This document shows positions 1-64,000 of a stretch of 64,000 bases of DNA, in pieces (the stretch's first letter is position 1; every line of letters starts with the position of its first letter). This DNA comes from Rhizobiales bacterium GAS188. GTDB taxonomy: Bacteria > Pseudomonadota > Alphaproteobacteria > Rhizobiales > Beijerinckiaceae. A model generated the notes under the pieces. That model was given only the letters and a program-made list of their open reading frames with translations. It had not been told where the DNA came from and made no database searches. Location of the stretch: assembly GCA_900104855.1 (NCBI GenBank), contig FNSS01000001.1, positions 4,836,001 through 4,900,000 of the forward strand. The letters run 5' to 3'. A program made the translations under genes and the position numbers.

Positions 1-1
1 G

Positions 2-214
2 GTCGATCAGGACCAAGTCCCTTCGCGATTCACGCGGTTCGGCAATCTCCTGGAGCTCTGCGCACTGGCTCTGCCCAACGGCTTCACCGCCGCCGGCTTG
101 CCGCTGTCGCTGCAGATCGCCTGCCGCGGCTATGAGGAGGCCATGGCCTTGCGTATCGGCCACGCCTATCAGCAAGCGACCGAGTGGCATCTGCGCCGGC
201 CGCCCGTCGACTGA
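2..214 (+). CDS. Amidase family protein, C-terminal fragment (cut by window edge)
   Basis: An open frame enters from the left edge and stops with TGA at 212-214, giving 70 residues. The sequence resembles the C-terminus of the amidase signature family (GatA-like Ser-cisSer-Lys hydrolases): a Phe-Thr-x-x-x-Asn-Leu stretch, then 'PNGFTAAGLPLSLQIA' and a final helix with Ala-Tyr-Gln-Gln-Ala-Thr-x-Trp, where family members typically end with 'A..YE.AT.WH..RP'. The catalytic triad would lie upstream, outside the window, so substrate cannot be judged. The next gene on this strand starts 364 bases later, so this is probably the last gene of the preceding unit. Confidence 0.8.
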   Translation, partial: VDQDQVPSRFTRFGNLLELCALALPNGFTAAGLPLSLQIACRGYEEAMALRIGHAYQQATEWHLRRPPVD

Positions 215-578
215 GCGCCGCAAGGCGCCTGCCGGCATCGGCTGAAAGGCTCTTTGGAGCTTCGGACGCACGGGCCGCAAGGGTGACGCGTCCTGCCTAA
301 ATAATGGGCACGTCGAGCGCGTTCCGTCGCCGTTCGAGCGTAGTCAGGCCAAGTGGCGTCACTTGTCTGACAACATCACCCAGCCGGGCGTCCAGGCGCC
401 GCCTCAGGCGCCTGATCACGATGTCGTCAACCCGATCGACTACCCTCGCGAGAGACCCGACTTGTGCGCAGCGCGCTCGGCGTGCCATGCTAGTATCTCA
501 GTGCACGGGGTAGCTCAAATCCCGGCATGGCCGCAGAGCCAAATCGGGTCGGAAAAACAACGTTCAGGGAGAAGAAAC
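215..578. other. Intergenic region without a recognised gene
   Basis: These 364 bases separate the amidase from the sugar-binding protein. A short open frame on the minus strand (297-488) and an upstream extension of the following gene are both possible, but neither resembles a known protein. The region presumably carries the promoter of the sugar transporter; I see no convincing -35/-10 pair. A purine-rich ribosome binding site lies at about 566-573. Confidence 0.4.
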
Positions 579-1727
579 ATGAAGTCGATGCTTCGCCTGT
601 CGGGGCTCGCATGTGCCGGCCTCCTCTTATCATCCGTCAGCCTCTTTTCGCCCGTCAGCGCGTGGGCTGGACCGAAGGTCGTCTCGGGTCCCGGGGCCAA
701 TACCGGATGCTTCAAGCCTTGGTCCGACCAGACCAAATTCTTCCAATGGGAGAAGAAGGCCGGACCCTACAAGATCGCGCTCGTCAACGGCTTCGTCGGC
801 AACACTTGGCGCATCCAGATGGTGAAGACCGCCAAGGCCTTCGCCGAACAGCCGGGCATCAAGGAGAACATCAAGGAGTTCAAGGTCGTCTCCACCGGCA
901 CCGATGTCGCGGCCCAGCTCGGCGCCATGGAAGACTTCATCAACCAGGGCTTCGACGCGATCATCACCATCGCGGTGGCGCCCGACGGCTTCGACCGCAT
1001 CATCCGGCTCGCCGACAAGAACAACGTCGTCGTCGTGCCTTTCGACAACATCCTCGATACCGACAAGGTGATGATGGTCAATGAGGACCAGAAGGAAATG
1101 GGCCGCATGTCCGCGAAATGGCTCATCACCGAGGGCGGCAAGACCTCCGGCGATATTCTCGAGGTGCGCGGCCTGCCGGGGAATTCGGTTGACCGTGATC
1201 GCCATCTCGGCTTCCGCGAGGTCCTGGAGGCGGCGGGCAACAAGTTCAACATTACCGAGGTGGTGGGCAATTGGGACACCGGCACCTCGCAGAAAGTGAC
1301 CGCCGACGCGCTCGCGGTGCATGGGCATTTCGACGGCGTCTTCACGCAGGGCGGCTCGGACGGCACGGTCCAGGCCATGATTGCTGCCAAGCACCCCTTC
1401 GTGGCGATGTCGGGGGAAGGCGAGAACGAATTCCGCAAGCAGATCGCCGACCACTATAAGGAAGGCCTCAAGGGCATGTCCTACGGGCAGTCGCCGGCGC
1501 TCGTCGCCATCGCCACCAAGGCGGCGATCTCGGCGCTGCAAGGCAATGTCATGCCGCAACTGATCTCGATCCCGATCCCGGTGGCGACCTATAAGGATCT
1601 CAAGCCCGGCGAGAATTTCTGGCCGGACCTGAAGGCGAACTTCTTCGCGCCGAACCAGTTCCTTCCTTGCGGCGTCACCTTCACGGCGCCCGAGATCATG
1701 GCGCAGAGCGAGAAGAACACGCAGTGA
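579..1727 (+). CDS. Sugar ABC transporter substrate-binding protein (periplasmic, PBP type 1)
   Basis: The 382-residue protein has an N-terminal signal peptide (hydrophobic residues about 9-28, probable cleavage near Ala-Trp-Ala-Gly). It is followed by a Peripla_BP_4-type fold: 'KIALVNGFVGNTWR' as first strand and loop, and 'GFDAIITIAVAP' before the hinge. Such proteins bind a sugar or related polyol in the periplasm and deliver it to an RbsC-like permease. The frame is open further upstream to 363, but ATG 579 is preferred because AGGGAGAAG precedes it and the signal peptide begins there. It heads a four-gene operon with a double-ABC ATPase and two permeases. The ligand cannot be read from the sequence. 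Confidence 0.9.
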   Translation: MKSMLRLSGLACAGLLLSSVSLFSPVSAWAGPKVVSGPGANTGCFKPWSDQTKFFQWEKKAGPYKIALVNGFVGNTWRIQMVKTAKAFAEQPGIKENIKEFKVVSTGTDVAAQLGAMEDFINQGFDAIITIAVAPDGFDRIIRLADKNNVVVVPFDNILDTDKVMMVNEDQKEMGRMSAKWLITEGGKTSGDILEVRGLPGNSVDRDRHLGFREVLEAAGNKFNITEVVGNWDTGTSQKVTADALAVHGHFDGVFTQGGSDGTVQAMIAAKHPFVAMSGEGENEFRKQIADHYKEGLKGMSYGQSPALVAIATKAAISALQGNVMPQLISIPIPVATYKDLKPGENFWPDLKANFFAPNQFLPCGVTFTAPEIMAQSEKNTQ

Positions 1728-1749
1728 TCGGTTCGATCTCTCGTGAGGG

Positions 1750-1773
1750 ACGGCCTGGCGTCAGCCAGGCCGT
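1750..1773 (+). terminator. Intercistronic hairpin between binding-protein and ATPase genes
   Basis: A perfect 10-bp stem (1750-1759 with 1764-1773) and a 4-base loop lies between the stop of the binding-protein gene and the start of the ATPase gene. There is no long T-run, so full termination is unlikely. In ABC import operons a hairpin here often stabilises the upstream message or attenuates readthrough, so the binding protein is made in excess. That role is inferred. Confidence 0.55.
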
Positions 1774-1792
1774 TCTCGACTGAGGAGCCGCC

Positions 1793-3346
1793 ATGGCCGC
1801 GACCGCGGACGAGGCCTTTCTCGCTCTCTCGGGCATTTCGAAGCGCTATGGCGGCGTGCGCGCCCTCGAGGGGGTCGATTTTGCCTGCGAGCGCGGCAAG
1901 ATCCATGCGGTCCTCGGCGAGAACGGCGCCGGCAAGTCGACGCTCATCAAGATCATCGCCGGCGTCGTCCAGCCGGATGCCGGCAGCATGCGCCTCGGCG
2001 GCAACCGCGTCAGCTTCGCGACGCCGTCTGCCGCCAATGCGGCGGGCGTGGTGTGCATCTTCCAGGAGCTGTCGCTGATGCCCGACCTCTCGGTCGCGGA
2101 CAATATCTCGATCGCCTCCCCGCCGCGTCGCTTCGGCCTCATCGACGCCAGGGCGCAGCGCCGCCGGGCCGAGGCGCTGCTGGCGGAAATCGGCTGCGAG
2201 GACGTCAACCCGTTGATGCGGGTGCGCGACCTGCCGCTGTCGCGCCGCCAGATGGTCGAGATCGCCAAGGCGCTCGGACAGAAGCCGCAGCTTCTGATCC
2301 TGGACGAAGCGACCTCGGCCCTCACCAGTGCCGATGTCGAGAAGGTCTATGCCATGCTGGCAGGCCTCAAGGCCGACGGCATCGCCATCCTCTATATCTC
2401 GCACCGCATGCATGAGGTCGAGGCGCTCGCCGACCGCGCCTCGGTGTTTCGCAACGGGCGCCACATCGAGACCTTCGACAAGGGCGCGCGCTCGACGGCT
2501 GATATCGTCCAGCTCATGATCGGCCGCGATATCGCCACCCAATACCCTGCAAAACCGATCCGGCCGCGCCCCAAGCCCGTGCTGGCGCTCGACGGCCTCT
2601 GCTGGGACAGACGCCTCGACAAGATATCGCTCGAGGTCGGCGCGGGCGAGATCGTCGGGCTCGGCGGGCTCGACGGGCAGGGCCAGAAGACGCTGCTGCT
2701 CGCCCTGTTCGGGGTGCTGCGCGGCGTCACGGGACGGGTCACGGTCGACGGCAAGGAGGTCCGCCCCGGCTCTCCGGCCGCGGCGAAGTCGCCGGCAGTG
2801 GGCATCGCGCTCGTGCCGGAAGATCGCAAGACCGAAGGGCTGATGCTGCCCATGTCGATCGCCGACAATCTCGCAATCGCCTCGCTCGATGCCCTGTCGG
2901 CCGGGCCGTTCGTCGACCGCGCCAAGGAGCGCGACGCCGTCGAGAAAGGCATTGCGCGCCTGCAGATCAAGATCGGCGCCAGGAGCGATGCGGTCTCGAC
3001 GCTGTCGGGCGGCAACCAGCAGAAAGTGGTCATCGCCAAATGGCTGATGACCGAGCCGCGCATCATCCTGCTCAACGATCCGACGCGCGGCATCGATGTC
3101 GGCACCAAGCAGGAGCTTTATCGCCTGATGCGCGAGCTCGCCGACCAGGGCGCCGCCATCCTGTTCTACTCGACCGATTATGATGAGCTGATCGGCTGCT
3201 GCGACCGCGTGGCGATCATGTATGACGGCCGCATCGTGCGCGAGCTCGAAGGCGCGGAGCTGACCGAGACCAATATCATCGCGAGCGCCCTCAACATCGA
3301 TGCCGCTTCGCCGATCCCCGCTGCAGGCGAGCCCGCCCATGCTTAG
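1793..3346 (+). CDS. Sugar ABC transporter ATP-binding protein, two ABC domains (RbsA/MglA type)
   Basis: 517 residues with two fused nucleotide-binding domains, the usual length for carbohydrate uptake transporter-2 ATPases. Domain 1 (about 8-245) has Walker A 'GENGAGKST', a signature-like 'LSRRQM' and Walker B 'LLILDEATSAL'. Domain 2 (about 262-500) has the degenerate Walker A typical of this family (Gly-Leu-Asp-Gly-Gln-Gly-Gln-Lys-Thr) and a good signature 'LSGGNQQK'. Its stop codon overlaps the start of the next permease gene. It energises import of the ligand bound by the preceding periplasmic protein. Confidence 0.93.
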   Translation: MAATADEAFLALSGISKRYGGVRALEGVDFACERGKIHAVLGENGAGKSTLIKIIAGVVQPDAGSMRLGGNRVSFATPSAANAAGVVCIFQELSLMPDLSVADNISIASPPRRFGLIDARAQRRRAEALLAEIGCEDVNPLMRVRDLPLSRRQMVEIAKALGQKPQLLILDEATSALTSADVEKVYAMLAGLKADGIAILYISHRMHEVEALADRASVFRNGRHIETFDKGARSTADIVQLMIGRDIATQYPAKPIRPRPKPVLALDGLCWDRRLDKISLEVGAGEIVGLGGLDGQGQKTLLLALFGVLRGVTGRVTVDGKEVRPGSPAAAKSPAVGIALVPEDRKTEGLMLPMSIADNLAIASLDALSAGPFVDRAKERDAVEKGIARLQIKIGARSDAVSTLSGGNQQKVVIAKWLMTEPRIILLNDPTRGIDVGTKQELYRLMRELADQGAAILFYSTDYDELIGCCDRVAIMYDGRIVRELEGAELTETNIIASALNIDAASPIPAAGEPAHA

Positions 3347-4451
3347 CGATCTCGCGATCAAGCTGCGCCAGAATATCGGCTTCCTCACGGCTATCGGCCT
3401 GTTCTGCGTCTTCTACCTGCTTTATCATCTGGCGCATCCCAAGGGCTTTTCCTCGGCCGTGCTGGTCCAGAACGGCGACGAAGTCTTCGCGCTCGCCATG
3501 GTGGCGATGGCGCAGACCGTGCCGGTGCTCATGTCGGGGCTCGATCTCTCGGTCGGCGCCGTGATGACCATGGTCGGCTGCTTCGCGAGCTACCTCCTTG
3601 GCGGCTCGCCCGACGGTATTCCGCTTAGGCTCGACCTCCTGGGCCTGCATCTCGGGTTCGGCATCTTTCCGGGCGGCGTGAGCGGGATCATCCTCGGCAT
3701 CGTCGTGTGCCTGGCGATCGGCGCGCTCGCCGGCTTCGTGAATGGTTGCGTCGTCGTTTATGGGCGCATCCAGCCGATCATCGCGACGCTGGCGACCGGC
3801 GCCATCTATATCGGCATCGCGCTGTTCCTGCGGCCGACGCCGGGCGGCAAGATCGACGAGGATCTGAACTGGGCGATGACCAACTCGCTCGGCGATTTCG
3901 CCTCGACGCTGCATATCTTCGATGATGGCGCGGCGAGCTGGTTCGCCCCCTACGCCCCAATTCCGGTGCCCTTCGTGCTCCTGGCGCTGATCGCGCTCGT
4001 CGTCTGGGTGCCTTTCCGGCGCTCGGTCACCGGCCGCGCCATCTATGCGGTCGGCTCGGCCGAGGGCGCCGCCTATATGTCGGGGCTGCCGATCGAGCGC
4101 GCCAAGATCGCCGCCTTCACGCTCGGGGGCTTCTTCGCCGGTTGCGGGGGATTGTTCCTCGCCATCCAGACCTCCTCCGGCAACGCCGATATTCCACAGG
4201 CCGGCGCCTATACGCTCAACTCGATCGCCTCCGTTGTCATCGGCGGCACCTCGCTGCTCGGGGGCACGGGCAGCGCCATCGGCTCGATCTTCGGTGCCAT
4301 GATCTTGCGGGTCATTTCGTTCTTCTTCCGCATCTTCGACATCGCGCCGCTGCTGCAGCCTTTATTCGAGGGCCTCATCCTCCTGGCGGCGGTCAGCATC
4401 GGCGCGCTGGGCATGCTGCGCGTCAAGAACACGCTGGAGCTGTTCCGATGA
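3339..4451 (+). CDS. Sugar ABC transporter permease (RbsC-like)
   Basis: A 370-residue, strongly hydrophobic protein of the BPD_transp_2 family. 'MSGLDLSVGAVM' matches the conserved segment of ribose-type permeases ('DLSVG'), and near the C-terminus 'SIASVVIGGTSLLGGTGS' matches the family's 'A.V.GG.S..GG.G'. The start at ATG 3339 overlaps the upstream stop by 8 bases, indicating translational coupling. A longer in-frame start at 3300 would lie deep inside the upstream gene and is less likely. It should form the membrane channel as a heterodimer with the following permease. Confidence 0.92.
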   Translation: MLSDLAIKLRQNIGFLTAIGLFCVFYLLYHLAHPKGFSSAVLVQNGDEVFALAMVAMAQTVPVLMSGLDLSVGAVMTMVGCFASYLLGGSPDGIPLRLDLLGLHLGFGIFPGGVSGIILGIVVCLAIGALAGFVNGCVVVYGRIQPIIATLATGAIYIGIALFLRPTPGGKIDEDLNWAMTNSLGDFASTLHIFDDGAASWFAPYAPIPVPFVLLALIALVVWVPFRRSVTGRAIYAVGSAEGAAYMSGLPIERAKIAAFTLGGFFAGCGGLFLAIQTSSGNADIPQAGAYTLNSIASVVIGGTSLLGGTGSAIGSIFGAMILRVISFFFRIFDIAPLLQPLFEGLILLAAVSIGALGMLRVKNTLELFR

Positions 4452-5413
4452 CGGCGATCTCGGCGAACCTTGCCTCGTCGCGCGACGATCGTCCGATCAT
4501 CATCGCGGCTCTGTTCATCCTCGTCATCCTGATCGCCGGCACCGCCTATACCTGGGCGCATTTCGGCAGCGCGCCGCTGCTGTCGCCGACCTATCTGCTG
4601 CAGCAATTGCAGATCGGTTCCTTCCTCGGCATCGTGGCGGCCGGGATGATGATCGTCATCCTCATTTCGCAGATCGACCTGTCGGTCCCCTGGACATTGG
4701 CGGCCGCCGCCATGATGGCGACCGCGATCGACGGGCCCTTCGCCATCCCGGTCGGCCTTGGCATCGGTCTTGCGGTCGGCCTCGTCAACGGCATCGGGGT
4801 CGCCTATCTGCGCGTGCCCTCGATGATCTTCACGCTCGGCGTCAATGCGGTGATGCGCGGCCTGATGGTGGCGCATACCGGCGGCTACGCGCCCCAGACC
4901 ACCGCCACCGAGCTGATGCGTTTCCTGGCGGCGGATCGCACGCTCGGCATCCCCAACGCCCTCTTCGTCTGGGCCGCGGTATCGCTGCTCGTGGTCGTCC
5001 TGCTGCAGAGGACGCCGCTCGGCCGCTACATCTACGCGATCGGCAACAAGGAAGCCGCGGCCTATCTCGCCGGTGTCGATACGCGCCGCGTCACCGTCAT
5101 CTGCTTTGTGTTGTGCGGCCTCGCGGCCGCTCTCGCCGGCGTGCTGCTCGCCGGTTATTCGACCAAGGCCTATCAGGGGATGGGCGACGCTTATCTCTTG
5201 CCGGCGATCGCGGCCGTCGTGATCGGCGGCACGAATATCCTGGGTGGTCGCGGCCGCTATCTCGGGACGCTGGTCGGCGTCGTGCTGATCGTGCTCCTGA
5301 ACAGCGTCTTGTCGATCATGGACATGCCGGAGGCCGGGCGCCAGGTGATCTATGGGGCCGTCATCATCTTCATGCTGCTGGTCTATGGACGCAGCGAGCG
5401 CGTGACGAGCTGA
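4448..5413 (+). CDS. Second sugar ABC transporter permease (RbsC-like)
   Basis: A 321-residue integral membrane protein of the same family as the preceding permease, with 'ISQIDLSVPWTL' and 'IAAVVIGGTNILGGRGRYLG' as family motifs. ATG 4448 overlaps the upstream TGA (ATGA), so the two permeases are translationally coupled. An internal 114-bp part (5078-5191) recurs at 87% identity as a dead fragment at 12808-12924. With the three genes upstream it completes an importer with two different permeases, a common arrangement for this family. Confidence 0.92.
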   Translation: MTAISANLASSRDDRPIIIAALFILVILIAGTAYTWAHFGSAPLLSPTYLLQQLQIGSFLGIVAAGMMIVILISQIDLSVPWTLAAAAMMATAIDGPFAIPVGLGIGLAVGLVNGIGVAYLRVPSMIFTLGVNAVMRGLMVAHTGGYAPQTTATELMRFLAADRTLGIPNALFVWAAVSLLVVVLLQRTPLGRYIYAIGNKEAAAYLAGVDTRRVTVICFVLCGLAAALAGVLLAGYSTKAYQGMGDAYLLPAIAAVVIGGTNILGGRGRYLGTLVGVVLIVLLNSVLSIMDMPEAGRQVIYGAVIIFMLLVYGRSERVTS

Positions 5414-5446
5414 GCCTCTCTGCGCGGCTGCAGACGGCGCCCGCCT

Positions 5447-6199
5447 CTACCGGCCTGCCGCCGCATAGAGCCCGTTGAACCAGATCGCCGCCAATTCCCG
5501 CGCCAATCCGTCCTCGTCGCCCGTGAACTTGGCGAAGGCCGGGTTGTGGATGACATAGGTTTCGCGCAACACATCGTCGATCATGCATTCCAGGGCAAGG
5601 ATGCGCAGCGTCAATGCGGCAGGCGCGAGGCGGCGGCGTCCATGGCGGCGCACATGGTCGGCGACACGCCGCGCCCAGGCCGTGTTGACCCGCTGGCGCT
5701 CCCGGATGAGCTCGGGAATCTCGTCTCGCAATTCGCGGACGCGCTCCATGAAGATCGCGTTCTTGGCGAAGTAATCGATGTAGTAGCGATTGGTGCGGGC
5801 GATCGTGTCGAAGACGTCCTTGCCACTGGTTGCTGCTGCCGGCATGGTGATCGTCCGACGGTGGAAATCGGTCAACACATCGCGCACCGATTCCTCCTTC
5901 GAGGGCACGTATTGATAGAGCGCGGCGCGTGAAACGCCCGCCTGCAACGCGATTTGCTCCATCGACAGCGCTGCGTAGCGTGTCTCCGACAGGCTGCGCG
6001 CCGTCGCCGCGCGAATCTGCCGGCGCGTGCGCTCACCCTTGCGCAAGCCGTCTTCGGCCGCTTCCCGTTCCAGCACTTCGATGAAAGAGGGCGCTCGGGG
6101 GATATCGGTACCGGGAATCACGGCGTCTTCGCCAAGCGGCGCCGGCGTGCCTTTCGCAACAGGTTTCTCCAAGATCAAACGCTCCTCTTTCCAACGCAC
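5447..6199 (-). CDS. TetR family transcriptional regulator
   Basis: 250 residues. After an unusually long, probably flexible N-terminal extension of about 55 residues comes a TetR DNA-binding domain: 'RRQIRAATARSL' (helix 1), then 'AGVSRAALYQYVPSKEE', which matches the recognition-helix pattern of the family. The C-terminal ligand domain is not assignable. The gene is divergent from the polyamine-type ABC importer beginning at 6311, and the 111-bp space between them holds a dyad that could be its operator. It most likely controls that importer and itself. An internal start is possible given the long N-terminus. Confidence 0.85.
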   Translation of the reverse strand: MRWKEERLILEKPVAKGTPAPLGEDAVIPGTDIPRAPSFIEVLEREAAEDGLRKGERTRRQIRAATARSLSETRYAALSMEQIALQAGVSRAALYQYVPSKEESVRDVLTDFHRRTITMPAAATSGKDVFDTIARTNRYYIDYFAKNAIFMERVRELRDEIPELIRERQRVNTAWARRVADHVRRHGRRRLAPAALTLRILALECMIDDVLRETYVIHNPAFAKFTGDEDGLARELAAIWFNGLYAAAGR

Positions 6200-6262
6200 C
6201 GCTCGCGCCCAGCCCCTCTGCGGTGCCCCTCAGAAAGCCATCTTGCAAAAAACTGGCGCCCG

Positions 6263-6284
6263 TGTCAGCTTATGAAAACTGACA
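6263..6284. promoter_or_regulatory. Candidate TetR operator (inverted repeat)
   Basis: TGTCAG at 6263-6268 and CTGACA at 6279-6284 form a perfect 6-bp inverted repeat around a 10-base spacer. It lies between the divergent TetR gene and the importer gene. Position and symmetry fit a TetR-type operator; binding is inferred. Confidence 0.35.
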
Positions 6285-6310
6285 ATGGTGTCATGTTTGT
6301 GGAGGAGCCT

Positions 6311-7381
6311 ATGAGGTATTCGGATCGCCTGTCCCGCCGCTCCTTGCTGGGTGGGCTTGGCGCTGGAGCCGCGGCTCTTGCGGCGCCGCCTTCGATCGGC
6401 AGCGCCGCGGCGGAATCCAAGAGGCTGGTAATCCGCGATCTCGGCATCGGCTCCTCCTTCGCCGAGGCCTATGGCAAACCCTTCACGGAGGCGACGGGGA
6501 TCGAGGTCGTCCCGGTCACGGGGCAGAACGAGCCCTTGGGCTTCATGAAGCAGATGGTCGAGACCAAGACCTACACCTGGGACATGTCGATCGTCTCGAA
6601 GCAGATCGCCGATCAGTTGGCGAGCGATGGCGGGGGATACCTCGAGCCCCTGCGGCTCGAAGGTGCTACCGGCTTCCAGGCGCTGCCCGATATCTTCAAG
6701 ACTTCCTATTACGCCGCCAATGATGTCGTCGGCACCGTGCTCGGCTATCGCAAGACCGTCGTGAAACGGCCACCGACTTCCTGGGCCGATCTGTGGAACG
6801 TCACGGAATTTCCCGGGCGGCGGGCGCTCGGCAAGTTTCCGTCCGACACCTTGACGCAGGCGCTGCTCGCCGACGGTGTCGATCCGAAGGCCCTCTATCC
6901 GATCGATTTTGATCGCGCCTTCAAGAGCCTCGACCGGATCAGGAAGGATGTCGCCGTCTGGTGGGGCTCGGGCGCGCAGAGCTCGCAGCTGCTGCAATCG
7001 GGCGAAGTCGATTTCTGCCCCACCTGGAATGGCCGCGCCCAGGTCGCGATCAATGCCGGGGCGCCCGTCGCCATCATGCGGGAGCAGCAGTTCTGGCAAA
7101 CCGAAGGCTGGGTCATCCCCAAGGGCTCGCCCAACGCCGATCTCTGCCGCAAGTTCATCGCCTTCGCGCTCGATCCGCGACGGCAGGCGGTATTCGCGAG
7201 CAAGACCGGCTATGGACCGAGCCTCGGCGCGGCGGCCATCGCCCATGTCGATTCCGCGATCGCTGTGACCCTGCCCACCCATCCCGACAATGCCAAGACG
7301 GCGATCCTCATCGATGTTGGCTATTGGGCGCGCGTCAAGGACATGGCGAATGATCGCTTCAACAAGTGGTTGCTGGGCTGA
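6311..7381 (+). CDS. ABC transporter substrate-binding protein, spermidine/putrescine type, Tat-exported
   Basis: 356 residues. The N-terminus carries a twin-arginine signal ('SRRSLLGGLGAGAAALAAP'), so the protein is probably exported folded. The mature part resembles SBP_bac_8/PotD-like proteins: 'WADLWNVTEFPGRRAL' is the typical segment of polyamine and related binding proteins, and 'EGWVIPKGSPNADL' the typical C-lobe segment. ATG 6311 is chosen because GGAGG at 6301-6305 lies just upstream and the Tat motif then sits at the usual distance. It is the first gene of an importer operon followed by coenzyme-A enzymes. Ligand is unknown; a polyamine, amino acid or small organic acid is plausible. 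Confidence 0.88.
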   Translation: MRYSDRLSRRSLLGGLGAGAAALAAPPSIGSAAAESKRLVIRDLGIGSSFAEAYGKPFTEATGIEVVPVTGQNEPLGFMKQMVETKTYTWDMSIVSKQIADQLASDGGGYLEPLRLEGATGFQALPDIFKTSYYAANDVVGTVLGYRKTVVKRPPTSWADLWNVTEFPGRRALGKFPSDTLTQALLADGVDPKALYPIDFDRAFKSLDRIRKDVAVWWGSGAQSSQLLQSGEVDFCPTWNGRAQVAINAGAPVAIMREQQFWQTEGWVIPKGSPNADLCRKFIAFALDPRRQAVFASKTGYGPSLGAAAIAHVDSAIAVTLPTHPDNAKTAILIDVGYWARVKDMANDRFNKWLLG

Positions 7382-7469
7382 TCATGCGATGCGAGTCTCC
7401 GTCCTCGATGCCCATGCTCCCCTTGTCGTCGCGCCCGGCCGAGATGCCGACGCCCTGCCGCGCTTGCTC

Positions 7470-8561
7470 ATGAGCGACAGCGTCAAGCTCGAGGTCGTCG
7501 GCCTCGCGAAGCGCTATGGCTCCGCTCATGCTCTCGAGCCGACCTCGCTCGAGGTGAGGCGCGGCGAGTTCTTGACCCTGCTCGGGCCGTCCGGATCGGG
7601 AAAGACGACGCTCCTGATGATGATCGCCGGGTTGATCGAGCCGAGCGAAGGGCACATTCGGCTCGACGGCGCCGATATCACCGATCTGCCAGCCTATCGG
7701 CGCGACATCGGCGTGATCTTCCAGAACTATGCGCTCTTCCCGCATCTGACCGTTTTCGAGAATGTGGCTTTCCCGCTGCGGATGCGCCGCCGGCCGGAGG
7801 AAGAGATCAGGACCGCGGTGCGCGACACGCTGCGACTGGTGCGCCTGCCGCATCTCGCCGAGCGGCTGCCGCGCGAATTGTCGGGGGGCCAGCAGCAGCG
7901 CGTCGCCTTCGCCCGCGCCATCGTTTTCGAGCCGGCCCTGGTGCTGATGGACGAGCCGCTGGGCGCCCTCGACAAGAAGCTCAGGGACGAGCTGAAGCTC
8001 GAAATACGCAAGCTCCACAAGGAGCTCGGCGCGACGGTCATCTACGTCACCCATGATCAGGACGAGGCGATGCTCCTGTCGGACCGCATCTGCCTCATGG
8101 ATCGCGCCCGGATCGTCCAGATCGATTCGCCGCCGACGCTCTACAGGTTTCCGAATTCCCCCTTCGCGGCCGATTTCATCGGCGAGTCGAATCTGATCCC
8201 AGCCGAGATCGCCGCGGGTCCTGACGGACAGCGCGGTTTGCGCCTGCCCTCCGGACATTTTCTCGCGACCTCTCACAGCGACAGGTTGAGCACATCCGGC
8301 AGAGTGACGGTCCTGCTGCGGCCGGAGCGGCTTCAGTTCGCGCCTGGCAGTGCGGGCCAGAACGAGCTTTGCGGCGAAGCAGCTTCAGTCACCGATCTCG
8401 GCGGCACGGTGAGCGTGCTGGTCAAGCTCGCCGGCGGCTTGCAGCTCAAGGTCGTGGGGCTCGGAGGCACGCCCGGCTTGCCGAAGCCAGGAGAGAGTCT
8501 CGTCATCCGCGTCGCCCCGGAAGATGTCGTGCCGCTGCCGAACCCTGAGCCGGAAGGGTAG
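7470..8561 (+). CDS. ABC transporter ATP-binding protein (PotA-like)
   Basis: 363 residues from ATG 7470. The ABC domain holds Walker A 'GPSGSGKTT', Q-loop 'VIFQNYALFPHLTVFENV', signature 'LSGGQQQR' and Walker B 'LVLMDEPLGALD'. A C-terminal TOBE-type domain follows (about 275-360). Upstream in-frame starts exist (for example ATG 7389), but only 7470 puts the first beta strand at the usual distance and no start has a clear ribosome binding site. It follows the binding-protein gene and its TAG overlaps the region just before the permease start. It powers import together with the double permease. Confidence 0.9.
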   Translation: MSDSVKLEVVGLAKRYGSAHALEPTSLEVRRGEFLTLLGPSGSGKTTLLMMIAGLIEPSEGHIRLDGADITDLPAYRRDIGVIFQNYALFPHLTVFENVAFPLRMRRRPEEEIRTAVRDTLRLVRLPHLAERLPRELSGGQQQRVAFARAIVFEPALVLMDEPLGALDKKLRDELKLEIRKLHKELGATVIYVTHDQDEAMLLSDRICLMDRARIVQIDSPPTLYRFPNSPFAADFIGESNLIPAEIAAGPDGQRGLRLPSGHFLATSHSDRLSTSGRVTVLLRPERLQFAPGSAGQNELCGEAASVTDLGGTVSVLVKLAGGLQLKVVGLGGTPGLPKPGESLVIRVAPEDVVPLPNPEPEG

Positions 8562-8566
8562 TGGCG

Positions 8567-10297
8567 ATGAGATCGCGCGTTTCCGGTCTCGCCTTGTGCG
8601 CGCCGGCCCTCGCCTTCCTGGCGGTCTTCTTTGTCGGGCCCGCGGCGGGTTTCCTCAGCCGTTCCTTCGTCACCCAGAGCGGGGCGCCGGCGCTGGGCGA
8701 GTTCGAGCGCCTGTTCGCGAGCACGACCTACCTCACCCTCGTCTGGGGCAGCGTCAAGATCGCCGCGGCGACCACGCTCCTCTCGGTATTTTGCGGATTT
8801 CCGGTCGCCTATCTCATTTCGACCGCCGACAGACGCGCACGCGCCAATTGGATGCTCCTCGTGCTCCTGCCGTTCTGGTCGAGCCTCCTGGTGCGCACCT
8901 TCGCCTGGATCGTGATCCTCGGCCGCCAGGGCCCGATCAATTCGGCCCTGATGGCGACGGGGCTCGCCGACGGGCCGCGCAACCTGCTGTTCAGCTATGG
9001 GGCGGTGGTGACGGCCATGACCAATGTGCTCGTCCCCTTTGCGATATTGACGATGCTCGGCGTCATGGACAGCGTCAATCCGATGCTGGTGCGCGCCGCG
9101 GGCACGCTCGGGGCTCGGCCGGTGCAGGCTTTCTTTCGTATCTACCTGCCCTTGGCGATGCCGGGCGTGACTGCAGCCATCCTGCTCGTCTTCGTCACGG
9201 CGCTCGGCTTCTTCATGGCACCCGCCCTTCTCGGCTCGCCGGCCGAGACCATGATCGCGCAGGCGGTCATCCAGCAGGTGCAGGAAGTGTCGAACTGGCC
9301 CTTCGCCGCCACCTTGTGCGTGTTGCTGCTCGCCGTCGCGCTTCTCGTGTTCTACGCCTTCGACCGCTTTGTCGGCTTGTCGAGCCTCGCCGGGGAGACC
9401 CGCGATCGCGCAGGTGGGGCGCATGGGCGGCTCGGCAAGCTGACGACGGCCCTGCTGTTCCGGGCCGGCGACATGGTGAGTGCGATCGTGGAGAAGCTGC
9501 GACGACGAGACATCGCCAACCGCGCCGGGTGTGGCACGCGAACACTCGCCGTCGTCGTCATCGTGTTCCTGTTCCTGCCGCTGTTGCTGCTCGTCCCGGT
9601 GTCGCTATCGGCGCAACCCTTCATCAGCTGGCCGCCAGGGGGCTTGACGCTGCACTGGTATGCCGAAATCCTGACCTCGCCTCTGTGGCTGGCGGCCGCG
9701 GCAAGATCGTTCCTGGTCGCCTTCCTCACCGCGCTTCTCTGTCTCGCGGTCGCAGTGCCGGCGGCCTTGGCGCTCGCGCGGATGACGGCGACAGGCGCGC
9801 GAACCTTGTTCGCGCTCCTCGTCTCGCCGCTGATCGTGCCCCGCATCGTGATCGCGGTCGGCTTGTTCTACGTTTATGCGCGGCTCGGCCTCGTCGGGAC
9901 GATCGCCGGTCTCGTCATCGGCCATGCCGTCATCGCCCTGCCATTTGTCGTCATCGCCATCGTGGCGGTGCTCAAGACCTATGATCGCGGGCTCGACCTT
10001 GCGGCTGCCTCGCTCGGCGCATCTCCCTTCGCGACGGCTCGCCGCGTGACCTTGCCGCTCATCGCCACCGGCCTCGTCTCCTCGGCGCTGTTCGCCTTCG
10101 TGGTCTCCTTTGACGAGTTGAACATCGCCCTTTTCGCTTCGGGAGGCGTCACCGCGACTTTGCCGAAGCTCATGTGGGACGAGGCGACATTGAGCTTCTC
10201 GCCCTTGCTCGCGGCCGTATCGACGCTCGTCCTCATCGCCATGAGCGCGGTCGTGCTCATCGCCAACCGCCTTCGCCCTTCAACTTCGGAAGCCTGA
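8567..10297 (+). CDS. ABC transporter permease, two permease domains fused (PotB-PotC-like)
   Basis: 576 residues, about twice the length of a single PotB or PotC subunit. Two complete permease halves can be seen. Each has its own cytoplasmic EAA loop: 'AAGTLGARPVQAFFRIYLPL' in half 1 (about residue 180) and 'AASLGASPFATARRVTLPL' in half 2 (about residue 480). The linker (about 270-330) is hydrophilic. A ribosome binding site GGAAGG at 8552-8557 favours ATG 8567 over GTG 8561. Such fusions are known in iron and polyamine-type importers; here the fusion replaces a heterodimer and suits the single binding protein and ATPase upstream. Confidence 0.9.
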   Translation: MRSRVSGLALCAPALAFLAVFFVGPAAGFLSRSFVTQSGAPALGEFERLFASTTYLTLVWGSVKIAAATTLLSVFCGFPVAYLISTADRRARANWMLLVLLPFWSSLLVRTFAWIVILGRQGPINSALMATGLADGPRNLLFSYGAVVTAMTNVLVPFAILTMLGVMDSVNPMLVRAAGTLGARPVQAFFRIYLPLAMPGVTAAILLVFVTALGFFMAPALLGSPAETMIAQAVIQQVQEVSNWPFAATLCVLLLAVALLVFYAFDRFVGLSSLAGETRDRAGGAHGRLGKLTTALLFRAGDMVSAIVEKLRRRDIANRAGCGTRTLAVVVIVFLFLPLLLLVPVSLSAQPFISWPPGGLTLHWYAEILTSPLWLAAAARSFLVAFLTALLCLAVAVPAALALARMTATGARTLFALLVSPLIVPRIVIAVGLFYVYARLGLVGTIAGLVIGHAVIALPFVVIAIVAVLKTYDRGLDLAAASLGASPFATARRVTLPLIATGLVSSALFAFVVSFDELNIALFASGGVTATLPKLMWDEATLSFSPLLAAVSTLVLIAMSAVVLIANRLRPSTSEA

Positions 10298-10301
10298 TGC
10301 C

Positions 10302-11108
10302 ATGGGAATTGATTTCACCCGGGACGGAGCCGTCGCGACCTTCAGGATCGACAACGGCAAGGTCAATGTCCTCACGCCCGCCATGCATAAGGAGCTGTTC
10401 GAAGCGCTCGGCGAATTCATCGCCGATCCGGCCCTGCGCGTCGGCGTCCTCAGCGGCAGCGAAGGCAAGAGCTTTTGTGCCGGCGACGACATCAAGATGC
10501 CTTTGCCGGAGCTGACCTCCCGTGAGGCCTTCGAGGCTCATCTCTTTCCACACGCCCATGAGGCCGAGAAGGGATTGACGCGCCCGGGCTGGGAACAGGA
10601 TGTGATGCGGCTCAAGCGCTACAAGCCGATTGTCGGCGCGGTCGACCGCTACTGCCTTGGCCAGGGCCTCGTCTATCTGCTGCTCCTGACCGATATCCGC
10701 CTGGCGACGCCGCGAGCCGAATTCGGGTTTCCCGAGATCGCCTATGGCATGGGGGGCGCGGGCGGCCTCACTCGGCTTGGCGCCCAGGTGCCGCATACCG
10801 TAGCGATGGAGCTCCTGCTTCTCGGCGAACGCATCGATGCCGCAAGAGCGCTTTCAGCTCATCTCATCAACCGCGTCGTCCCTCCCGAGAGGTTGCTCAG
10901 CGAGGCAATGGCCATGGCTGGACGCATTGCCCAGCATCCGCCCATCGCGGTTCGCGTCGAGATGGAGACCTATGCGCGCGCCATGGAGATGACGCGCGAG
11001 CAGGCCGCCGATTACACCGGCACCTTGTTCCGTTTCCAGCGCACGGTCCTCGCCGGGGAGGGTGTTCCGCGCTCGAGCTTCGGCGACCGTAGCGCAGTCG
11101 GGGCGTGA
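10302..11108 (+). CDS. Enoyl-CoA hydratase/isomerase family protein
   Basis: 268 residues of the crotonase fold. 'SFCAGDDIKMP' gives the first oxyanion-hole segment, and 'VGAVDRYCLGQGLVYLLLLT' the second, where most hydratases have 'G.ALGGG.EL'. 'AEFGFPEIAYGMGGAGGLTRL' is the following conserved stretch. The acidic catalytic residues expected of a hydratase are not clearly conserved, so another crotonase reaction (isomerase, hydrolase or decarboxylase) is possible. It begins 4 bases after the permease stop and overlaps the acyl-CoA synthetase gene, so import and CoA-dependent breakdown appear to be co-transcribed. Confidence 0.85.
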   Translation: MGIDFTRDGAVATFRIDNGKVNVLTPAMHKELFEALGEFIADPALRVGVLSGSEGKSFCAGDDIKMPLPELTSREAFEAHLFPHAHEAEKGLTRPGWEQDVMRLKRYKPIVGAVDRYCLGQGLVYLLLLTDIRLATPRAEFGFPEIAYGMGGAGGLTRLGAQVPHTVAMELLLLGERIDAARALSAHLINRVVPPERLLSEAMAMAGRIAQHPPIAVRVEMETYARAMEMTREQAADYTGTLFRFQRTVLAGEGVPRSSFGDRSAVGA

Positions 11109-12740
11109 CCATGATCGGACTGGCGATGGTTGTGGCCGAGAAGGCGCGCATGCGCGCCCTGGCGTCGCGCTTCCTGACCACCACGATCGGCCGCTTCGTC
11201 AGCGAGCGCTGCGCCGAGATGGGGGATGCGGCAGCGATCGAGGTATTCGATCGCGGCGAGCGTGCGAGCTATGCCGAGGTCGAGCGCCGCTCCAATCGGA
11301 TCGGCAATGCCTTGAAGGCTCTCGGCATCGGCAAGGGAGACCGGGTCGCCGTCATGCTGCCGAACCGGATCGATTACCCGTTGCTCTGGCTCGCTCTCGC
11401 TAAGATCGGCGCGATCCATGTGCCGGTGAACGCCCGCTACACAGCGCGCGAAATTCATTATGTGACGAACGATTCGGGCGCCTGTGCGCTGGTGATCGAC
11501 CAGGAATTCCTGCCGAGCTTTTCACGCCATGGCGGAGCGGCCGGCGCTGTTGCGCGACGACCGCGTGCTGGTCATCGGGCCTGACGTGCCGGCCGGCATG
11601 CGATCTTTCGCTGATTGCGTCGCCGCGGCGAGTGCCGCCTCCTGCCTCGACGTCAGTATCACGCCCGACGACCTCGCCAACATCCAATACACTTCGGGCA
11701 CGACAGGCTTCCCCAAGGGATGCATGCTCAGCCATGACTATTGGATGCTGCTCGCCCAATCGGCCGCGGCCTGGGATCACGACAGGCCGAAGCGCATCCT
11801 GAGCGCGCAGCCCTTCTTCTACATGGACCCGCAATGGCATCTGCTGAAAGCCTTCCTCAATCGCGGAACGCTCTTCCTGGCGCCGCGGCTGTCGGCCTCG
11901 CGCTTTATCGGCTGGATCAAGGCGCATCGCATCGAATGGTGCCAGTTCCCGATCCTCATGACCCGCCAGCCGTCGGCGTCGGATGACGGCGAGACGGCGC
12001 TGAAGCAGGTCGCGACCTTCGGTTGGGACGGCGATACCGCTCGCGCCTTCGAGTCGCGCTTCGGGGTCCTGGCGCGCGAGGGCTACGGCATGACGGAAAT
12101 CGGCCTCGGCGCCTATATGCCGGCCGCCTTCGAGATCATGCATGACTCGGCCTCGGTCGGCATCGACGGCCCGTTCCGCGAGACCACGATCCGCGACGGA
12201 CAGGGCGAGGTCGTGGCGCCGGGCGGGCGCGGCGAACTCTGGGTGCGCGGACGTTCGATCTTCAAGGGCTATTGGAACAAGCCGCAGGCCAATGCCGATA
12301 GCCTGCGCGAAGGTGGCTGGTTCCGCACCGGTGATATCTTCCAAGCCGACGAATGCGGGTGTCTCTGGCTGGTCGGGCGCATCAAGGACATGATCAGGCG
12401 CTCCTCGGAGAATATCGCGGCGCGTGAGGTCGAGGCGGTGGTCCGTGAGCTCGACGAGGTCGAGGATTGCGCAGCTGTGCCTGTGCCCGATCAGGAGCGC
12501 GGCGAGGAGGTGAAGATCTACATTCAGCTCAAGCCGGGAATTGCGCCCGATGCCTTGCCGTTCGAGAAGGTCCGGGCGCATTGCCGGGAACGGCTCGCGG
12601 CTTTCAAGGTGCCGCGCTACTACGCCTATGCCGATGATTTCCCGAGAACGGTATCGAACAAGATCGAGAAGCATCGCTTGATCGCCGGCATCCCCGATCC
12701 GCTTGCCGGAGCCTGGGACGCCCAGGCGCAGCCTCGCTGA
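11105..12740 (+). pseudogene. Acyl-CoA synthetase (AMP-binding), split by a one-base frameshift
   Basis: Two consecutive frames together encode one ANL-superfamily ligase of about 545 residues. Frame A (from GTG 11105 or ATG 11111) carries the N-terminal part, ending sensibly at '..VIDQEFLPSF'. Frame B resumes at 'HAMAERPALLRDDRVLVIG' and contains the AMP-binding motif 'YTSGTTGFPKG', 'GYGMTEIGLG' and the C-terminal hinge and lysine region ('KDMIRRSSENI', 'SNKIEK'). The junction is the T-run 11519-11522: deleting one T restores a single frame. The gene would activate the acid that the neighbouring hydratase-like enzyme then processes. Either a real null mutation or a base-calling error; all catalytic motifs are otherwise intact. 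Confidence 0.85.
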
Positions 12741-12807
12741 GGCTCGGTGCTGATCGCTCGGTCCCGGCGCTCCACTCGGCGGCAGGTTCAGCCTAGCCGC
12801 AATTGCC

Positions 12808-12924
12808 GATAGGCGCCGCCTCACCGTCATCTGCCTCGCGTTGTGCGGCCTCGCCGCCGCGCTCGCCGCCATGCTGCTCGCCGGTTGTTCGGCCAAGGCC
12901 TGTCGGAGAATGGGCGACGCTTAA
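12808..12924 (+). pseudogene. Decayed internal fragment of a sugar ABC permease gene
   Basis: The 114 bases 12808-12921 align without gaps to 5078-5191, inside the sugar permease gene. I count 15 differences (87% identity), and the translated segments correspond residue by residue. In the fragment a TAA follows at 12922-12924 where the functional gene continues. There is no start codon or remaining permease sequence on either side, so this is a dead remnant of a duplicated or older permease gene. Confidence 0.8.
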
Positions 12925-13019
12925 TTCGAGCGGACACGGCCGGCGATGCCGCCTCTTTAGTCGTATTCCAAAGAGAAGAGAACACGACGCAAATTCAGTA
13001 TCATCTCGGCGAACTTCAA

Positions 13020-13036
13020 TTTAGAATAATTCGAAG
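13020..13036. promoter_or_regulatory. Candidate Irr box (ICE-like motif) upstream of iron operon
   Basis: TTTAGAA-TAA-TTCGAAG at 13020-13036 matches 12 of 14 arm positions of TTTAGAA-N3-TTCTAAA, the Irr/ICE consensus as I recall it for Hyphomicrobiales. It lies in an AT-rich 230-bp leader, about 120 bp upstream of the first gene of an FTR1 iron-uptake operon. The context agrees with iron control; the protein that binds is inferred. Confidence 0.5.
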
Positions 13037-13082
13037 CTGTTCGGAAATTGAAGCACATTAAAATAGTTCCAAATCATACTGA

Positions 13083-13110
13083 TTGACATACAAAAATAAT
13101 ACAATACTGA
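13083..13110 (+). promoter_or_regulatory. Possible promoter of the iron-uptake operon
   Basis: TTGACA at 13083-13088 is a consensus -35 box in unusually AT-rich DNA. A weak -10 (TACTGA at 13105-13110, spacer 16) follows, about 50 bp before the first start codon. The -35 is convincing; the -10 is not. Confidence 0.35.
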
Positions 13111-13158
13111 CCTGCTGCCCGGCATTGGGTTAAGCACCTAATCGACTGAAAGACGCCT

Positions 13159-14070
13159 ATGTCCGACTTGACCCAGCGACTGCGCAGACTGGCGGCCCGA
13201 ACCGCCACCATCGGCGTCGCCATCATCGCCAGCTTCACGACGGCGCGGGCCCAGCTCGCCGCTCCCGATCCCTATCCTGAGCTCGGGAGCAAATATCTCT
13301 TCGGCTTCACGAAGGGCGCCGATATCGGCTTGGAGGGCGAAAAGGCGATCGAATTCGAGACGACCGCTTCGTTTCAAAAGCGGCATGGCACCTACAGAAT
13401 GATCGAGCAGGAGTTCGAGTTCGAGGGCGTGCCTTCCCAGTTTTTCGCCTATGAGCTGAGCCTGCACACCACTTCGCATTCGATCAAAGGCGTGGACGGT
13501 CTCGACAACCTCAATCGGACGCAATTCAGCGGGCTGTCCACCGATCTGCGATATCTCCTGATCGGGCGTGGTCCTGGCTCGCCGATCGGCTTGACGATAT
13601 CGGCGCAACCGGAATGGGCACGGGTCGACGGCACGAGCGGCGTTCGGACGAGAGGTTACGGCACGACTTTCAGGCTCGCCGCCGATACCGAGCTGGTTGC
13701 CAACCGGATGTATGCGGCCGTCAATCTGATTTACCAGCCGGAAGTTGGCAAGGAAGCCGGCGCGATCGCTTGGAATCGCAGCTCGACGGCCGGCGCAACG
13801 GCGGCGCTCGCCTATCGCGTGGCGCCCAAGGTGACGCTGGGCGGTGAGGTGGAATATTACCGGGCCTATGACGGTCTTGCCTTCAGGACCTTCGCGGGCC
13901 ACGCGCTTTATGTGGGCCCGACCATGAATGTCCAGTTCACCAGCAAGACCATGCTTTCACTTGCCTATTCGACACAGGTTTCCGGACGCGCCGCAGGGGA
14001 AAGCCACTCGCTGGACCTGACCAATTTCCAGCGTCACCACGCCAACGCCAAGCTCGAATTCGAGTTCTGA
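13159..14070 (+). CDS. Putative outer-membrane beta-barrel protein of iron operon
   Basis: 303 residues with an N-terminal signal peptide (hydrophobic 14-28, cleavage near Ala-Arg-Ala). The rest is rich in alternating polar and apolar short strands with many aromatic residues, and the final residue is phenylalanine ('KLEFEF'), the usual C-terminal signature of outer-membrane barrels. I recognise no named family. It is the first gene of a unit with a periplasmic cupredoxin and an FTR1 permease, so a role in iron entry across, or sensing at, the outer membrane is inferred. No TonB box or plug domain is visible, and the length is too short for a TonB-dependent receptor. Confidence 0.7.
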   Translation: MSDLTQRLRRLAARTATIGVAIIASFTTARAQLAAPDPYPELGSKYLFGFTKGADIGLEGEKAIEFETTASFQKRHGTYRMIEQEFEFEGVPSQFFAYELSLHTTSHSIKGVDGLDNLNRTQFSGLSTDLRYLLIGRGPGSPIGLTISAQPEWARVDGTSGVRTRGYGTTFRLAADTELVANRMYAAVNLIYQPEVGKEAGAIAWNRSSTAGATAALAYRVAPKVTLGGEVEYYRAYDGLAFRTFAGHALYVGPTMNVQFTSKTMLSLAYSTQVSGRAAGESHSLDLTNFQRHHANAKLEFEF

Positions 14071-14106
14071 TGCCCACAAAATGTGCCCGCAACTTGGGAG
14101 ATGGAA

Positions 14107-14463
14107 ATGCAATATCTCGTAGCGCATAAGAAACTGATCGGCGTCGCCATCCTGGCGCTGAGCGCTTTCGCCATGGCCCCTTTGGCATCCGCCGAAGACG
14201 CAACGGTGGTGAAGCTGACGCTCAAGAACCACAAGTTCCAGCCGGCCGAGACGCATGTGCCCGCCAACAAGCCGGTCACCATCGAGCTCAACAATCAGGA
14301 CACGACGCCGGCCGAGTTCGAGAGCAAGACGCTGCGCGTCGAAAAGATTGTTGCCGGCGGCGCTACGGCCACGATCCAGGTCCGTGCCCTCGCGGCCGGA
14401 CGCTACCGTTTCTTCGACGACTATCACCAGGACACGACCGAAGGCGTTCTCATCGTCGAATAG
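14107..14463 (+). CDS. Periplasmic cupredoxin-domain protein (iron uptake)
   Basis: 118 residues: a signal peptide (cleavage near Ala-Ser-Ala, residue 24-26) and one cupredoxin-like domain ('VKLTLKNHKFQPAETHVPAN..' then 'YRFFDDYHQDTTEGVLIVE'). The same small domain accompanies FTR1 permeases in EfeO and FtrABCD-type systems, where it is thought to oxidise or hand over iron. Copper-ligand residues are limited to His and a few acidic residues near the end; the classical Cys ligand is absent, so metal binding is probably atypical. ATG 14107 is chosen because GGGAG at 14096-14100 is correctly spaced; an upstream GTG 14083 is less likely. The stop is 10 bases before the FTR1 gene. Confidence 0.8.
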   Translation: MQYLVAHKKLIGVAILALSAFAMAPLASAEDATVVKLTLKNHKFQPAETHVPANKPVTIELNNQDTTPAEFESKTLRVEKIVAGGATATIQVRALAAGRYRFFDDYHQDTTEGVLIVE

Positions 14464-14473
14464 AGAGGCTCGC

Positions 14474-15304
14474 ATGCTCGGCGCATTGATCATCGTCTTC
14501 CGGGAAGTCATCGAGGCCGGCATCATTGTCGGCATCGCGGCGGCCGTCACACGCGGCGTTGCCGGACATGGCCGATATATCGGCGCGGGGGTCGCGGCCG
14601 GCGTGCTTGGCGCCTGCCTGGTGGGTGCCTTCATCAACACCATTTCCGGGGCCTTCCAAGGCGTGGGGCAGGAGGTGTTCAATGCGAGCATTCTCGGCAT
14701 CGCCGTCGTCATGCTCGGCTGGCACAATGTCTGGATGGCCCGCCATGGCCGCGAACTCGCAGCTCAAATGCGCAAGGCAGGTGAGGCGGTCCACACCGGT
14801 GCCTCGACGCTGGCCGGGCTCGCCGTCGTCGTCGCGGTCGCCGTCTTGCGCGAGGGCGCGGAGGTGGCGTTGTTCCTCTATGGCATCTTCGTCGCCTCGG
14901 AGCCCAGCTCCGGAACGGGCCTCTTGATCGGCGGTCTGATCGGGCTTGTCCTTGGCGGAGCGGTGAGCGCGCTGACCTATGGCGGCCTCCTCCAGATACC
15001 GAGCCGCTATATCTTCAAGGTGACCAGCCTGCTCATCGCGCTGCTCGCGGCCGGGCTTGCCTCGCAAGCGGTCGGCTTCCTGCAACAGGCCGATATCGTA
15101 ACCGCCCTGCCCGAGCAGCTCTGGGATTCGTCCAATATCTTGTCCGATACGAGCCTATTCGGGAAGGTGCTGCACACATTGATCGGCTACAATGATCACC
15201 CATCGGCGATCCAGGGCCTTTGCTACGTGGCGACGCTCGCCGTGATCGCACTCCTCATGAAGGTGTTCGCGCATCCTTCTCCGGCGCCGGCAACCTCATC
15301 TTGA
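14474..15304 (+). CDS. FTR1 family iron permease
   Basis: 276 residues with about seven hydrophobic segments. Two Arg-Glu-x-x-Glu motifs typical of FTR1/EfeU ferric permeases are visible: 'REVIE' near residue 12 and 'REGAE' near residue 130. These carboxylates carry Fe through the membrane. AGAGAGG at 14462-14468 is its ribosome binding site. With the cupredoxin gene 10 bases upstream it forms a compact iron importer, and the Irr-like box before the operon suggests iron-dependent control. A strong hairpin follows the gene. Confidence 0.92.
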   Translation: MLGALIIVFREVIEAGIIVGIAAAVTRGVAGHGRYIGAGVAAGVLGACLVGAFINTISGAFQGVGQEVFNASILGIAVVMLGWHNVWMARHGRELAAQMRKAGEAVHTGASTLAGLAVVVAVAVLREGAEVALFLYGIFVASEPSSGTGLLIGGLIGLVLGGAVSALTYGGLLQIPSRYIFKVTSLLIALLAAGLASQAVGFLQQADIVTALPEQLWDSSNILSDTSLFGKVLHTLIGYNDHPSAIQGLCYVATLAVIALLMKVFAHPSPAPATSS

Positions 15305-15347
15305 GTTTCTGTCGGCAATAAATTGGCGCAGTGAAGCGGTTCCAGTT

Positions 15348-15374
15348 GGGGCTCGTCCGTGAGGGACGAGCCCC
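15348..15374 (+). terminator. Hairpin after the iron operon
   Basis: A perfect 11-bp GC-rich stem (15348-15358 with 15364-15374) with a 5-base loop lies 44 bases after the FTR1 stop and ends transcription before the convergent enolase-superfamily gene. No T-run follows, so termination may depend on the hairpin alone or on Rho. Confidence 0.6.
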
Positions 15375-15498
15375 CTCATCGCGCAACGCGCTCAGCTGTT
15401 CCTATCCTCTGACGGCGCCCGGCGGGGTGAAGCGGATCTACACGAATCTGGCGGTCATCGACATCACGCCGGACGGCTCCGAGGTCGCCGTGGATGTC

Positions 15499-16677
15499 TC
15501 AGAGCGTCGGCGTCCGGTAAAGCGTCCGCCCGTTCACGGTGATCTCCACGTCCTGCAGGTATTTCCGCACGCCTTCGGGTGCGATGCCGATGCCGAGCCC
15601 GGGCCTGTCCGGTGCTGCGATCCCGCCTGCCGCATCACGCTCCAGGTGATCGGCCGTGAATTCGAGAGCCAGAGCTTTCGGCATGGCCGGATACTCGCAA
15701 ATCACGTGATCGGCCAGGCCGGCATAAGGCTGAAGCGAGGCCGAGAGCGCCAGATGCGACGTGAAGGTGTGGTTGACGAAGGTGATGCCCTTGGCGAGGG
15801 CATGGTCGACGACCTCCTTGGCGGGCCCGATGCCGCCGATGCGCCCGCAATCGATCTGGATGTAGCTGACGCGGCCGAGGTCGATGAGGTGTTTGGCCAT
15901 ATGGACATTATGCGCTCCCTCGCCAGCCGCGAGGCCGACGCTGGAGCCACGGGCCGCGAGCGCCCTATAAGCTTCGAGCGCGCTGGCGTGGAAGGGCTCC
16001 TCGAGCCAGAGCGCCCGTGCCGCTTCGAGCGCCGGCAGGCGGGCGGCCGCGCGATCGACATCGTCGATGAAGATCTGGCCTGTATCGACGAGAAGGATGC
16101 CGTCCCGGCCGAGACCCTCGCGTGCCGCCATGAAATGGTCCGCATCCTCCGCGGCACTGCCCCGACCGATCGGCCCCCAACCGAATTTGCCGGCGCGGAA
16201 ATTCATCCGACGCGCCGCGCGGGCCCGCTCCAGCGTCTCCTGCGGCGTGTCGCCGAAGAGGACGGACGCATAGGGCGTCTTGCGGTAGCTGCGGTCATAG
16301 CCGAGCAAGGACCAGACCGGCCGGCCGCATGCCTTGCCGAGGAGATCCCACAAGGCCATCTCGACGCCCGAGAAGGTATGCGGAGCCTGCAGAAGATCCA
16401 TGGAACGATAGGCCACGTCCGCTGCGATGCGCGCGATATCGGCTGGCGAGTCGATGGGTCTGCCCAGCACCGAATCCGCCACGGGGCGGCAGACGCCGTG
16501 CGACATGGGGCAAATGAAGGCGGCGATCGAGGGCAGCGGCGCGGCCTCGCATTCCCCCCAGCCGACATGGCCGCCGGCCACGACACGCACCAGCAGGGCG
16601 TCCTGGCTGCCATCCGCGTCGTCGGTGATCACCGGCATCGACAAATAGAAGAAATCGACCGCTTCGATCCTCGTCAC
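15499..16677 (-). CDS. Mandelate racemase/muconate lactonizing (enolase superfamily) enzyme
   Basis: 392 residues. The N-terminal capping domain and the barrel of the enolase superfamily are recognisable: a lysine strand 'FRAGKFGWGPIG', 'LLVDTGQIF' for the first metal ligand, 'LEEPFHA' for the second, and 'FVNHTFTSHLAL' near the catalytic His region. These enzymes abstract an alpha proton from a carboxylate. GTG 16677 is preferred since AAGGA stands just upstream; an ATG at 16728 would overlap the neighbouring gene. It is the last gene of the minus-strand catabolic operon, and a paralogue with the same GWGPxG segment is at 25477-26652. Confidence 0.88.
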   Translation of the reverse strand: MTRIEAVDFFYLSMPVITDDADGSQDALLVRVVAGGHVGWGECEAAPLPSIAAFICPMSHGVCRPVADSVLGRPIDSPADIARIAADVAYRSMDLLQAPHTFSGVEMALWDLLGKACGRPVWSLLGYDRSYRKTPYASVLFGDTPQETLERARAARRMNFRAGKFGWGPIGRGSAAEDADHFMAAREGLGRDGILLVDTGQIFIDDVDRAAARLPALEAARALWLEEPFHASALEAYRALAARGSSVGLAAGEGAHNVHMAKHLIDLGRVSYIQIDCGRIGGIGPAKEVVDHALAKGITFVNHTFTSHLALSASLQPYAGLADHVICEYPAMPKALALEFTADHLERDAAGGIAAPDRPGLGIGIAPEGVRKYLQDVEITVNGRTLYRTPTL

Positions 16678-16687
16678 GGCGCTATCC

Positions 16688-18176
16688 TTACAAGTGGTAG
16701 AGCATGGCCTTCGGCGTGAAGGTGACACCGTCGTCGAGCGGATAGATCGGCCGGGCGCAGATGGTGTGGCCGAGGCTCTTCAGATCGGCCGAGGTCGCCC
16801 CGGGCACGTCGATGTTGAAGTTCTTCTCCGTCCAGGCATCGAACATGTGGTGTTCGGTGTGCGGCGACTTCACGACGATGAGATCGAAGTCCTTCGGATC
16901 GAGACCGTTGGCGTAATACATGGCGCGATCAAACAGGCTGACGGGCCGGCTCATCACCAGCACTGTCATGTCGTCCACCATGAGCACCGCCGTCGGGCCG
17001 GCCGACAGGGGCGCCTTCATGGTTTCAAGGAGCGCTTCCCCGTCCGATAGGGATTTGACGCGCGCCGAGACGCGCAGGGGCGGGAAGCGGGCCGGGTCGA
17101 CGCTGCCGCCGAGCGTCACCTCGATCGTCCGGCCGACGCCGGCGGCGTGGGCCGCGGCCGCGGCCGCGGCGGGCGCGTCGACGATCGGGGCCAAGACGCG
17201 GCGCCCATATCCGGCCTGGCGCAGGGCCGCGATGATGGCGTTGCTGTCGCCCGATGCTCCTGAGGAAGTGGCGTCGGCCGCGTCGGTGAAGATCACCGGG
17301 CCTGAGATGCTCTTGGCTTGGGAGATGGCCCTGTCGAGCCCGATGAGCTTGCCCTGCATGCGGAAGCGCTGCGGCCAGAATTCTTTCGCGAGGCGCACCG
17401 CCTCCCGTTCCGCGCTGGCCGCGTCGCCGTCCGTCATCACCGGCACCTGCGAGCAAAGCTCCGGCACGTCGGTGAAGGGATTGCCGATCATGATGCCGGC
17501 GGCGAGCGCGCTACCTTCCGCCTCGAGGCGCCGGCATTCGCGCAGGAGATCACCGTAGCAGCCGGACTTGGTGATGAGCTCGTCGCAGCGTACCAGCGCC
17601 GGGATGACGACGCGGGCAGCGACCGGACGCATCCGCCCTTCCATGAGACGCAACAGGAGCTCCGCCGCGCGTCGGCCCGTATCGGCGAAATCGACATGCG
17701 GATAGGTCCAGTAGATGGCGAAGCCGTCGATCTGCTCGAGCATGCGTTCCGTCAGGATGCCGTGGAGGTCGAGCGAGACGACGATCGGCACATCCGGCCC
17801 GACGCGCCGGCGCACCTCCTGGAGGAGATAGCCCTCCGGATCGAGCTCTCCGCGCGCTCCCATGGCGCCATGGAGCGAGAAATAGATGCCGTCGATCCCT
17901 TCGAGCCTGGCTTCGACATGATCCAGAATTTCCGTGGATAGCCTTGCCCAGCCTTCCGCCGACAACGGCCCGGCGCTCCCGGATCGCGCCGAGATGGTCG
18001 GGACGACCTCGATGTCGCCCCGGCTTTCGAACACGCAAGGCGCCGCCGATCGACAGATTCTTGCCGCGCTGCCCGAGGAGCTCCGCGCCGTGCTCGATAT
18101 GGAAATTCTCGTAGCCGGAAGGGCGCGGATTGAAGGATGAAATCTCCTGCATGCATTCGGCGATCAGGATGCGCAT
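16688..18176 (-). pseudogene. M81 family metallopeptidase (MlrC-like), broken by a frameshift
   Basis: The N-terminus ('MRILIAECMQEISSFNP', from ATG 18176) and the rest of the protein lie in different frames. The first frame is sensible to 'SIGGALRV', after which the other continues 'FESRGDIEVVPTISA'. Removing one base between about 18030 and 18043 joins them into a protein of about 495 residues. The remaining frame has the metal-site stretches of the family: 'SLHGAM', 'SLDLHG' and 'TYPHVDF'. MlrC-type enzymes cleave linear peptides or amide bonds; M81 genes are often beside Opp transporters, as here. It may be a true pseudogene or a sequencing error. An intact paralogue is at 45924-47423. 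Confidence 0.85.
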
Positions 18177-18178
18177 CG

Positions 18179-19171
18179 TCAGACTCCTGGTGATGGCAAG
18201 CTGCCATCGGCAGCCCGCAGACAGGCGACGGCGCGGCCGTCCGCCATGGTGGCGAGGGCGGGATCGATGCTCCGGCAGCGGTCCTCGACGAATGGGCAGC
18301 GGGGCGCGAAACGGCAGCCGCCCGCCGTCTGGTCTCGCTCCCCCGGATCAGCGGTGAAGCTCTTGTGCGGATGCCGGGCATGGGGGTGAGAGGCCGGGAT
18401 GGCTGCCAGGAGGGCGCGGCTATACGGGTGGATGGGGTTCGCGAACAGGCTGTCCGCCTCGCCGGTCTCCACGATGCGGCCGAGATACATGACCGCGATC
18501 CGTTCCGAGATATGCCGGACCACGGCCAGATTATGCGAGATGAACAGATAGGTGAGGTCGAGCTCCCGCTGCAGGTCCTGCAGAAGATTGATGATCTGCG
18601 CCTGCACGGAAACGTCGAGCGCCGAAACAGCTTCGTCGCAGACGATGAAGGATGGCCGCAGGGCGAGTGCCGGGGCGATGCCGATGCGCTGTCGCTGGCC
18701 GCCCGAGAACTCGTGGGGATAGCGGCGCATGGCCGAACGGGGCAGGTGCACGAGGTCCAAGGTCTCGGCGGCGCGCGTCCAGCGCTCGGCACGCGAGCCG
18801 ACATGATGGATGGCAAAGGCCTCCATGATGGTTTCAGCGACCGTCAGGCGAGGGTTCAACGCGCCGAAAGGATCCTGGAAGACGATCTGCATGCGCCGCC
18901 GCATGCCGCGCATCTCGGCCGGACGCAGGGTCGCGATATCGATGCCCTCGAAACGGATCTCGCCGCCGGTCGGCTCGATCAGCCGGAGCAGCAGGCGCCC
19001 GGTGGTCGACTTGCCGCAGCCGGATTCCCCGACGAGCCCGAGCGTCTCCCCGCGCGCGATGGTGAGGTCGACGCCGTCGACGGCGCGCGTCGCCTGAGCT
19101 CTTGCGGCAAGCAGCCCGCCACGAGCGGAGAAAACCTTGGTGAGGCCGCGCGCCTCGACGAGAGCGCTCAT
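18179..19171 (-). CDS. Peptide ABC transporter ATP-binding protein (OppF/DppF-like)
   Basis: 330 residues: Walker A 'GESGCGKST', signature 'FSGGQRQR', and the C-terminal oligopeptide-ABC extension with a Cys-containing '[11 protein letters not shown]' segment typical of OppD/OppF. Its ATG overlaps the stop of the preceding OppD-like gene by 4 bases. The two ATPases form the nucleotide-binding heterodimer of the peptide importer. The following M81 gene starts 2 bases downstream, so the peptidase is part of the operon. Confidence 0.93.
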
Positions 19172-20148
19172 GCGTCGCGCTCCGGAATGACGTAACCGAA
19201 GGGTTCGATGCAGGCCGTGCCGTGGTGTGGCCCGATGGCCATCACCGGCGGCGGCGCAAAATTGCAGGCGGGCAGGCTCAGCGAGCAGCGCGGAGAGAAG
19301 CGGCAGCCGGGCGGCATGGCGCCGACGCCGGGCACGGCGCCATCGATGGATACGAGCCGCCCGCGTGGCCCTTGCGTCTTGGGGATCGCCGACAGCAGCG
19401 CCCTTGTATAGGGGTGCCGAGGCGTGTCGAAGACGGCCTCGACCGGCGCGATCTCGGCCACGCGGCCGGCATAGAGCACGACCACGCGGTCGGCGATCTC
19501 CGCGATCACGCCGAGGTCGTGGGTGATGAACAGCACGCCCATGTTGTAGGCCTGCCGCAGGTCCCGCAGGAGATCGAGGATCTGTGCCTGGATCGTGACG
19601 TCGAGGGCGGTGGTGGGCTCGTCGGCGATCAGGATGCGGGCGCGCGCCGCAAGCGCCATGGCGATCATGACCCTTTGCCGCATGCCGCCCGACATCTCAT
19701 GGGGGAAGGCGCCGAGCATCGAGCGGGCGCGCGGAATCTCGACCCGCTGGAACAAATCCAGCGTCTCGCGTCGTGCCGCATCGTGGGCGAGGCCGCGCCG
19801 TTTGCTGAGCACTTCCTCCACCTGCCGGCCGACACGCATGATCGGATTGAGCGCCGTCATCGGCTCCTGGAAGATCATGGCGAGATCGCGCCCACGACGC
19901 TTGCGCCAGGCGCTCCGCCCCTCGGCCGCCAGATCCTCGCCGTCGATGCGCACGGCGCCGCCGTCCTGGCGCAAGGCAGGCGGCAGCAAGCCCATGATGC
20001 TCATGGCGAGCATGCTCTTGCCGGAACCGGATTCGCCGACGATCCCGAGCACCTCGCCGGCTTCCAGCGTCAGCGAGATGTCGTTGAGGATGGGCAGGCG
20101 GCCCTTGACCAGGGACACCGTCAGATTTTCCACAGCGAGCAACGCCAC
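19168..20148 (-). CDS. Peptide ABC transporter ATP-binding protein (OppD/DppD-like)
   Basis: 326 residues: Walker A 'GESGSGKSM', Q-loop 'MIFQEPMTALNP', signature 'MSGGMRQRV', Walker B 'ILIADEPTTALD' and the C-terminal 'GCRFSPRCSL' extension. It begins 3 bases after the OppC-like stop and overlaps the OppF-like start. It belongs to the complete importer 18179-23523. Confidence 0.93.
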   Translation of the reverse strand: MALLAVENLTVSLVKGRLPILNDISLTLEAGEVLGIVGESGSGKSMLAMSIMGLLPPALRQDGGAVRIDGEDLAAEGRSAWRKRRGRDLAMIFQEPMTALNPIMRVGRQVEEVLSKRRGLAHDAARRETLDLFQRVEIPRARSMLGAFPHEMSGGMRQRVMIAMALAARARILIADEPTTALDVTIQAQILDLLRDLRQAYNMGVLFITHDLGVIAEIADRVVVLYAGRVAEIAPVEAVFDTPRHPYTRALLSAIPKTQGPRGRLVSIDGAVPGVGAMPPGCRFSPRCSLSLPACNFAPPPVMAIGPHHGTACIEPFGYVIPERDA

Positions 20149-20151
20149 GGC

Positions 20152-21027
20152 TCACACCCTCATGCGGGGATCGAGGACGTCGCGCAGGCCGTCGCCGAGA
20201 AGGTTGAGGCCGAGCACGCTGATGATGATCGCGAGGCCCGGAAAGACGGTGATCCAGGGCGCCTCACGCATGAAATCGCGGCCGTTGGCGATGATCGAGC
20301 CGAATGAAGGAGCCGGCGGCGGAGGCCCGGCGCCGACGAAGGACAAGGCCGCTTCCGCCAGGATGGCGATGGCGAACACATAGGTGAGGCGCACGATGAG
20401 CGGGCCGAGCGCATTCGCCAGCACGTGGCGGAACAGGATGCGCGCATCGGTCGCCCCGAGGGCTCGCGCGGCCTCCACATAATCGAGCTCGCGGCCGACC
20501 AGGACGGAGGCGCGCACGATGCGCGCCGTATGGGGGGTGGTCGCGATGGCGAGCGCGATCACCACATTCGTGACGGAGGCGCCGAGCACGGCGCTGACCA
20601 CCATGGCGAGCACGATGGACGGAAAAGCCATGAGGGCATCCATCACCCGCATGACCGGCTGGTCGAGCCGCGCGAAGAAGCCGGAGACGGCGCCGATCAG
20701 GGTGCCGGCGATGCCCGTCGCCACCACGACCATGAAGCCGATGGCGAGCGAGATGCGCGCGCCGAACATGACGCGGGCCATGAGGTCGCGACCGAAATGA
20801 TCGGTGCCGAACCAATGGAGAGCATCCGGCGGCCGCAACCGCGTGCGCACATTGCTGCGCAGCGGATCGTAGGGGGAGAGCCAGTCCGCACCGAGCGCGA
20901 TGAGCCCCATTAGCAGCACCAGGACCGCGCCGATGACGAAGGCGCGGTTGTGCAGGAGCCGCCCGATCGCCTCGCGCGCCGGGCTGACGCCGCGCACTTC
21001 CTCGCCGAGGGCCGAAGCGGCCGCCAT
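20152..21027 (-). CDS. Peptide ABC transporter permease (OppC/DppC-like)
   Basis: 291 residues with the OppC-type N-terminal segment ('RLLHNRAFVIGAVLVLLMGL', then 'SPYDPLRSNVRTRL') and the EAA loop 'YVEAARALGATDARILFRH'. ATG 21027 overlaps the upstream TGA, giving translational coupling; a GTG three bases earlier is possible. It pairs with the OppB-like subunit. Confidence 0.93.
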   Translation of the reverse strand: MAAASALGEEVRGVSPAREAIGRLLHNRAFVIGAVLVLLMGLIALGADWLSPYDPLRSNVRTRLRPPDALHWFGTDHFGRDLMARVMFGARISLAIGFMVVVATGIAGTLIGAVSGFFARLDQPVMRVMDALMAFPSIVLAMVVSAVLGASVTNVVIALAIATTPHTARIVRASVLVGRELDYVEAARALGATDARILFRHVLANALGPLIVRLTYVFAIAILAEAALSFVGAGPPPPAPSFGSIIANGRDFMREAPWITVFPGLAIIISVLGLNLLGDGLRDVLDPRMRV

Positions 21028-21971
21028 CACCTCAACCTCACGCGCGGGTCCACGACCGCGTAGAGGATGTCCACGATGAGATTGACCGTGAGATAGACCA
21101 GCGCGAGGAACAGGAGCCCGCCTTGCATGACGGGGAAATCCCGCGCCGCGATGGCGCCGACGATCAGGCGCCCGATCCCCGGCAGGGAGAACACCTGCTC
21201 GATGATGACGGCGCCGCCGAGCATCGCGCCGGCGACGATGCCGATCACCGTCAGGATCGGGATCAGCGCGTTCGGCAGCCCATGGCGGAGGACGATGTCG
21301 AAAGGCGACAGCCCCTTGGCATCGGCGGTGCGGACAAAATCCTGGCCCAGAGTTTCCAGCATGGAGGCGCGTGCCATGCGCGCGATGAAGCCCACTTGAA
21401 CGAGCCCGAGCGTCAGCGTCGGCAGAATGATCGTCCTGAGCCAGCCGGCGGGATCATCCCCGAAGGCGACGAAGCCGCCGGTCGGCAGCCAGCCGAGGGA
21501 AACCGCGAAGACGAGGACGAGGACGAGGCCGAGCCAGAAATCGGGCACTGAGAGGCCGAAAAGAGCGGCGGTCATCACCACCTGATCGGGCCAGCGGTTC
21601 TGATGCATCGCCGCGATAGTGCCGCTCGCGACCCCCATGACGACGGCGAAAGCCAGCGACAGCGCGGCGAGAGAAAGGGTCACGGGCAGCCGCTCGATCA
21701 GCGCGGCGGCGACCGAGCGGTTGAGGAGGACGGACTGGCCGAGATCGCCGTGGAGCACGCGGCCGTACCATTCGAGCATCTGAAGCGGCAGGGACTTGTC
21801 GAGGCCGAGGGCGGCGCGCAGGCGGGCCACCTGTTCGGGGGTGGCGGAGGCATCGAGAAAGGCCGATGCCGGATCGCCGGGAACGAGCCATATCAGCGCG
21901 AAAGTCATCAGCGATACGAGCAGCAGCACGACGACTGCGCCCAAGGACCGCCTGATCAGGAAACGTAGCAT
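21027..21971 (-). CDS. Peptide ABC transporter permease (OppB/DppB-like)
   Basis: 314 residues. The N-terminus 'LIRRSLGAVVVLLLVSLMTF', followed by 'WLVPGDPA', is typical of DppB/OppB. The EAA loop is 'FVRTADAKGLSPFDIVLRHG' and the C-terminal 'YAVVDPRVRL' is characteristic. It starts 13 bases after the binding-protein stop. Confidence 0.93.
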   Translation of the reverse strand: MLRFLIRRSLGAVVVLLLVSLMTFALIWLVPGDPASAFLDASATPEQVARLRAALGLDKSLPLQMLEWYGRVLHGDLGQSVLLNRSVAAALIERLPVTLSLAALSLAFAVVMGVASGTIAAMHQNRWPDQVVMTAALFGLSVPDFWLGLVLVLVFAVSLGWLPTGGFVAFGDDPAGWLRTIILPTLTLGLVQVGFIARMARASMLETLGQDFVRTADAKGLSPFDIVLRHGLPNALIPILTVIGIVAGAMLGGAVIIEQVFSLPGIGRLIVGAIAARDFPVMQGGLLFLALVYLTVNLIVDILYAVVDPRVRLR

Positions 21972-21984
21972 GCCTCGTCCTGGC

Positions 21985-23523
21985 TCAAGGTTCCAGCCAG
22001 ACGCCCCACATGCGGGGGATGCGATAGGGCGTAAAGTTCTTCAACTTGGCGCTGGCGGCTTGGAACACTCCAAAATTGCCGGCCTTCATCGCCACCGCAT
22101 TGTCGTACATGTGCTTTTGGAACTGCGCGAAGATTGCTTTGCGCTTGGCTTCGTCCATCTCACTGGCGAAGGCGGTTGCGAGTTCGTCGATCCTGGCGTC
22201 CTTGGCCTGCTGCGAAAGCCCGTTCACCCAGGGCGCCATCACCGATGCCGGTCCCTCATAGGGTTCGATGCCGAAGCCATGCGCCCAGAACGTCCAGCCC
22301 TGCGGCGTGAAGCCGATCTTGGACACGGTCGGCCAGTCGGCGACCGAGACCTCGACATTGACGCCGATCTCCTTGAGGCGCTGCTGCACCACAGTGGCCG
22401 TATCGACATTGGGCCGAATATTGTCGACGATGAAGACGAGCTTCTCGCCTTTGTAGGATGATTTCGCCAGCAGGGCCTTCGCTGCCGCGAGATCGGCCTT
22501 GTTGAACTTGTCGCTGCCGGCCGTGGTGTAGAACGCAGCCCCCGGATAGAGCCAGCTCGGATCGAGCTGGTAGATGTCCGGAAAGGCGATCGCCATGATT
22601 TCTTCCATGTCGAGCGCGGACTGCACGGCGAGACGGAAGTTGAGGTCGTTGCCCGGCGCTTGCCCGTGGTTGAACTTGATGACCTGGAGAGCGAAGGGCA
22701 GCGCCTTGTAGATCACGAAGCGCTTGTCGTCGGCCAGGCGCTTGGCGGTCGGCCCGTCCAGCGTTTCGTTATACTGGATTTCGCCCGCCTCCAGGGCGGC
22801 CGTGCGAGCGCCGGCTTCCGGCATGAGGCGGAACGTCACCGTGTCGATGAAAGCCTCTTTCCTTCCGGCGAAACCGTCGCGGCCGGTTGCGTTGGGATTG
22901 AACGAATAGCCGTCGTAGCGGGCGAGCTTCACATGGCTGTCCGGCTTGTACTCGACGAGCTTGTAGGGGCCCGTGCCGATCACTTCGATCTTGCCGGCAT
23001 CCTTGACCGCTTCGCTCGCCGGATAGATGGCGATTGGCGCGCGCGGCGAGGACAAGTTTTCGAGGAAGGTCGCCTGAACCTGCTTCAGCTTGACCGTCAC
23101 CTCGTGCGGACCGGTCGCCTGGACCGTATCGATCGCGGAGACGAGAGCGGGAGACGCGCCGATCTTGCGGTAGCGCTCGAGCGAGGCGACCACGTCGGCA
23201 CTGTCGAGGTCCTTGCCGTTGTGGAACTTCACGCCCTTGCGGATCGGGAAGACATAGGTCAGCCCGTCGGACGAGATGGTGACGCCTTCGGCCAGCTCCG
23301 GGACCGGCCTTGCGTTCTCGTCGCGGGCATAGAGCGTCTCGAAGATATGCAGCGTCACGTTGCGCGCCGCCTGGGCCGAGGTGATCTGCGCGTCGAGCGT
23401 CGGCGGGGCCTGGGCAAGGGCCAGTACGACGTCGCCCCCCTTGTGCTGCGCCGAGGCGCCGACCTGCGCCATCGCCAGCATGGCAACCGCAATCACCGAG
23501 TGTCGTAGAATGCCCCGTTTCAT
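21985..23523 (-). CDS. Peptide ABC transporter substrate-binding protein (SBP_bac_5)
   Basis: 512 residues with a signal peptide (cleavage near Gly-Ala-Ser-Ala-Gln, about residue 27). It has family 5 features: 'LHIFETLYARDENARPVPEL' following the first domain, and 'YVFPIRKGVKFHNGKDLDSA', which matches the conserved 'F.LR.GVKFHDG' stretch. ATG 23523 is chosen because a GAGGAGAGG ribosome binding site lies just before it. It should capture a peptide or N-acylated amino compound in the periplasm for the importer encoded downstream. Confidence 0.92.
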   Translation of the reverse strand: MKRGILRHSVIAVAMLAMAQVGASAQHKGGDVVLALAQAPPTLDAQITSAQAARNVTLHIFETLYARDENARPVPELAEGVTISSDGLTYVFPIRKGVKFHNGKDLDSADVVASLERYRKIGASPALVSAIDTVQATGPHEVTVKLKQVQATFLENLSSPRAPIAIYPASEAVKDAGKIEVIGTGPYKLVEYKPDSHVKLARYDGYSFNPNATGRDGFAGRKEAFIDTVTFRLMPEAGARTAALEAGEIQYNETLDGPTAKRLADDKRFVIYKALPFALQVIKFNHGQAPGNDLNFRLAVQSALDMEEIMAIAFPDIYQLDPSWLYPGAAFYTTAGSDKFNKADLAAAKALLAKSSYKGEKLVFIVDNIRPNVDTATVVQQRLKEIGVNVEVSVADWPTVSKIGFTPQGWTFWAHGFGIEPYEGPASVMAPWVNGLSQQAKDARIDELATAFASEMDEAKRKAIFAQFQKHMYDNAVAMKAGNFGVFQAASAKLKNFTPYRIPRMWGVWLEP

Positions 23524-23580
23524 CACGATGCCCTCTCCTCTGGACGACCCATCGAATGACGCCATCAGCGCCTGACGTGG

Positions 23581-24618
23581 TTAGCTCACGGCCCGCGCTT
23601 CGTCGTAGTCCTGCATGAGCACGGCGACGGCGTCGCCACGCTGGACCCGGCCCGGCCCGGCCGACATCCACAGGATGCCGTCGCGGGCGTAGCGCAGCTC
23701 GAGTGGGGCGCGGTCGACGTCCTCGACGAAATGGAGGAGGCCGGCCAGGTCATCTGCCCGGCAGGTTTCGCCGACCACCTGGCGCGGCTCGAACAGGCCA
23801 CCGGCCGGCGCGAAGCTGTAGCTTGCGGGATCGCGCACCATCATGTGGCGCGTGCCGGGCGAGCCGTCGCGCTGGCGCGTATCCGGCTTCCCCTCGATGA
23901 CGCCGAAATGCTTCAGGATATTCTGCAGCGCGCGATCGGCGATGCGCACGCCCTCGACATTGACCCGGCCCCATCCGCCGAGCTCCGTGCCGAGGGACAG
24001 GATGCCGCGCCGCTCGACCGACGATGTCAGCGTCGCGCCTTCGTCGACCCCCCAGAACACGACATTGAATGGCGCCCCGAAGGCGGCAGCGGCGGCCATC
24101 GTCCGTGCGCGCAGGCCGGCATCCGTCACGTAATGCATGTTGGTCGACAGCGCGGAATCGCCCGAATGACCGCAGGTGTGCAGATCGACGGACACATCGA
24201 CCTCCGGCAGCAGCATCGCATCGACGAAATGCGCCAGCATTTCGGAGAAGGTGCCGCGCGGGTTGCCCGGGAAGCAACGGTTCATGTCGCGGTTGTCGAC
24301 CGGCGACAGGCGCGTGTCGCTCATGACGGCTGGAATATTCAGGGCCTGGATCATGATGACCCGCCCCGCGATCTTCGCCGCATCGAGCGTGCGGGCGAGG
24401 CGCGAGACGGCGATCTGTCCTTCGTACTCGTCACCATGGACACCGCCGGTGAACAGGATCGTCGGTCCCGAGCCGTTCTTCACGCAGACGATCGGAATCT
24501 CGATCGTGCCCCACCCGGACGTGTTGCGGGACAAAGGCGCGCGCAGATAGCCGGCCTGACGTCCCGACGCCGCAAGATCGATATCGCAGCGGATGCGGCT
24601 CTTGATTTCAGGCTCCAC
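23581..24618 (-). CDS. Succinylglutamate desuccinylase/aspartoacylase family deacylase (DoeB-like)
   Basis: 345 residues of the M14-related AstE/AspA zinc hydrolases. 'TGGVHGDEYEG' holds the zinc-binding His and Glu, 'NIPAV..' and 'NRCFPGNPRGT' are substrate-loop motifs, and 'SVDLHTCG' holds the third zinc ligand. Length and the opening segments resemble DoeB, the N-acetyl-diaminobutyrate deacetylase of ectoine breakdown, but no other ectoine genes lie nearby, so another N-acyl amino acid is just as likely. It is the first gene of the minus-strand operon and divergent from a GntR regulator. A cytoplasmic role after import is inferred. Confidence 0.85.
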   Translation of the reverse strand: MEPEIKSRIRCDIDLAASGRQAGYLRAPLSRNTSGWGTIEIPIVCVKNGSGPTILFTGGVHGDEYEGQIAVSRLARTLDAAKIAGRVIMIQALNIPAVMSDTRLSPVDNRDMNRCFPGNPRGTFSEMLAHFVDAMLLPEVDVSVDLHTCGHSGDSALSTNMHYVTDAGLRARTMAAAAAFGAPFNVVFWGVDEGATLTSSVERRGILSLGTELGGWGRVNVEGVRIADRALQNILKHFGVIEGKPDTRQRDGSPGTRHMMVRDPASYSFAPAGGLFEPRQVVGETCRADDLAGLLHFVEDVDRAPLELRYARDGILWMSAGPGRVQRGDAVAVLMQDYDEARAVS

Positions 24619-24648
24619 ACGGTCCTCCCTTGCCCTAGCAATCGTAGC

Positions 24649-24669
24649 ATTGTATACGATTATACGAAT
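24649..24669. promoter_or_regulatory. Candidate GntR (FCD-type) operator between divergent genes
   Basis: ATTGTATACGAT (24649-24660) is a palindrome with 10 of 12 positions matching, centred on GTATAC, and is followed by a second TATACGAAT half. FCD-subfamily GntR regulators commonly bind TTGTATACAA-like sites. It lies between the deacylase gene and the GntR gene, in the only AT-rich patch of this 97-bp space, so it could control both directions. Confidence 0.5.
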
Positions 24670-24715
24670 GTCAAGACAGGTCGGGAATCACCGACTGAGC
24701 CGCTGAAGGACACGA

Positions 24716-25459
24716 ATGCCCGCACGCCCGAAATCACCTGCCCCGCTCCTCGAAGCGGAAAAGGCGCCAGCCGATTGGCAGCCCCTTCAGCCCAAAACCC
24801 TGGTCGATCTCGCGATCGAGGCGATCATCGCCGGCGCGGCCGCCGGCCTCGTCCTACCTGGCGACCGGATCGTGGAGGCGGATCTGGCGCGCAAGCTCGG
24901 CGTCAGCCGCGTGCCCGTCCGCGAGGCGCTGCGGCTTCTGGAAAGTCAGGGCATCGTCGTCAACGAGCCTTACAAGGGCATTCGCCTGCGCCCGGTCACC
25001 AACCAGCGGGTGGATGACCTGATAGATGCCCGGGTGGCGCTGGAGGCCAGCGCCATGGCCCGCGCGGTCAGCGCTGGACGCAACACCGGCAGCCATCTGG
25101 CGCCGCTACGCGCCACCGTCCGACAGATGGAGGCGATGGCTGCGCGTGGCGACCCCTACGGCGTGGCGACAGCGGACACGGAATTCCACCGCACCTTGTG
25201 CCGGTTGGGCGGCAACAGCGTCACGCTCGATCTGTGGGAGACGCTGGCACGCCAGTTCACCATCATCTTCGGCCTCGCCACCTTCGGCAAACCCATGCTC
25301 GACGTCGTCCAGGAGCACCGCGATCTGCTCGCGGTCTTCGAGGGCGGCGACGTCGCGCTGATCGGGCGCACGCTCGACGAGCACATCACGGTGATGAACC
25401 AAGCCGTGGACTACGAAGCCATCGTGGCCGCCCGCCGGGCCGCCCGCGACAAGCAATGA
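24716..25459 (+). CDS. GntR family transcriptional regulator, FCD domain
   Basis: 247 residues. The winged helix is clear ('LVLPGDRIVEADLARKLGVS' followed by 'VREALRLLESQGIV'), and a C-terminal all-helical FCD domain follows, with the metal-binding pattern Asp..His..His suggested by 'ADTEFHRTL' and 'QEHRDLLAVFEGG'. GAAGGA at 24704-24709 is its ribosome binding site. It is divergent from the deacylase-Opp operon and overlaps or abuts the following enolase-superfamily gene, so it most likely controls both in response to a carboxylate. Confidence 0.92.
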   Translation: MPARPKSPAPLLEAEKAPADWQPLQPKTLVDLAIEAIIAGAAAGLVLPGDRIVEADLARKLGVSRVPVREALRLLESQGIVVNEPYKGIRLRPVTNQRVDDLIDARVALEASAMARAVSAGRNTGSHLAPLRATVRQMEAMAARGDPYGVATADTEFHRTLCRLGGNSVTLDLWETLARQFTIIFGLATFGKPMLDVVQEHRDLLAVFEGGDVALIGRTLDEHITVMNQAVDYEAIVAARRAARDKQ

Positions 25460-25476
25460 CGCACAGGGAGAAGGGA

Positions 25477-26652
25477 ATGCCCTCCAGAGCCGGTCGCGCT
25501 GGGTTGCCGCCGTTCCGCATCACGCGCGTAGAGGCGGCGCCCCTTTTCGGCGAAAGTCCCAAGGGGGGCTGGTCCGCCGAGATCCGGCCGGAGGACTCCA
25601 TTCACGCGCTGGTGGCCGTGCATACGGACCAGGGACTCACCGGCTATGGCAGCGTCTTCACGGATGGTCGCCTCGTCCAGGCCGGCCTCAAGGTGATCGA
25701 GCCGCTCGTCATCGGCGAGGATGCGCTCGCCCCCGAGTTTGTCAGCGAGAAACTGCACCAGAACACCTTCTGGATGGGTCGCGGCGGCACGCTCACCCAT
25801 ACGATCAGCGGCATCGACATCGCGCTCTGGGACATTCTGGGTCAGGCCACGGGTTTGAGCGTCGGACGCCTCCTGGGGGGCAGTTATCGCCGCAAGGTGC
25901 AACCCTATTGCTCGCTGCTGATGGAAGAGCCGCAGCCCATGCACGACCTCGTGGCCGAATATCGCGCCAAGGGCTTCACCGCATTCAAGATCGGCTGGGG
26001 CCCGTTCGGCCGCAGGCAGGACGTGAAGCTCGACGAAGCGATCGTCCGCGCTGCGCGCGAGGCGGCGGGCGAGACGTCCAAGCTCTTCGTCGACGCCGGC
26101 GCCAGCGACGCGCTATGGCCGCACGGCTTCAAATGGGCCAAGCGCACCGCCGAGATGTTGAAGGATTTCGATGTCGGCTGGTTCGAGGAGCCGTTGCGCC
26201 CCGACGCCATCGAAGATTATTGCGAGCTCAGGCGCGCCTCTCCGGTGCCGATCGCCGGTTGTGAGGTGCTGACGCGGCGGCAGGCCTTCCTTCCTTGGCT
26301 GACCCGCCGGGCGGTGGACATCGTGCAGCCCGATGTGACCAAGGTCGGCGGCATCTCCGAGCAAAGGCGCATCGCCTGGATGGCCTACGATTTCGGCGTC
26401 AAATATATCGGCCATGGCTGGAACACGGCCCTCGGCGTCGCGGCCGACCTGCAGATGGCGGCTGCCTTCCCGGACGCCGATCTCGTCGAGTTCATCGGCG
26501 GCAGCCCCTATGTGGACGGCATTCTGGCGGAACCCTTCGCTCTCGACGCCGAGGGCTGGCTCGCTATTCCCGATCGCCCGGGCCTCGGCGTCATGCTCGA
26601 TCGCGATGCGCTCACGCGCTATACGCCGGACGTCACGCCCCTCTTCGCCTGA
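25477..26652 (+). CDS. Mandelate racemase/muconate lactonizing (enolase superfamily) enzyme
   Basis: 391 residues. The barrel shows 'FTAFKIGWGPFGRR' (catalytic lysine strand), 'KLFVDAGASDAL' and 'WFEEPLRPDAIEDY' (metal ligands), 'PIAGCEVLTRR', and 'KYIGHGWNTALG'. It belongs to the same subgroup as the enzyme at 15499-16677. ATG 25477 is placed six bases after GGGAG; ATG 25456, which overlaps the GntR stop, is possible. Its substrate is likely a sugar acid or related hydroxy acid, but that is not fixed by the sequence. Confidence 0.88.
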   Translation: MPSRAGRAGLPPFRITRVEAAPLFGESPKGGWSAEIRPEDSIHALVAVHTDQGLTGYGSVFTDGRLVQAGLKVIEPLVIGEDALAPEFVSEKLHQNTFWMGRGGTLTHTISGIDIALWDILGQATGLSVGRLLGGSYRRKVQPYCSLLMEEPQPMHDLVAEYRAKGFTAFKIGWGPFGRRQDVKLDEAIVRAAREAAGETSKLFVDAGASDALWPHGFKWAKRTAEMLKDFDVGWFEEPLRPDAIEDYCELRRASPVPIAGCEVLTRRQAFLPWLTRRAVDIVQPDVTKVGGISEQRRIAWMAYDFGVKYIGHGWNTALGVAADLQMAAAFPDADLVEFIGGSPYVDGILAEPFALDAEGWLAIPDRPGLGVMLDRDALTRYTPDVTPLFA

Positions 26653-26751
26653 ACCCACACATCTCCACGTTCGACGGCGCGCGACGCGAGCGGCGACTTC
26701 TCGCCATAGGTCCCAGGCACGTCCGCCGCTGCTCCATGCGCTCTCGCACGG

Positions 26752-27849
26752 TCAGGAGACTACAAGCCGCCGATCCGGCGTGAGCGTGACTCCCGTCCCG
26801 AACCTTCGGCTTTCTCGGTCCAGTGTCTGTCGCATCCAATCGATGTCTTGACTCGACGGGCGAGCGAGCCTGAACCGTCGAATTTGGAGGGGGACGATTT
26901 CGAGCGCGGCAAGATCCGCGCTCACAAGATCGATATCCACGAAATACATCAAGGCGAGTTCGCCACCAAATTCCTCATAGCCTTTGATGCCCTCGTAGTC
27001 GTTCAGGAAATCGCCGCAGCCATAGAGAACGAGCCGATTTCGGTAGACCTCGACCGCTTTCGCGTGATGCGAAGAGTGGCCGTGAACGATGGACACATTC
27101 ACCCTATCGATCAGCGCATGAGCGAAGTGCCTTTGCTCGTCGGGAGTTTCATATCCCCAGTTGGGGCCCCAATGAACGGAGACAATGATCACGTCGCGCG
27201 GGCGGCTGAGATGTGCGACCTGATCGCAAACCCGTGCGAGCGTCGGATCGGCGAGGTCTGTCAGGAGATTCACGCCCGCGTCTTCTTGGGTTGCGGCCCA
27301 ACTCCGGGGAGTGCCGCTCGTCACCGCCGCGAACGAAAAGACAAGCACGCGACCTTTGCCGGCGATATCCAAGACCGCCGGCGCGCCGGCCTCGTCGAGA
27401 TTTCGGCCGGCGCCTGCAGTCTTGACCCGCAGACCCTCGAGTGTCGCCAAGGTCTCCAAGAGCCCGGCGCGCCCCCAATCGAGAACGTGATTGTTTGCGA
27501 GCACACAGCAGTCGATCGACGCTGCCGTGAGACACTCCGCGTTCTTGGGGTTCATTCGGTAGTTGATGTCTTTCGGGGCATGATCGTCGCTACAGGTTAC
27601 GCTCGTTTCGAGATTGACGATGCGAGCGTCTGGCTGTGCACGATCCAGTTCGCCGAGAGCCGCGCCCCAGATATATGAAGGGCATACCTGCCGTGGAATA
27701 GGTCCGTTTGCTTGCTCGGCGAGACGCACATAAGCCGATGCCGACTTTACGTATGCCTCATGGAGAAGCGGGTCGCCGGGATGGGGCATCACTTGATCGA
27801 TGCCCCTTCCAATCATGACGTCGCCGCACAGGAAAATGCGTGCGGTCAT
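26752..27849 (-). CDS. CapA family protein (PGA_cap metallophosphatase-like fold)
   Basis: 365 residues. Conserved CapA stretches appear in order: 'CGDVMIGRGID' at the start, 'IVNLETSVT', 'CVLANNHVLDWG', 'VSVHWGPNWG' and 'IVHGHSSHH'. The family is named for poly-gamma-glutamate capsule synthesis, but many members are uncharacterised phosphoesterase-like proteins. No signal peptide is seen, so it is probably cytosolic. Its ATG overlaps the stop of a truncated PEBP gene, suggesting that a rearrangement joined the two. Confidence 0.85.
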   Translation of the reverse strand: MTARIFLCGDVMIGRGIDQVMPHPGDPLLHEAYVKSASAYVRLAEQANGPIPRQVCPSYIWGAALGELDRAQPDARIVNLETSVTCSDDHAPKDINYRMNPKNAECLTAASIDCCVLANNHVLDWGRAGLLETLATLEGLRVKTAGAGRNLDEAGAPAVLDIAGKGRVLVFSFAAVTSGTPRSWAATQEDAGVNLLTDLADPTLARVCDQVAHLSRPRDVIIVSVHWGPNWGYETPDEQRHFAHALIDRVNVSIVHGHSSHHAKAVEVYRNRLVLYGCGDFLNDYEGIKGYEEFGGELALMYFVDIDLVSADLAALEIVPLQIRRFRLARPSSQDIDWMRQTLDRESRRFGTGVTLTPDRRLVVS

Positions 27850-28001
27850 CTTTCATAGACGCCGACGAGGATCGCGACAAAGCTGCGCGTCTCCGGCGGC
27901 GATTCACTCCAATCGAGGGGCGGGGACAGGTCTTCGCCGTCGCAGGTGAAGCGGCGGGGAATCGCTGACCCATCGGGAAAAGCACTCGAACTCAGCCGCA
28001 T
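27846..28001 (-). pseudogene. Truncated PEBP (YbhB/RKIP-like) gene
   Basis: From ATG 28001 the 51-residue frame begins like a full YbhB-type phosphatidylethanolamine-binding protein ('AIPRRFTCDGEDLSPPLDW', then 'ETRSFVAIL'), where the conserved 'DDPDAP' segment should follow. Instead a few unrelated residues and a TGA follow, overlapping the CapA-like start. Family members have about 150-180 residues, so roughly the last two thirds are missing. Confidence 0.8.
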
Positions 28002-28160
28002 CGGTTGTCTCCATAGTGCGTGCCGCAAGAGAATGCGTCTCTGCCGGCCGATTGGATTGATGTGGGTCAAACGCCGATAGAGGCAGGCGAGTTGCAGAGA
28101 ACGAAGATGTTGCGCCCTGGTCCGGTTCTATCTGAGGCGAAAAGGCTCTAGAGGTCACCC

Positions 28161-29180
28161 ATGCGACCGGTCCTGAAGCCTTCTCTGGTCAACGGGCGAT
28201 CCGGCGATCCGGCACTCTACGTCGAATCGATGTTCGAGAGGCGCGCGATCCTGCTCGACCTCGGCGACATCACGGCTCTGTGGCCCCGCAAGCTCCAACG
28301 CCTCGAACATATCTGCGTCTCGCACGCCCATATCGATCACTTCGTTGGATTTGATCGGCTGTTGCGGGTCTTGGTGGGGCGCGACGCGAAGCTCAACCTC
28401 TACGGTCCGCAAGGGTTCATCGACCAGGTGGGCCACAAGCTTCATGCCTATTGCTGGAACCTTGCCGGTCGTTACCTCAGCGACCTCGTCTTCATAGTGA
28501 CCGAAATCGATTCCTCGTTTCAGACAAAGACCGCGCGCTTTCGCCTGAAGAGCGGATTCGACCGAGAGGAAGGCGCTGCCGGGCGCGCAGCCGAGGGCAT
28601 CCTCCATAGCGAACCGGCATTCCGGATCAGGACGGCGATACTCGAGCATTTCACTCCTTCCCTTGGATTCGCGATCGAGGAGGCCGCCCATGTCAACGTC
28701 TGGAAGAACCGGCTCGCGGAATCGGGGCTCCCCGTCGGGCCGTGGCTGCGCGAGCTCAAGCGGGCGGTGATCGAGAACAGGCCGGACGACCATCCGATCA
28801 CGATCGGCTCACCGCAAGGGACATCAGATCGGCGTGTGCTGCCACTGGCGGCCCTGCGTCCAGCGCTCACGGTTACGCCTGGCCAGAAGGTCGCCTATGT
28901 GACCGATGTTGCTGACACGAAGGCCAATCGTGAGGCCATCGTCAGGCTCGCCCGGAATGCCGACCTCCTCTACATCGAGGCTGCCTTTGCGCATGCCGAC
29001 GCCGCATTGGCGGCTGAGCGCGCGCATTTGACGACCGTCGCCGCCGGGCAGATCGCCCGCGAAGCCGAGGCGCGCAGGGTCGAGCCGTTTCATTTTTCTC
29101 CCCGCTATGTGGGGCAAGAAGGGCGCATGCTGAACGAGGTCATGGCCGCATTTCTCGCCGCACAGGTGCCGCACGAGTGA
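28161..29180 (+). CDS. MBL-fold metal-dependent hydrolase (RNase Z-like)
   Basis: 339 residues. 'VSHAHIDHFVGFDRLL' holds the HxHxDH zinc motif, 'VAYVTDVADT' a later metal ligand, and 'HFSPRY' matches the C-terminal RNase Z-type His-Phe-Ser-x-Arg-Tyr. The N-terminus lacks a signal peptide. The family includes tRNA 3' processing enzymes and many phosphodiesterases, and this one differs enough from housekeeping RNase Z that I call only the fold. It is divergent from the truncated PEBP gene and has no evident operon partner. Confidence 0.85.
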   Translation: MRPVLKPSLVNGRSGDPALYVESMFERRAILLDLGDITALWPRKLQRLEHICVSHAHIDHFVGFDRLLRVLVGRDAKLNLYGPQGFIDQVGHKLHAYCWNLAGRYLSDLVFIVTEIDSSFQTKTARFRLKSGFDREEGAAGRAAEGILHSEPAFRIRTAILEHFTPSLGFAIEEAAHVNVWKNRLAESGLPVGPWLRELKRAVIENRPDDHPITIGSPQGTSDRRVLPLAALRPALTVTPGQKVAYVTDVADTKANREAIVRLARNADLLYIEAAFAHADAALAAERAHLTTVAAGQIAREAEARRVEPFHFSPRYVGQEGRMLNEVMAAFLAAQVPHE

Positions 29181-29381
29181 AGGGGGCAGGCCAATGGGTG
29201 GCCGTAGACCAAACTCATTTCCAATGCGGTGGCCAAGTCTTCCGAATGCGGCGCTTCCAGGCGCTCATCTCAGGGCCCGAAAACTTCCGCTGCCGCGCCT
29301 AGCGATGCGCAAAGCAGATTGCTTCACCAGCATGCCCCGATTCGCGCAATCCATCCACCGCCACGGCGCTCACCGGCGAAA

Positions 29382-29861
29382 TCACGCCTGAGCGCGCCAG
29401 ACCAATCCGAGAGCGATCCAGGCATCCAAGGCATCGACGACGTCCCAATGTTCCACCAGGAGGTGGTCGCTGACGCGATAGAGATCCGAGGTCGCGAAAT
29501 GCAAGCTCTTGCCGGTCGCCGGCACGCCGCGGAAGGGGCCGGCATGCGTTCCCTCCCATTGCGTCATGGCAATCAAGCGATCGCCTTCGACGAGGATCTT
29601 CTGGTTGACCGGCTTCAGGTCGGGGAAGCCGGCATGGAAGGCCTGCACGAACGCCTTGTAGGCCGGCCTCACATCGACCGGTCCCGGCGGGCCGTAGGTT
29701 CGGACGAACTCGCGATGCGCGTCGATGCCGGGCTTGATGTTGGGACTGTGGCTTATGAATTCGGGATGCAGGTATTCGTCGACCGCCGTCAGATCATGGT
29801 CGTCATACAACCTCCGCCGGAAGTCCAGAAAGCGTTGATGCATGGTGTCGCGGGTGGCCAT
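29382..29861 (-). CDS. SnoaL-like / ester cyclase family protein
   Basis: 159 residues of the NTF2-like fold: 'FISHSPNIKPGIDAHREFVR', 'AFHAGFPDLKPVNQKILVEG', 'WEGTHAGPFRGVPATGKSL', 'RVSDHLLVEHWDVVDALDA' follow the SnoaL pattern exactly (acidic and His residues that shape the pocket). The start ATG 29861 lies inside the 3' end of the MFS gene. Members range from polyketide cyclases to proteins without known activity. As it trails a drug exporter, it may belong to the same stress unit. Confidence 0.85.
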   Translation of the reverse strand: MATRDTMHQRFLDFRRRLYDDHDLTAVDEYLHPEFISHSPNIKPGIDAHREFVRTYGPPGPVDVRPAYKAFVQAFHAGFPDLKPVNQKILVEGDRLIAMTQWEGTHAGPFRGVPATGKSLHFATSDLYRVSDHLLVEHWDVVDALDAWIALGLVWRAQA

Positions 29862-31339
29862 TTTGGGGCTCCGTTGCTGCGGCTGGAAACTATTCGGCGG
29901 GGATTTGCACGGCGAGCGTCCGGCGAAACAAGCAGGCAAAGCGCCAGCACTGCGGCGCCGATCTCGTAGGTCAGGGCGAGCCCGAAGGCATCGCCGGCGT
30001 CCCGGAGATGTGTCGAGGCAGCGGGAGCCGCGACCGAGACGTAGAGCATGCTGGTGATCGCGACGCCGAATGCACCACCCACCTGCTGGGCCGTCGCGAC
30101 CAGGCCCGCGGCCTGTCCGGCATATTCTTTCGACGTGCTCGCCAGCACCGCGTTCAGCAGCGGCGGGAGGAACAGGCCTTGGCCAATTCCCGTTGCGACC
30201 AGCGCCGGGACGAGCCCCCGGCCGCCAGCCACATCTTGATTGACGGCGATCCAGGCGCAGCCGCCATAGCCGAGCGCCACCACGGCACCGCCGAGACACA
30301 TCATGGGGAAGGATCCGTAGCTCGGCAGAAGCCGGCCTGCGATCAGCGAGGTGAGCAGGAAGGCAGCCGGAATCGGGGCTGTGATCAGCGCGGCATGCCA
30401 GGGCGAGTAGTCGAGGCCGGTCTGGAGAAAGAGCGCCAGGGCATAAAGGAAGGCGACGACGGTCGAATGGAACAGGAAGGCGATGGCGACGCCGCTCGAG
30501 AAGGAGGGGATCTTGAACAGGCGAGGCTCGATCACCGGGCTTTTGCCGGTGCCGGATTTTCGGCGCTGATCGAGAAGGAACAGAACGAGCGTCAGGGCCG
30601 CGGCCGCCATTGAGATGAGGGCCCAGCTCGGCCATCCGGCGCCCTGGCCCACGATCAGAGGGTAGAGGAGCAAGCCGAGGCCGACGGCGCATAGGAGCGC
30701 GCCCCCGGCATCCAGGCGCGTTGTGCCCCCGGCGCGGGTTTCGGGGATCAGCCGCATCGCGCCGAAGCAGGCGATGAGGCCGATCGGAACATTGAACAGG
30801 AAGACCGCGCGCCAGCCCGTGCCCCAGAGGTCGGCGGCGATCAACGCGCCGCCGATGAGCGGGCCGGCGATCCCGGAAAGGCCGAGAGCCACACCGAACG
30901 CCGCGAAGGCGCGGGCCCGGGCATGCTCGTCGGCAGAAGTCACCCGGATGACGGAGAGGATCTGCGGAAACATGGCCGCGGCAGCGATGCCTTCCGCGAT
31001 ACGGGCGCCGATCAGTATCGACACCGAACCGGCGAGGCCGCAGATGAGCGCCGAAACGGTGAAGCCTGCGAGCCCCAGCACGAACAGGCGGCGGCGCCCA
31101 TAGATGTCGCCCAGCCGGCCGCCCGTGATGAGCATGGCTCCGTAGGCGAGGCCGTAATAGGCCACGACCGCGGACATTTCGGAGGGCGACGCGGACAGAT
31201 CCCGCTGGATGCTGGGAATGGCCAGGTTGACGATGAAGGTGCTCATCACCGCCAGGAAGACGCCGCTCAACAGGACGACGAGCCCCGCTGGGCCGAGCTT
31301 CGGCTCCTCGCCTGCGAGCACCCCATTGCTCCTCGCCAT
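29789..31339 (-). CDS. MFS transporter, DHA2/EmrB-QacA type
   Basis: 516 residues with about 14 hydrophobic segments. The N-terminal 'FLAVMSTFIVNLAIPSI' matches motif D1 of the DHA2 family, and 'GGRLGDIYGRRRLF' is MFS motif A. It should export drugs or other toxic compounds by proton antiport. The last 25 residues overlap the SnoaL gene by 73 bases and are unlike a usual terminus. A one-base change near 29930 would instead end the frame at TAG 29890-29892 after 'FRRTLAVQIPAE', so a frameshift or base-call error near the 3' end is possible. It is divergent from an XRE regulator. Confidence 0.88.
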   Translation of the reverse strand: MARSNGVLAGEEPKLGPAGLVVLLSGVFLAVMSTFIVNLAIPSIQRDLSASPSEMSAVVAYYGLAYGAMLITGGRLGDIYGRRRLFVLGLAGFTVSALICGLAGSVSILIGARIAEGIAAAAMFPQILSVIRVTSADEHARARAFAAFGVALGLSGIAGPLIGGALIAADLWGTGWRAVFLFNVPIGLIACFGAMRLIPETRAGGTTRLDAGGALLCAVGLGLLLYPLIVGQGAGWPSWALISMAAAALTLVLFLLDQRRKSGTGKSPVIEPRLFKIPSFSSGVAIAFLFHSTVVAFLYALALFLQTGLDYSPWHAALITAPIPAAFLLTSLIAGRLLPSYGSFPMMCLGGAVVALGYGGCAWIAVNQDVAGGRGLVPALVATGIGQGLFLPPLLNAVLASTSKEYAGQAAGLVATAQQVGGAFGVAITSMLYVSVAAPAASTHLRDAGDAFGLALTYEIGAAVLALCLLVSPDARRANPRRIVSSRSNGAPKWPPATPCINAFWTSGGGCMTTMI

Positions 31340-31384
31340 GTTGCTGCGCCCCTGATCCGTTGAAGATGGCGATCCGAATTCGAC

Positions 31385-31415
31385 CGCATGCGCAATCTGG
31401 GGATGGTGTTATAAT
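31385..31415 (+). promoter_or_regulatory. Possible promoter of the XRE regulator
   Basis: A consensus -10 (TATAAT at 31410-31415) stands 47 bases before the regulator's ATG in the 123-bp divergent space. No good -35 is seen at the right distance, so a weak or activated promoter is likely. Confidence 0.35.
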
Positions 31416-31462
31416 CGGACCAGAAGAGAAGTTATCCAGGTATAAGGAGCATCAGGCTAATC

Positions 31463-32308
31463 ATGAGCCTGCGTCCGCGCACGCCCGAGCGCCAAGAGCT
31501 CGCAGCCTTTCTGAGGACCCGGCGGGAGCGCCTGTCGCCGGCGCAAGTCGGCCTGCCGACGACGATGCGGCGCCGCACGCCGGGACTGAGGCGAGAGGAA
31601 GTCGCCCATATCGCAGGCGTCGGGGTGACCTGGTACACATGGCTGGAACAGGGCAGACCGATCGATGTCTCCGCCCATTTCCTGGAACAGGTCGCCCGTG
31701 CACTTCGGCTCGACGCCACCGAACGCGCCCATCTCTTCACATTGGCGCATTACCGCCCGCCGCCGATCGTGCCGGGTGGCTCGCCCTGGGCGACGCCCGA
31801 ATTGCGCCGGATGCTGGAGGTGGTTGCGGGACCGGCCTATCTCGCCACGGCTTCAATGGATGTCATCGCCTGGAACACGGCGCTCTCAGCTGTCTTCGGG
31901 GATCTGGGTGCGGTTGCGCAGGATGATCGCAACATGCTGTGGCTGGTCTTCGCGAGCGCGCCGCACCGCGCTGCCATTCCGAATTGGGAAATCGACGCTC
32001 GGGCCATGCTGGCGCGCTTTCGCGTCGAGTTCGGGCGCCATCGGGACGATCCTGCCTTTTTGAAGCTGATCAACCGCCTGCAACTTGCCAGCCACGAATT
32101 CCATCGCTGGTGGGCCGAGCAGGATGTGAGCTTGCGCGCCAACAAGATGAAGGGATTCGAGGTCTCGCCCGTGGGCCGGATGGAGCTCGAACAGACGGTC
32201 TTCCTCGTCGAGGAGGCGCCGGATCTTCGCCTCGTCGTCTACACCCCTGTCGATGAGGAGAGCGCTGCCAAAATCGAGCTCCTCCGTCGCGAATGGCGCG
32301 CCAGATAG
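31463..32308 (+). CDS. XRE family regulator with MmyB-like ligand-binding domain
   Basis: 281 residues. The N-terminal helix-turn-helix ('TPGLRREEVAHIAGVGVTWY', then 'WLEQGRPIDVS') is characteristic of the MmyB-like group, in which 'R(T/R)PGLRREEVA' is nearly invariant. The C-terminal part (about 100-275) matches the PAS-like ligand domain ('DVIAWNTALSAVFGDLG', 'HRWWAEQDV'). In this group the gene usually sits divergent from the gene it controls, as here with the MFS exporter, so repression of that exporter is inferred. Confidence 0.92.
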   Translation: MSLRPRTPERQELAAFLRTRRERLSPAQVGLPTTMRRRTPGLRREEVAHIAGVGVTWYTWLEQGRPIDVSAHFLEQVARALRLDATERAHLFTLAHYRPPPIVPGGSPWATPELRRMLEVVAGPAYLATASMDVIAWNTALSAVFGDLGAVAQDDRNMLWLVFASAPHRAAIPNWEIDARAMLARFRVEFGRHRDDPAFLKLINRLQLASHEFHRWWAEQDVSLRANKMKGFEVSPVGRMELEQTVFLVEEAPDLRLVVYTPVDEESAAKIELLRREWRAR

Positions 32309-32423
32309 TGCACTTGATTGCCTGATGGTCCGGCTCGTGAACCGCGATCGCAATTGAATCCGCTTGGCCCGTAGGTCCGAGAGTGCTCCCCGGCCGGGCT
32401 TCTGCCTGCGTTTCATCACAGTT

Positions 32424-32834
32424 TCACGCGGTGCGTTGGACGCCGGCATGAGCTCTTCCACGCGCGAGCTCCACGAAGCGGTGTTTGACCTGGGCGAACA
32501 ACGCCGGCGGGATCGGCCCGTAATAGCCAGTGTCGGTGTCGCAGGGGCGAAGGTCGGGACCTGGCCAGACGAAACGATTGCTTTCGGTTAGGACGATCCA
32601 GGAGCGATCGTCATCGAGCCGAAGGCGCTGCTTGACTGGTGCTGGGATTTCGATGGCGTGCTGCGGATCGGTCGGCGAGGTATGCGTGATAGGCAGGACA
32701 CGCACCACCGGCGACCCATCTTCCTCCCGCGAGATGATCGCGAGCACGAGACAGGGCCGATCCTTGTCACCGTCCTCGCGGCCTTCGAGATGCTGCCGAT
32801 GCCAGAGATAGGAATAGATGCCAGAGATAGGCAT
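32424..32834 (-). CDS. PemK/MazF-like toxin, N-terminus altered by a 19-bp duplication
   Basis: 136 residues. 'EGDGDKDRPCLVL'-like sequence followed by 'VVRVLPITHTSPTDP' and 'DRSWIVLTESNRFVWPGPDL' resembles a PemK-like toxin group, presumed RNases. The present start (ATG 32834) exists only because of a 19-bp tandem duplication (32798-32812 repeated at 32817-32831). Without it the frame would run on into 'FIFRYAYLWHRQHLEG' from a start upstream, overlapping the antitoxin gene, which is the normal layout. Toxin activity is therefore uncertain. It lies 26 bases after the antitoxin. Confidence 0.75.
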   Translation of the reverse strand: MPISGIYSYLWHRQHLEGREDGDKDRPCLVLAIISREEDGSPVVRVLPITHTSPTDPQHAIEIPAPVKQRLRLDDDRSWIVLTESNRFVWPGPDLRPCDTDTGYYGPIPPALFAQVKHRFVELARGRAHAGVQRTA

Positions 32835-32860
32835 AACGGAAGATGAAACCGAGCTTGACC

Positions 32861-33130
32861 TCAGTCGGCAGCACGCGACCGGAGTTCGGCATTGAGATGC
32901 GTGTGGCCAGGTTCCATCTCGGCGTTCTCGACTGCGGCGATCTCCGCCTCGCTCAGCTCGGCGGTGAGCTCGACCCTGCGGTCGCGCTTGGACAAGCGCA
33001 GGAAATCCTCATAGGCCAGCAACACGGTGCGCGGTCGGCCGTTCTTGGTGATGATGACCGGTTCGCGAATGGCGGCGTCCTGGTAGGCTCCGAAATTCTT
33101 CGAGACTTCGGCAGCGGGAACGGTAGACAT
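32861..33130 (-). CDS. Phd/YefM family antitoxin
   Basis: 89 residues. 'VPAAEVSKNFGAYQDAAIRE' and 'VIITKNGRPRTVLLAYEDFL' are the DNA-binding half of the Phd/YefM fold. The C-terminal 40 residues are acidic, as expected for the disordered toxin-neutralising tail. It precedes the PemK-like toxin on the same strand and probably represses the operon. Confidence 0.88.
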   Translation of the reverse strand: MSTVPAAEVSKNFGAYQDAAIREPVIITKNGRPRTVLLAYEDFLRLSKRDRRVELTAELSEAEIAAVENAEMEPGHTHLNAELRSRAAD

Positions 33131-33218
33131 TGGCTGTCTCCTTCGGTCGGGATATTACGGAATTCCCGGAAGGGGGCTGCCGATAGATGGCCATTCCTCC
33201 GTCCCGGTTCGCCTGCCC

Positions 33219-33980
33219 TCACTTCTTCAGGCGATAGCCCGTCTTGAAGATCCAGACGATGGCGACGAGGCACAGCACCAGGAATGCCAGCGTCATGCCG
33301 AGGCTGATGCTGATATCCACGTCCGCCTTGCCGAAGAAGCTCCAGCGGAAGCCGCTGATCAGGTAGACGACCGGGTTGAGCAGCGCGACGCGTTGCCAAA
33401 GCGGCGGCAGCATGTCGATGGAGTAGAAGCTGCCGCCGAGGAAGGTCAGCGGCGTGATGATGAGCAGCGGGATCAATTGCAGCTTCTCGAAGCCCTCGGC
33501 CCAGATGCCGATGACGAATCCGAACAGGCTGAAGGTCGCCGCCGTCAGCATCAAGAACAGCAGCATCCACAGCGGGTGCTCGACGCGCAGCGGCACGAAC
33601 AGGGCGGCAGTCGCGAGGATGATCAGGCCGAGGATGATCGATTTCGTCGCCGCGGCGCCGACATACCCGAGCACGATCTCTGTGGCCGAGATCGGGGCGG
33701 ACAGGATCTCGTAGATCGTCCCGACGAAGCGAGGAAAATAGATGCCGAAGGAGGCGTTGGCGATGCTCTGCGTCAGCAGCGAGAGCATGACGAGGCCCGG
33801 CACGATGAAGGCGCCGTAGCTGACATCGCCGACATCGGTCATCCGCGATCCGATCGCGGCGCCGAACACGACGAAATAGAGCGAGGTCGAGATCACCGGC
33901 GAGACGATGCTCTGCAGGAGCGTGCGCCTGGTCCGCGCCATCTCGAAGCGATAGATCGCGAGCACGGCCTGAACGTTCAT
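33219..33980 (-). CDS. ABC-2 type transporter permease (YadH-like)
   Basis: 253 residues with six hydrophobic segments. It starts with an amphipathic helix followed by '[20 protein letters not shown]', the pattern of ABC-2 exporters, and 'FVPGLVM'-like '[20 protein letters not shown]' is typical of the YadH subgroup. The gene overlaps the ATPase stop by 4 bases. It presumably exports a lipid-linked or hydrophobic substrate; the E. coli YadGH substrate is not firmly known. Confidence 0.9.
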
Positions 33981-34903
33981 GCCTGCCCCCGCACGATGTC
34001 GACAAAGATCTCTTCGAGCGAGCTCTGCTTCGTCTGCAGGTCGGTGAAGGCGAGACCGGCAGCGTCGAGCGCCTGGAACAGGGGGCGCATGCCGGTCTCT
34101 TCGCCCGTCCCCTCATAGGTATAGGTCACCTCGCGGCCATCCTGCGCGAGCTCGAGCGCAAACCCGCCAAGGCCGTCCGGGATACGCTCGACAGGGGTGT
34201 GCAGCCTCAAGATGAGCTGCTTCTTGCCGAGCTGATGCATCAGCGAGGCCTTCTCCTCGACCAGGATCAGCTCCCCTTTGTTCATCACGCCGATGCGGTC
34301 CGCCAGCTCCTCGGCTTCGTCGATGTAATGCGTCGTCAGGATGATGGTCACGCCGCTGTCGCGCAGCTCCCGCACCACCCGCCACATGTCGCGTCGCAGC
34401 TCCACGTCGACGCCGGCGGTGGGCTCGTCGAGGAACAGGATGTTCGGCTCATGGGAGAGCGCCTTGGCGATCAACACGCGGCGCTTCATGCCGCCGCTCA
34501 GCGTCAAGATCTTGCTGTCCCGCTTGTCCCAGAGAGACATGTCGCGCAGCACCTTCTCGATATGCCCCGGATCGGCTCTGCGTCCAAACAAGCCGCGGCT
34601 GAAGCTGACCGTGGCCCATACCGTCTCGAAGGCATCGGTGGTCAGCTCTTGCGGCACGAGCCCGATCATGGCGCGAGCCGCGCGGTAATCGCGCACGATA
34701 TCGTGGCCGTCGACCAGCACGGCGCCCTCGCTGGCGTTGACGATGCCGCAGATGATGCTGATCAGCGTCGTCTTGCCGGCGCCGTTCGGGCCAAGGAGGG
34801 CGAAGATCTCGCCGCGGCGGATCTCCAGATTGATGGCGTTGAGAGCACAGAAGCCGGACGCATAGGTCTTGCTCAGATTGGAAACGGAGACGATCGGTGG
34901 CAT
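33977..34903 (-). CDS. ABC transporter ATP-binding protein (YadG-like)
   Basis: 308 residues from ATG 34903, where the first conserved strand starts; a 45-residue upstream extension is less likely. Walker A 'GPNGAGKTT', '[17 protein letters not shown]', signature 'LSGGMKRR' and Walker B '[17 protein letters not shown]' follow E. coli YadG closely as I recall it. It forms a two-gene export operon with the permease. Confidence 0.9.
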
Positions 34904-35521
34904 CGAAGCAATGAGGTCTCGAGGAGAGCTTGCGTGGGACAAAAGCTTGCGTGGGACGGGTGGGCAAAACACTTGAGTGGATAGATGGGCTGATCGAGGC
35001 GCAACTCGCGGCAGCGGTCTCGAAGCGGCGCGCACCATAGCCTGTCACACGCGGATGTGCGACCCTCGATTCCCAAATCGCGGAAACTCGATGCCGGAAC
35101 CGGATCGACACGCCGCGGCCCGGCCACGGCCTCGCAACGGCCTCAAACTGGCCGAACGGGTCAAGGGATTTTGGGCTGAACGCTATGGTCGCCGTTCAAT
35201 CCTGTGTGTCGGTTCGCTTACATGCGCCCGAACCAGGCTCTATTCGAAAGACAGGAGCGCGAACGCAAGTTAACGGCTGTTCACAACTCATGGACATCTG
35301 GTTCTGCCGAGAGAGTTGCTTCGGAATTGAGGCAGCGACCCGGTTTTCCTCGGCGGGAGTCTCGGCCACTTCATGCGTTGACGTGGATCCGCCGCCCTGA
35401 TTTCGGTGGAATACGCTTGACGGCGCCAACTGCCGTAACCCACAGTGGAATGGGGGGAATCGCTCGGCAAGACCGTTACTCTTGCTCACATCCAGCCGCC
35501 TGCGCCGAGGAACAACGGTAA
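34904..35521. other. 618-bp intergenic region without a recognised gene
   Basis: Short open frames exist in all frames but none shows protein-like composition or family motifs. The region must hold promoters for the YadG-like gene (leftward) and the glycosyltransferase-like gene at 35522 (rightward). I see no clear hairpin, repeat or tRNA. Confidence 0.4.
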
Positions 35522-36655
35522 ATGCCACAAGCCATCCTCGCCCCGATCAGGTATGCGCGTTACGCGCTGGGCTTCGATGCCAGGATCCTCGCACGCGACT
35601 ATTGGATGATCCTGCAGGGCAAGCACCGGCGCGCGATCCGCGAACGCAAGGGAACCTGCACGCTGCCGATCAGGCTGACGAGGGCGGTGATCGTCGCGAC
35701 CTATCCGCAAGGCAGCGAGATATTTTCGACCGTCAACTTGCTGGACGCCCTCGTGGCGAACGGCTTCTATGTGATCGTCGTATCGAGCCGCGAGCTCGAC
35801 GAGCACCTATCGGCCGAGCTTCTGCCGCATTGTCACTGCCTCCTCGAGCGCCACAATATCGGTCATGACTTCGGCGCCTATAAATTCGGCCTGGAATGGT
35901 TTCAACGCCAGGATTTCCTCGGCAGGGTCGAGGTGCTGGGCCTAGCCAATGACAGCATGTTCTATCCCAAGCGGTTCGCCGAGGAGCTCGGGACGCTTCT
36001 CTCCTGTGAGCATCCCTGGATGGGGCTGTATGAGAGCTTCGTTTGGCATCACCATGTGCAAAGCTTCCTGCAGCTCTTCCGGCGCGAGGTGTTCGACGCG
36101 CCATGCTTCAAATCCTTCTGGTCACAATACCGGCCTCTCTCGCTTCGCCGCCACGCGATCCACAAGGGCGAGATCGGCCTCAGTGGCTGCCTGCAGGCGG
36201 CCGGCTACGCGTCGTCCGTGCTCTACACCACCTCGCGCCTGCGCGGCGATCTCATGCGGAGGCTTGGTCAGGGGAAGAATGAGGACCTTCCCTTGCACCG
36301 AATCCTGCGGCTGAGCCTGAACGACGATTATTTCGCGGCGCTGGCGACGGCCGCGCAGTCCAATCTCACGCCGGGCTTCGTCGTGGAGGAATTGGTCAGC
36401 CGGGTGGTACGGCAGGGGGAATTGCACAATCCGACGCATGGCGTGGGGCTTCTGTGCAATTATCTCTACGGCGCTCCGCTGAAGCGAGATCTCTGTTATC
36501 GGGGAACGCACACGATTGCCGATCTCGTCGCCCTGAGCCATGAGTTCGACGAGGCCGAGAAGGCGAAGATTCTGTCCGACCTGCGCCGAAAGGGGCTCTA
36601 CGTGTCCTTGATGACGAAGCGTCAGCGCCATTTGTTCGACACGAGCCGCATCTGA
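35522..36655 (+). CDS. Rhamnan synthesis protein F (RgpF)-like glycosyltransferase
   Basis: 377 residues. 'RHNIGHDFGAYKFGLEW' and 'LGLANDSMFYP' match the two core RgpF motifs ('N.G.DFGA.K.G.....LND S'). 'VIVVSSREL' and 'VATYPQGSEI' form the Rossmann-like first half. RgpF proteins take part in polyrhamnose or other surface glycan assembly. No signal peptide or membrane helix is visible, so a cytoplasmic enzyme is likely. It precedes a DUF616 glycosyltransferase-like gene by 82 bases and an MsbA-like exporter further on. Confidence 0.82.
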   Translation: MPQAILAPIRYARYALGFDARILARDYWMILQGKHRRAIRERKGTCTLPIRLTRAVIVATYPQGSEIFSTVNLLDALVANGFYVIVVSSRELDEHLSAELLPHCHCLLERHNIGHDFGAYKFGLEWFQRQDFLGRVEVLGLANDSMFYPKRFAEELGTLLSCEHPWMGLYESFVWHHHVQSFLQLFRREVFDAPCFKSFWSQYRPLSLRRHAIHKGEIGLSGCLQAAGYASSVLYTTSRLRGDLMRRLGQGKNEDLPLHRILRLSLNDDYFAALATAAQSNLTPGFVVEELVSRVVRQGELHNPTHGVGLLCNYLYGAPLKRDLCYRGTHTIADLVALSHEFDEAEKAKILSDLRRKGLYVSLMTKRQRHLFDTSRI

Positions 36656-36737
36656 GCGTTGCCCTTGCCGGGATCCCGGCCGTTGGGCAAGGTCGGGCGG
36701 CGATTCCCCTCGCTAGTGCGGATAGGCCGGAGCACAT

Positions 36738-37586
36738 ATGCGTATCGATAAGGCGTGGCCGAGGCTGCGACATCTCTTCACGGGCGGCCCGCATCGCGGC
36801 TCGCAGCCGAGGCGCATTGTCTATACGTGCCTGTTCGGCCATTCGGAGCCTTTCAAGGACTTCGAATATGATCGGGAGGGGATTTCCGACTTCATCTGCT
36901 TCACCGATGATCCGGACCTCCGCTCCACTTTCTGGAAAGTCGTCTTCCTCCCGGCGCCGCTCCTCGATTCCGCCAGGGCCTCCAAGAGGATCAAGCATCA
37001 GCCGCACCGTTTCCTGCCGGACGCCGAGCAGAGCCTCTATCTCGACAACACGATCCGCCTGCGCGGCCGGCCAAGGGACATGTTCGATCTGCTCGAGGCG
37101 GCCGGCTCGCCGCTGGTCTGCATTCGACACCCGGACCGGAACTGCGTCTATGACGAGGCCCGTGAGGTCGTCGCGCTCGGTTATGATGGGCCAGGCAGGG
37201 TCGAACGCCAGATGCGCCATTATCGGCGGGTAGGCTATCCGGCCGCGAACGGGCTCGCGATGGTCGGCATGCTGCTGCGGCGTCATGGGGATGCGCGCGT
37301 GATGCGGCTCGGCGAGGAATGGTTCGAGCAACTCCTGCTCTATTCTCACCGCGATCAACTGTCATTCAACGTGGTCGCCTGGCAGCACGCCTTCGAGCCC
37401 ACCTATCTCGATCCCAAGGCGGCTTTGGAAGAGGTGATCGAATGGCCGGTGGCCAAGAGCGGCCGGCGTGTGCCGCGCGACTTCGACGATGACAGATATT
37501 TTCGACTCAATCCCGACATTCCGGCGACGGATGCGAGGCGTCACTATTTCCAGCAGGGCGAAGCCGAAGGTCGCCGCTACAAGTGA
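36738..37586 (+). CDS. DUF616 family glycosyltransferase-like protein
   Basis: 282 residues. 'IVYTCLFGHSEPFKDF' near the N-terminus is the hallmark of DUF616, and 'YLDNTIRLRGRP' carries the Asp-Asn expected for a metal-binding GT-A pocket ('DD' or 'DN' in this family). The C-terminal 'FRLNPDIPATDARRHYFQQG' looks like a short helical repeat seen in glycan enzymes. Together with the RgpF-like gene it suggests assembly of a surface polysaccharide. Confidence 0.78.
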   Translation: MRIDKAWPRLRHLFTGGPHRGSQPRRIVYTCLFGHSEPFKDFEYDREGISDFICFTDDPDLRSTFWKVVFLPAPLLDSARASKRIKHQPHRFLPDAEQSLYLDNTIRLRGRPRDMFDLLEAAGSPLVCIRHPDRNCVYDEAREVVALGYDGPGRVERQMRHYRRVGYPAANGLAMVGMLLRRHGDARVMRLGEEWFEQLLLYSHRDQLSFNVVAWQHAFEPTYLDPKAALEEVIEWPVAKSGRRVPRDFDDDRYFRLNPDIPATDARRHYFQQGEAEGRRYK

Positions 37587-38160
37587 TCGAGCGAGCCTTC
37601 GCTGTTTCCGGCAAGTGACGGGCTTCGACGCCGGCTGAGGGCACGATATTCGCGTCCGACCGCGCCATGACTGTCACCTGCTTGCAACACCTGCGCGGCG
37701 AGATGCCCCGCATGCAAAATTCCTGCAGCTTTGCTCGCCGAACTCGTTTATGAGGGCATAAATCTGCGGATGGACGATTCCCGCGGATTGGTTTGGGCAC
37801 AGGCAGCGCAAGGAGGGGTGGATGGATCGATTTCAGCAGCACATCCGGTCCAACTCGCTCGTCGTCCTGCAGCTCAGTCTTTTGGGATGGGCACCCAGGA
37901 CGACCCCGTTTTCGGGTTGAGCGTTACCTGACCGGACCAGGCCAGGGCTGAACTCAACAAGTCTGAACTCAACAAGCCTGAACTCAACCAGTTCCGCACT
38001 GGACCAGCTCTGAACGGCGCCTCACGGGCGCTTCCCCGTTTCTTCATCGCGTTTCGGCTTCTCACAGCATGCCCCGCTCCTCGCGGGACTGTCTTTGCAG
38101 CCACTTCGGCAACCACTTTGACAGTGCGTGCTGGCCGCGATCTCGACTGGACACTTAATC
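37587..38160. other. 574-bp intergenic region with a short tandem repeat
   Basis: No open frame here looks coding. The only structure I see is a 15-bp unit repeated three times at 37948-37992. Promoter signals for the exporter gene at 38161 are expected but not clear. Confidence 0.5.
37948..37992 (+). repeat. Three tandem copies of a 15-bp unit
   Basis: The unit (CTGAACTCAACAAGT and close variants) occurs at 37948-37962, 37963-37977 and 37978-37992 with one to three changes per copy. It is outside any gene and has no open protein frame I would trust. Confidence 0.85.
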
Positions 38161-39996
38161 ATGTTCCGCTTCTTCGAAACCCGTATCGATCCTTTCCGCA
38201 ACCATGACGAGACCATGCCGCCGGCCAGTCTCCTTGGTTTCTACTGGCGCTTCTGTCGGCAGGTCTGGCCCTTCCTTGCCTGCCTGATGGCGGTCGGCCT
38301 GATCGTCTCGCTGATCGAGGTGTCGATCCTGCGCTTCATCGGTTCGCTCGTCGATATGCTGCGCTCGACGAGCCCGGAACATGTGCTGCAGGATTACGGC
38401 ACGACCTTCCTCGTCATGGGACTGGTGATCCTGGTGGCGCGGCCGCTGGCGAGCTGGACGCATGATCTCTTGACGCAGCAGGCGATCGCGCCCGGCATGA
38501 CGAATCTCGTCCGCTGGCAGACGCATCATTTCGTCTTGCGCCAGTCGATCAGCTTCTTCGCCAATGATTTCGCGGGGCGCATCGCCTCGAAGATCATCCA
38601 GACCGGCCCGTCCTTGCGCGAATCCGTCGTGCAGATCATCGACGCGCTCTGGTTCGTCGCGATCTTCTCGGTGAGCGCGCTCGTCATCTTCGCACAGGCC
38701 GATTGGCGCCTCGCCTGTCCGCTGGCGCTGTGGATCATCGCCTATGTCCTGGCCCTGCGTCATTTCGTGCCGCAGATCCGCGACAAAGCCGCGCTGATGT
38801 CCGAGATGCGCTCGATCGTCACCGGCCGCATCGTGGACAGCTACACCAATGTCCAGACGGTGAAGCTGTTCGCGCATCCCGAGCGCGAGGATGCCTACGC
38901 CCGCGAGGCGCTCGTCGATCACACGGCGACTTTCCAGAGCGAGACGCGGCTGATCACCTTGATGAACGGCACGGTATCCGTCCTGAACAGCGTCCTCATC
39001 ATGGGCACGGGCAGCCTCGCCATATGGCTCTGGCTGAGGAGCGCGGTGACGCTCGGCGATATCGCTCTCGCCTCAGGCCTCGCCATCCGCATTTCCAACA
39101 TGTCGGGCTGGATCATGTGGGTGTCGATCGGCATCTTCGAGAATATGGGCACCGTGCAGGAAGGCATGGGCACGATCGCGCGGCCGCATTCTCTGGTCGA
39201 TCGACCTGCCGCGCCTGCGCTCGTCGCTTCGCGCGGCGCCATCCGCTTCGACAATGTCCGCTTCCATTACGGCAAGGCGGCCGGCGTCATCGACAATTTG
39301 TCCTTCGCGATCGCGCCCGGCGAGAAGGTCGGGCTCGTCGGACGCTCGGGCGCCGGCAAGTCGACGCTCGTGCATCTGCTGCTGCGTTTCTACGATGTCG
39401 AGAGCGGCCGCATCCTGATCGACGGCCGGGACATCGCGGCGGTCACGCAGAACAGCTTGCGCCAGCAGATTGGCATGGTGACGCAGGACACGTCGCTGCT
39501 GCATCGCTCGGTGGCCGATAATATTCTCTACGGTCAGCCGGATGCGCCGATGCAGGCGGTGATCGCGGCGGCACGCCAGGCGCATGCGCATGATTTCGTG
39601 CTGGGTCTTTCGGATCCGCATGGGCGCACCGGCTATGACGCCCATGTCGGGGAGCGAGGCGTGAAGCTGTCGGGCGGGCAGCGCCAACGCATCGCCATCG
39701 CGCGCGTGCTGTTGAAGAACGCGCCGATCCTCGTTCTCGACGAGGCGACCTCGGCGCTCGATTCGGAGGTCGAGGCCGCGATCCAGGAGAGCCTCTACTC
39801 GCTGATGCAAGGCAAGACGGTGATCGCCATCGCTCACCGGCTTTCGACCATCGCGGCGATGGATCGGTTGATCGTGCTCGATAAGGGCCGCATCGCCGAG
39901 ACGGGCACGCATGGCGAGCTCTTGGCGCGCGACGGCATCTACGCCTCCCTGTGGCGGCGCCAATCGGGCGGCTTCCTCAAATTGGATGCGGCTTAG
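38161..39996 (+). CDS. MsbA-like ABC exporter, fused membrane and ATPase domains
   Basis: 611 residues. The membrane half (about 20-330) has six hydrophobic segments. The ATPase half has Walker A 'GRSGAGKST', Q-loop 'IGMVTQDTSLLHRSVADNIL', signature 'LSGGQRQR' and Walker B 'ILVLDEATSALD', the type IV exporter set. ATG 38161 is chosen as the first Met in front of the conserved region. It is a homodimeric exporter, likely of a lipid, drug or glycan precursor; proximity to cfa and surface glycan genes favours a lipid-linked substrate. It converges on cfa across a palindromic repeat. Confidence 0.88.
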   Translation: MFRFFETRIDPFRNHDETMPPASLLGFYWRFCRQVWPFLACLMAVGLIVSLIEVSILRFIGSLVDMLRSTSPEHVLQDYGTTFLVMGLVILVARPLASWTHDLLTQQAIAPGMTNLVRWQTHHFVLRQSISFFANDFAGRIASKIIQTGPSLRESVVQIIDALWFVAIFSVSALVIFAQADWRLACPLALWIIAYVLALRHFVPQIRDKAALMSEMRSIVTGRIVDSYTNVQTVKLFAHPEREDAYAREALVDHTATFQSETRLITLMNGTVSVLNSVLIMGTGSLAIWLWLRSAVTLGDIALASGLAIRISNMSGWIMWVSIGIFENMGTVQEGMGTIARPHSLVDRPAAPALVASRGAIRFDNVRFHYGKAAGVIDNLSFAIAPGEKVGLVGRSGAGKSTLVHLLLRFYDVESGRILIDGRDIAAVTQNSLRQQIGMVTQDTSLLHRSVADNILYGQPDAPMQAVIAAARQAHAHDFVLGLSDPHGRTGYDAHVGERGVKLSGGQRQRIAIARVLLKNAPILVLDEATSALDSEVEAAIQESLYSLMQGKTVIAIAHRLSTIAAMDRLIVLDKGRIAETGTHGELLARDGIYASLWRRQSGGFLKLDAA

Positions 39997-40020
39997 GTTT
40001 GCAAAAAGCGGTCGGCCAAC

Positions 40021-40213
40021 CCTCCCCTTGTGGGAGAGGTCGATCCGAGCCGCCAGGCGAGGATCGGGTGAGGGGGGCAGCGCCGGCTCTGGGAGGCCCT
40101 TCAAATTGGGCTGGAATAAGCTGTCTCGACCTCGATTCCGAAGGCAGGAGCTGCCCCCCTCACCCGGCTTCTCATCGCTGCGCTCTTCGAAGCCGACCTC
40201 TCCCACAAGGGGA
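40021..40213. repeat. Palindromic intergenic element (nested inverted repeats)
   Basis: A 20-bp outer arm (40023-40042) is the exact reverse complement of 40194-40213, and a 16-bp inner arm (40066-40081) that of 40150-40165. It lies between two convergent genes, which makes it a candidate bidirectional terminator, but its size and composition also fit the mobile-like palindromic repeats common in Hyphomicrobiales. Confidence 0.85.
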
Positions 40214-40235
40214 CAGGTGAAAGGCGCCGCCGCTC

Positions 40236-41366
40236 TTACCGCACCGTCAGGTAGCCTCCCGGGACGCCCTTGGGCGAGAGGACGAGCTGCCCGACGCTGA
40301 TCTCGCGCGAGCGGAAGCCGCCGGCGCAGCCCAGCAGGTAATATTCCCACATGCGGCAGAAGCGCTCGCCGTCGACGCCCCTCTGGTTCATCAAAGCCGC
40401 GACGGCTGCGCGGTTCGATTGGAACTTGGCGTTCCAGGCCATCAGCGTCTTGTCGTAATCGGGGCCGAAATTATGCAGGTCCTCGACGACGAAGAGTCCG
40501 TGCACCGCAGTGCCGATCTGGCCGATCGTCGGCAGGACGCCATTGGGGAAGATGTATTTGTCGATCCACGGATCGAGCGCGGCCGGCTCGTTCCCCCAGA
40601 TGGTGTGCAGCAGGAACAACCCGTCCTCCTTGAGGAGGCGCCGCACGCTTTCGAAATAGACCCGATAATTCTTCAGGCCGACATGCTCGAACATGCCCAT
40701 CGAGACCGCATGGTCGAAGGGCTCGTGCTCGAGGTCGCGATAATCCTCGAGCCGCGGCTCCACCTTGCGTCCGGCATAGCGCTTGCGGCCATATTCGACC
40801 TGCTCCTTGGAGATCGTGACGCCGGTGCACTGCGCATCATAGCGCTCCGCCGCGAAGCCCATGAAGGCGCCCCAGCCGCAGCCGACATCGAGCACGCTCT
40901 GGCCGGCCCGCAACCCGACCTTGCGGCAGATGAGATCGAGCTTTGCGTCCTGCGCCTCGTTGAGCGTCCGCGCCTTCGGCCAATAGCCGCAACTGCCGGT
41001 GAGGCGATCGTCGAAGGTCGCTTCGAACACCTCGACCGGAAGGTCGTAATGGACATCGGCGACCTGTTTGGCCCGCCGCCTCGTCTGCCGGTTCTGCAGC
41101 TTCGACTTGGCCACCAGCAAGGCGAGGTTCATCGACAGAGGCAGTTTTTCGGTCAGCCGCGCTCCCACCGCCCTTGCGAAGAATTCGTCCAGGCGTTCGC
41201 AGCTGAACCAGCCATCCATATAGGCTTCGCCGAGCGCCAGCGATCCATGCGCCAGCACCCGGCCATATAACGCCTCGTTATGGACCTTGATGTCCCATGG
41301 CTCGCGGCCATTGATCTCGATGCGGGCCCGTGAAAGCAAATCTCGTACGACTGTTTCGGTATCCAT
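40236..41366 (-). CDS. cfa: Cyclopropane-fatty-acyl-phospholipid synthase
   Basis: 376 residues. The SAM motif '[12 protein letters not shown]', preceded by '[19 protein letters not shown]', and '[18 protein letters not shown]' are the Cfa signatures. '[20 protein letters not shown]' is the substrate-loop region. The C-terminal '[21 protein letters not shown]' is typical of the family. It adds a methylene bridge to unsaturated acyl chains in membrane phospholipids, in the cytoplasm at the membrane. Monocistronic, convergent with the ABC exporter. Confidence 0.95.
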
Positions 41367-41488
41367 GGAAGAGCAGCTCAGTTTTCACAAAGGACGAGAC
41401 GAGGCGGCACCAGGGAACCGCGTGCCGCGGCGGCGAGATTATCCTCGTCATCGAGATCGGCAATCGAAGCCGACAATTCAAGGGCACC

Positions 41489-41574
41489 TGGGACCGCTAG
41501 GCGTTCCGCCCGCTCTTACGAACGGCGAGGCCTTCACGCTGGGAAGAAGGGCGACCAGGACGGTCGCATTCCCA
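41489..41574. repeat. 86-bp palindromic intergenic repeat, copy A
   Basis: This segment begins with TGGGACCGC and ends with CGCATTCCCA-like sequence, so its ends are roughly complementary. The same 86-bp unit recurs at 45812-45897 with about 80% identity. Both copies share GAACGGCGAGGCC and GGGAAGAAGGGCGACC near the middle. Both are intergenic (here upstream of prpD). Confidence 0.8.
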
Positions 41575-41649
41575 GGGGCTTGGCAGGCTCCGGCGATTGG
41601 CTGCATGGAGGGTGTTCGCAATCGCGAAGAGCACGGAGATCCATCGCCA

Positions 41650-43149
41650 GTGAAAATCCATGAGGTCAGGGTCTATCCCTCGAAGACAGTGTTGCCGCGC
41701 GAGGCGCAGCTCGCCTGGAAGATGGCCTCGGTCGCTGCCGATCCGGTGGAGGTCGAAGCCGATGTCGAGGCGATGATCGTGAACCGCTTGATCGACAATG
41801 CGGGCGTGGCGCTCGCGGCCGTCAACCGGCCTCCCGTCGTCTCCGCCCGCGCCATGGCCTTGGGCCATATGAGGCGCGATGGCGCCCTGCTCTTCGGCGT
41901 CGAGGGCGTCTCGCGTGTCAGCCCGGAATGGGCGGCCTTCGCCAATGGCACGGCGGTGCGCGAGCTCGACATGCACGACACTTTCCTGGCGGCGGATTAT
42001 TCGCATCCGGGCGACAATATCCCGCCCATCCTCGCCGTGGCGCAGACGCTTCGCAAATCCGGCCGGGAGCTGATCCGCGGCATCGCGGCCGGTTACGAGA
42101 TCCATATCGATCTTGTGCGCGCCATCTGCCTGCACCGGCACAAGATCGATCACATCGCCCATCTCTGCCCCGCCCAGGCGGCTGGGATTGGCGCGCTGCT
42201 TAGCCTCCCGGTCGAGACCATCTACCAGGCGGTGCAGCAGGCCGTGCATGTGAGCTTCACCACCCGCCAATCGCGCAAGGGCGAGATCAGCTCCTGGAAG
42301 GCCTATGCGCCGGCCCATGCCGGCAAGCTCGCCATCGAGGCGGTCGACCGGGCGATGCGCGGCGAGGGCGCGCCGAGCCCGATCTATGAAGGCGAGGACA
42401 GCGTCATCGCCTGGCTTCTCGATGGGCCGGACGCCGTCTATCACGTGCCCTTGCCCGAGCCGCGCGAGGCCAAGCGCGCCGTTCTCGCAAGCTATACCAA
42501 GGAGCACAGCGCCGAATATCAGAGCCAGGCGCTGATCGATCTCGCCTTCAGGATGCGCGAACATATCTCCGACCTCGATGCGATCGAGCGGGTGATCCTG
42601 CATACCAGCCATCACACCCATTACGTCATCGGCACCGGAGCGAATGATCCTCAGAAGCTCGATCCGCGGGCGAGCCGCGAGACGCTCGACCATTCGATCA
42701 TGTACATCTTCGCCGTCGCGCTGCAGGACGGACGCTGGCATCACGTAGCGAGCTATGCGCCGGAACGTGCCGCAAGGCCGGACACGCTGGCGCTCTGGCA
42801 CAAGATCGAGACGCGCGAGGACCCGGACTGGACCCGCCGCTATCACGCCGCCGATCCAGACGAGCTCGCTTTCGGCGGGCGGGCCGAGATCGTGATGAAG
42901 GATGGCAGCAGGATCGAGGACGAGCTCGCGCTTGCCAACGCCCATCCGCATGGCGCCAGGCCCTTAGGCCGCGAGGATTATATCCGCAAGTTCAAGGTGC
43001 TGACCGATGGAATCGTCGAGCCGGCTGAAGCCGAGCGCTTCCTGGAGGCGGCGCAGGACATGGCGCGCCTCCCACCGGGCGAGCTCGACCGCCTCAATGT
43101 CGCACTGGCGCGGGACGCTTTGGCGGTCGGGCGGCCGGGAATCTTCTGA
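41650..43149 (+). CDS. prpD: MmgE/PrpD family 2-methylcitrate dehydratase
   Basis: 499 residues from GTG 41650, which places the usual '[20 protein letters not shown]' start at the N-terminus; an ATG at 41605 is possible. Family stretches include '[19 protein letters not shown]' and '[18 protein letters not shown]', both lining the active site in PrpD. The protein dehydrates 2-methylcitrate in propionate oxidation. The next gene, prpB, starts 76 bases on. A prpC gene (2-methylcitrate synthase) is not found nearby, so it must be elsewhere if the pathway is complete. Confidence 0.9.
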
Positions 43150-43225
43150 GCGGGGCGCCCATCACGCTTGGTCGCGTCCCGCCGGACGGCCTATGATGAG
43201 CGCGCCAATACGCTAAGGATCCGTC

Positions 43226-44146
43226 ATGTCTTATCTCGTCTCGGCGGAGCTGCCTCTGCTCCCGGCAGGCCGCCGCCTGCGCGCGCTCATCGAGCGGTCG
43301 GGCATCCTGCCGATGCCCGGCGCCCATAACGGCCTTGCGGCCCTGCAGGCGCGCCAGGCGGGCTTCGAGGCGCTCTATCTGTCGGGCGCGGCCATGACGG
43401 CCTCGATGGGCCTGCCCGATCTCGGCGTGATCACGGTCGACGAGGTCGCATTCTTCATCCGGCAAGTGGCGCGCGCCTCGGCCCTGCCGCTGCTGGTCGA
43501 TGGCGATACCGGCTATGGCGAGGTCCTCAACGTCATGCATATGGTGCGCAGCTTCGAGGAAGCGGGCGCGGCCGCCGTCCATATCGAGGACCAGATCCTG
43601 CCCAAGAAATGCGGACATCTGAACGACAAGAAGCTCGCCGATCCTCACGACATGGCGGCGAAGGTCGCGGCCGCCGTGAAGGCGCGCCGCGATCTCCTCG
43701 TGATCGCTCGCACCGATGCGGCCGCAAGCGAAGGCATGGACGGTGCGGTGGCGCGCGCCAAGCTCTATCTCCAGGCTGGGGCCGATGCGATTTTTCCCGA
43801 AGCGCTCACGCAGGCCGAGATGTTCCGCGAATTTGCGCGGCGGGTCGATGCGCCGTTGCTCGCCAACATGACCGAGTTCGGCCGGACGCCCTTCTTCACC
43901 GCCGCCGAGTTCGAGGCGATGGGCTACAAGATGGGCATCTGGCCGGTCAGCGCGCTCAGGGTTGCGGCGAAGGCGCAAGGCGACCTCTACGTGGCGCTCC
44001 GACAGGATGGCGGCACGCACAACATGATCGAGCGCATGCAGACGCGCGCCGAGCTCTACGCCACGATCGGATATCACGATTACGAGGCGCTTGATTCATC
44101 GATCGTCGAGACCGTCATCCCCTCCGGCATGACGCAGCGTCGATAG
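43226..44146 (+). CDS. prpB: 2-Methylisocitrate lyase
   Basis: 306 residues of the isocitrate lyase/PEP mutase superfamily. 'ADGDTGYGEVLNVMHMVRSF'-like metal-site sequence ('LVDGDTGYGEVLN'), 'VHIEDQILPKKCGHLNDKKL' with the catalytic KKCGH, and 'ARTDAAASEG' are the PrpB signature. AAGGA precedes ATG 43226. It splits methylisocitrate into pyruvate and succinate. Adjacent to prpD, which supports assignment to the methylcitrate cycle and not another mutase. Confidence 0.9.
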   Translation: MSYLVSAELPLLPAGRRLRALIERSGILPMPGAHNGLAALQARQAGFEALYLSGAAMTASMGLPDLGVITVDEVAFFIRQVARASALPLLVDGDTGYGEVLNVMHMVRSFEEAGAAAVHIEDQILPKKCGHLNDKKLADPHDMAAKVAAAVKARRDLLVIARTDAAASEGMDGAVARAKLYLQAGADAIFPEALTQAEMFREFARRVDAPLLANMTEFGRTPFFTAAEFEAMGYKMGIWPVSALRVAAKAQGDLYVALRQDGGTHNMIERMQTRAELYATIGYHDYEALDSSIVETVIPSGMTQRR

Positions 44147-44154
44147 CTCGCGTC

Positions 44155-44259
44155 TCAGGGGCGCCGTTTGCGCTTGCCGCGGGCGATTTCGGTAGCGAAG
44201 ACAAGGCCGGGATGGGCCGAATAATCCGCCACCTCACGGAAGCGCAAGAGGTTCAGCAT
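44155..44259 (-). pseudogene. Small remnant resembling a DUF1330 protein
   Basis: On the minus strand 'VVMLNLLRFREVADYSAHP' (its Met codon at 44257-44259) resembles the conserved N-terminal segment of DUF1330 proteins. The following residues no longer match and the frame ends at 44155. Full DUF1330 proteins are about 95 or more residues. The identification is weak and rests on one motif. Confidence 0.3.
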
Positions 44260-44316
44260 GACGACGCTGCCCGCAATGCCGCGGCCCCAGGTAGCGGGCT
44301 TGTTCAATGTCCATCG

Positions 44317-44985
44317 TCATGTGCTCTCGGCGCCGCCTGGCTCGTGCTCGGCGAAGGCGAGCCTGGCGACATAGGCCGCCACGTCCTCCGGCCAGATGGC
44401 GATGAGCCCTTCGAAACGCTGCCGGTCATTGGCGAACAGCGCCCGTGTCGCCTCCTCGAAGTTCGGCAGGTTGCCGGCGAGCGCCGACATGACGCGATAG
44501 GCCGTCTCCTGCATCTCGCGTCTGCGGTCGCGGCCGATATTGGCGCGGCGCGCCTCCTCGACCAGCTTGCGCAAGGCGACCGAGGCGCCGCCGGGTTGCC
44601 GGCCGAGCCAGTCCCAATGGCGTGGCAGAAGCGTCACCTCGCGGGCGACGACGCCAAGTTTCGGCCGACCCCGGCCGCGCGGCTCGCCGCTTGACTCCGT
44701 GCCGGCCGACTCTGCGCCGGCGAGGTCCGCGCCGGCGGGCGAAGGCGCAGCCTCTTCCGCGCTTGCGCCAAAAGCCTGCGACAGGCGGGCCAAGACATCT
44801 TCGTCGGTCCCGCGTGTGTCGATGTCGATCACGCGGCCGGTGGCGTCGTCATAGATCAGCACCGGTCCCGCGGCTCCGCCTTCGGTCGCCGTCTTGACCG
44901 CGAGCGCCACCGCCGGCAGTGGGCCGGATCGAAGGCGCCGATGGCCGTCAAAGGCCGTGCAGGACTTGCGAAAAGCGTCATTCAT
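44317..44985 (-). CDS. DUF2239 family protein
   Basis: 222 residues. 'CTAFDGHRRLRSGPLPAVAL', 'LIYDDATGRVIDIDTRGT', 'GRGRPKLGVVAREVTLLPRH' and 'WDWLGRQPGGASVALRKLV' are the ordered DUF2239 stretches. The middle (about 75-105) is Ala/Glu/Ser-rich and probably disordered. Function is unknown; the final part resembles a DNA-binding-like helix cluster. A strong promoter with repeated CCGGGTA elements lies upstream. Confidence 0.85.
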   Translation of the reverse strand: MNDAFRKSCTAFDGHRRLRSGPLPAVALAVKTATEGGAAGPVLIYDDATGRVIDIDTRGTDEDVLARLSQAFGASAEEAAPSPAGADLAGAESAGTESSGEPRGRGRPKLGVVAREVTLLPRHWDWLGRQPGGASVALRKLVEEARRANIGRDRRREMQETAYRVMSALAGNLPNFEEATRALFANDRQRFEGLIAIWPEDVAAYVARLAFAEHEPGGAEST

Positions 44986-45019
44986 GGTGGTCGTCTCGGA
45001 TGGGTTCAGGGGTGCCGCA

Positions 45020-45065
45020 TATATATCCGGGTAAAATTCATTGTCAATATCGCCCGGGTATAATT
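45020..45065 (-). promoter_or_regulatory. Promoter of the DUF2239 gene with repeated operator-like elements
   Basis: On the minus strand TTGACA (plus 45042-45047) and TATATA (plus 45020-45025) are separated by 16 bases, close to consensus. A 13-bp direct repeat built on CCGGGTA (plus 45026-45038 and 45053-45065, 11 of 13 identical) brackets the -35. This spacing (27 bp) is about 2.5 helix turns, consistent with a regulator binding twice. Confidence 0.6.
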
Positions 45066-45254
45066 ACGCGTTCCGTGCCGCACCCGCGCCGCCGTCTCGG
45101 CCCCATTAAGGATTCATTAGCCATGAAAGCGTTTGGTGCGCCCCGCCGCCATGGCCGCTCTTATTTGAAAGGGACTGGACTGGCATAAGATATGCGCTTG
45201 CCGCTCAGCGACATGCCCTGTCCGCCAAGGCCGCGCGGGATTGGATGATCCGCC

Positions 45255-45791
45255 ATGAGGCAACGAAGTTGGGGATTGACGGGGACGGTCGTGGCGCTTG
45301 CCGCGCTCTCCTCCATCCCGAACACGACGTTGAAGACGCTCCTGATCTGGGGGATCGTCGGCCTCGGCGTTCCGGTTGCGGGAGCGGGCTTCGTCGTCGC
45401 CGTCGTCAATGCCAGGGCGCACGCGATCACCGAATTCAACGCCCGCAAGGTGCAAGACGATTTTCAGCGCAACCGGGGAGTGGTCGGCGCATCGAGCGTC
45501 GAAATGCGGCTCGACGATTCCATCAAGGATCGCCAAGTGCTGGTGCAGCGTTTCCTGGACACGAGCGATCCGGCGGAGCGGACCAGGATCAGGGCTTCAG
45601 CGCTGCGTGTCGTCAGCGAGGACAACCAGGTCATCGCCTATGCCAAGCAGGCATCCTCCCCGAAAGGCACGGCGGGCTATGAGCGCACTCAGACCATGAT
45701 CGGCGAGCTCAGCCGCATCGACGGCGTCATGCAGAGGATCGGCCTCGAATCCGATCCGGCCATCCAGGCGAGCGAGCTGCGGCAACGCTGA
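45255..45791 (+). CDS. Hypothetical protein with two N-terminal membrane segments
   Basis: 178 residues. Residues about 8-20 and 28-52 are hydrophobic and likely membrane segments. The remaining 125 residues are hydrophilic and helical ('DDSIKDRQVLVQRFLDTSDP', 'QTMIGELSRIDGVMQRIGLE'). I recognise no family. It lies alone between a DUF2239 gene and an M81 peptidase gene on the other strand. Codon use and a plausible ATG support a real gene, but function is unknown. Confidence 0.6.
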   Translation: MRQRSWGLTGTVVALAALSSIPNTTLKTLLIWGIVGLGVPVAGAGFVVAVVNARAHAITEFNARKVQDDFQRNRGVVGASSVEMRLDDSIKDRQVLVQRFLDTSDPAERTRIRASALRVVSEDNQVIAYAKQASSPKGTAGYERTQTMIGELSRIDGVMQRIGLESDPAIQASELRQR

Positions 45792-45811
45792 CGAGACGGA
45801 GGCAGTTGCGC

Positions 45812-45897
45812 TGGGACCGCGGGCGTCCCGCCGGCCCTTGCGAACGGCGAGGCCGCCACCGCCGGGAAGAAGGGCGACCGAGACGGTCGCGGTCCCA
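45812..45897. repeat. 86-bp palindromic intergenic repeat, copy B
   Basis: Starts with TGGGACCGC and ends with GCGGTCCCA, a perfect 9-bp terminal inverted repeat, so this copy could fold into a stem-loop. It matches copy A at 41489-41574 over its whole length. It lies between the 3' ends of two convergent genes. Confidence 0.85.
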
Positions 45898-45923
45898 ATG
45901 CCCCTCTCCGCAGGCCCGAAGGT

Positions 45924-47423
45924 CTAGGCCGGCAGATTGGCCTTCGGTCGCAGCCGGATGCCGGGGCGCAGATTGGTGAAGGGCAGCACGGCGGGATCAG
46001 CCACCACGGGGCCAGGCGCCGCGACCACGATGACGCGCTCGGCGATCGGCTGGAAATGGGCGCGGAAATGCACGCTGCTCTTCAAGGCCAGGATCTTCTG
46101 CTCCTTCGGCTCGACGCCGATATGGGTGAAGAGAGCCTGATCGAGCGCCTGCATCTTGCGCGTCACCACGATCACCCGCACGCCCGGCGAGACGCGCAGC
46201 AGCGCGGTCGGCCCGAGATCGGCGGGATTGCCCTTGCCCATCGGGCCCGTGCAGGTGAAGCGGCCATCGCTCAGCCTCTCGATCGTGCCGGTCACGGAGA
46301 GGGGCGCGCCGTCGCTCTTGCCGCCGAGCCGCAAGCCGATGGTCGATCCTTCTCCGGCCGCGTGGCAGGCGGCTGCGCTCTCGGCATCATTGATCAGCCC
46401 GAGCACCGCGCCTTGGGCATCCTGGCGGATCAGCTCGGCGAGCAGCCCGGTGGTGTCGCCATGGCCGCCGCCGCCCGGATTGTCCTGCGTATCGGCAAGC
46501 ACGATCGGCCTCACGGCCTTGGCGGCGAGGCCGATCGCCTGCGTCACCCCGGCGTCAGCCGCCAGCACCGCGCCCGCATAGTCGGCCTCATGCGCATGAT
46601 GATAGGCGACGAGCGCCTCGGCCGCCGCCTCGGCCTCGGCCTGGTCCGCGCCGAAGGCCGCAATCGCGATGCCGCAGCCGGGGAAATCCGCATAGGGAAA
46701 GCCGAAGCAATAGGCGAGCTCGACGAGGCCATGCCGCGCTTCCAGCTTAGCGCGCTCCTCCATCGTGTCACGCATCGGCGAGACGAGGGTGCACTGGCTC
46801 GTGAGCGCCACCCAGAAATCGACCTGGCGATAGGCCTTGGCCCAGGGCTTGCCGCGGCGGATGCGCTCGGCAAGCAGACGGATTGCCCGGTTGCCCACAT
46901 ATCTCTGATCGATATGCGGATAGGTGCGATAGGGCACCAGGACATCCGCGAGCGCGACCATCTCGGCCGTCAGGTTGCAATGCGGGTCGAGGGTTGCGGC
47001 GATCGGAACCTGGCGCCCGACCACGGCGCGCACCCGGCGCAGCACCTCACCTTCCGCATCGGCGAAATCATCGCTCACCATGGCGCCGTGCAGCTCGAGG
47101 AAGACGCCGTCGAGCGGGCCGATTTCGAGTGCATCCGACAAGGACGCGATGAGATGCGCGCTGACGCGCTCGAAGGCCTCGCGCGTCACGGGTCCGGCTG
47201 GGTTCGCCATGCACCAGATGAGCGGCGCGATCGCGAAGCCGAGCTCGTCGGCCGCCGCGATGGCGCCGGCGCTCGGCAGGCTGGTCGGGCGGATGGCGTC
47301 GATGAGCGTCGCCGAGCGCTGCAGGCGCGGGAAGCCGCCGGGTTGGAGGAATTGCGCCCATCCGGTCGCGAGCGGGGCGAAGGAGTGGCTCTCATGCTGG
47401 AAGCCGCCGATGGCGATGCGCAT
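45924..47423 (-). CDS. M81 family metallopeptidase (MlrC-like), intact
   Basis: 499 residues. The N-terminal half shows 'MRIAIGGFQHESHSFAP', 'VFLELHGAMVSDD', 'ATLDPHCNLTAEM' and 'TYPHIDQRYVG', the expected metal and active-site stretches of the MlrC-like peptidases. The C-terminal half has 'DTQDNPGGGGHGDTT', a strongly conserved loop. The family includes microcystinase MlrC, but most members are of unknown specificity. Unlike its frameshifted paralogue (16688-18176) it has no neighbouring transporter. Convergent with the hypothetical gene at 45255. Confidence 0.9.
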   Translation of the reverse strand: MRIAIGGFQHESHSFAPLATGWAQFLQPGGFPRLQRSATLIDAIRPTSLPSAGAIAAADELGFAIAPLIWCMANPAGPVTREAFERVSAHLIASLSDALEIGPLDGVFLELHGAMVSDDFADAEGEVLRRVRAVVGRQVPIAATLDPHCNLTAEMVALADVLVPYRTYPHIDQRYVGNRAIRLLAERIRRGKPWAKAYRQVDFWVALTSQCTLVSPMRDTMEERAKLEARHGLVELAYCFGFPYADFPGCGIAIAAFGADQAEAEAAAEALVAYHHAHEADYAGAVLAADAGVTQAIGLAAKAVRPIVLADTQDNPGGGGHGDTTGLLAELIRQDAQGAVLGLINDAESAAACHAAGEGSTIGLRLGGKSDGAPLSVTGTIERLSDGRFTCTGPMGKGNPADLGPTALLRVSPGVRVIVVTRKMQALDQALFTHIGVEPKEQKILALKSSVHFRAHFQPIAERVIVVAAPGPVVADPAVLPFTNLRPGIRLRPKANLPA

Positions 47424-47587
47424 TATCTATGCTCTTGAATTGAAATAAAGACGGTAGCCAAGCGCGAAGTCCTCGATCTCGCCGGCCATCCCATCGCCCA
47501 GCCCCTCAAACCGTTAGAGCAAATCCACCAGATTGGAATAGGATAGCCCCAAAAGCGCGACGATCAATAAGGGGCAGGTGCAAGGGG

Positions 47588-48736
47588 ATGATGAGGGCTC
47601 CCGTCAAGATCAGGCTTGCGGCACTGGCGCTCCTTATCAGACTCGCCCCTCAGGCTGCTGCAGGGTGGCTCGAATCTGCAAGGTCTGCCTATGCCCGGAA
47701 GGACTATACGTACGCGCTCCGTCTCTTTCGCCTGCTGGCAGGTCGTGGTGACGCCTCCGCCCAATACAGCCTCGCGTTCATGTACCATTCCGGTCAGGGC
47801 GTGCCGCAAGACGTTGCCGAAGGGGTGAATTGGTATCGCAGGGCCGCCGACCAAGGCCACGCGCGAGCTCAAGTCAATCTCGGGTCCATATACGCGCATG
47901 GTCAAGGTGTGCCGCAGGATTTTGTCGAGGCCGCGAAATGGTTTCGGCTGGCCGCCGACCAGGGTTACGCCCGCGCTCAAACCTATCTCGGGTCGATGTA
48001 CACACTCGGACAGGGCGTGCCGCAAGACTTCGCCGAAGCGCTGCAGATGTACCTCGAGGCTGCTCGACAGGGCGACGTTCCAAGCCTCTACAATCTCGGT
48101 GTCATGTTCGACAGGGGTCAGGGCGTGATGCAGGACTTTGTCGAAGCCGCAAAATGGCTTCGCTTGGCGGCTGACCGCGGCTATTCCCCCGCCCAGGCTA
48201 ATCTCGGTTCCATGTACGCGCACGGCCAAGGGGTGCAGCAAGATTATCTCGAGGCGGCGAAATGGTTTCGGTTGGCTGCCGACCAGGGCTATGCGCGAGC
48301 CCAAACCAATCTCGGATCCCTGCATTCACTCGGCCACGGCGTGCCGCAGGATTTTGCCGAGGCAGCGAAATGGTTTCGACTGGCTGCGGACCAGGGCCAC
48401 GCACGCGCCCAAGCCCATCTCGGCTCCCTCTACGCCCGCGGCCAGGGCTTGCCATGCAGCTATACCGACGCGGTGAATTGGTATCGCAAGGCTGCTGACG
48501 CGGGCGACGCGCTTGGCCAGTACTACCTCGGGGTCATGTATTATGAAGGCCTGGGGGTGCCGCAAGATTACTTGCTGGCGCATAAATGGATGAACCTTGC
48601 TGCCGCCTGCTTTGCTCCCGCGGAGAACGAGCAGCGCGTCAAAGCGATTGAGGAACGCGACCTGCTGGCCAGCAAGATGACCCCGGCACAGATTGCCGAG
48701 GCGCAGCAGCTTGCGCGCGAATGGGCGCCGAAATAG
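47588..48736 (+). CDS. Sel1-repeat (TPR-like) protein, secreted
   Basis: 382 residues: a signal peptide (hydrophobic 9-23, Ala-Ala-Ala-Gly) followed by eight consecutive 36-residue Sel1 repeats with a consensus 'A(Q)xxLGxMYxxGQGVPQDFxE' and 'AAKWFRLAADQG'. The repeats are so alike at the DNA level that recombination between them is likely. Sel1 proteins are scaffolds for protein-protein contacts in the periplasm or in signalling and are common in surface-related loci. It comes directly before the collagen-modification genes on the same strand, though not contiguous with them. Confidence 0.9.
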   Translation: MMRAPVKIRLAALALLIRLAPQAAAGWLESARSAYARKDYTYALRLFRLLAGRGDASAQYSLAFMYHSGQGVPQDVAEGVNWYRRAADQGHARAQVNLGSIYAHGQGVPQDFVEAAKWFRLAADQGYARAQTYLGSMYTLGQGVPQDFAEALQMYLEAARQGDVPSLYNLGVMFDRGQGVMQDFVEAAKWLRLAADRGYSPAQANLGSMYAHGQGVQQDYLEAAKWFRLAADQGYARAQTNLGSLHSLGHGVPQDFAEAAKWFRLAADQGHARAQAHLGSLYARGQGLPCSYTDAVNWYRKAADAGDALGQYYLGVMYYEGLGVPQDYLLAHKWMNLAAACFAPAENEQRVKAIEERDLLASKMTPAQIAEAQQLAREWAPK

Positions 48737-48910
48737 TGTCTGGACGCGGCAATTTGGCAAGAGATTGATCGGCGGCCGCTGACGTTCGCCCCATTCGCAT
48801 ATGCGCTCGATCTTGATCTGCCGAACGATCGATGCGACTTGAACAGCAACGTCTGGTCGCCCTTAAATGCGGTCGAGTATGGCCGGTTGAGGGTACGGAG
48901 TTGTCGTCGC

Positions 48911-49456
48911 ATGGAGACTCTCGGCGCGGCCACCGAGGCCGAAATGGTTGCCGAATTCGTGCGAGCGGAGCGCGATTCCCCACGGCAGGGTGCGCGCCAG
49001 GCGGCGGCGGCGGAGCGCTTGCGAACCGACGATCCCGTGCAACTGCTCGCTGCCACGCGCGGATATCCTGACCAATATCTGTTTACCGGGTTCCCTCGCA
49101 ACACGACATGGCGCCGCGTCCTCCTCCTGCGTGCGGAGGTGGCCGATATCCGCCTCTACCCCTTCGAGGAATGGAAAGATTATACACGCGGCACCCGGCG
49201 TGCCGATGAATTGGCGCGCGAATTGCGGGAAGGGACAATGGCCGATCAGGCACTTTGCGAGAGCACCGCCAGGATCGCCGAGCTTTATGAGAGAGGCGAG
49301 CCAATTCCGCCAATTATTGTGGCGACGGACGGGCGGAGCCTTGCCTGTATCGAAGGGAACACGAGGCTTACGTCCTATCTTCGTTCAAAGGCGGCGTATC
49401 CACTCCCCGCATTGTTGGGAGAAAGCCGGGAGATGGGACGCTGGAAGTTCTTCTGA
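48911..49456 (+). CDS. Hypothetical protein with a ParB/sulfiredoxin-like segment
   Basis: 181 residues from ATG 48911 (an upstream TTG at 48839 would add 24). 'PPIIVATDGRSLACIEGNTR' followed by 'LTSYL' is similar to the ParB-N fold ('P..V...DG...I.EG..R..A'), which also occurs in sulfiredoxin and phage-like nucleotide-binding proteins. The C-terminus is basic ('GRWKFF'). The frame stays open in the same phase past the TGA to 49693, so the 3' boundary deserves checking. No function is assigned. Confidence 0.5.
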   Translation: METLGAATEAEMVAEFVRAERDSPRQGARQAAAAERLRTDDPVQLLAATRGYPDQYLFTGFPRNTTWRRVLLLRAEVADIRLYPFEEWKDYTRGTRRADELARELREGTMADQALCESTARIAELYERGEPIPPIIVATDGRSLACIEGNTRLTSYLRSKAAYPLPALLGESREMGRWKFF

Positions 49457-49693
49457 GCGGAGGCAGCTTCCGCTCCGGACCGCTTCGGCTACGACTTATT
49501 GGTCAAGACATTCTTGGATAAGCTCGTTTACAATGGGAAGGGCTTTCGGGAGGAGTTGGGTCATCCGGTGGATAAGGTGCTGTCGACCTATGCCGGAGCG
49601 ATGATTGTCCGCTTCGATCGCGTCGAGGCCATTTGGAGCGCGAGGTCGCGGATGCAAGGCTCAAGCGCGTTGGCCGTGGAGCCCCCTCCATGA
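49457..49693 (+). other. Short protein-like open stretch before the glycosyltransferase
   Basis: In the same phase as the preceding gene, after its TGA, the frame remains open and reads as plausible protein ('FGYDLLVKTFLDKLVYNGKG', 'VDKVLSTYAGAMIVRFDRVE'). It has no ATG; a TTG at 49499 is the first alternative start. It could be a small gene, a remnant, or the rest of the upstream gene separated by a stop codon. No homology is recognised. Confidence 0.3.
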
Positions 49694-52461
49694 AAACCAT
49701 CGGCTTGTGCATGATCGTGAAGAACGAGGCCGGCATCATCCGGAAATGCCTTGCCGCTGCGCTCCCGCTCGTCGATTACGTTCTGGTCGTTGACACCGGC
49801 TCGGAGGACGGCACGCAGACAATCGTCCGCGACTTTCTGGCGGAGCATGAGATGAGAGGCGCCGTCATCGACGAGCCCTGGCGGGACTTTGCCTATAATC
49901 GTACATTTGCATTGGAGCGACTACGGGATGTCGACGATATCGACTATGCCCTGATCGTCGACGCGGACGATCAAATCGTCTTGGACGCCGGCTTCGATCC
50001 AAAAGACTTCAAGTCGCAACTGCAGCACGATCTCTATGACGTGCAGATTTCCTACGGATCCGTGTCCTACCTCCGAGCGCATATCTGCAACAGCAAGCTT
50101 CCGTTCTCGTTCAAGGGAGCGCTCCACGAATACCTCGAGGCGCCGCCGGGCGAACTCTCGCGCGCGCCCGCAAAGGGATTTCACATCCAGATCGGCGGCG
50201 GCGGCGCGCGCAGCCGAAATCCGAGAAAATATCAGGACGATGCGGCCTTGCTCGAGCGCGTCTTGTCGAGCGAGACCGATCCGTTCCTGATCTCGCGCTA
50301 CACATTCTATCTGGCCCAGAGCTATAAGGACTGTGGAGAGCGCGAAAAGGCGCTGGTCAACTATCTGAAGCGCGCCGAGCTCGGCTACTGGACCGAGGAA
50401 ATCTATGTCAGTCTCCTAGAGGCGGGGAACCTCATGGCGGCGCTCGAGCGACCGTTCGACGAGGTGATCGCCACCTATCTGCGCGCTTCCGACCTGGTGC
50501 CCACGCGCGCCGAGGCGCTGCACGCGGCGAGCCTTTGCTGCCGCAACCACGGCAGGAATGCCGATGGCCAGGAATATGCGCGCCGTGGCATCGAGCTCAA
50601 GCCACCCGGTGACGGGCTTTTCGTGCAAGACTGGGTCTACGACTACGGCATTCTCGACGAATTCGCGATCAACGCCTTTTGGGCGGGTGCCTATCGCGAG
50701 TCGCTCGATGCCTCATTGAAGTTGCTCGCCAGCGATAAATTGCCGTCATCGATGGTGAAGCGCATAGCCGCCAACGCACGCTTCTCCGCGGAGAAGCTGC
50801 CGACAGTCAAACCGCCGGATCTCGGGAGGCTGGGTGCCGAGAGCCTGATCGACCAGCACAAGCTCGTGCCGCAGCGGTCGCTTCGCTCCCGCCTGAAGGG
50901 GACGCCGAAGGTGCTGGTGGCCATCCTGGCGAAGCAGAAGGAGCCGGCGCTGCCGCTCTATCTTGAGTGCATCGAGGCGCTCGACTATCCGAAATCATCG
51001 ATCGTGCTCCATATCCGCACCAACAACAACACCGACCGGACGGTGCAGATTCTCCGCGACTGGGTGGCGCGGGTGGGTCACCTCTATGCCGATGTCGAGT
51101 TCGATGCGAGTGACGTTGACGACCGGATCGAGGCGTTCGGCGAGCATGAATGGAACGCGACGCGATTCAGGGTTCTCGGACGCATTCGCGAGCTGAGCCT
51201 GCGCCGGGCGCTCGAGCTCGGCTGCGAATTCTATTTCGTGGCCGATGTCGATAACTTCATACGCCGCGCCACGCTGCGCGAGCTGGTGGCGCTCGATCTG
51301 CCGATCGTCGCACCGCTGCTGCGCTCGATCACTCCCGGAAGATTCTATTCGAACTATCATGCCGAAATCGATGCGGCCGGATATTACAAGAGCTGCGATC
51401 AATATCTCTGGGTCCTCGCGAGGCAGGTACTCGGAGTCGTGGAAGTGCCTGTGGTTCACTGCACCTATCTCGTCCGCGCTGATGTGATCTCGGGGCTCAC
51501 CTATGAGGAGAAGAGCGATCGGCACGAATACGTCGTGTTCTCCGACAGCGCCCGCAAGGCGGGCATCCCGCAATATCTCGATAATCGCCAGGTCTATGGC
51601 TACATCACCTTCGGCGAGGGTAGCAGCGACCACGTCGCGGACGGTATTGAGCAAGCGCGCGCGCTGCTGCGCGAAGCGGGGGATCCGGACGTCCTGGCCG
51701 CCGAACGGCCGGCAGCACCCGGCGCGGCAACGGGCATGCCGATCCATGTGATCAATCTCGATCGCAGCACCGACCGCCTGGCGGAATTTCAAAAGCGCAA
51801 TGCGTATTTGCGCAATGTCGTGCGGTTCCCCGGCGTTGATGGGAGGATGCTTGATAAGGAAAAGCTGATCGAAGAGAAAGTCATCGCGCGCGATCTTTGC
51901 TACTCCGCCGGCACCCTGGGTTGCGCAATGTCCCATCTCGCGCTGTGGAAGATGGCGGTCGACGAGAACCGAGCGATCACCGTCGCCGAGGACGACGGCA
52001 TATTTTGCCGCCGCTTCGATCAGCGAGCGAAGGCGCTAATAGCCGGCCTTCGTGCGGACTGGGATTTCGTGATGTGGAGCACCAACTACGATTTGTTTAC
52101 GTGGGTCGATGTGCTGCCGCAAGGTACCGGCGCCAAAATCCAATTCTATCAAGGTCGACTGCTTGAGAATCTCGACAAGTTTCAGGGCAACGAGATGGAA
52201 CCCGTTTTGCTAAAGCTCCTTCATGCGTTTGGCGCTATCTGCTATTCTGTGTCACCCAAGGGTGCGCACGCATTGCTTGACTTTTGTTTGCCGCTGGGCC
52301 CGGCGCCTGTTGATTTTCCGGGCTTTGGCGTGAGAAACCTGAACGAAGGGATAGATAGCGTCATGTGTGGGGCCTACCCGTCCCTCCAAGCCTTTGTGTG
52401 TATACCGCCCTTAGTTATTACTGCAAATCGCCCTGAGGACTCGGTGAGGAGAAATCCGTGA
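49690..52461 (+). CDS. Three-module glycosyltransferase with collagen galactosyltransferase architecture
   Basis: 923 residues from ATG 49690. Module 1 (1-200) is a GT2 domain ('GLCMIVKNEAGIIRKCL', DxD at 91-93), followed by a helical TPR-like stretch (about 215-380). Module 2 (about 402-680) is a second GT-A domain: 'VLVAILAKQKEPALPLYL', 'ALDYPKSSIVLHIRTNNNTD', 'YFVADVDNF' (DVD near 519-521) and 'DNRQVYGYI'. Module 3 (from about 683) is a GT25 domain: 'PIHVINLDRSTDRLAEF', 'TLGCAMSHLALWKMAV', and the EDD motif at 767-769. Modules 2 and 3 match, motif by motif, the two GT domains of human collagen beta-galactosyltransferase COLGALT1 as I recall it. A collagen-like protein is encoded 3 kb away, so it is the probable substrate; the sugar and the acceptor residues are inference. 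First gene of a run with a methyltransferase and an SGNH hydrolase. Confidence 0.88.
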   Translation: MKTIGLCMIVKNEAGIIRKCLAAALPLVDYVLVVDTGSEDGTQTIVRDFLAEHEMRGAVIDEPWRDFAYNRTFALERLRDVDDIDYALIVDADDQIVLDAGFDPKDFKSQLQHDLYDVQISYGSVSYLRAHICNSKLPFSFKGALHEYLEAPPGELSRAPAKGFHIQIGGGGARSRNPRKYQDDAALLERVLSSETDPFLISRYTFYLAQSYKDCGEREKALVNYLKRAELGYWTEEIYVSLLEAGNLMAALERPFDEVIATYLRASDLVPTRAEALHAASLCCRNHGRNADGQEYARRGIELKPPGDGLFVQDWVYDYGILDEFAINAFWAGAYRESLDASLKLLASDKLPSSMVKRIAANARFSAEKLPTVKPPDLGRLGAESLIDQHKLVPQRSLRSRLKGTPKVLVAILAKQKEPALPLYLECIEALDYPKSSIVLHIRTNNNTDRTVQILRDWVARVGHLYADVEFDASDVDDRIEAFGEHEWNATRFRVLGRIRELSLRRALELGCEFYFVADVDNFIRRATLRELVALDLPIVAPLLRSITPGRFYSNYHAEIDAAGYYKSCDQYLWVLARQVLGVVEVPVVHCTYLVRADVISGLTYEEKSDRHEYVVFSDSARKAGIPQYLDNRQVYGYITFGEGSSDHVADGIEQARALLREAGDPDVLAAERPAAPGAATGMPIHVINLDRSTDRLAEFQKRNAYLRNVVRFPGVDGRMLDKEKLIEEKVIARDLCYSAGTLGCAMSHLALWKMAVDENRAITVAEDDGIFCRRFDQRAKALIAGLRADWDFVMWSTNYDLFTWVDVLPQGTGAKIQFYQGRLLENLDKFQGNEMEPVLLKLLHAFGAICYSVSPKGAHALLDFCLPLGPAPVDFPGFGVRNLNEGIDSVMCGAYPSLQAFVCIPPLVITANRPEDSVRRNP

Positions 52462-52571
52462 GCCTGCCGTCCGATGCCAGAGGGGTAGGCGGCATGAGCG
52501 GATGGGCAGCTGCGCCATGCCGATACACAGACTGGTTGTAGGCGTCCACGTAGCGGGGAGCACATGAGGCC

Positions 52572-53180
52572 GTGAGCAACACCTTCTCGGAAATCTACAA
52601 AAAAAACGAATGGGGCTACGGTTCAGGCGTTGGCTCGCTGCCGCTGAATAACGTCGACTATATCAAGTTCATCAAGGTATTCATCGAGCGAAACAGGATG
52701 AGCTCCATTGTCGATTTTGGCTGCGGCGACTGGCAATTTTCCCGCTTCATCGATTGGGCCGGCATCACTTACACGGGGTTTGATATCGTCGAAGACGTCA
52801 TCGCGCGCAATCAGACCTTATTCGGCCGTGACACAATCTCGTTTCGCGTTTTCAAGCCGGCGACCGAGCTTCCTCGTGCCGATCTCTACATCTGCAAGGA
52901 CGTGTTTCAGCATCTCCCGAACGGCCTGATTAGGCAATATCTGCGCTTGTTCAAGGCGCGGGCTCGCTTCCTGCTGATCACCAACGACGATTGGCCCGCC
53001 GAGGAGCTGCTCAACGCAGAGATTGACGAAGGTGGCTGGCGGCCGCTGCGACTCGACCGGGAGCCGTTTTCCGAGGTCGCGCCGGTCGTCCTCTCCTGGA
53101 TGATTGAATGGGGAGGCTGGAAACCGACGCGGAAGGCGACGTGCCTTATAGCGGGGAACTCGGCGACCATAAATCGTTGA
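52572..53180 (+). CDS. SAM-dependent methyltransferase (class I)
   Basis: 202 residues from GTG 52572. 'SSIVDFGCGDWQFSRFIDWA' is motif I (residues 45-64), and 'ADLYICKDVFQHLP' the later acidic and aromatic motif of the fold. The recognisable set is only the SAM-binding half; the acceptor is unknown. It lies between the collagen-type glycosyltransferase and an SGNH hydrolase on the same strand, so O-methylation of a sugar is a reasonable guess. Lower GC than its neighbours is apparent at the start. Confidence 0.8.
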   Translation: MSNTFSEIYKKNEWGYGSGVGSLPLNNVDYIKFIKVFIERNRMSSIVDFGCGDWQFSRFIDWAGITYTGFDIVEDVIARNQTLFGRDTISFRVFKPATELPRADLYICKDVFQHLPNGLIRQYLRLFKARARFLLITNDDWPAEELLNAEIDEGGWRPLRLDREPFSEVAPVVLSWMIEWGGWKPTRKATCLIAGNSATINR

Positions 53181-53235
53181 GAATTCGACCCCGGAACCAG
53201 GGCGGCCGGCAGCATAAGCGTTTAGAGGAAGGCTC

Positions 53236-54141
53236 ATGCCTAGGACAATTCGTCTTAAGGAGTTTCCCAAATCGACCGAGATTTCCAACGTGCCGCCAGA
53301 CTGGTACGTCAATGCGGGCGATTCATCACTTACGAAACAAGAGTATAAAGCGACCACGGATGAGAATGGCTTCGTGCTTCCGGAACCCGTCAACAGCAAG
53401 GACTGTCCGAGGATCATATTCCTCGGAGATAGCGTCATCGAAGGCATGTACGCCCGCCCCGAGAACCGCGTCTGCTCGCAAATCCAGAATATTCTCAAGA
53501 GAGAATCGGGGGTGGAGGTCTCCGTTCTGAACGCTGGTTATAGCGGTGCGACAGTATTGCATTCGTTCAATACGTTTATGAACAAAATCATCCCGCTTCG
53601 CCCCGCCGCCGTGATCTTGATGACAGGAATGGTCGATTACGACGTTGCCCTGGTGAAGGCCAGCTTCTGGAGTCGCGATTGCTGGATCGAGCCGATCGTC
53701 GATTTGGACCAGCGCAATCAGTGGCGAGATCCTGACAAAAGAAGCGAACCGTCATTCGATGACCAGTCGAGGATGCTCGCGATGTTCTCAGCAGCGAGCC
53801 GGATTTTCGATCTGCCTTTATGGTACGCGACGATACCACACAGACAAGTCTATCATGGCGAGTACGTCGCGAAGACGTTCAAGGACCGTGTCGGTTTTGA
53901 TCGCGAGGTCAGCCTGCGCCGGGGAGTGAATCACGCCACAAGACAAACGGCGATCCGAGAGGACATGCCGCTTTTCGATCTCGAATCGAACTTGAGCGAC
54001 AGAGCGGACATATTCTATGACATGTTCCATCTCAACGCGGTCGGAGGCGAGGCGGTCGCGCGGAGCTTGATCGGATGCGGCTTCGCAGAGCGGCTACAGG
54101 CCGCTATTCGGGAGGTCCAAAGGCATGACAAGGTCACGTGA
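53236..54141 (+). CDS. SGNH/GDSL-type hydrolase
   Basis: 301 residues. 'IIFLGDSVIEGMYARPENRV' has the catalytic Ser in block I (GDS, residues 64-66), 'VLNAGYSGATV' is block II, and 'DMFHLNAVGGEAVAR' holds the catalytic Asp and His of block V (262 and 265). Block III 'LMTGMVDYD' lacks the usual Asn (GxND), so oxyanion stabilisation may be altered. There is no signal peptide, so it may act on intracellular acylated sugars or glycans. It directly follows the methyltransferase and may be the third member of a glycan-decorating operon. Confidence 0.82.
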   Translation: MPRTIRLKEFPKSTEISNVPPDWYVNAGDSSLTKQEYKATTDENGFVLPEPVNSKDCPRIIFLGDSVIEGMYARPENRVCSQIQNILKRESGVEVSVLNAGYSGATVLHSFNTFMNKIIPLRPAAVILMTGMVDYDVALVKASFWSRDCWIEPIVDLDQRNQWRDPDKRSEPSFDDQSRMLAMFSAASRIFDLPLWYATIPHRQVYHGEYVAKTFKDRVGFDREVSLRRGVNHATRQTAIREDMPLFDLESNLSDRADIFYDMFHLNAVGGEAVARSLIGCGFAERLQAAIREVQRHDKVT

Positions 54142-54162
54142 TCGACCTGCGGGGGTAGCCTC

Positions 54163-54210
54163 GTTCTTGATGATCATGTTTAGGCAGATTCTCTGGCCTT
54201 CGCTGTTCAT
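54163..54210 (-). pseudogene. N-terminal remnant of a GT2 glycosyltransferase
   Basis: From ATG 54210 on the minus strand the frame reads 'ICLNMIIKNEA', the exact start motif of GT2/TPR glycosyltransferases, and then loses all similarity within a few residues. It resembles the N-terminus of the glycosyltransferase at 49690 and overlaps the tail of the SGNH gene on the opposite strand. Only about 16 residues are recognisable. Confidence 0.55.
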
Positions 54211-54296
54211 CTCCCCTCCACCGCTCGCTCGCTTCGCGCGACCTTTCGGTTGTCGCGATTCGCCGACAAGCCCCACATCTCGAGGCGTGCAGCCGC

Positions 54297-55217
54297 TCAC
54301 CTGACGTCAAACAAGCTTCGGACCCGGCCAGGCAGTAGTCCTGGAGCTCCGAGCTCGCTGCAACTATTCTCCCATAGATGCAGATAATCCTTCAGCGGTG
54401 CGGCGCTCCTCGTTGGCCAGCGGTTCAGCGCACCCAAATCAACGATAGATGCGCTATTCGTCTCGAATTCCGACACCATCGCGGGAACTGCAGCGACGGT
54501 AGGGCCGCTCATGCCCGTCTGCGTCTCGAGCTCGCTTCTGTTGGCCCAGAACCATGAAGCCATGTCGGGGTGCTCCCCGAGGAGATCTTTGTATTTCTTG
54601 AGCGTGTCGTTCCGGTATTTATCAATGTAGCGACTGAACGGCTCGTCGCCGGTGAACGGCGCCTTTTTCGCCCATCCTCGAGCCATGATGGCAAGGCCGC
54701 GAATTGAAAACGATTCGACGAACACTTCCTCGAGCCATTGGCAAGGCACCTGGGATTTGGCGTCCGGTCCCCAGCTGTTGCAGAACACATGGCCAAGTTC
54801 GTGCCCGAACTGATAGGCAAGCCGCGACCAATCGCGCTCGCTAATGTCGACAATAATCCAGGCCGTATCGGGCTGATCATTGGGGTGCAGCCATATGGAG
54901 GGCGGCGTGGCGCCCCCATCATTGTGGGCATCAACAAGAATCTTGGCGGGCTGGCGATCCGAGACGAGCTTCAGTCCAGTCAGACAGGCATCACGCATTC
55001 TGGTAATGACCTGAGCCGCCGCACCCGGCAGCGACGGTGCCCAATTGCCTCTCACCGATACGGGGGCGGACAGCAACGTCGGCTTCGTGGGGGCCGGCTG
55101 AGCCACGCTATCGATCGTCAGGCAAGCCGATGAAAATCCGCCGGCGAGCAGACGCAAGCCCTGGCGCCGTGTCACGTCCCGGCATCCGGGCAGAGCAGTT
55201 GGGGCTGCTTGTCGCAT
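54297..55217 (-). CDS. Secreted HExxH metalloprotease-like protein (putative)
   Basis: 306 residues from ATG 55217; in-frame starts at 55253 or 55319 would add up to 34 residues. The N-terminus has a Tat-like signal ('TRRQGLRLLAGGFSSA'). 'YQFGHELGHVF' gives HELGH at 139-143, and Glu-Glu follows about 20 residues later ('WLEEVFVES'), the pattern of gluzincin zinc peptidases. Overall similarity to a named family is not recognised. It begins about 100 bases after the collagen-like gene on the same strand, so a role in trimming that exported protein is inferred. Confidence 0.6.
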   Translation of the reverse strand: MRQAAPTALPGCRDVTRRQGLRLLAGGFSSACLTIDSVAQPAPTKPTLLSAPVSVRGNWAPSLPGAAAQVITRMRDACLTGLKLVSDRQPAKILVDAHNDGGATPPSIWLHPNDQPDTAWIIVDISERDWSRLAYQFGHELGHVFCNSWGPDAKSQVPCQWLEEVFVESFSIRGLAIMARGWAKKAPFTGDEPFSRYIDKYRNDTLKKYKDLLGEHPDMASWFWANRSELETQTGMSGPTVAAVPAMVSEFETNSASIVDLGALNRWPTRSAAPLKDYLHLWENSCSELGAPGLLPGRVRSLFDVR

Positions 55218-55319
55218 CTGCAACCGACATATCGAATTTGAAGCAAGTTGCATATTCCCGAAAAGGCTCGGAGCGCGAGGCCATCCGGCATCGCGCTCCG
55301 AAGGATTCTTGACGGGCAA

Positions 55320-61013
<5,694 letters not shown>

Positions 61014-61188
61014 CTACGCTACCCCTTGAACCTTGGTGTATCGAGCCTGGACTGCCTCGTCTCAAGTCACCGTGCGCACTCGGAAGCAGACATGTGACCT
61101 GCGACCACCGCCGCCTCGTCGCGCTGCCGTGGCCCGACAGCTCGCACAATTGCGGCGCCAAAAGTTAGCCTGTGATCGCGGTGACGGG

Positions 61189-61208
61189 CTATATTCCCGA
61201 GGTTATAG
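61189..61208 (-). promoter_or_regulatory. Dyad CTATA-N10-TATAG upstream of the collagen-like gene
   Basis: CTATA at 61189-61193 and TATAG at 61204-61208 form a perfect 5-bp inverted repeat with a 10-base spacer, 176 bp upstream of the collagen ATG. Read on the minus strand the 29-bp block around it matches 22 of 29 positions of the copy before the exporter. A regulator binding site shared by both genes is inferred. Confidence 0.6.
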
Positions 61209-61407
61209 ATTTAACCGACTTCGAGGGCGTGCCACTGCCTGCGAGCTAAAGTCTTGAACTTGCAGCAATCATTGAAAATGCGACGAGTCATTGCCGCGGC
61301 TCACGCCCCAAGGAGAGGTCGGCGGGATGTGGCAAATTCGGCTTACCCGCATGAGCAGAAAACAAGCGCGCGCAGGTAAAAACGTGCAAGATCAGCGGAT
61401 AAGCGGT

Positions 61408-61427
61408 CTATAACCTGGGATATATAG
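61408..61427 (+). promoter_or_regulatory. Dyad CTATA-N10-TATAG upstream of the exporter gene
   Basis: CTATA at 61408-61412 and TATAG at 61423-61427, 10-base spacer, 153 bp before the exporter start and in the opposite orientation to the copy at 61189. The two copies face outward, each toward its own gene. Confidence 0.6.
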
Positions 61428-61580
61428 CCGATCGTTCGTATCCGGGTCATATTTCTCGCCGGATCTTGGGGCCTCGAACCGGCCCGGCTCGCTTTTGCGT
61501 GGAGCTAGGGTGCAAGGACGCCGCGAGTTACGGCGGATGGCTTGGTCGCTCGCGAATGGCCCCTGAAGCGGAGCTGACGT

Positions 61581-63875
61581 GTGAGCGCTGAGCCCATCAC
61601 TCGCCTGCCAGAGATACGCGCCGGCACCTTCGCTTCGGCATTGCCCGATGCTGCCAGTCCCGGCGCCACCGCGACCGAGCGCGGCGTTGCCATGCGGCGC
61701 CGGCTCGACGCCGTGGTTGCGGTCGCGCATTTCCATGGCACGGAGCTCGACCGTCGCGATTTTCGTCCCTCGCCCGGCGCGGAGGTGCCGAGTGCCGCCT
61801 CCCTCGTCACCTGGCTGCGTGAGAGCGGGCTCTGGGCCAAGAGCGTGCGGCTGCGCTGGCGCCAGCTCTTCCGCCTGGGATCGGACGCTCCGGTCGTTCT
61901 CCTCTTGAGCGATGGCGGCGCCTGCCTGCTCGTCGCGCGCGATGCGGATCGTGACGTCGTCCTCGTCAGGGACCCGCATGGATCGCCGGGGGACCCGCCC
62001 GTTGCCATCGACGAGTTGCGCCTCGCTCAGGCGTGGAAGGGAGAAGCGTTGCTGGTGCGCCGCGAGCGCGGGGCGGCGATCGACGAGCAGCCGTTCTCGC
62101 TGGGTTGGCTCGCGCATCTTGTCCTGCGCGAGCGCAGGAACCTTCGCGAGGTCGTCATTGCGTCGCTGACGCTGAGTGTGCTGCAGATCCTCCCGCCGTT
62201 TCTGGTGATGATCGCCATCGACAAGGTGCTCACGCACCAGAGCATGTCGACGCTCGGGATGATTGGGCTGATCCTGGCGCTTGCGACCGCATATGAGACC
62301 CTTCTGGGCTATGCCCGCCGCGAGATCGTCGAGGTGATGTCGACGCGGCTCGACGCGCGCCTCAACCTGCATGTCTTCCGCCGGCTATTGGCGCTGCCGA
62401 TCGACTTCTTCGAGCGCACGCCGACCGGCGAGTCGACCCATAAGGTGTCGCAGATCTTCAAGATCCGCGATTTCCTCACGGGCAAATTGGTCAGCACCTT
62501 CCTCGACGTGTTCACGCTCGTGATCCTGCTGCCCTTCCTCTTCTGGATGAGCGCCACGCTCGCCTGGATGGTGCTGGCGGCCTCGGTCGCGGTCGCCTTG
62601 ATGGTCTTTGCCTTCCTGCCGGCAATCGCACGGGTCTGGGCGAGGCTCATCGTGGCCGAGAACAAGAAAGGCGCAGTGCTGGTCGAGAGCGTGCATGGCA
62701 TGCGGACCATCAAGTCGCTGGCGATCGAGAATGCCCGCAAGCAGGAATGGGACGAGCGCGTTGCCGAGGCCGGGCAGGCGCGCCTCGATGCCGGCCGGAT
62801 TTCCAATTGGGCGCAGACGCTGGTGACGCCGATCGAGCGCTTCATCGATCGCGGCGTGCTCTTGATCGGCGCCTACGTGATCCTGACGATGCCGAGCGGG
62901 ACGACGGGCATCACGGCCGGAAGCCTCATCGCCTTCATGCTGCTCGGCACGCGTGTCGCGAGCCCGCTCATCGGCATGGCCAAGCTGATGCAGGACATCC
63001 AGGAAGTGCGCACCTCGGTATCGCAAGTGGCCGACGTGCTCAATCATCCGACCGAGACTGCCGCGGCCCGCGGCGGCCTGCGTCCCAGGTTCGCCGGCGC
63101 CATCACCTTCGACGAGGTGACCTTCAGCTATCCGGGCACCAAGGCCACGGTATTGGAGCGGGTCAGCTTCGAGGTGCCGGCCGGCACCATGCTTGGCCTC
63201 GTCGGTCGCAGCGGCTCCGGCAAATCGACCATCACGCGGCTGCTGCAAGGCATCAATCGCGACTACAGCGGCTATTTGAAGATCGACGGCTCGGATCTGC
63301 GCGAGATCAACCTCACGCATCTGCGGCGCAGCTTCGGCGTCGTGCTGCAGGACAACTTCCTGTTCCGCGGCAGCGTGCGCGACAACATCGTCGCCGGCCG
63401 GCCGGGCCTGACCCTGGAGGACACCGTGCGCGCTGCCCGGCTGGCCGGCGCGGAGGAGTTCATCGAACGTCTGCCCCGCGGCTACGAGACCTGGATCGAG
63501 GAGGGATCGGCCAATCTCTCCGGCGGGCAGCGGCAGCGCCTGGCGATCGCCAGGGCGCTGGTCGCCGATCCGCGCATCCTGATCCTGGACGAGGCGACGA
63601 GCGCGCTCGACCCGGAGAGCGAGGCGCTCGTGAACGCAAATCTCATCCGCATCGGCAAGGGACGAACCATGGTCATCGTCTCCCATCGTCTGTCCTCGCT
63701 CGTCGATTGCGACCAGATTCTGGTCATGGAGAAAGGGGCAGCGGTGGATATCGGCCCGCACAGCGAGCTGCTCGAACGCTGCGCGATCTACCGCCAGCTC
63801 TGGGCGCAGCAGCACCGGCACCTCGAAGGCGGAGCGCGGCCCGCGACGCTGAAATCCGTTCCTCAGACGAGTTGA
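61581..63875 (+). CDS. Type I secretion ABC transporter (HlyB-like, with inactive C39-like domain)
   Basis: 764 residues from GTG 61581. An N-terminal C39-like domain (about 35-150) lacks the catalytic Cys, so it is the non-proteolytic kind that docks unfolded substrates. A six-helix membrane region (about 180-470) and an ATPase domain follow: Walker A 'GRSGSGKST', Q-loop 'VVLQDNFLFRGSVRDNIV', signature 'LSGGQRQR', Walker B 'ILILDEATSALD'. Five bases after its stop the adaptor gene begins. The likely cargo is the divergent collagen-like protein, which has no N-terminal signal; RTX repeats, the usual type I hallmark, are absent from that protein. Confidence 0.9.
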   Translation: MSAEPITRLPEIRAGTFASALPDAASPGATATERGVAMRRRLDAVVAVAHFHGTELDRRDFRPSPGAEVPSAASLVTWLRESGLWAKSVRLRWRQLFRLGSDAPVVLLLSDGGACLLVARDADRDVVLVRDPHGSPGDPPVAIDELRLAQAWKGEALLVRRERGAAIDEQPFSLGWLAHLVLRERRNLREVVIASLTLSVLQILPPFLVMIAIDKVLTHQSMSTLGMIGLILALATAYETLLGYARREIVEVMSTRLDARLNLHVFRRLLALPIDFFERTPTGESTHKVSQIFKIRDFLTGKLVSTFLDVFTLVILLPFLFWMSATLAWMVLAASVAVALMVFAFLPAIARVWARLIVAENKKGAVLVESVHGMRTIKSLAIENARKQEWDERVAEAGQARLDAGRISNWAQTLVTPIERFIDRGVLLIGAYVILTMPSGTTGITAGSLIAFMLLGTRVASPLIGMAKLMQDIQEVRTSVSQVADVLNHPTETAAARGGLRPRFAGAITFDEVTFSYPGTKATVLERVSFEVPAGTMLGLVGRSGSGKSTITRLLQGINRDYSGYLKIDGSDLREINLTHLRRSFGVVLQDNFLFRGSVRDNIVAGRPGLTLEDTVRAARLAGAEEFIERLPRGYETWIEEGSANLSGGQRQRLAIARALVADPRILILDEATSALDPESEALVNANLIRIGKGRTMVIVSHRLSSLVDCDQILVMEKGAAVDIGPHSELLERCAIYRQLWAQQHRHLEGGARPATLKSVPQTS

Positions 63876-63880
63876 CCGCC

Positions 63881-64000
63881 ATGGCCAGCAGCACCGCCCT
63901 CATTCCGCTGAGCCCGAGGCAGCAGCGCGCAACGCAGGAGCTGACGTCAGCGGCGCTCCTCGAATACCAATCCCCCACTGCCGCCTTGCTGGCCATGCCG
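63881..64000 (+). CDS. HlyD-family membrane fusion protein, 5' end (cut by window edge)
   Basis: From ATG 63881, 40 residues are seen ('SPRQQRATQELTSAALLEYQ', then 'SPTAALLAMP'), starting just after the ABC exporter stop. The opening, which precedes a membrane helix in adaptors ('ALLEYQSPTAALLAMP'), and the gene order are as expected for the periplasmic adaptor of a type I system. The rest is outside the window, so this is mostly inferred from position. Confidence 0.7.
   Translation, partial: MASSTALIPLSPRQQRATQELTSAALLEYQSPTAALLAMP

Follow-up and report, generated by a model that had tools for sequence, protein, structure and literature searches.

Giant bacterial adhesins of the LapA/RTX kind leave the cell by type I secretion, in which an ABC exporter works with an HlyD adaptor and the gene of the very long repetitive protein lies beside that of the exporter. 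For the locus studied here, the closest precedent is the SgtA/BclA3 pair of Clostridioides difficile, where SgtA adds GlcNAc to threonines in the collagen repeats of BclA3, the product of a neighbouring gene, as described in PMC7157674. BclA of the Bacillus exosporium has been described as a glycosylated bacterial collagen-like protein (PMC8968730), and a natural collagen of Riftia is reported to be stabilised by glycosylated threonine (PMC6953826, citing Mann 1996).

We analysed a window of 64,000 nucleotides from Rhizobiales bacterium GAS188. A sequence-only reading had listed a collagen of 1897 residues, a glycosyltransferase (GT), a methyltransferase, an SGNH hydrolase, an HExxH protein, a divergent type I exporter and the start of its adaptor, and all of them are present (Table 1). 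Their domains and catalytic motifs can be read from the sequence, and the linkage of the GT, the collagen, the exporter and the HExxH protein is conserved. The locus is probably a dedicated system for making, O-glycosylating and exporting a giant collagen, as first proposed from the letters of this stretch; sequence and genomic linkage both point that way, whereas the biochemistry at each step, the nature of the sugars, the place where the product ends up and its trimming are inferred.

Table 1. Features of the collagen locus (window coordinates).
Feature	Position	Strand	Remarks
Three-part glycosyltransferase	49690..52461	+	GmaR/SunS-type GT2, TPR-like helices and two-domain COLGALT1 homologue
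Class I methyltransferase	52572-53180	+	Pfam Methyltransf_23
SGNH/GDSL hydrolase	53236-54141	+	Pfam Lipase_GDSL_2
HExxH protein with Tat-type motif	54297-55319	-	Directly 3' of the collagen stop
Giant collagen-like protein	55320-61013	-	1897 aa; Pfam Collagen E 9e-233
Collagen N-terminal non-collagen head, 112 aa	60678..61013	-	Heads of other collagens align weakly
552 uninterrupted Gly-X-Y triplets, residues 122-1777	55683..60650	-	Y almost always Thr
Collagen C-terminal non-collagen tail	55323..55682	-	Candidate type I secretion signal; no model recognises the tail itself
ABC exporter	61581-63875	+	Gene divergent from that of the collagen; member of a type I secretion clade linked to collagens
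HlyD-type adaptor (start)	63881..64000	+	Runs past the window edge to window-equivalent 65281

The COLGALT1-like part of the GT begins with an Anp1/LH3-GT-like domain and ends with a GT25 domain; in Pfam, GT2 and GT25 score above cut-off and Anp1 below it. The frame opens at an alternative TTG start (49633), and because homologue matches begin about 10-20 residues after it, ATG 49690, the start given earlier, is favoured. Residues 424-813 match human COLGALT1 across both GT domains (phmmer, E 3e-34), and matches were also obtained to GmaR (E 7e-10) and, far more weakly than to COLGALT1, to Mimivirus R699 (E 0.004). When the AlphaFold model was searched with Foldseek, COLGALT1 took ranks 1-8, followed by LH3, SunS/ThuS and R699, with low TM-scores for the full model (0.28-0.29 by query), in which the domain orientation is unsure (pTM 0.45). 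The label "COLGALT-type" that the sequence-only reading had given to the enzyme is thus right, over two domains.

The GT carries the motifs DADD, DVDN and EDD, the last of which corresponds to the core of the metal site of COLGALT1 as described in PMC13382579. EDD is present in the window's enzyme and in 7 of the 8 other aligned sequences with letters at that place, the exception being L023, where a methyltransferase replaces GT25. Two hallmarks of COLGALT enzymes, a pair of GT domains (LH3-like accessory, then catalytic GT25) and the EDD core, are therefore both found. A third, transfer of galactose to hydroxylysine, does not apply, as the neighbouring collagen has no Lys at X or Y in any of its 552 triplets; the acceptor must therefore differ, and we call the enzyme a COLGALT homologue and not a COLGALT. 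Compared with SgtA by description only, it also shares a GT-A domain with a DxD motif (here DADD) and a gene beside a Gly-X-Thr-rich collagen. A search of viral contigs for the COLGALT part gave 37 pattern matches, none of them a relative.

Among GT loci chosen by GT sequence alone (the best 80 of 501), a Gly-X-Thr collagen lies nearby in 52, at a median distance of 1.0 kb and a maximum of 4.6 kb. We set the thresholds for such a T-type collagen ourselves, requiring a minimum of 12 triplets and of 30% Thr among the Y positions; for the same best 80 of 501, the count falls to 50 when Thr is required in 45% of Y positions, 45 at 50%, 37 at 60% and 19 at 90%, and it reaches 57 when any Gly-X-Y run of 12 is accepted, which takes in Gly-rich non-collagens. 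Some entries are near-duplicates that inflate these counts: L060 is the same locus as L117, L120 comes from the same genome as L167, and L048 and L115, judged by length and match, come from a single contig. By comparison, none of 9 ordinary GT25 loci in GT-positive genomes has a collagen beside it, these controls coming from one bacterial family, with 2 of them shorter than 18 kb, and the 80 GT loci from several phyla; the 9 were taken from 10 matches, of which G067:C38 was excluded for having matched the GT query, and its locus (L121) is also without collagen.

This difference speaks against a GT that serves surface polysaccharide or LPS and has a collagen in its proximity incidentally, a reading that we consider quite improbable. 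One could arrive at such a function from the last domain, as Pfam describes GT25 as acting in LPS biosynthesis, or from the 28 of the best 80 of 501 loci that have no T-type collagen in reach, 9 of which have less than 3 kb to a contig end on at least one side. However, the closest solved relatives of the enzyme are COLGALT1, LH3, GmaR and SunS, all of which modify proteins, GmaR and SunS being themselves protein-modifying glycosyltransferases. The SgtA precedent, as described in PMC7157674, argues in the same direction.

Within the window's own family, the 14 GT loci that were fetched (13 non-self genomes) comprise 6 with a clear T-type collagen, 2 with borderline Gly-rich runs and 6 with neither. 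At the level of whole genomes the enrichment is modest (collagen in 8 of 13 GT-positive genomes vs 54 of 185 others, p 0.026), probably a consequence of the unrelated collagen or Gly-rich genes that many genomes contain, and adjacency at the locus is the sharper test. The sequence-only reading had made its case depend on co-occurrence of these neighbours in relatives, which was borne out for the GT and the collagen as it was for the exporter and the HExxH protein (see below).

The collagen itself is matched by collagen models only (Pfam, NCBIfam). Thr occupies Y in 545 of the 552 triplets, and X is Ala in 283, Ser in 197, His in 66 and Pro in 4, so that Pro is almost missing from the repeat. 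RTX repeats (GGxGxDxxx), the mark of RTX adhesins, were not found in this Gly-X-Y repeat. Its third codon positions vary (1.4-1.8 bits), with next to no variation at positions 1-2 of the codons for Gly and Thr (0-0.09 bits), which places the frame under purifying selection at the protein level. An in-frame stop immediately 5' of the ATG rules out a hidden N-terminal extension, and inspection by eye and hydropathy revealed no signal peptide. The N-terminal head was considered as a domain family and rejected, since heads of other collagens align too weakly (12-28% identity to the window). Long open frames also occur on the strand opposite the gene. A protein that stays inside the cell, or a cryptic repeat product that is never exported, would fit the missing signal peptide, yet we find this very unlikely in view of the purifying selection on the codons, the linkage to an exporter and the type I secretion tails of two relatives, both described next.

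The exporter and its adaptor form the HlyB-type ABC and HlyD pair of type I secretion: the best NCBIfam model for the exporter is HlyB TIGR01846, matched over profile positions 2-692 of 694 with 566 bits, below the cut-off of 725, and HlyD_3 is above cut-off in the adaptor. Further 3', at window-equivalent 65318-67102, follows a Sel1-repeat gene that the sequence-only reading did not mention. In a tree, the exporter falls in a single clade (support 100/100). A collagen adjoins 18 of the 22 non-self exporter loci of at least 55% identity, 11 of the 22 being one tight, mostly Mesorhizobium clade. The corresponding count is 0 of 25 among control loci of 42-48% identity, which were drawn from 37 listed places below 50% identity and include 7 shorter than 18 kb as well as two, L171 and L174, with less than 0.4 kb upstream of the exporter; a further 7 exporter controls gave 0 of 7. 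Four of the 25 non-collagen exporters have RTX repeats nearby. No collagen is visible beside 4 of the 22 members (L164, L169, L238 and L242; in the last, the sequence stops 145 bp upstream of the exporter), so exporters of this clade are not confined to collagen loci.

Of 20 GT-positive genomes, hand-picked from the 80 GT loci, 17 contain the exporter at 56% identity or more. In the window's family, 6 out of 198 non-self genomes have a close exporter and 4 of the 6 are GT-positive (Fisher p 1.6e-4), and 9 of the 13 non-self GT-positive genomes are without one. GT and exporter lie on separate contigs in G118, G137 and G183, and these contigs stop within the repeat of the collagen gene. In the cultured Mesorhizobium sp. 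AR07 (L016/L244), by contrast, a single contig carries the complete locus. The type I secretion domain TIGR03661 scores above cut-off at the collagen ends of L117/L060 and L118, that is, in 2 of 10 relatives scanned, and the tail of the window's collagen matches no type I signal model. Profile comparison links the TIGR03661 collagens to the L136/L120 tails (E 5e-6) and these in turn to Mesorhizobium-type tails (E 7.5e-5); the window-type tail gave no significant hhalign match to the other tails, including those that a type I signal model recognises (E 0.16).

Taken together, these data leave it unlikely that the GT glycosylates the collagen and the exporter is a chance neighbour serving another substrate. 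The unrecognised tail, the clade members without collagen, the family genomes without a close exporter and the three split genomes would all suit such a neighbour, but the split contigs break off where assembly breaks would be expected, and the contrast between clade and controls, the presence of the exporter in most of the chosen genomes, the TIGR03661 ends and the missing signal peptide argue for export of the collagen by this machine. For its part, the GT is not bound to this exporter, as four Streptomyces and Solimonas collagens that we checked beside a GT look Sec-exported.

The remaining genes fit a dedicated collagen system. The HExxH gene occurs in 6 of 199 genomes of the window's family, all six also positive for GT and collagen; its family has no entry in Pfam or NCBIfam and, among the searched genomes, turned up only together with these collagens. 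In an alignment of the window's protein with 18 others, H144, E145, H148, E168, E169 and E173 are invariant and the Arg-Arg of the Tat-type motif, which we judged by eye, nearly so. A profile search of the PDB with this alignment found no sequence match. The structure model (pLDDT 81) gave nothing significant in Foldseek (best E 0.13, LTA4 hydrolase) and many weak matches to zinc metallopeptidases, with a TM-score by query of 0.42 for Grimontia collagenase. The protein is predicted to be a zinc peptidase; membership in a known metallopeptidase family such as M1 or M9 was rejected for want of a significant sequence or fold match. The sequence-only reading had called it secreted, and a Tat-type motif is indeed there, but because of this motif we predict a periplasmic protein that is not exported alongside the collagen. 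A 71% homologue of the methyltransferase adjoins the HExxH gene and the GT in L108, a methyltransferase domain is fused to the GT in L023, and in L034 a 48% homologue of the SGNH hydrolase is part of the GT itself, lying between the Anp1 and GT25 domains. Perhaps the methyltransferase modifies the glycan and the SGNH hydrolase acylates or deacylates it.

In the proposed sequence of events, the collagen chain would be synthesised without a Sec signal, and the N-terminal GT2 domain would add a first sugar to Y-position Thr in the cytoplasm (GlcNAc, by analogy with SgtA). The COLGALT-like domain pair would then attach the next hexose, and the methyltransferase and SGNH enzyme would decorate the glycan. 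A single export step through the ABC exporter, its adaptor and a putative TolC-type channel would carry the unfolded, glycosylated chain out, and the triple helix would form outside, with glycosylated Thr stabilising it as hydroxyproline does in animals. Finally, the Tat-exported HExxH protein would cleave the collagen, perhaps at an N-terminal head still held in the channel, much as LapG cuts LapA. A more far-reaching version of this scheme, which we offer tentatively and consider rather doubtful as a whole, is a bacterial collagen biogenesis pathway in which a near-Pro-free helix depends on sugar-bearing Thr, is glycosylated unfolded before export, stays tethered by its head in the exporter channel and is released by a new family of Tat-exported metallopeptidases; it would follow the maturation logic of animals, in which the chain is modified while still unfolded, then exported, folded and trimmed, and would have a COLGALT-type enzyme in common with them. 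Should the proposed system hold, COLGALT-type collagen glycosylation would extend to bacteria, type I exporters would gain collagen as a substrate, and it would become testable whether glycosylated Thr can substitute for hydroxyproline in a nearly Pro-free triple helix. The enzymes could also offer a bacterial route to recombinant glycosylated collagen.

The two GT domains of human COLGALT1 (GLT25D1) are ordered as in the window's enzyme, which keeps the catalytic EDD; COLGALT1 acts on hydroxylysine, whereas the collagen repeat here lacks Lys, and the GT of the window belongs to a bacterium and has an extra GmaR/SunS-type GT fused in front. BclA, in contrast to the window's collagen, is a Gram-positive spore protein, and we know of no type I export for it. 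LapA/RTX adhesins share with this locus the ABC exporter, the HlyD adaptor and an adjacent giant repeat protein, as well as the TIGR03661 tail seen in two relatives; here, the presumed substrate is a collagen instead of RTX repeats, and the locus includes the GT and modification genes. Mimivirus L230/R699 likewise combine non-animal collagen glycosylation with an LH3-GT-like domain, but L230 works via lysine hydroxylation as described in PMC9614988, unlike what is proposed for the window. In SgtA-BclA3, as in the window, the gene of a GT-A enzyme adjoins that of a collagen-like protein, with sugar on repeat Thr being a prediction in our case. As described in PMC7157674, SgtA differs in having 358 residues, one GT domain and a substrate on the spore surface, and that system is presented without a COLGALT part, a type I exporter or an HExxH protein, whereas the window has all three.

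The collagen-like protein of the window contains 552 Gly-X-Y triplets without interruption, with Thr at Y in 545 of them and Ala, Ser, or His at X in 546, and Pro occurs 4 times at X and twice at Y. Selection acts on this protein frame, as is evident from the Gly and Thr codons, which are conserved at their first two positions, and from the variability of third codon positions; a stop codon lies immediately 5' of the collagen's ATG, and the protein shows no visible signal peptide. The surrounding ORFs listed by the sequence-only reading were all found as described, within bases 4836001-4900000 of an 8.2-Mb contig in a genome of 9.09 Mb. The locus looks accessory, since the three same-genus genomes of our sample had no match to the glycosyltransferase (E 1e-20), the exporter (E 1e-150), or the HExxH protein (E 1e-8). 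Its surroundings further include a Sel1-repeat protein upstream of the glycosyltransferase and, downstream of the exporter unit, a transposase-like ORF that we take by eye to be of IS5 type.

Features of the locus, of relatives' collagens, and of a pair of exporter paralogues (L, fetched loci; G000, the window's own genome)
Feature	Sequence	Coordinates	Strand	Window equivalent
Sel1-repeat protein	window	47588-48736
Glycosyltransferase (alternative TTG start 49633)	window	49690-52461	+
Methyltransferase	window	52572-53180
SGNH hydrolase	window	53236-54141
HExxH protein	window	54297-55319	-
Collagen	window	55320-61013	-
ABC exporter	window	61581-63875	+
HlyD-type adaptor	window	from 63881
Sel1-repeat gene after ABC-adaptor	L009	3319-5103		65318-67102
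Transposase-like ORF	L009	5660-6538		67659-68537
Hint_2 collagen end	L106	692-1312
Hint_2 collagen end (Methylobacterium sp. B4)	L046	11961-12584
Type I exporter	G000:C1	4355468-4357387
Type I exporter	G000:C1	1225578-1227497

Counted from the TTG codon, residues 424-813 of the glycosyltransferase match both GT domains of human COLGALT1 (E 3e-34), which justifies the earlier COLGALT-type label; residues 19-174 match GmaR (E 7e-10), and LH3 matches the middle domain (E 4e-13). When its AlphaFold model (pLDDT 82; domain orientation unsure because of a pTM of 0.45) was searched with Foldseek, COLGALT1 chains took ranks 1-8 (E 1e-28 to 2e-26, at low TM-scores, 0.28-0.29 by query), followed by LH3, SunS/ThuS, and mimivirus R699. 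According to a review, the active domain of COLGALT1 is the C-terminal one, with a Glu-Asp-Asp core (PMC13382579). Close homologues of the window enzyme retain DADD, DVDN, and EDD motifs; in the enzymes of L031 and L032, DVDN is missing. Among the 385 genomes of the class sample (searched at E 1e-10), the whole COLGALT part was found in the window's own genome only, and the two GT25-only matches both lie in one other genome. The best named matches in a scan of the genome collection were from Mesorhizobium, with full-length homologues at 63-67% in six loci; the full-length homologue of Mesorhizobium locus L016 is split in two pieces.

The proposed partnership of glycosyltransferase and collagen recurs in relatives. 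The scan yielded 501 relatives among stretches matching the glycosyltransferase patterns, and T-type collagen (at least 12 Gly-X-Y triplets, of which at least 30% have Thr at Y) was present at 52 of the best 80 of these 501, or at 50 of these 80 with the Thr threshold raised to 45% of Y. The two genes lie a median of 1.0 kb and at most 4.6 kb apart in the 52 loci, though up to 10 kb were covered, and collagen-bearing loci include Mesorhizobium, Bradyrhizobium, Methylobacter, Microvirga, Methylobacterium, Planctomycetales, Solimonas, and Streptomyces. As a control, GT25 loci of glycosyltransferase-positive genomes had collagen in 0 of 9 cases. The linkage is less regular in the window's own family, however, where 14 of 199 genomes had a glycosyltransferase match (some across one domain only) and the 14 loci from 13 non-self genomes showed T-type collagen clearly in 6, borderline Gly-rich runs in 2, and none in 6. 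Glycosyltransferase, collagen, and exporter share one contig in the window and at L016/L244, L025/L249, L015/L240, and L120/L167. Eleven Streptomyces loci (L081-L091) have a single-domain glycosyltransferase relative, near T-type collagen in 9 of them, and both N-terminal parts checked (L085, L090) carry a hydrophobic segment; these loci could be a Sec-exported counterpart. Four other relatives (L109, L112, L115, L116) lie near Gly-rich repeats, mostly of GGX type and unlike collagen in appearance.

The anticipated co-occurrence of exporter and collagen was likewise found. Exporter matches (E 1e-150) in 33 of the 199 family genomes fall into 6 non-self genomes at 57-62% identity and, after a gap, others from 48% downward; collagen adjoins the exporter in 4 of these 6, whereas it lies beside 0 of 25 exporters at 42-48% identity and at 0 of 7 loci of the own genome's paralogues. 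Extending the search to 20 glycosyltransferase-positive genomes chosen from the 80 loci revealed an exporter at 56% identity or higher in 17 (77% in a Microvirga sesbaniae genome, 73% in Bradyrhizobium sp. JYMT SZCCT0180), and collagen adjoins it in 14 of the 16 loci fetched, the 17th being that of sample genome G118. Collagen was not seen beside the exporter of Acidisphaera L238 or of Rhodomicrobium L242; the L242 contig breaks off 145 bp upstream of its exporter but carries the HExxH gene and glycosyltransferase behind the adaptor. These adjacency counts are probably lower bounds because the collagen repeat is where several contigs break off. The 19 collagen-linked exporters (including the window's) and 4 exceptions form one clade (100/100), to which neither the 7 paralogues nor the 25 other type I exporters belong. 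A Sel1-repeat gene follows the ABC-adaptor pair at 21 of 22 loci of this clade and, among related loci that lack collagen but have an adaptor match, at 21 of 23, so that the three genes (ABC-HlyD-Sel1) look like a unit belonging to a broader subfamily of type I secretion. Two of the own genome's type I exporters are identical across the aligned part, perhaps by recent duplication.

Collagens of 10 relatives were scanned for terminal domains. DUF4347 opens 4 of them (L016, L030, L119, L167; E 1e-35 to 1e-40), and its conserved HG and SC motifs resemble, by eye, a caspase-type dyad. TIGR03661, a type I secretion C-terminal target domain, ends 2 of the 10 above cut-off, also when tails alone were scanned; profile links join such tails to those of L136/L120 (E 5e-6) and the latter to Mesorhizobium-type tails (E 7.5e-5). 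Since the window-type tail had no significant profile link to other tails (E 0.16), the case for export of the window collagen through this exporter lies in its linkage, not in a signal of its own. The Pfam domain Hint_2 ends two glycosyltransferase-linked collagens (L106, E 1e-47; L046, E 3e-43), which suggests another processing route.

The methyltransferase and SGNH genes are tied to the system by fusions, because single ORFs combine GT2, Anp1, SGNH, and GT25 in Bradyrhizobium RD5-C2 (L034) and GT2, Anp1, and methyltransferase in L023. GT7, GT1, and pyruvyl- or sulphotransferase modules occur in glycosyltransferase ORFs of other relatives, in a scan of 8 proteins. This pattern would suit a constant first sugar step and a variable outer glycan. 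The HExxH gene is present in 6 of 199 family genomes, all 6 with glycosyltransferase and T-type collagen, and in 15 of the best 80 of 501 glycosyltransferase loci. Aligned with 18 relatives, its product has an invariant HExxH followed by WxEE, and a nearly invariant Arg-Arg ahead of the first hydrophobic stretch (by eye a Tat-type signal). It matched no Pfam or NCBIfam family, and its model (good core, pLDDT 81 overall) had no significant Foldseek match; zinc metallopeptidases, such as LTA4 hydrolase and Grimontia collagenase, are frequent among the best weak matches. If Tat-exported as predicted, this protein could encounter a substrate of type I export only if some portion of that substrate were retained in the periplasm, and LapA/LapG is a case of such partial retention; we therefore propose, as speculation, that it cuts the N-terminal head of the collagen.

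Among the papers listed in searches of the open-licence PMC literature, no title or abstract opening described a bacterial COLGALT homologue with collagen and type I exporter. Collagen glycosylation in bacteria is already known (PMC7157674, PMC8968730), and a preprint states in general terms that certain bacteria have collagen-modifying enzymes (PMC11838735). In C. difficile, SgtA, encoded just upstream of bclA3, adds beta-GlcNAc onto Thr of the BclA3 collagen repeats (PMC7157674). By analogy, the first domain of the window glycosyltransferase probably performs the same kind of step on collagen Thr, and its COLGALT-like part probably the next sugar step. Lys is absent from all 552 triplets, and the acceptor there cannot be hydroxylysine. 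The cuticle collagen of Riftia is stabilized by glycosylated Thr instead of hydroxyproline (PMC6953826 and PMC11766948, citing Mann 1996), and a comparable Thr-glycan stabilization would fit the nearly proline-free collagen of the window.
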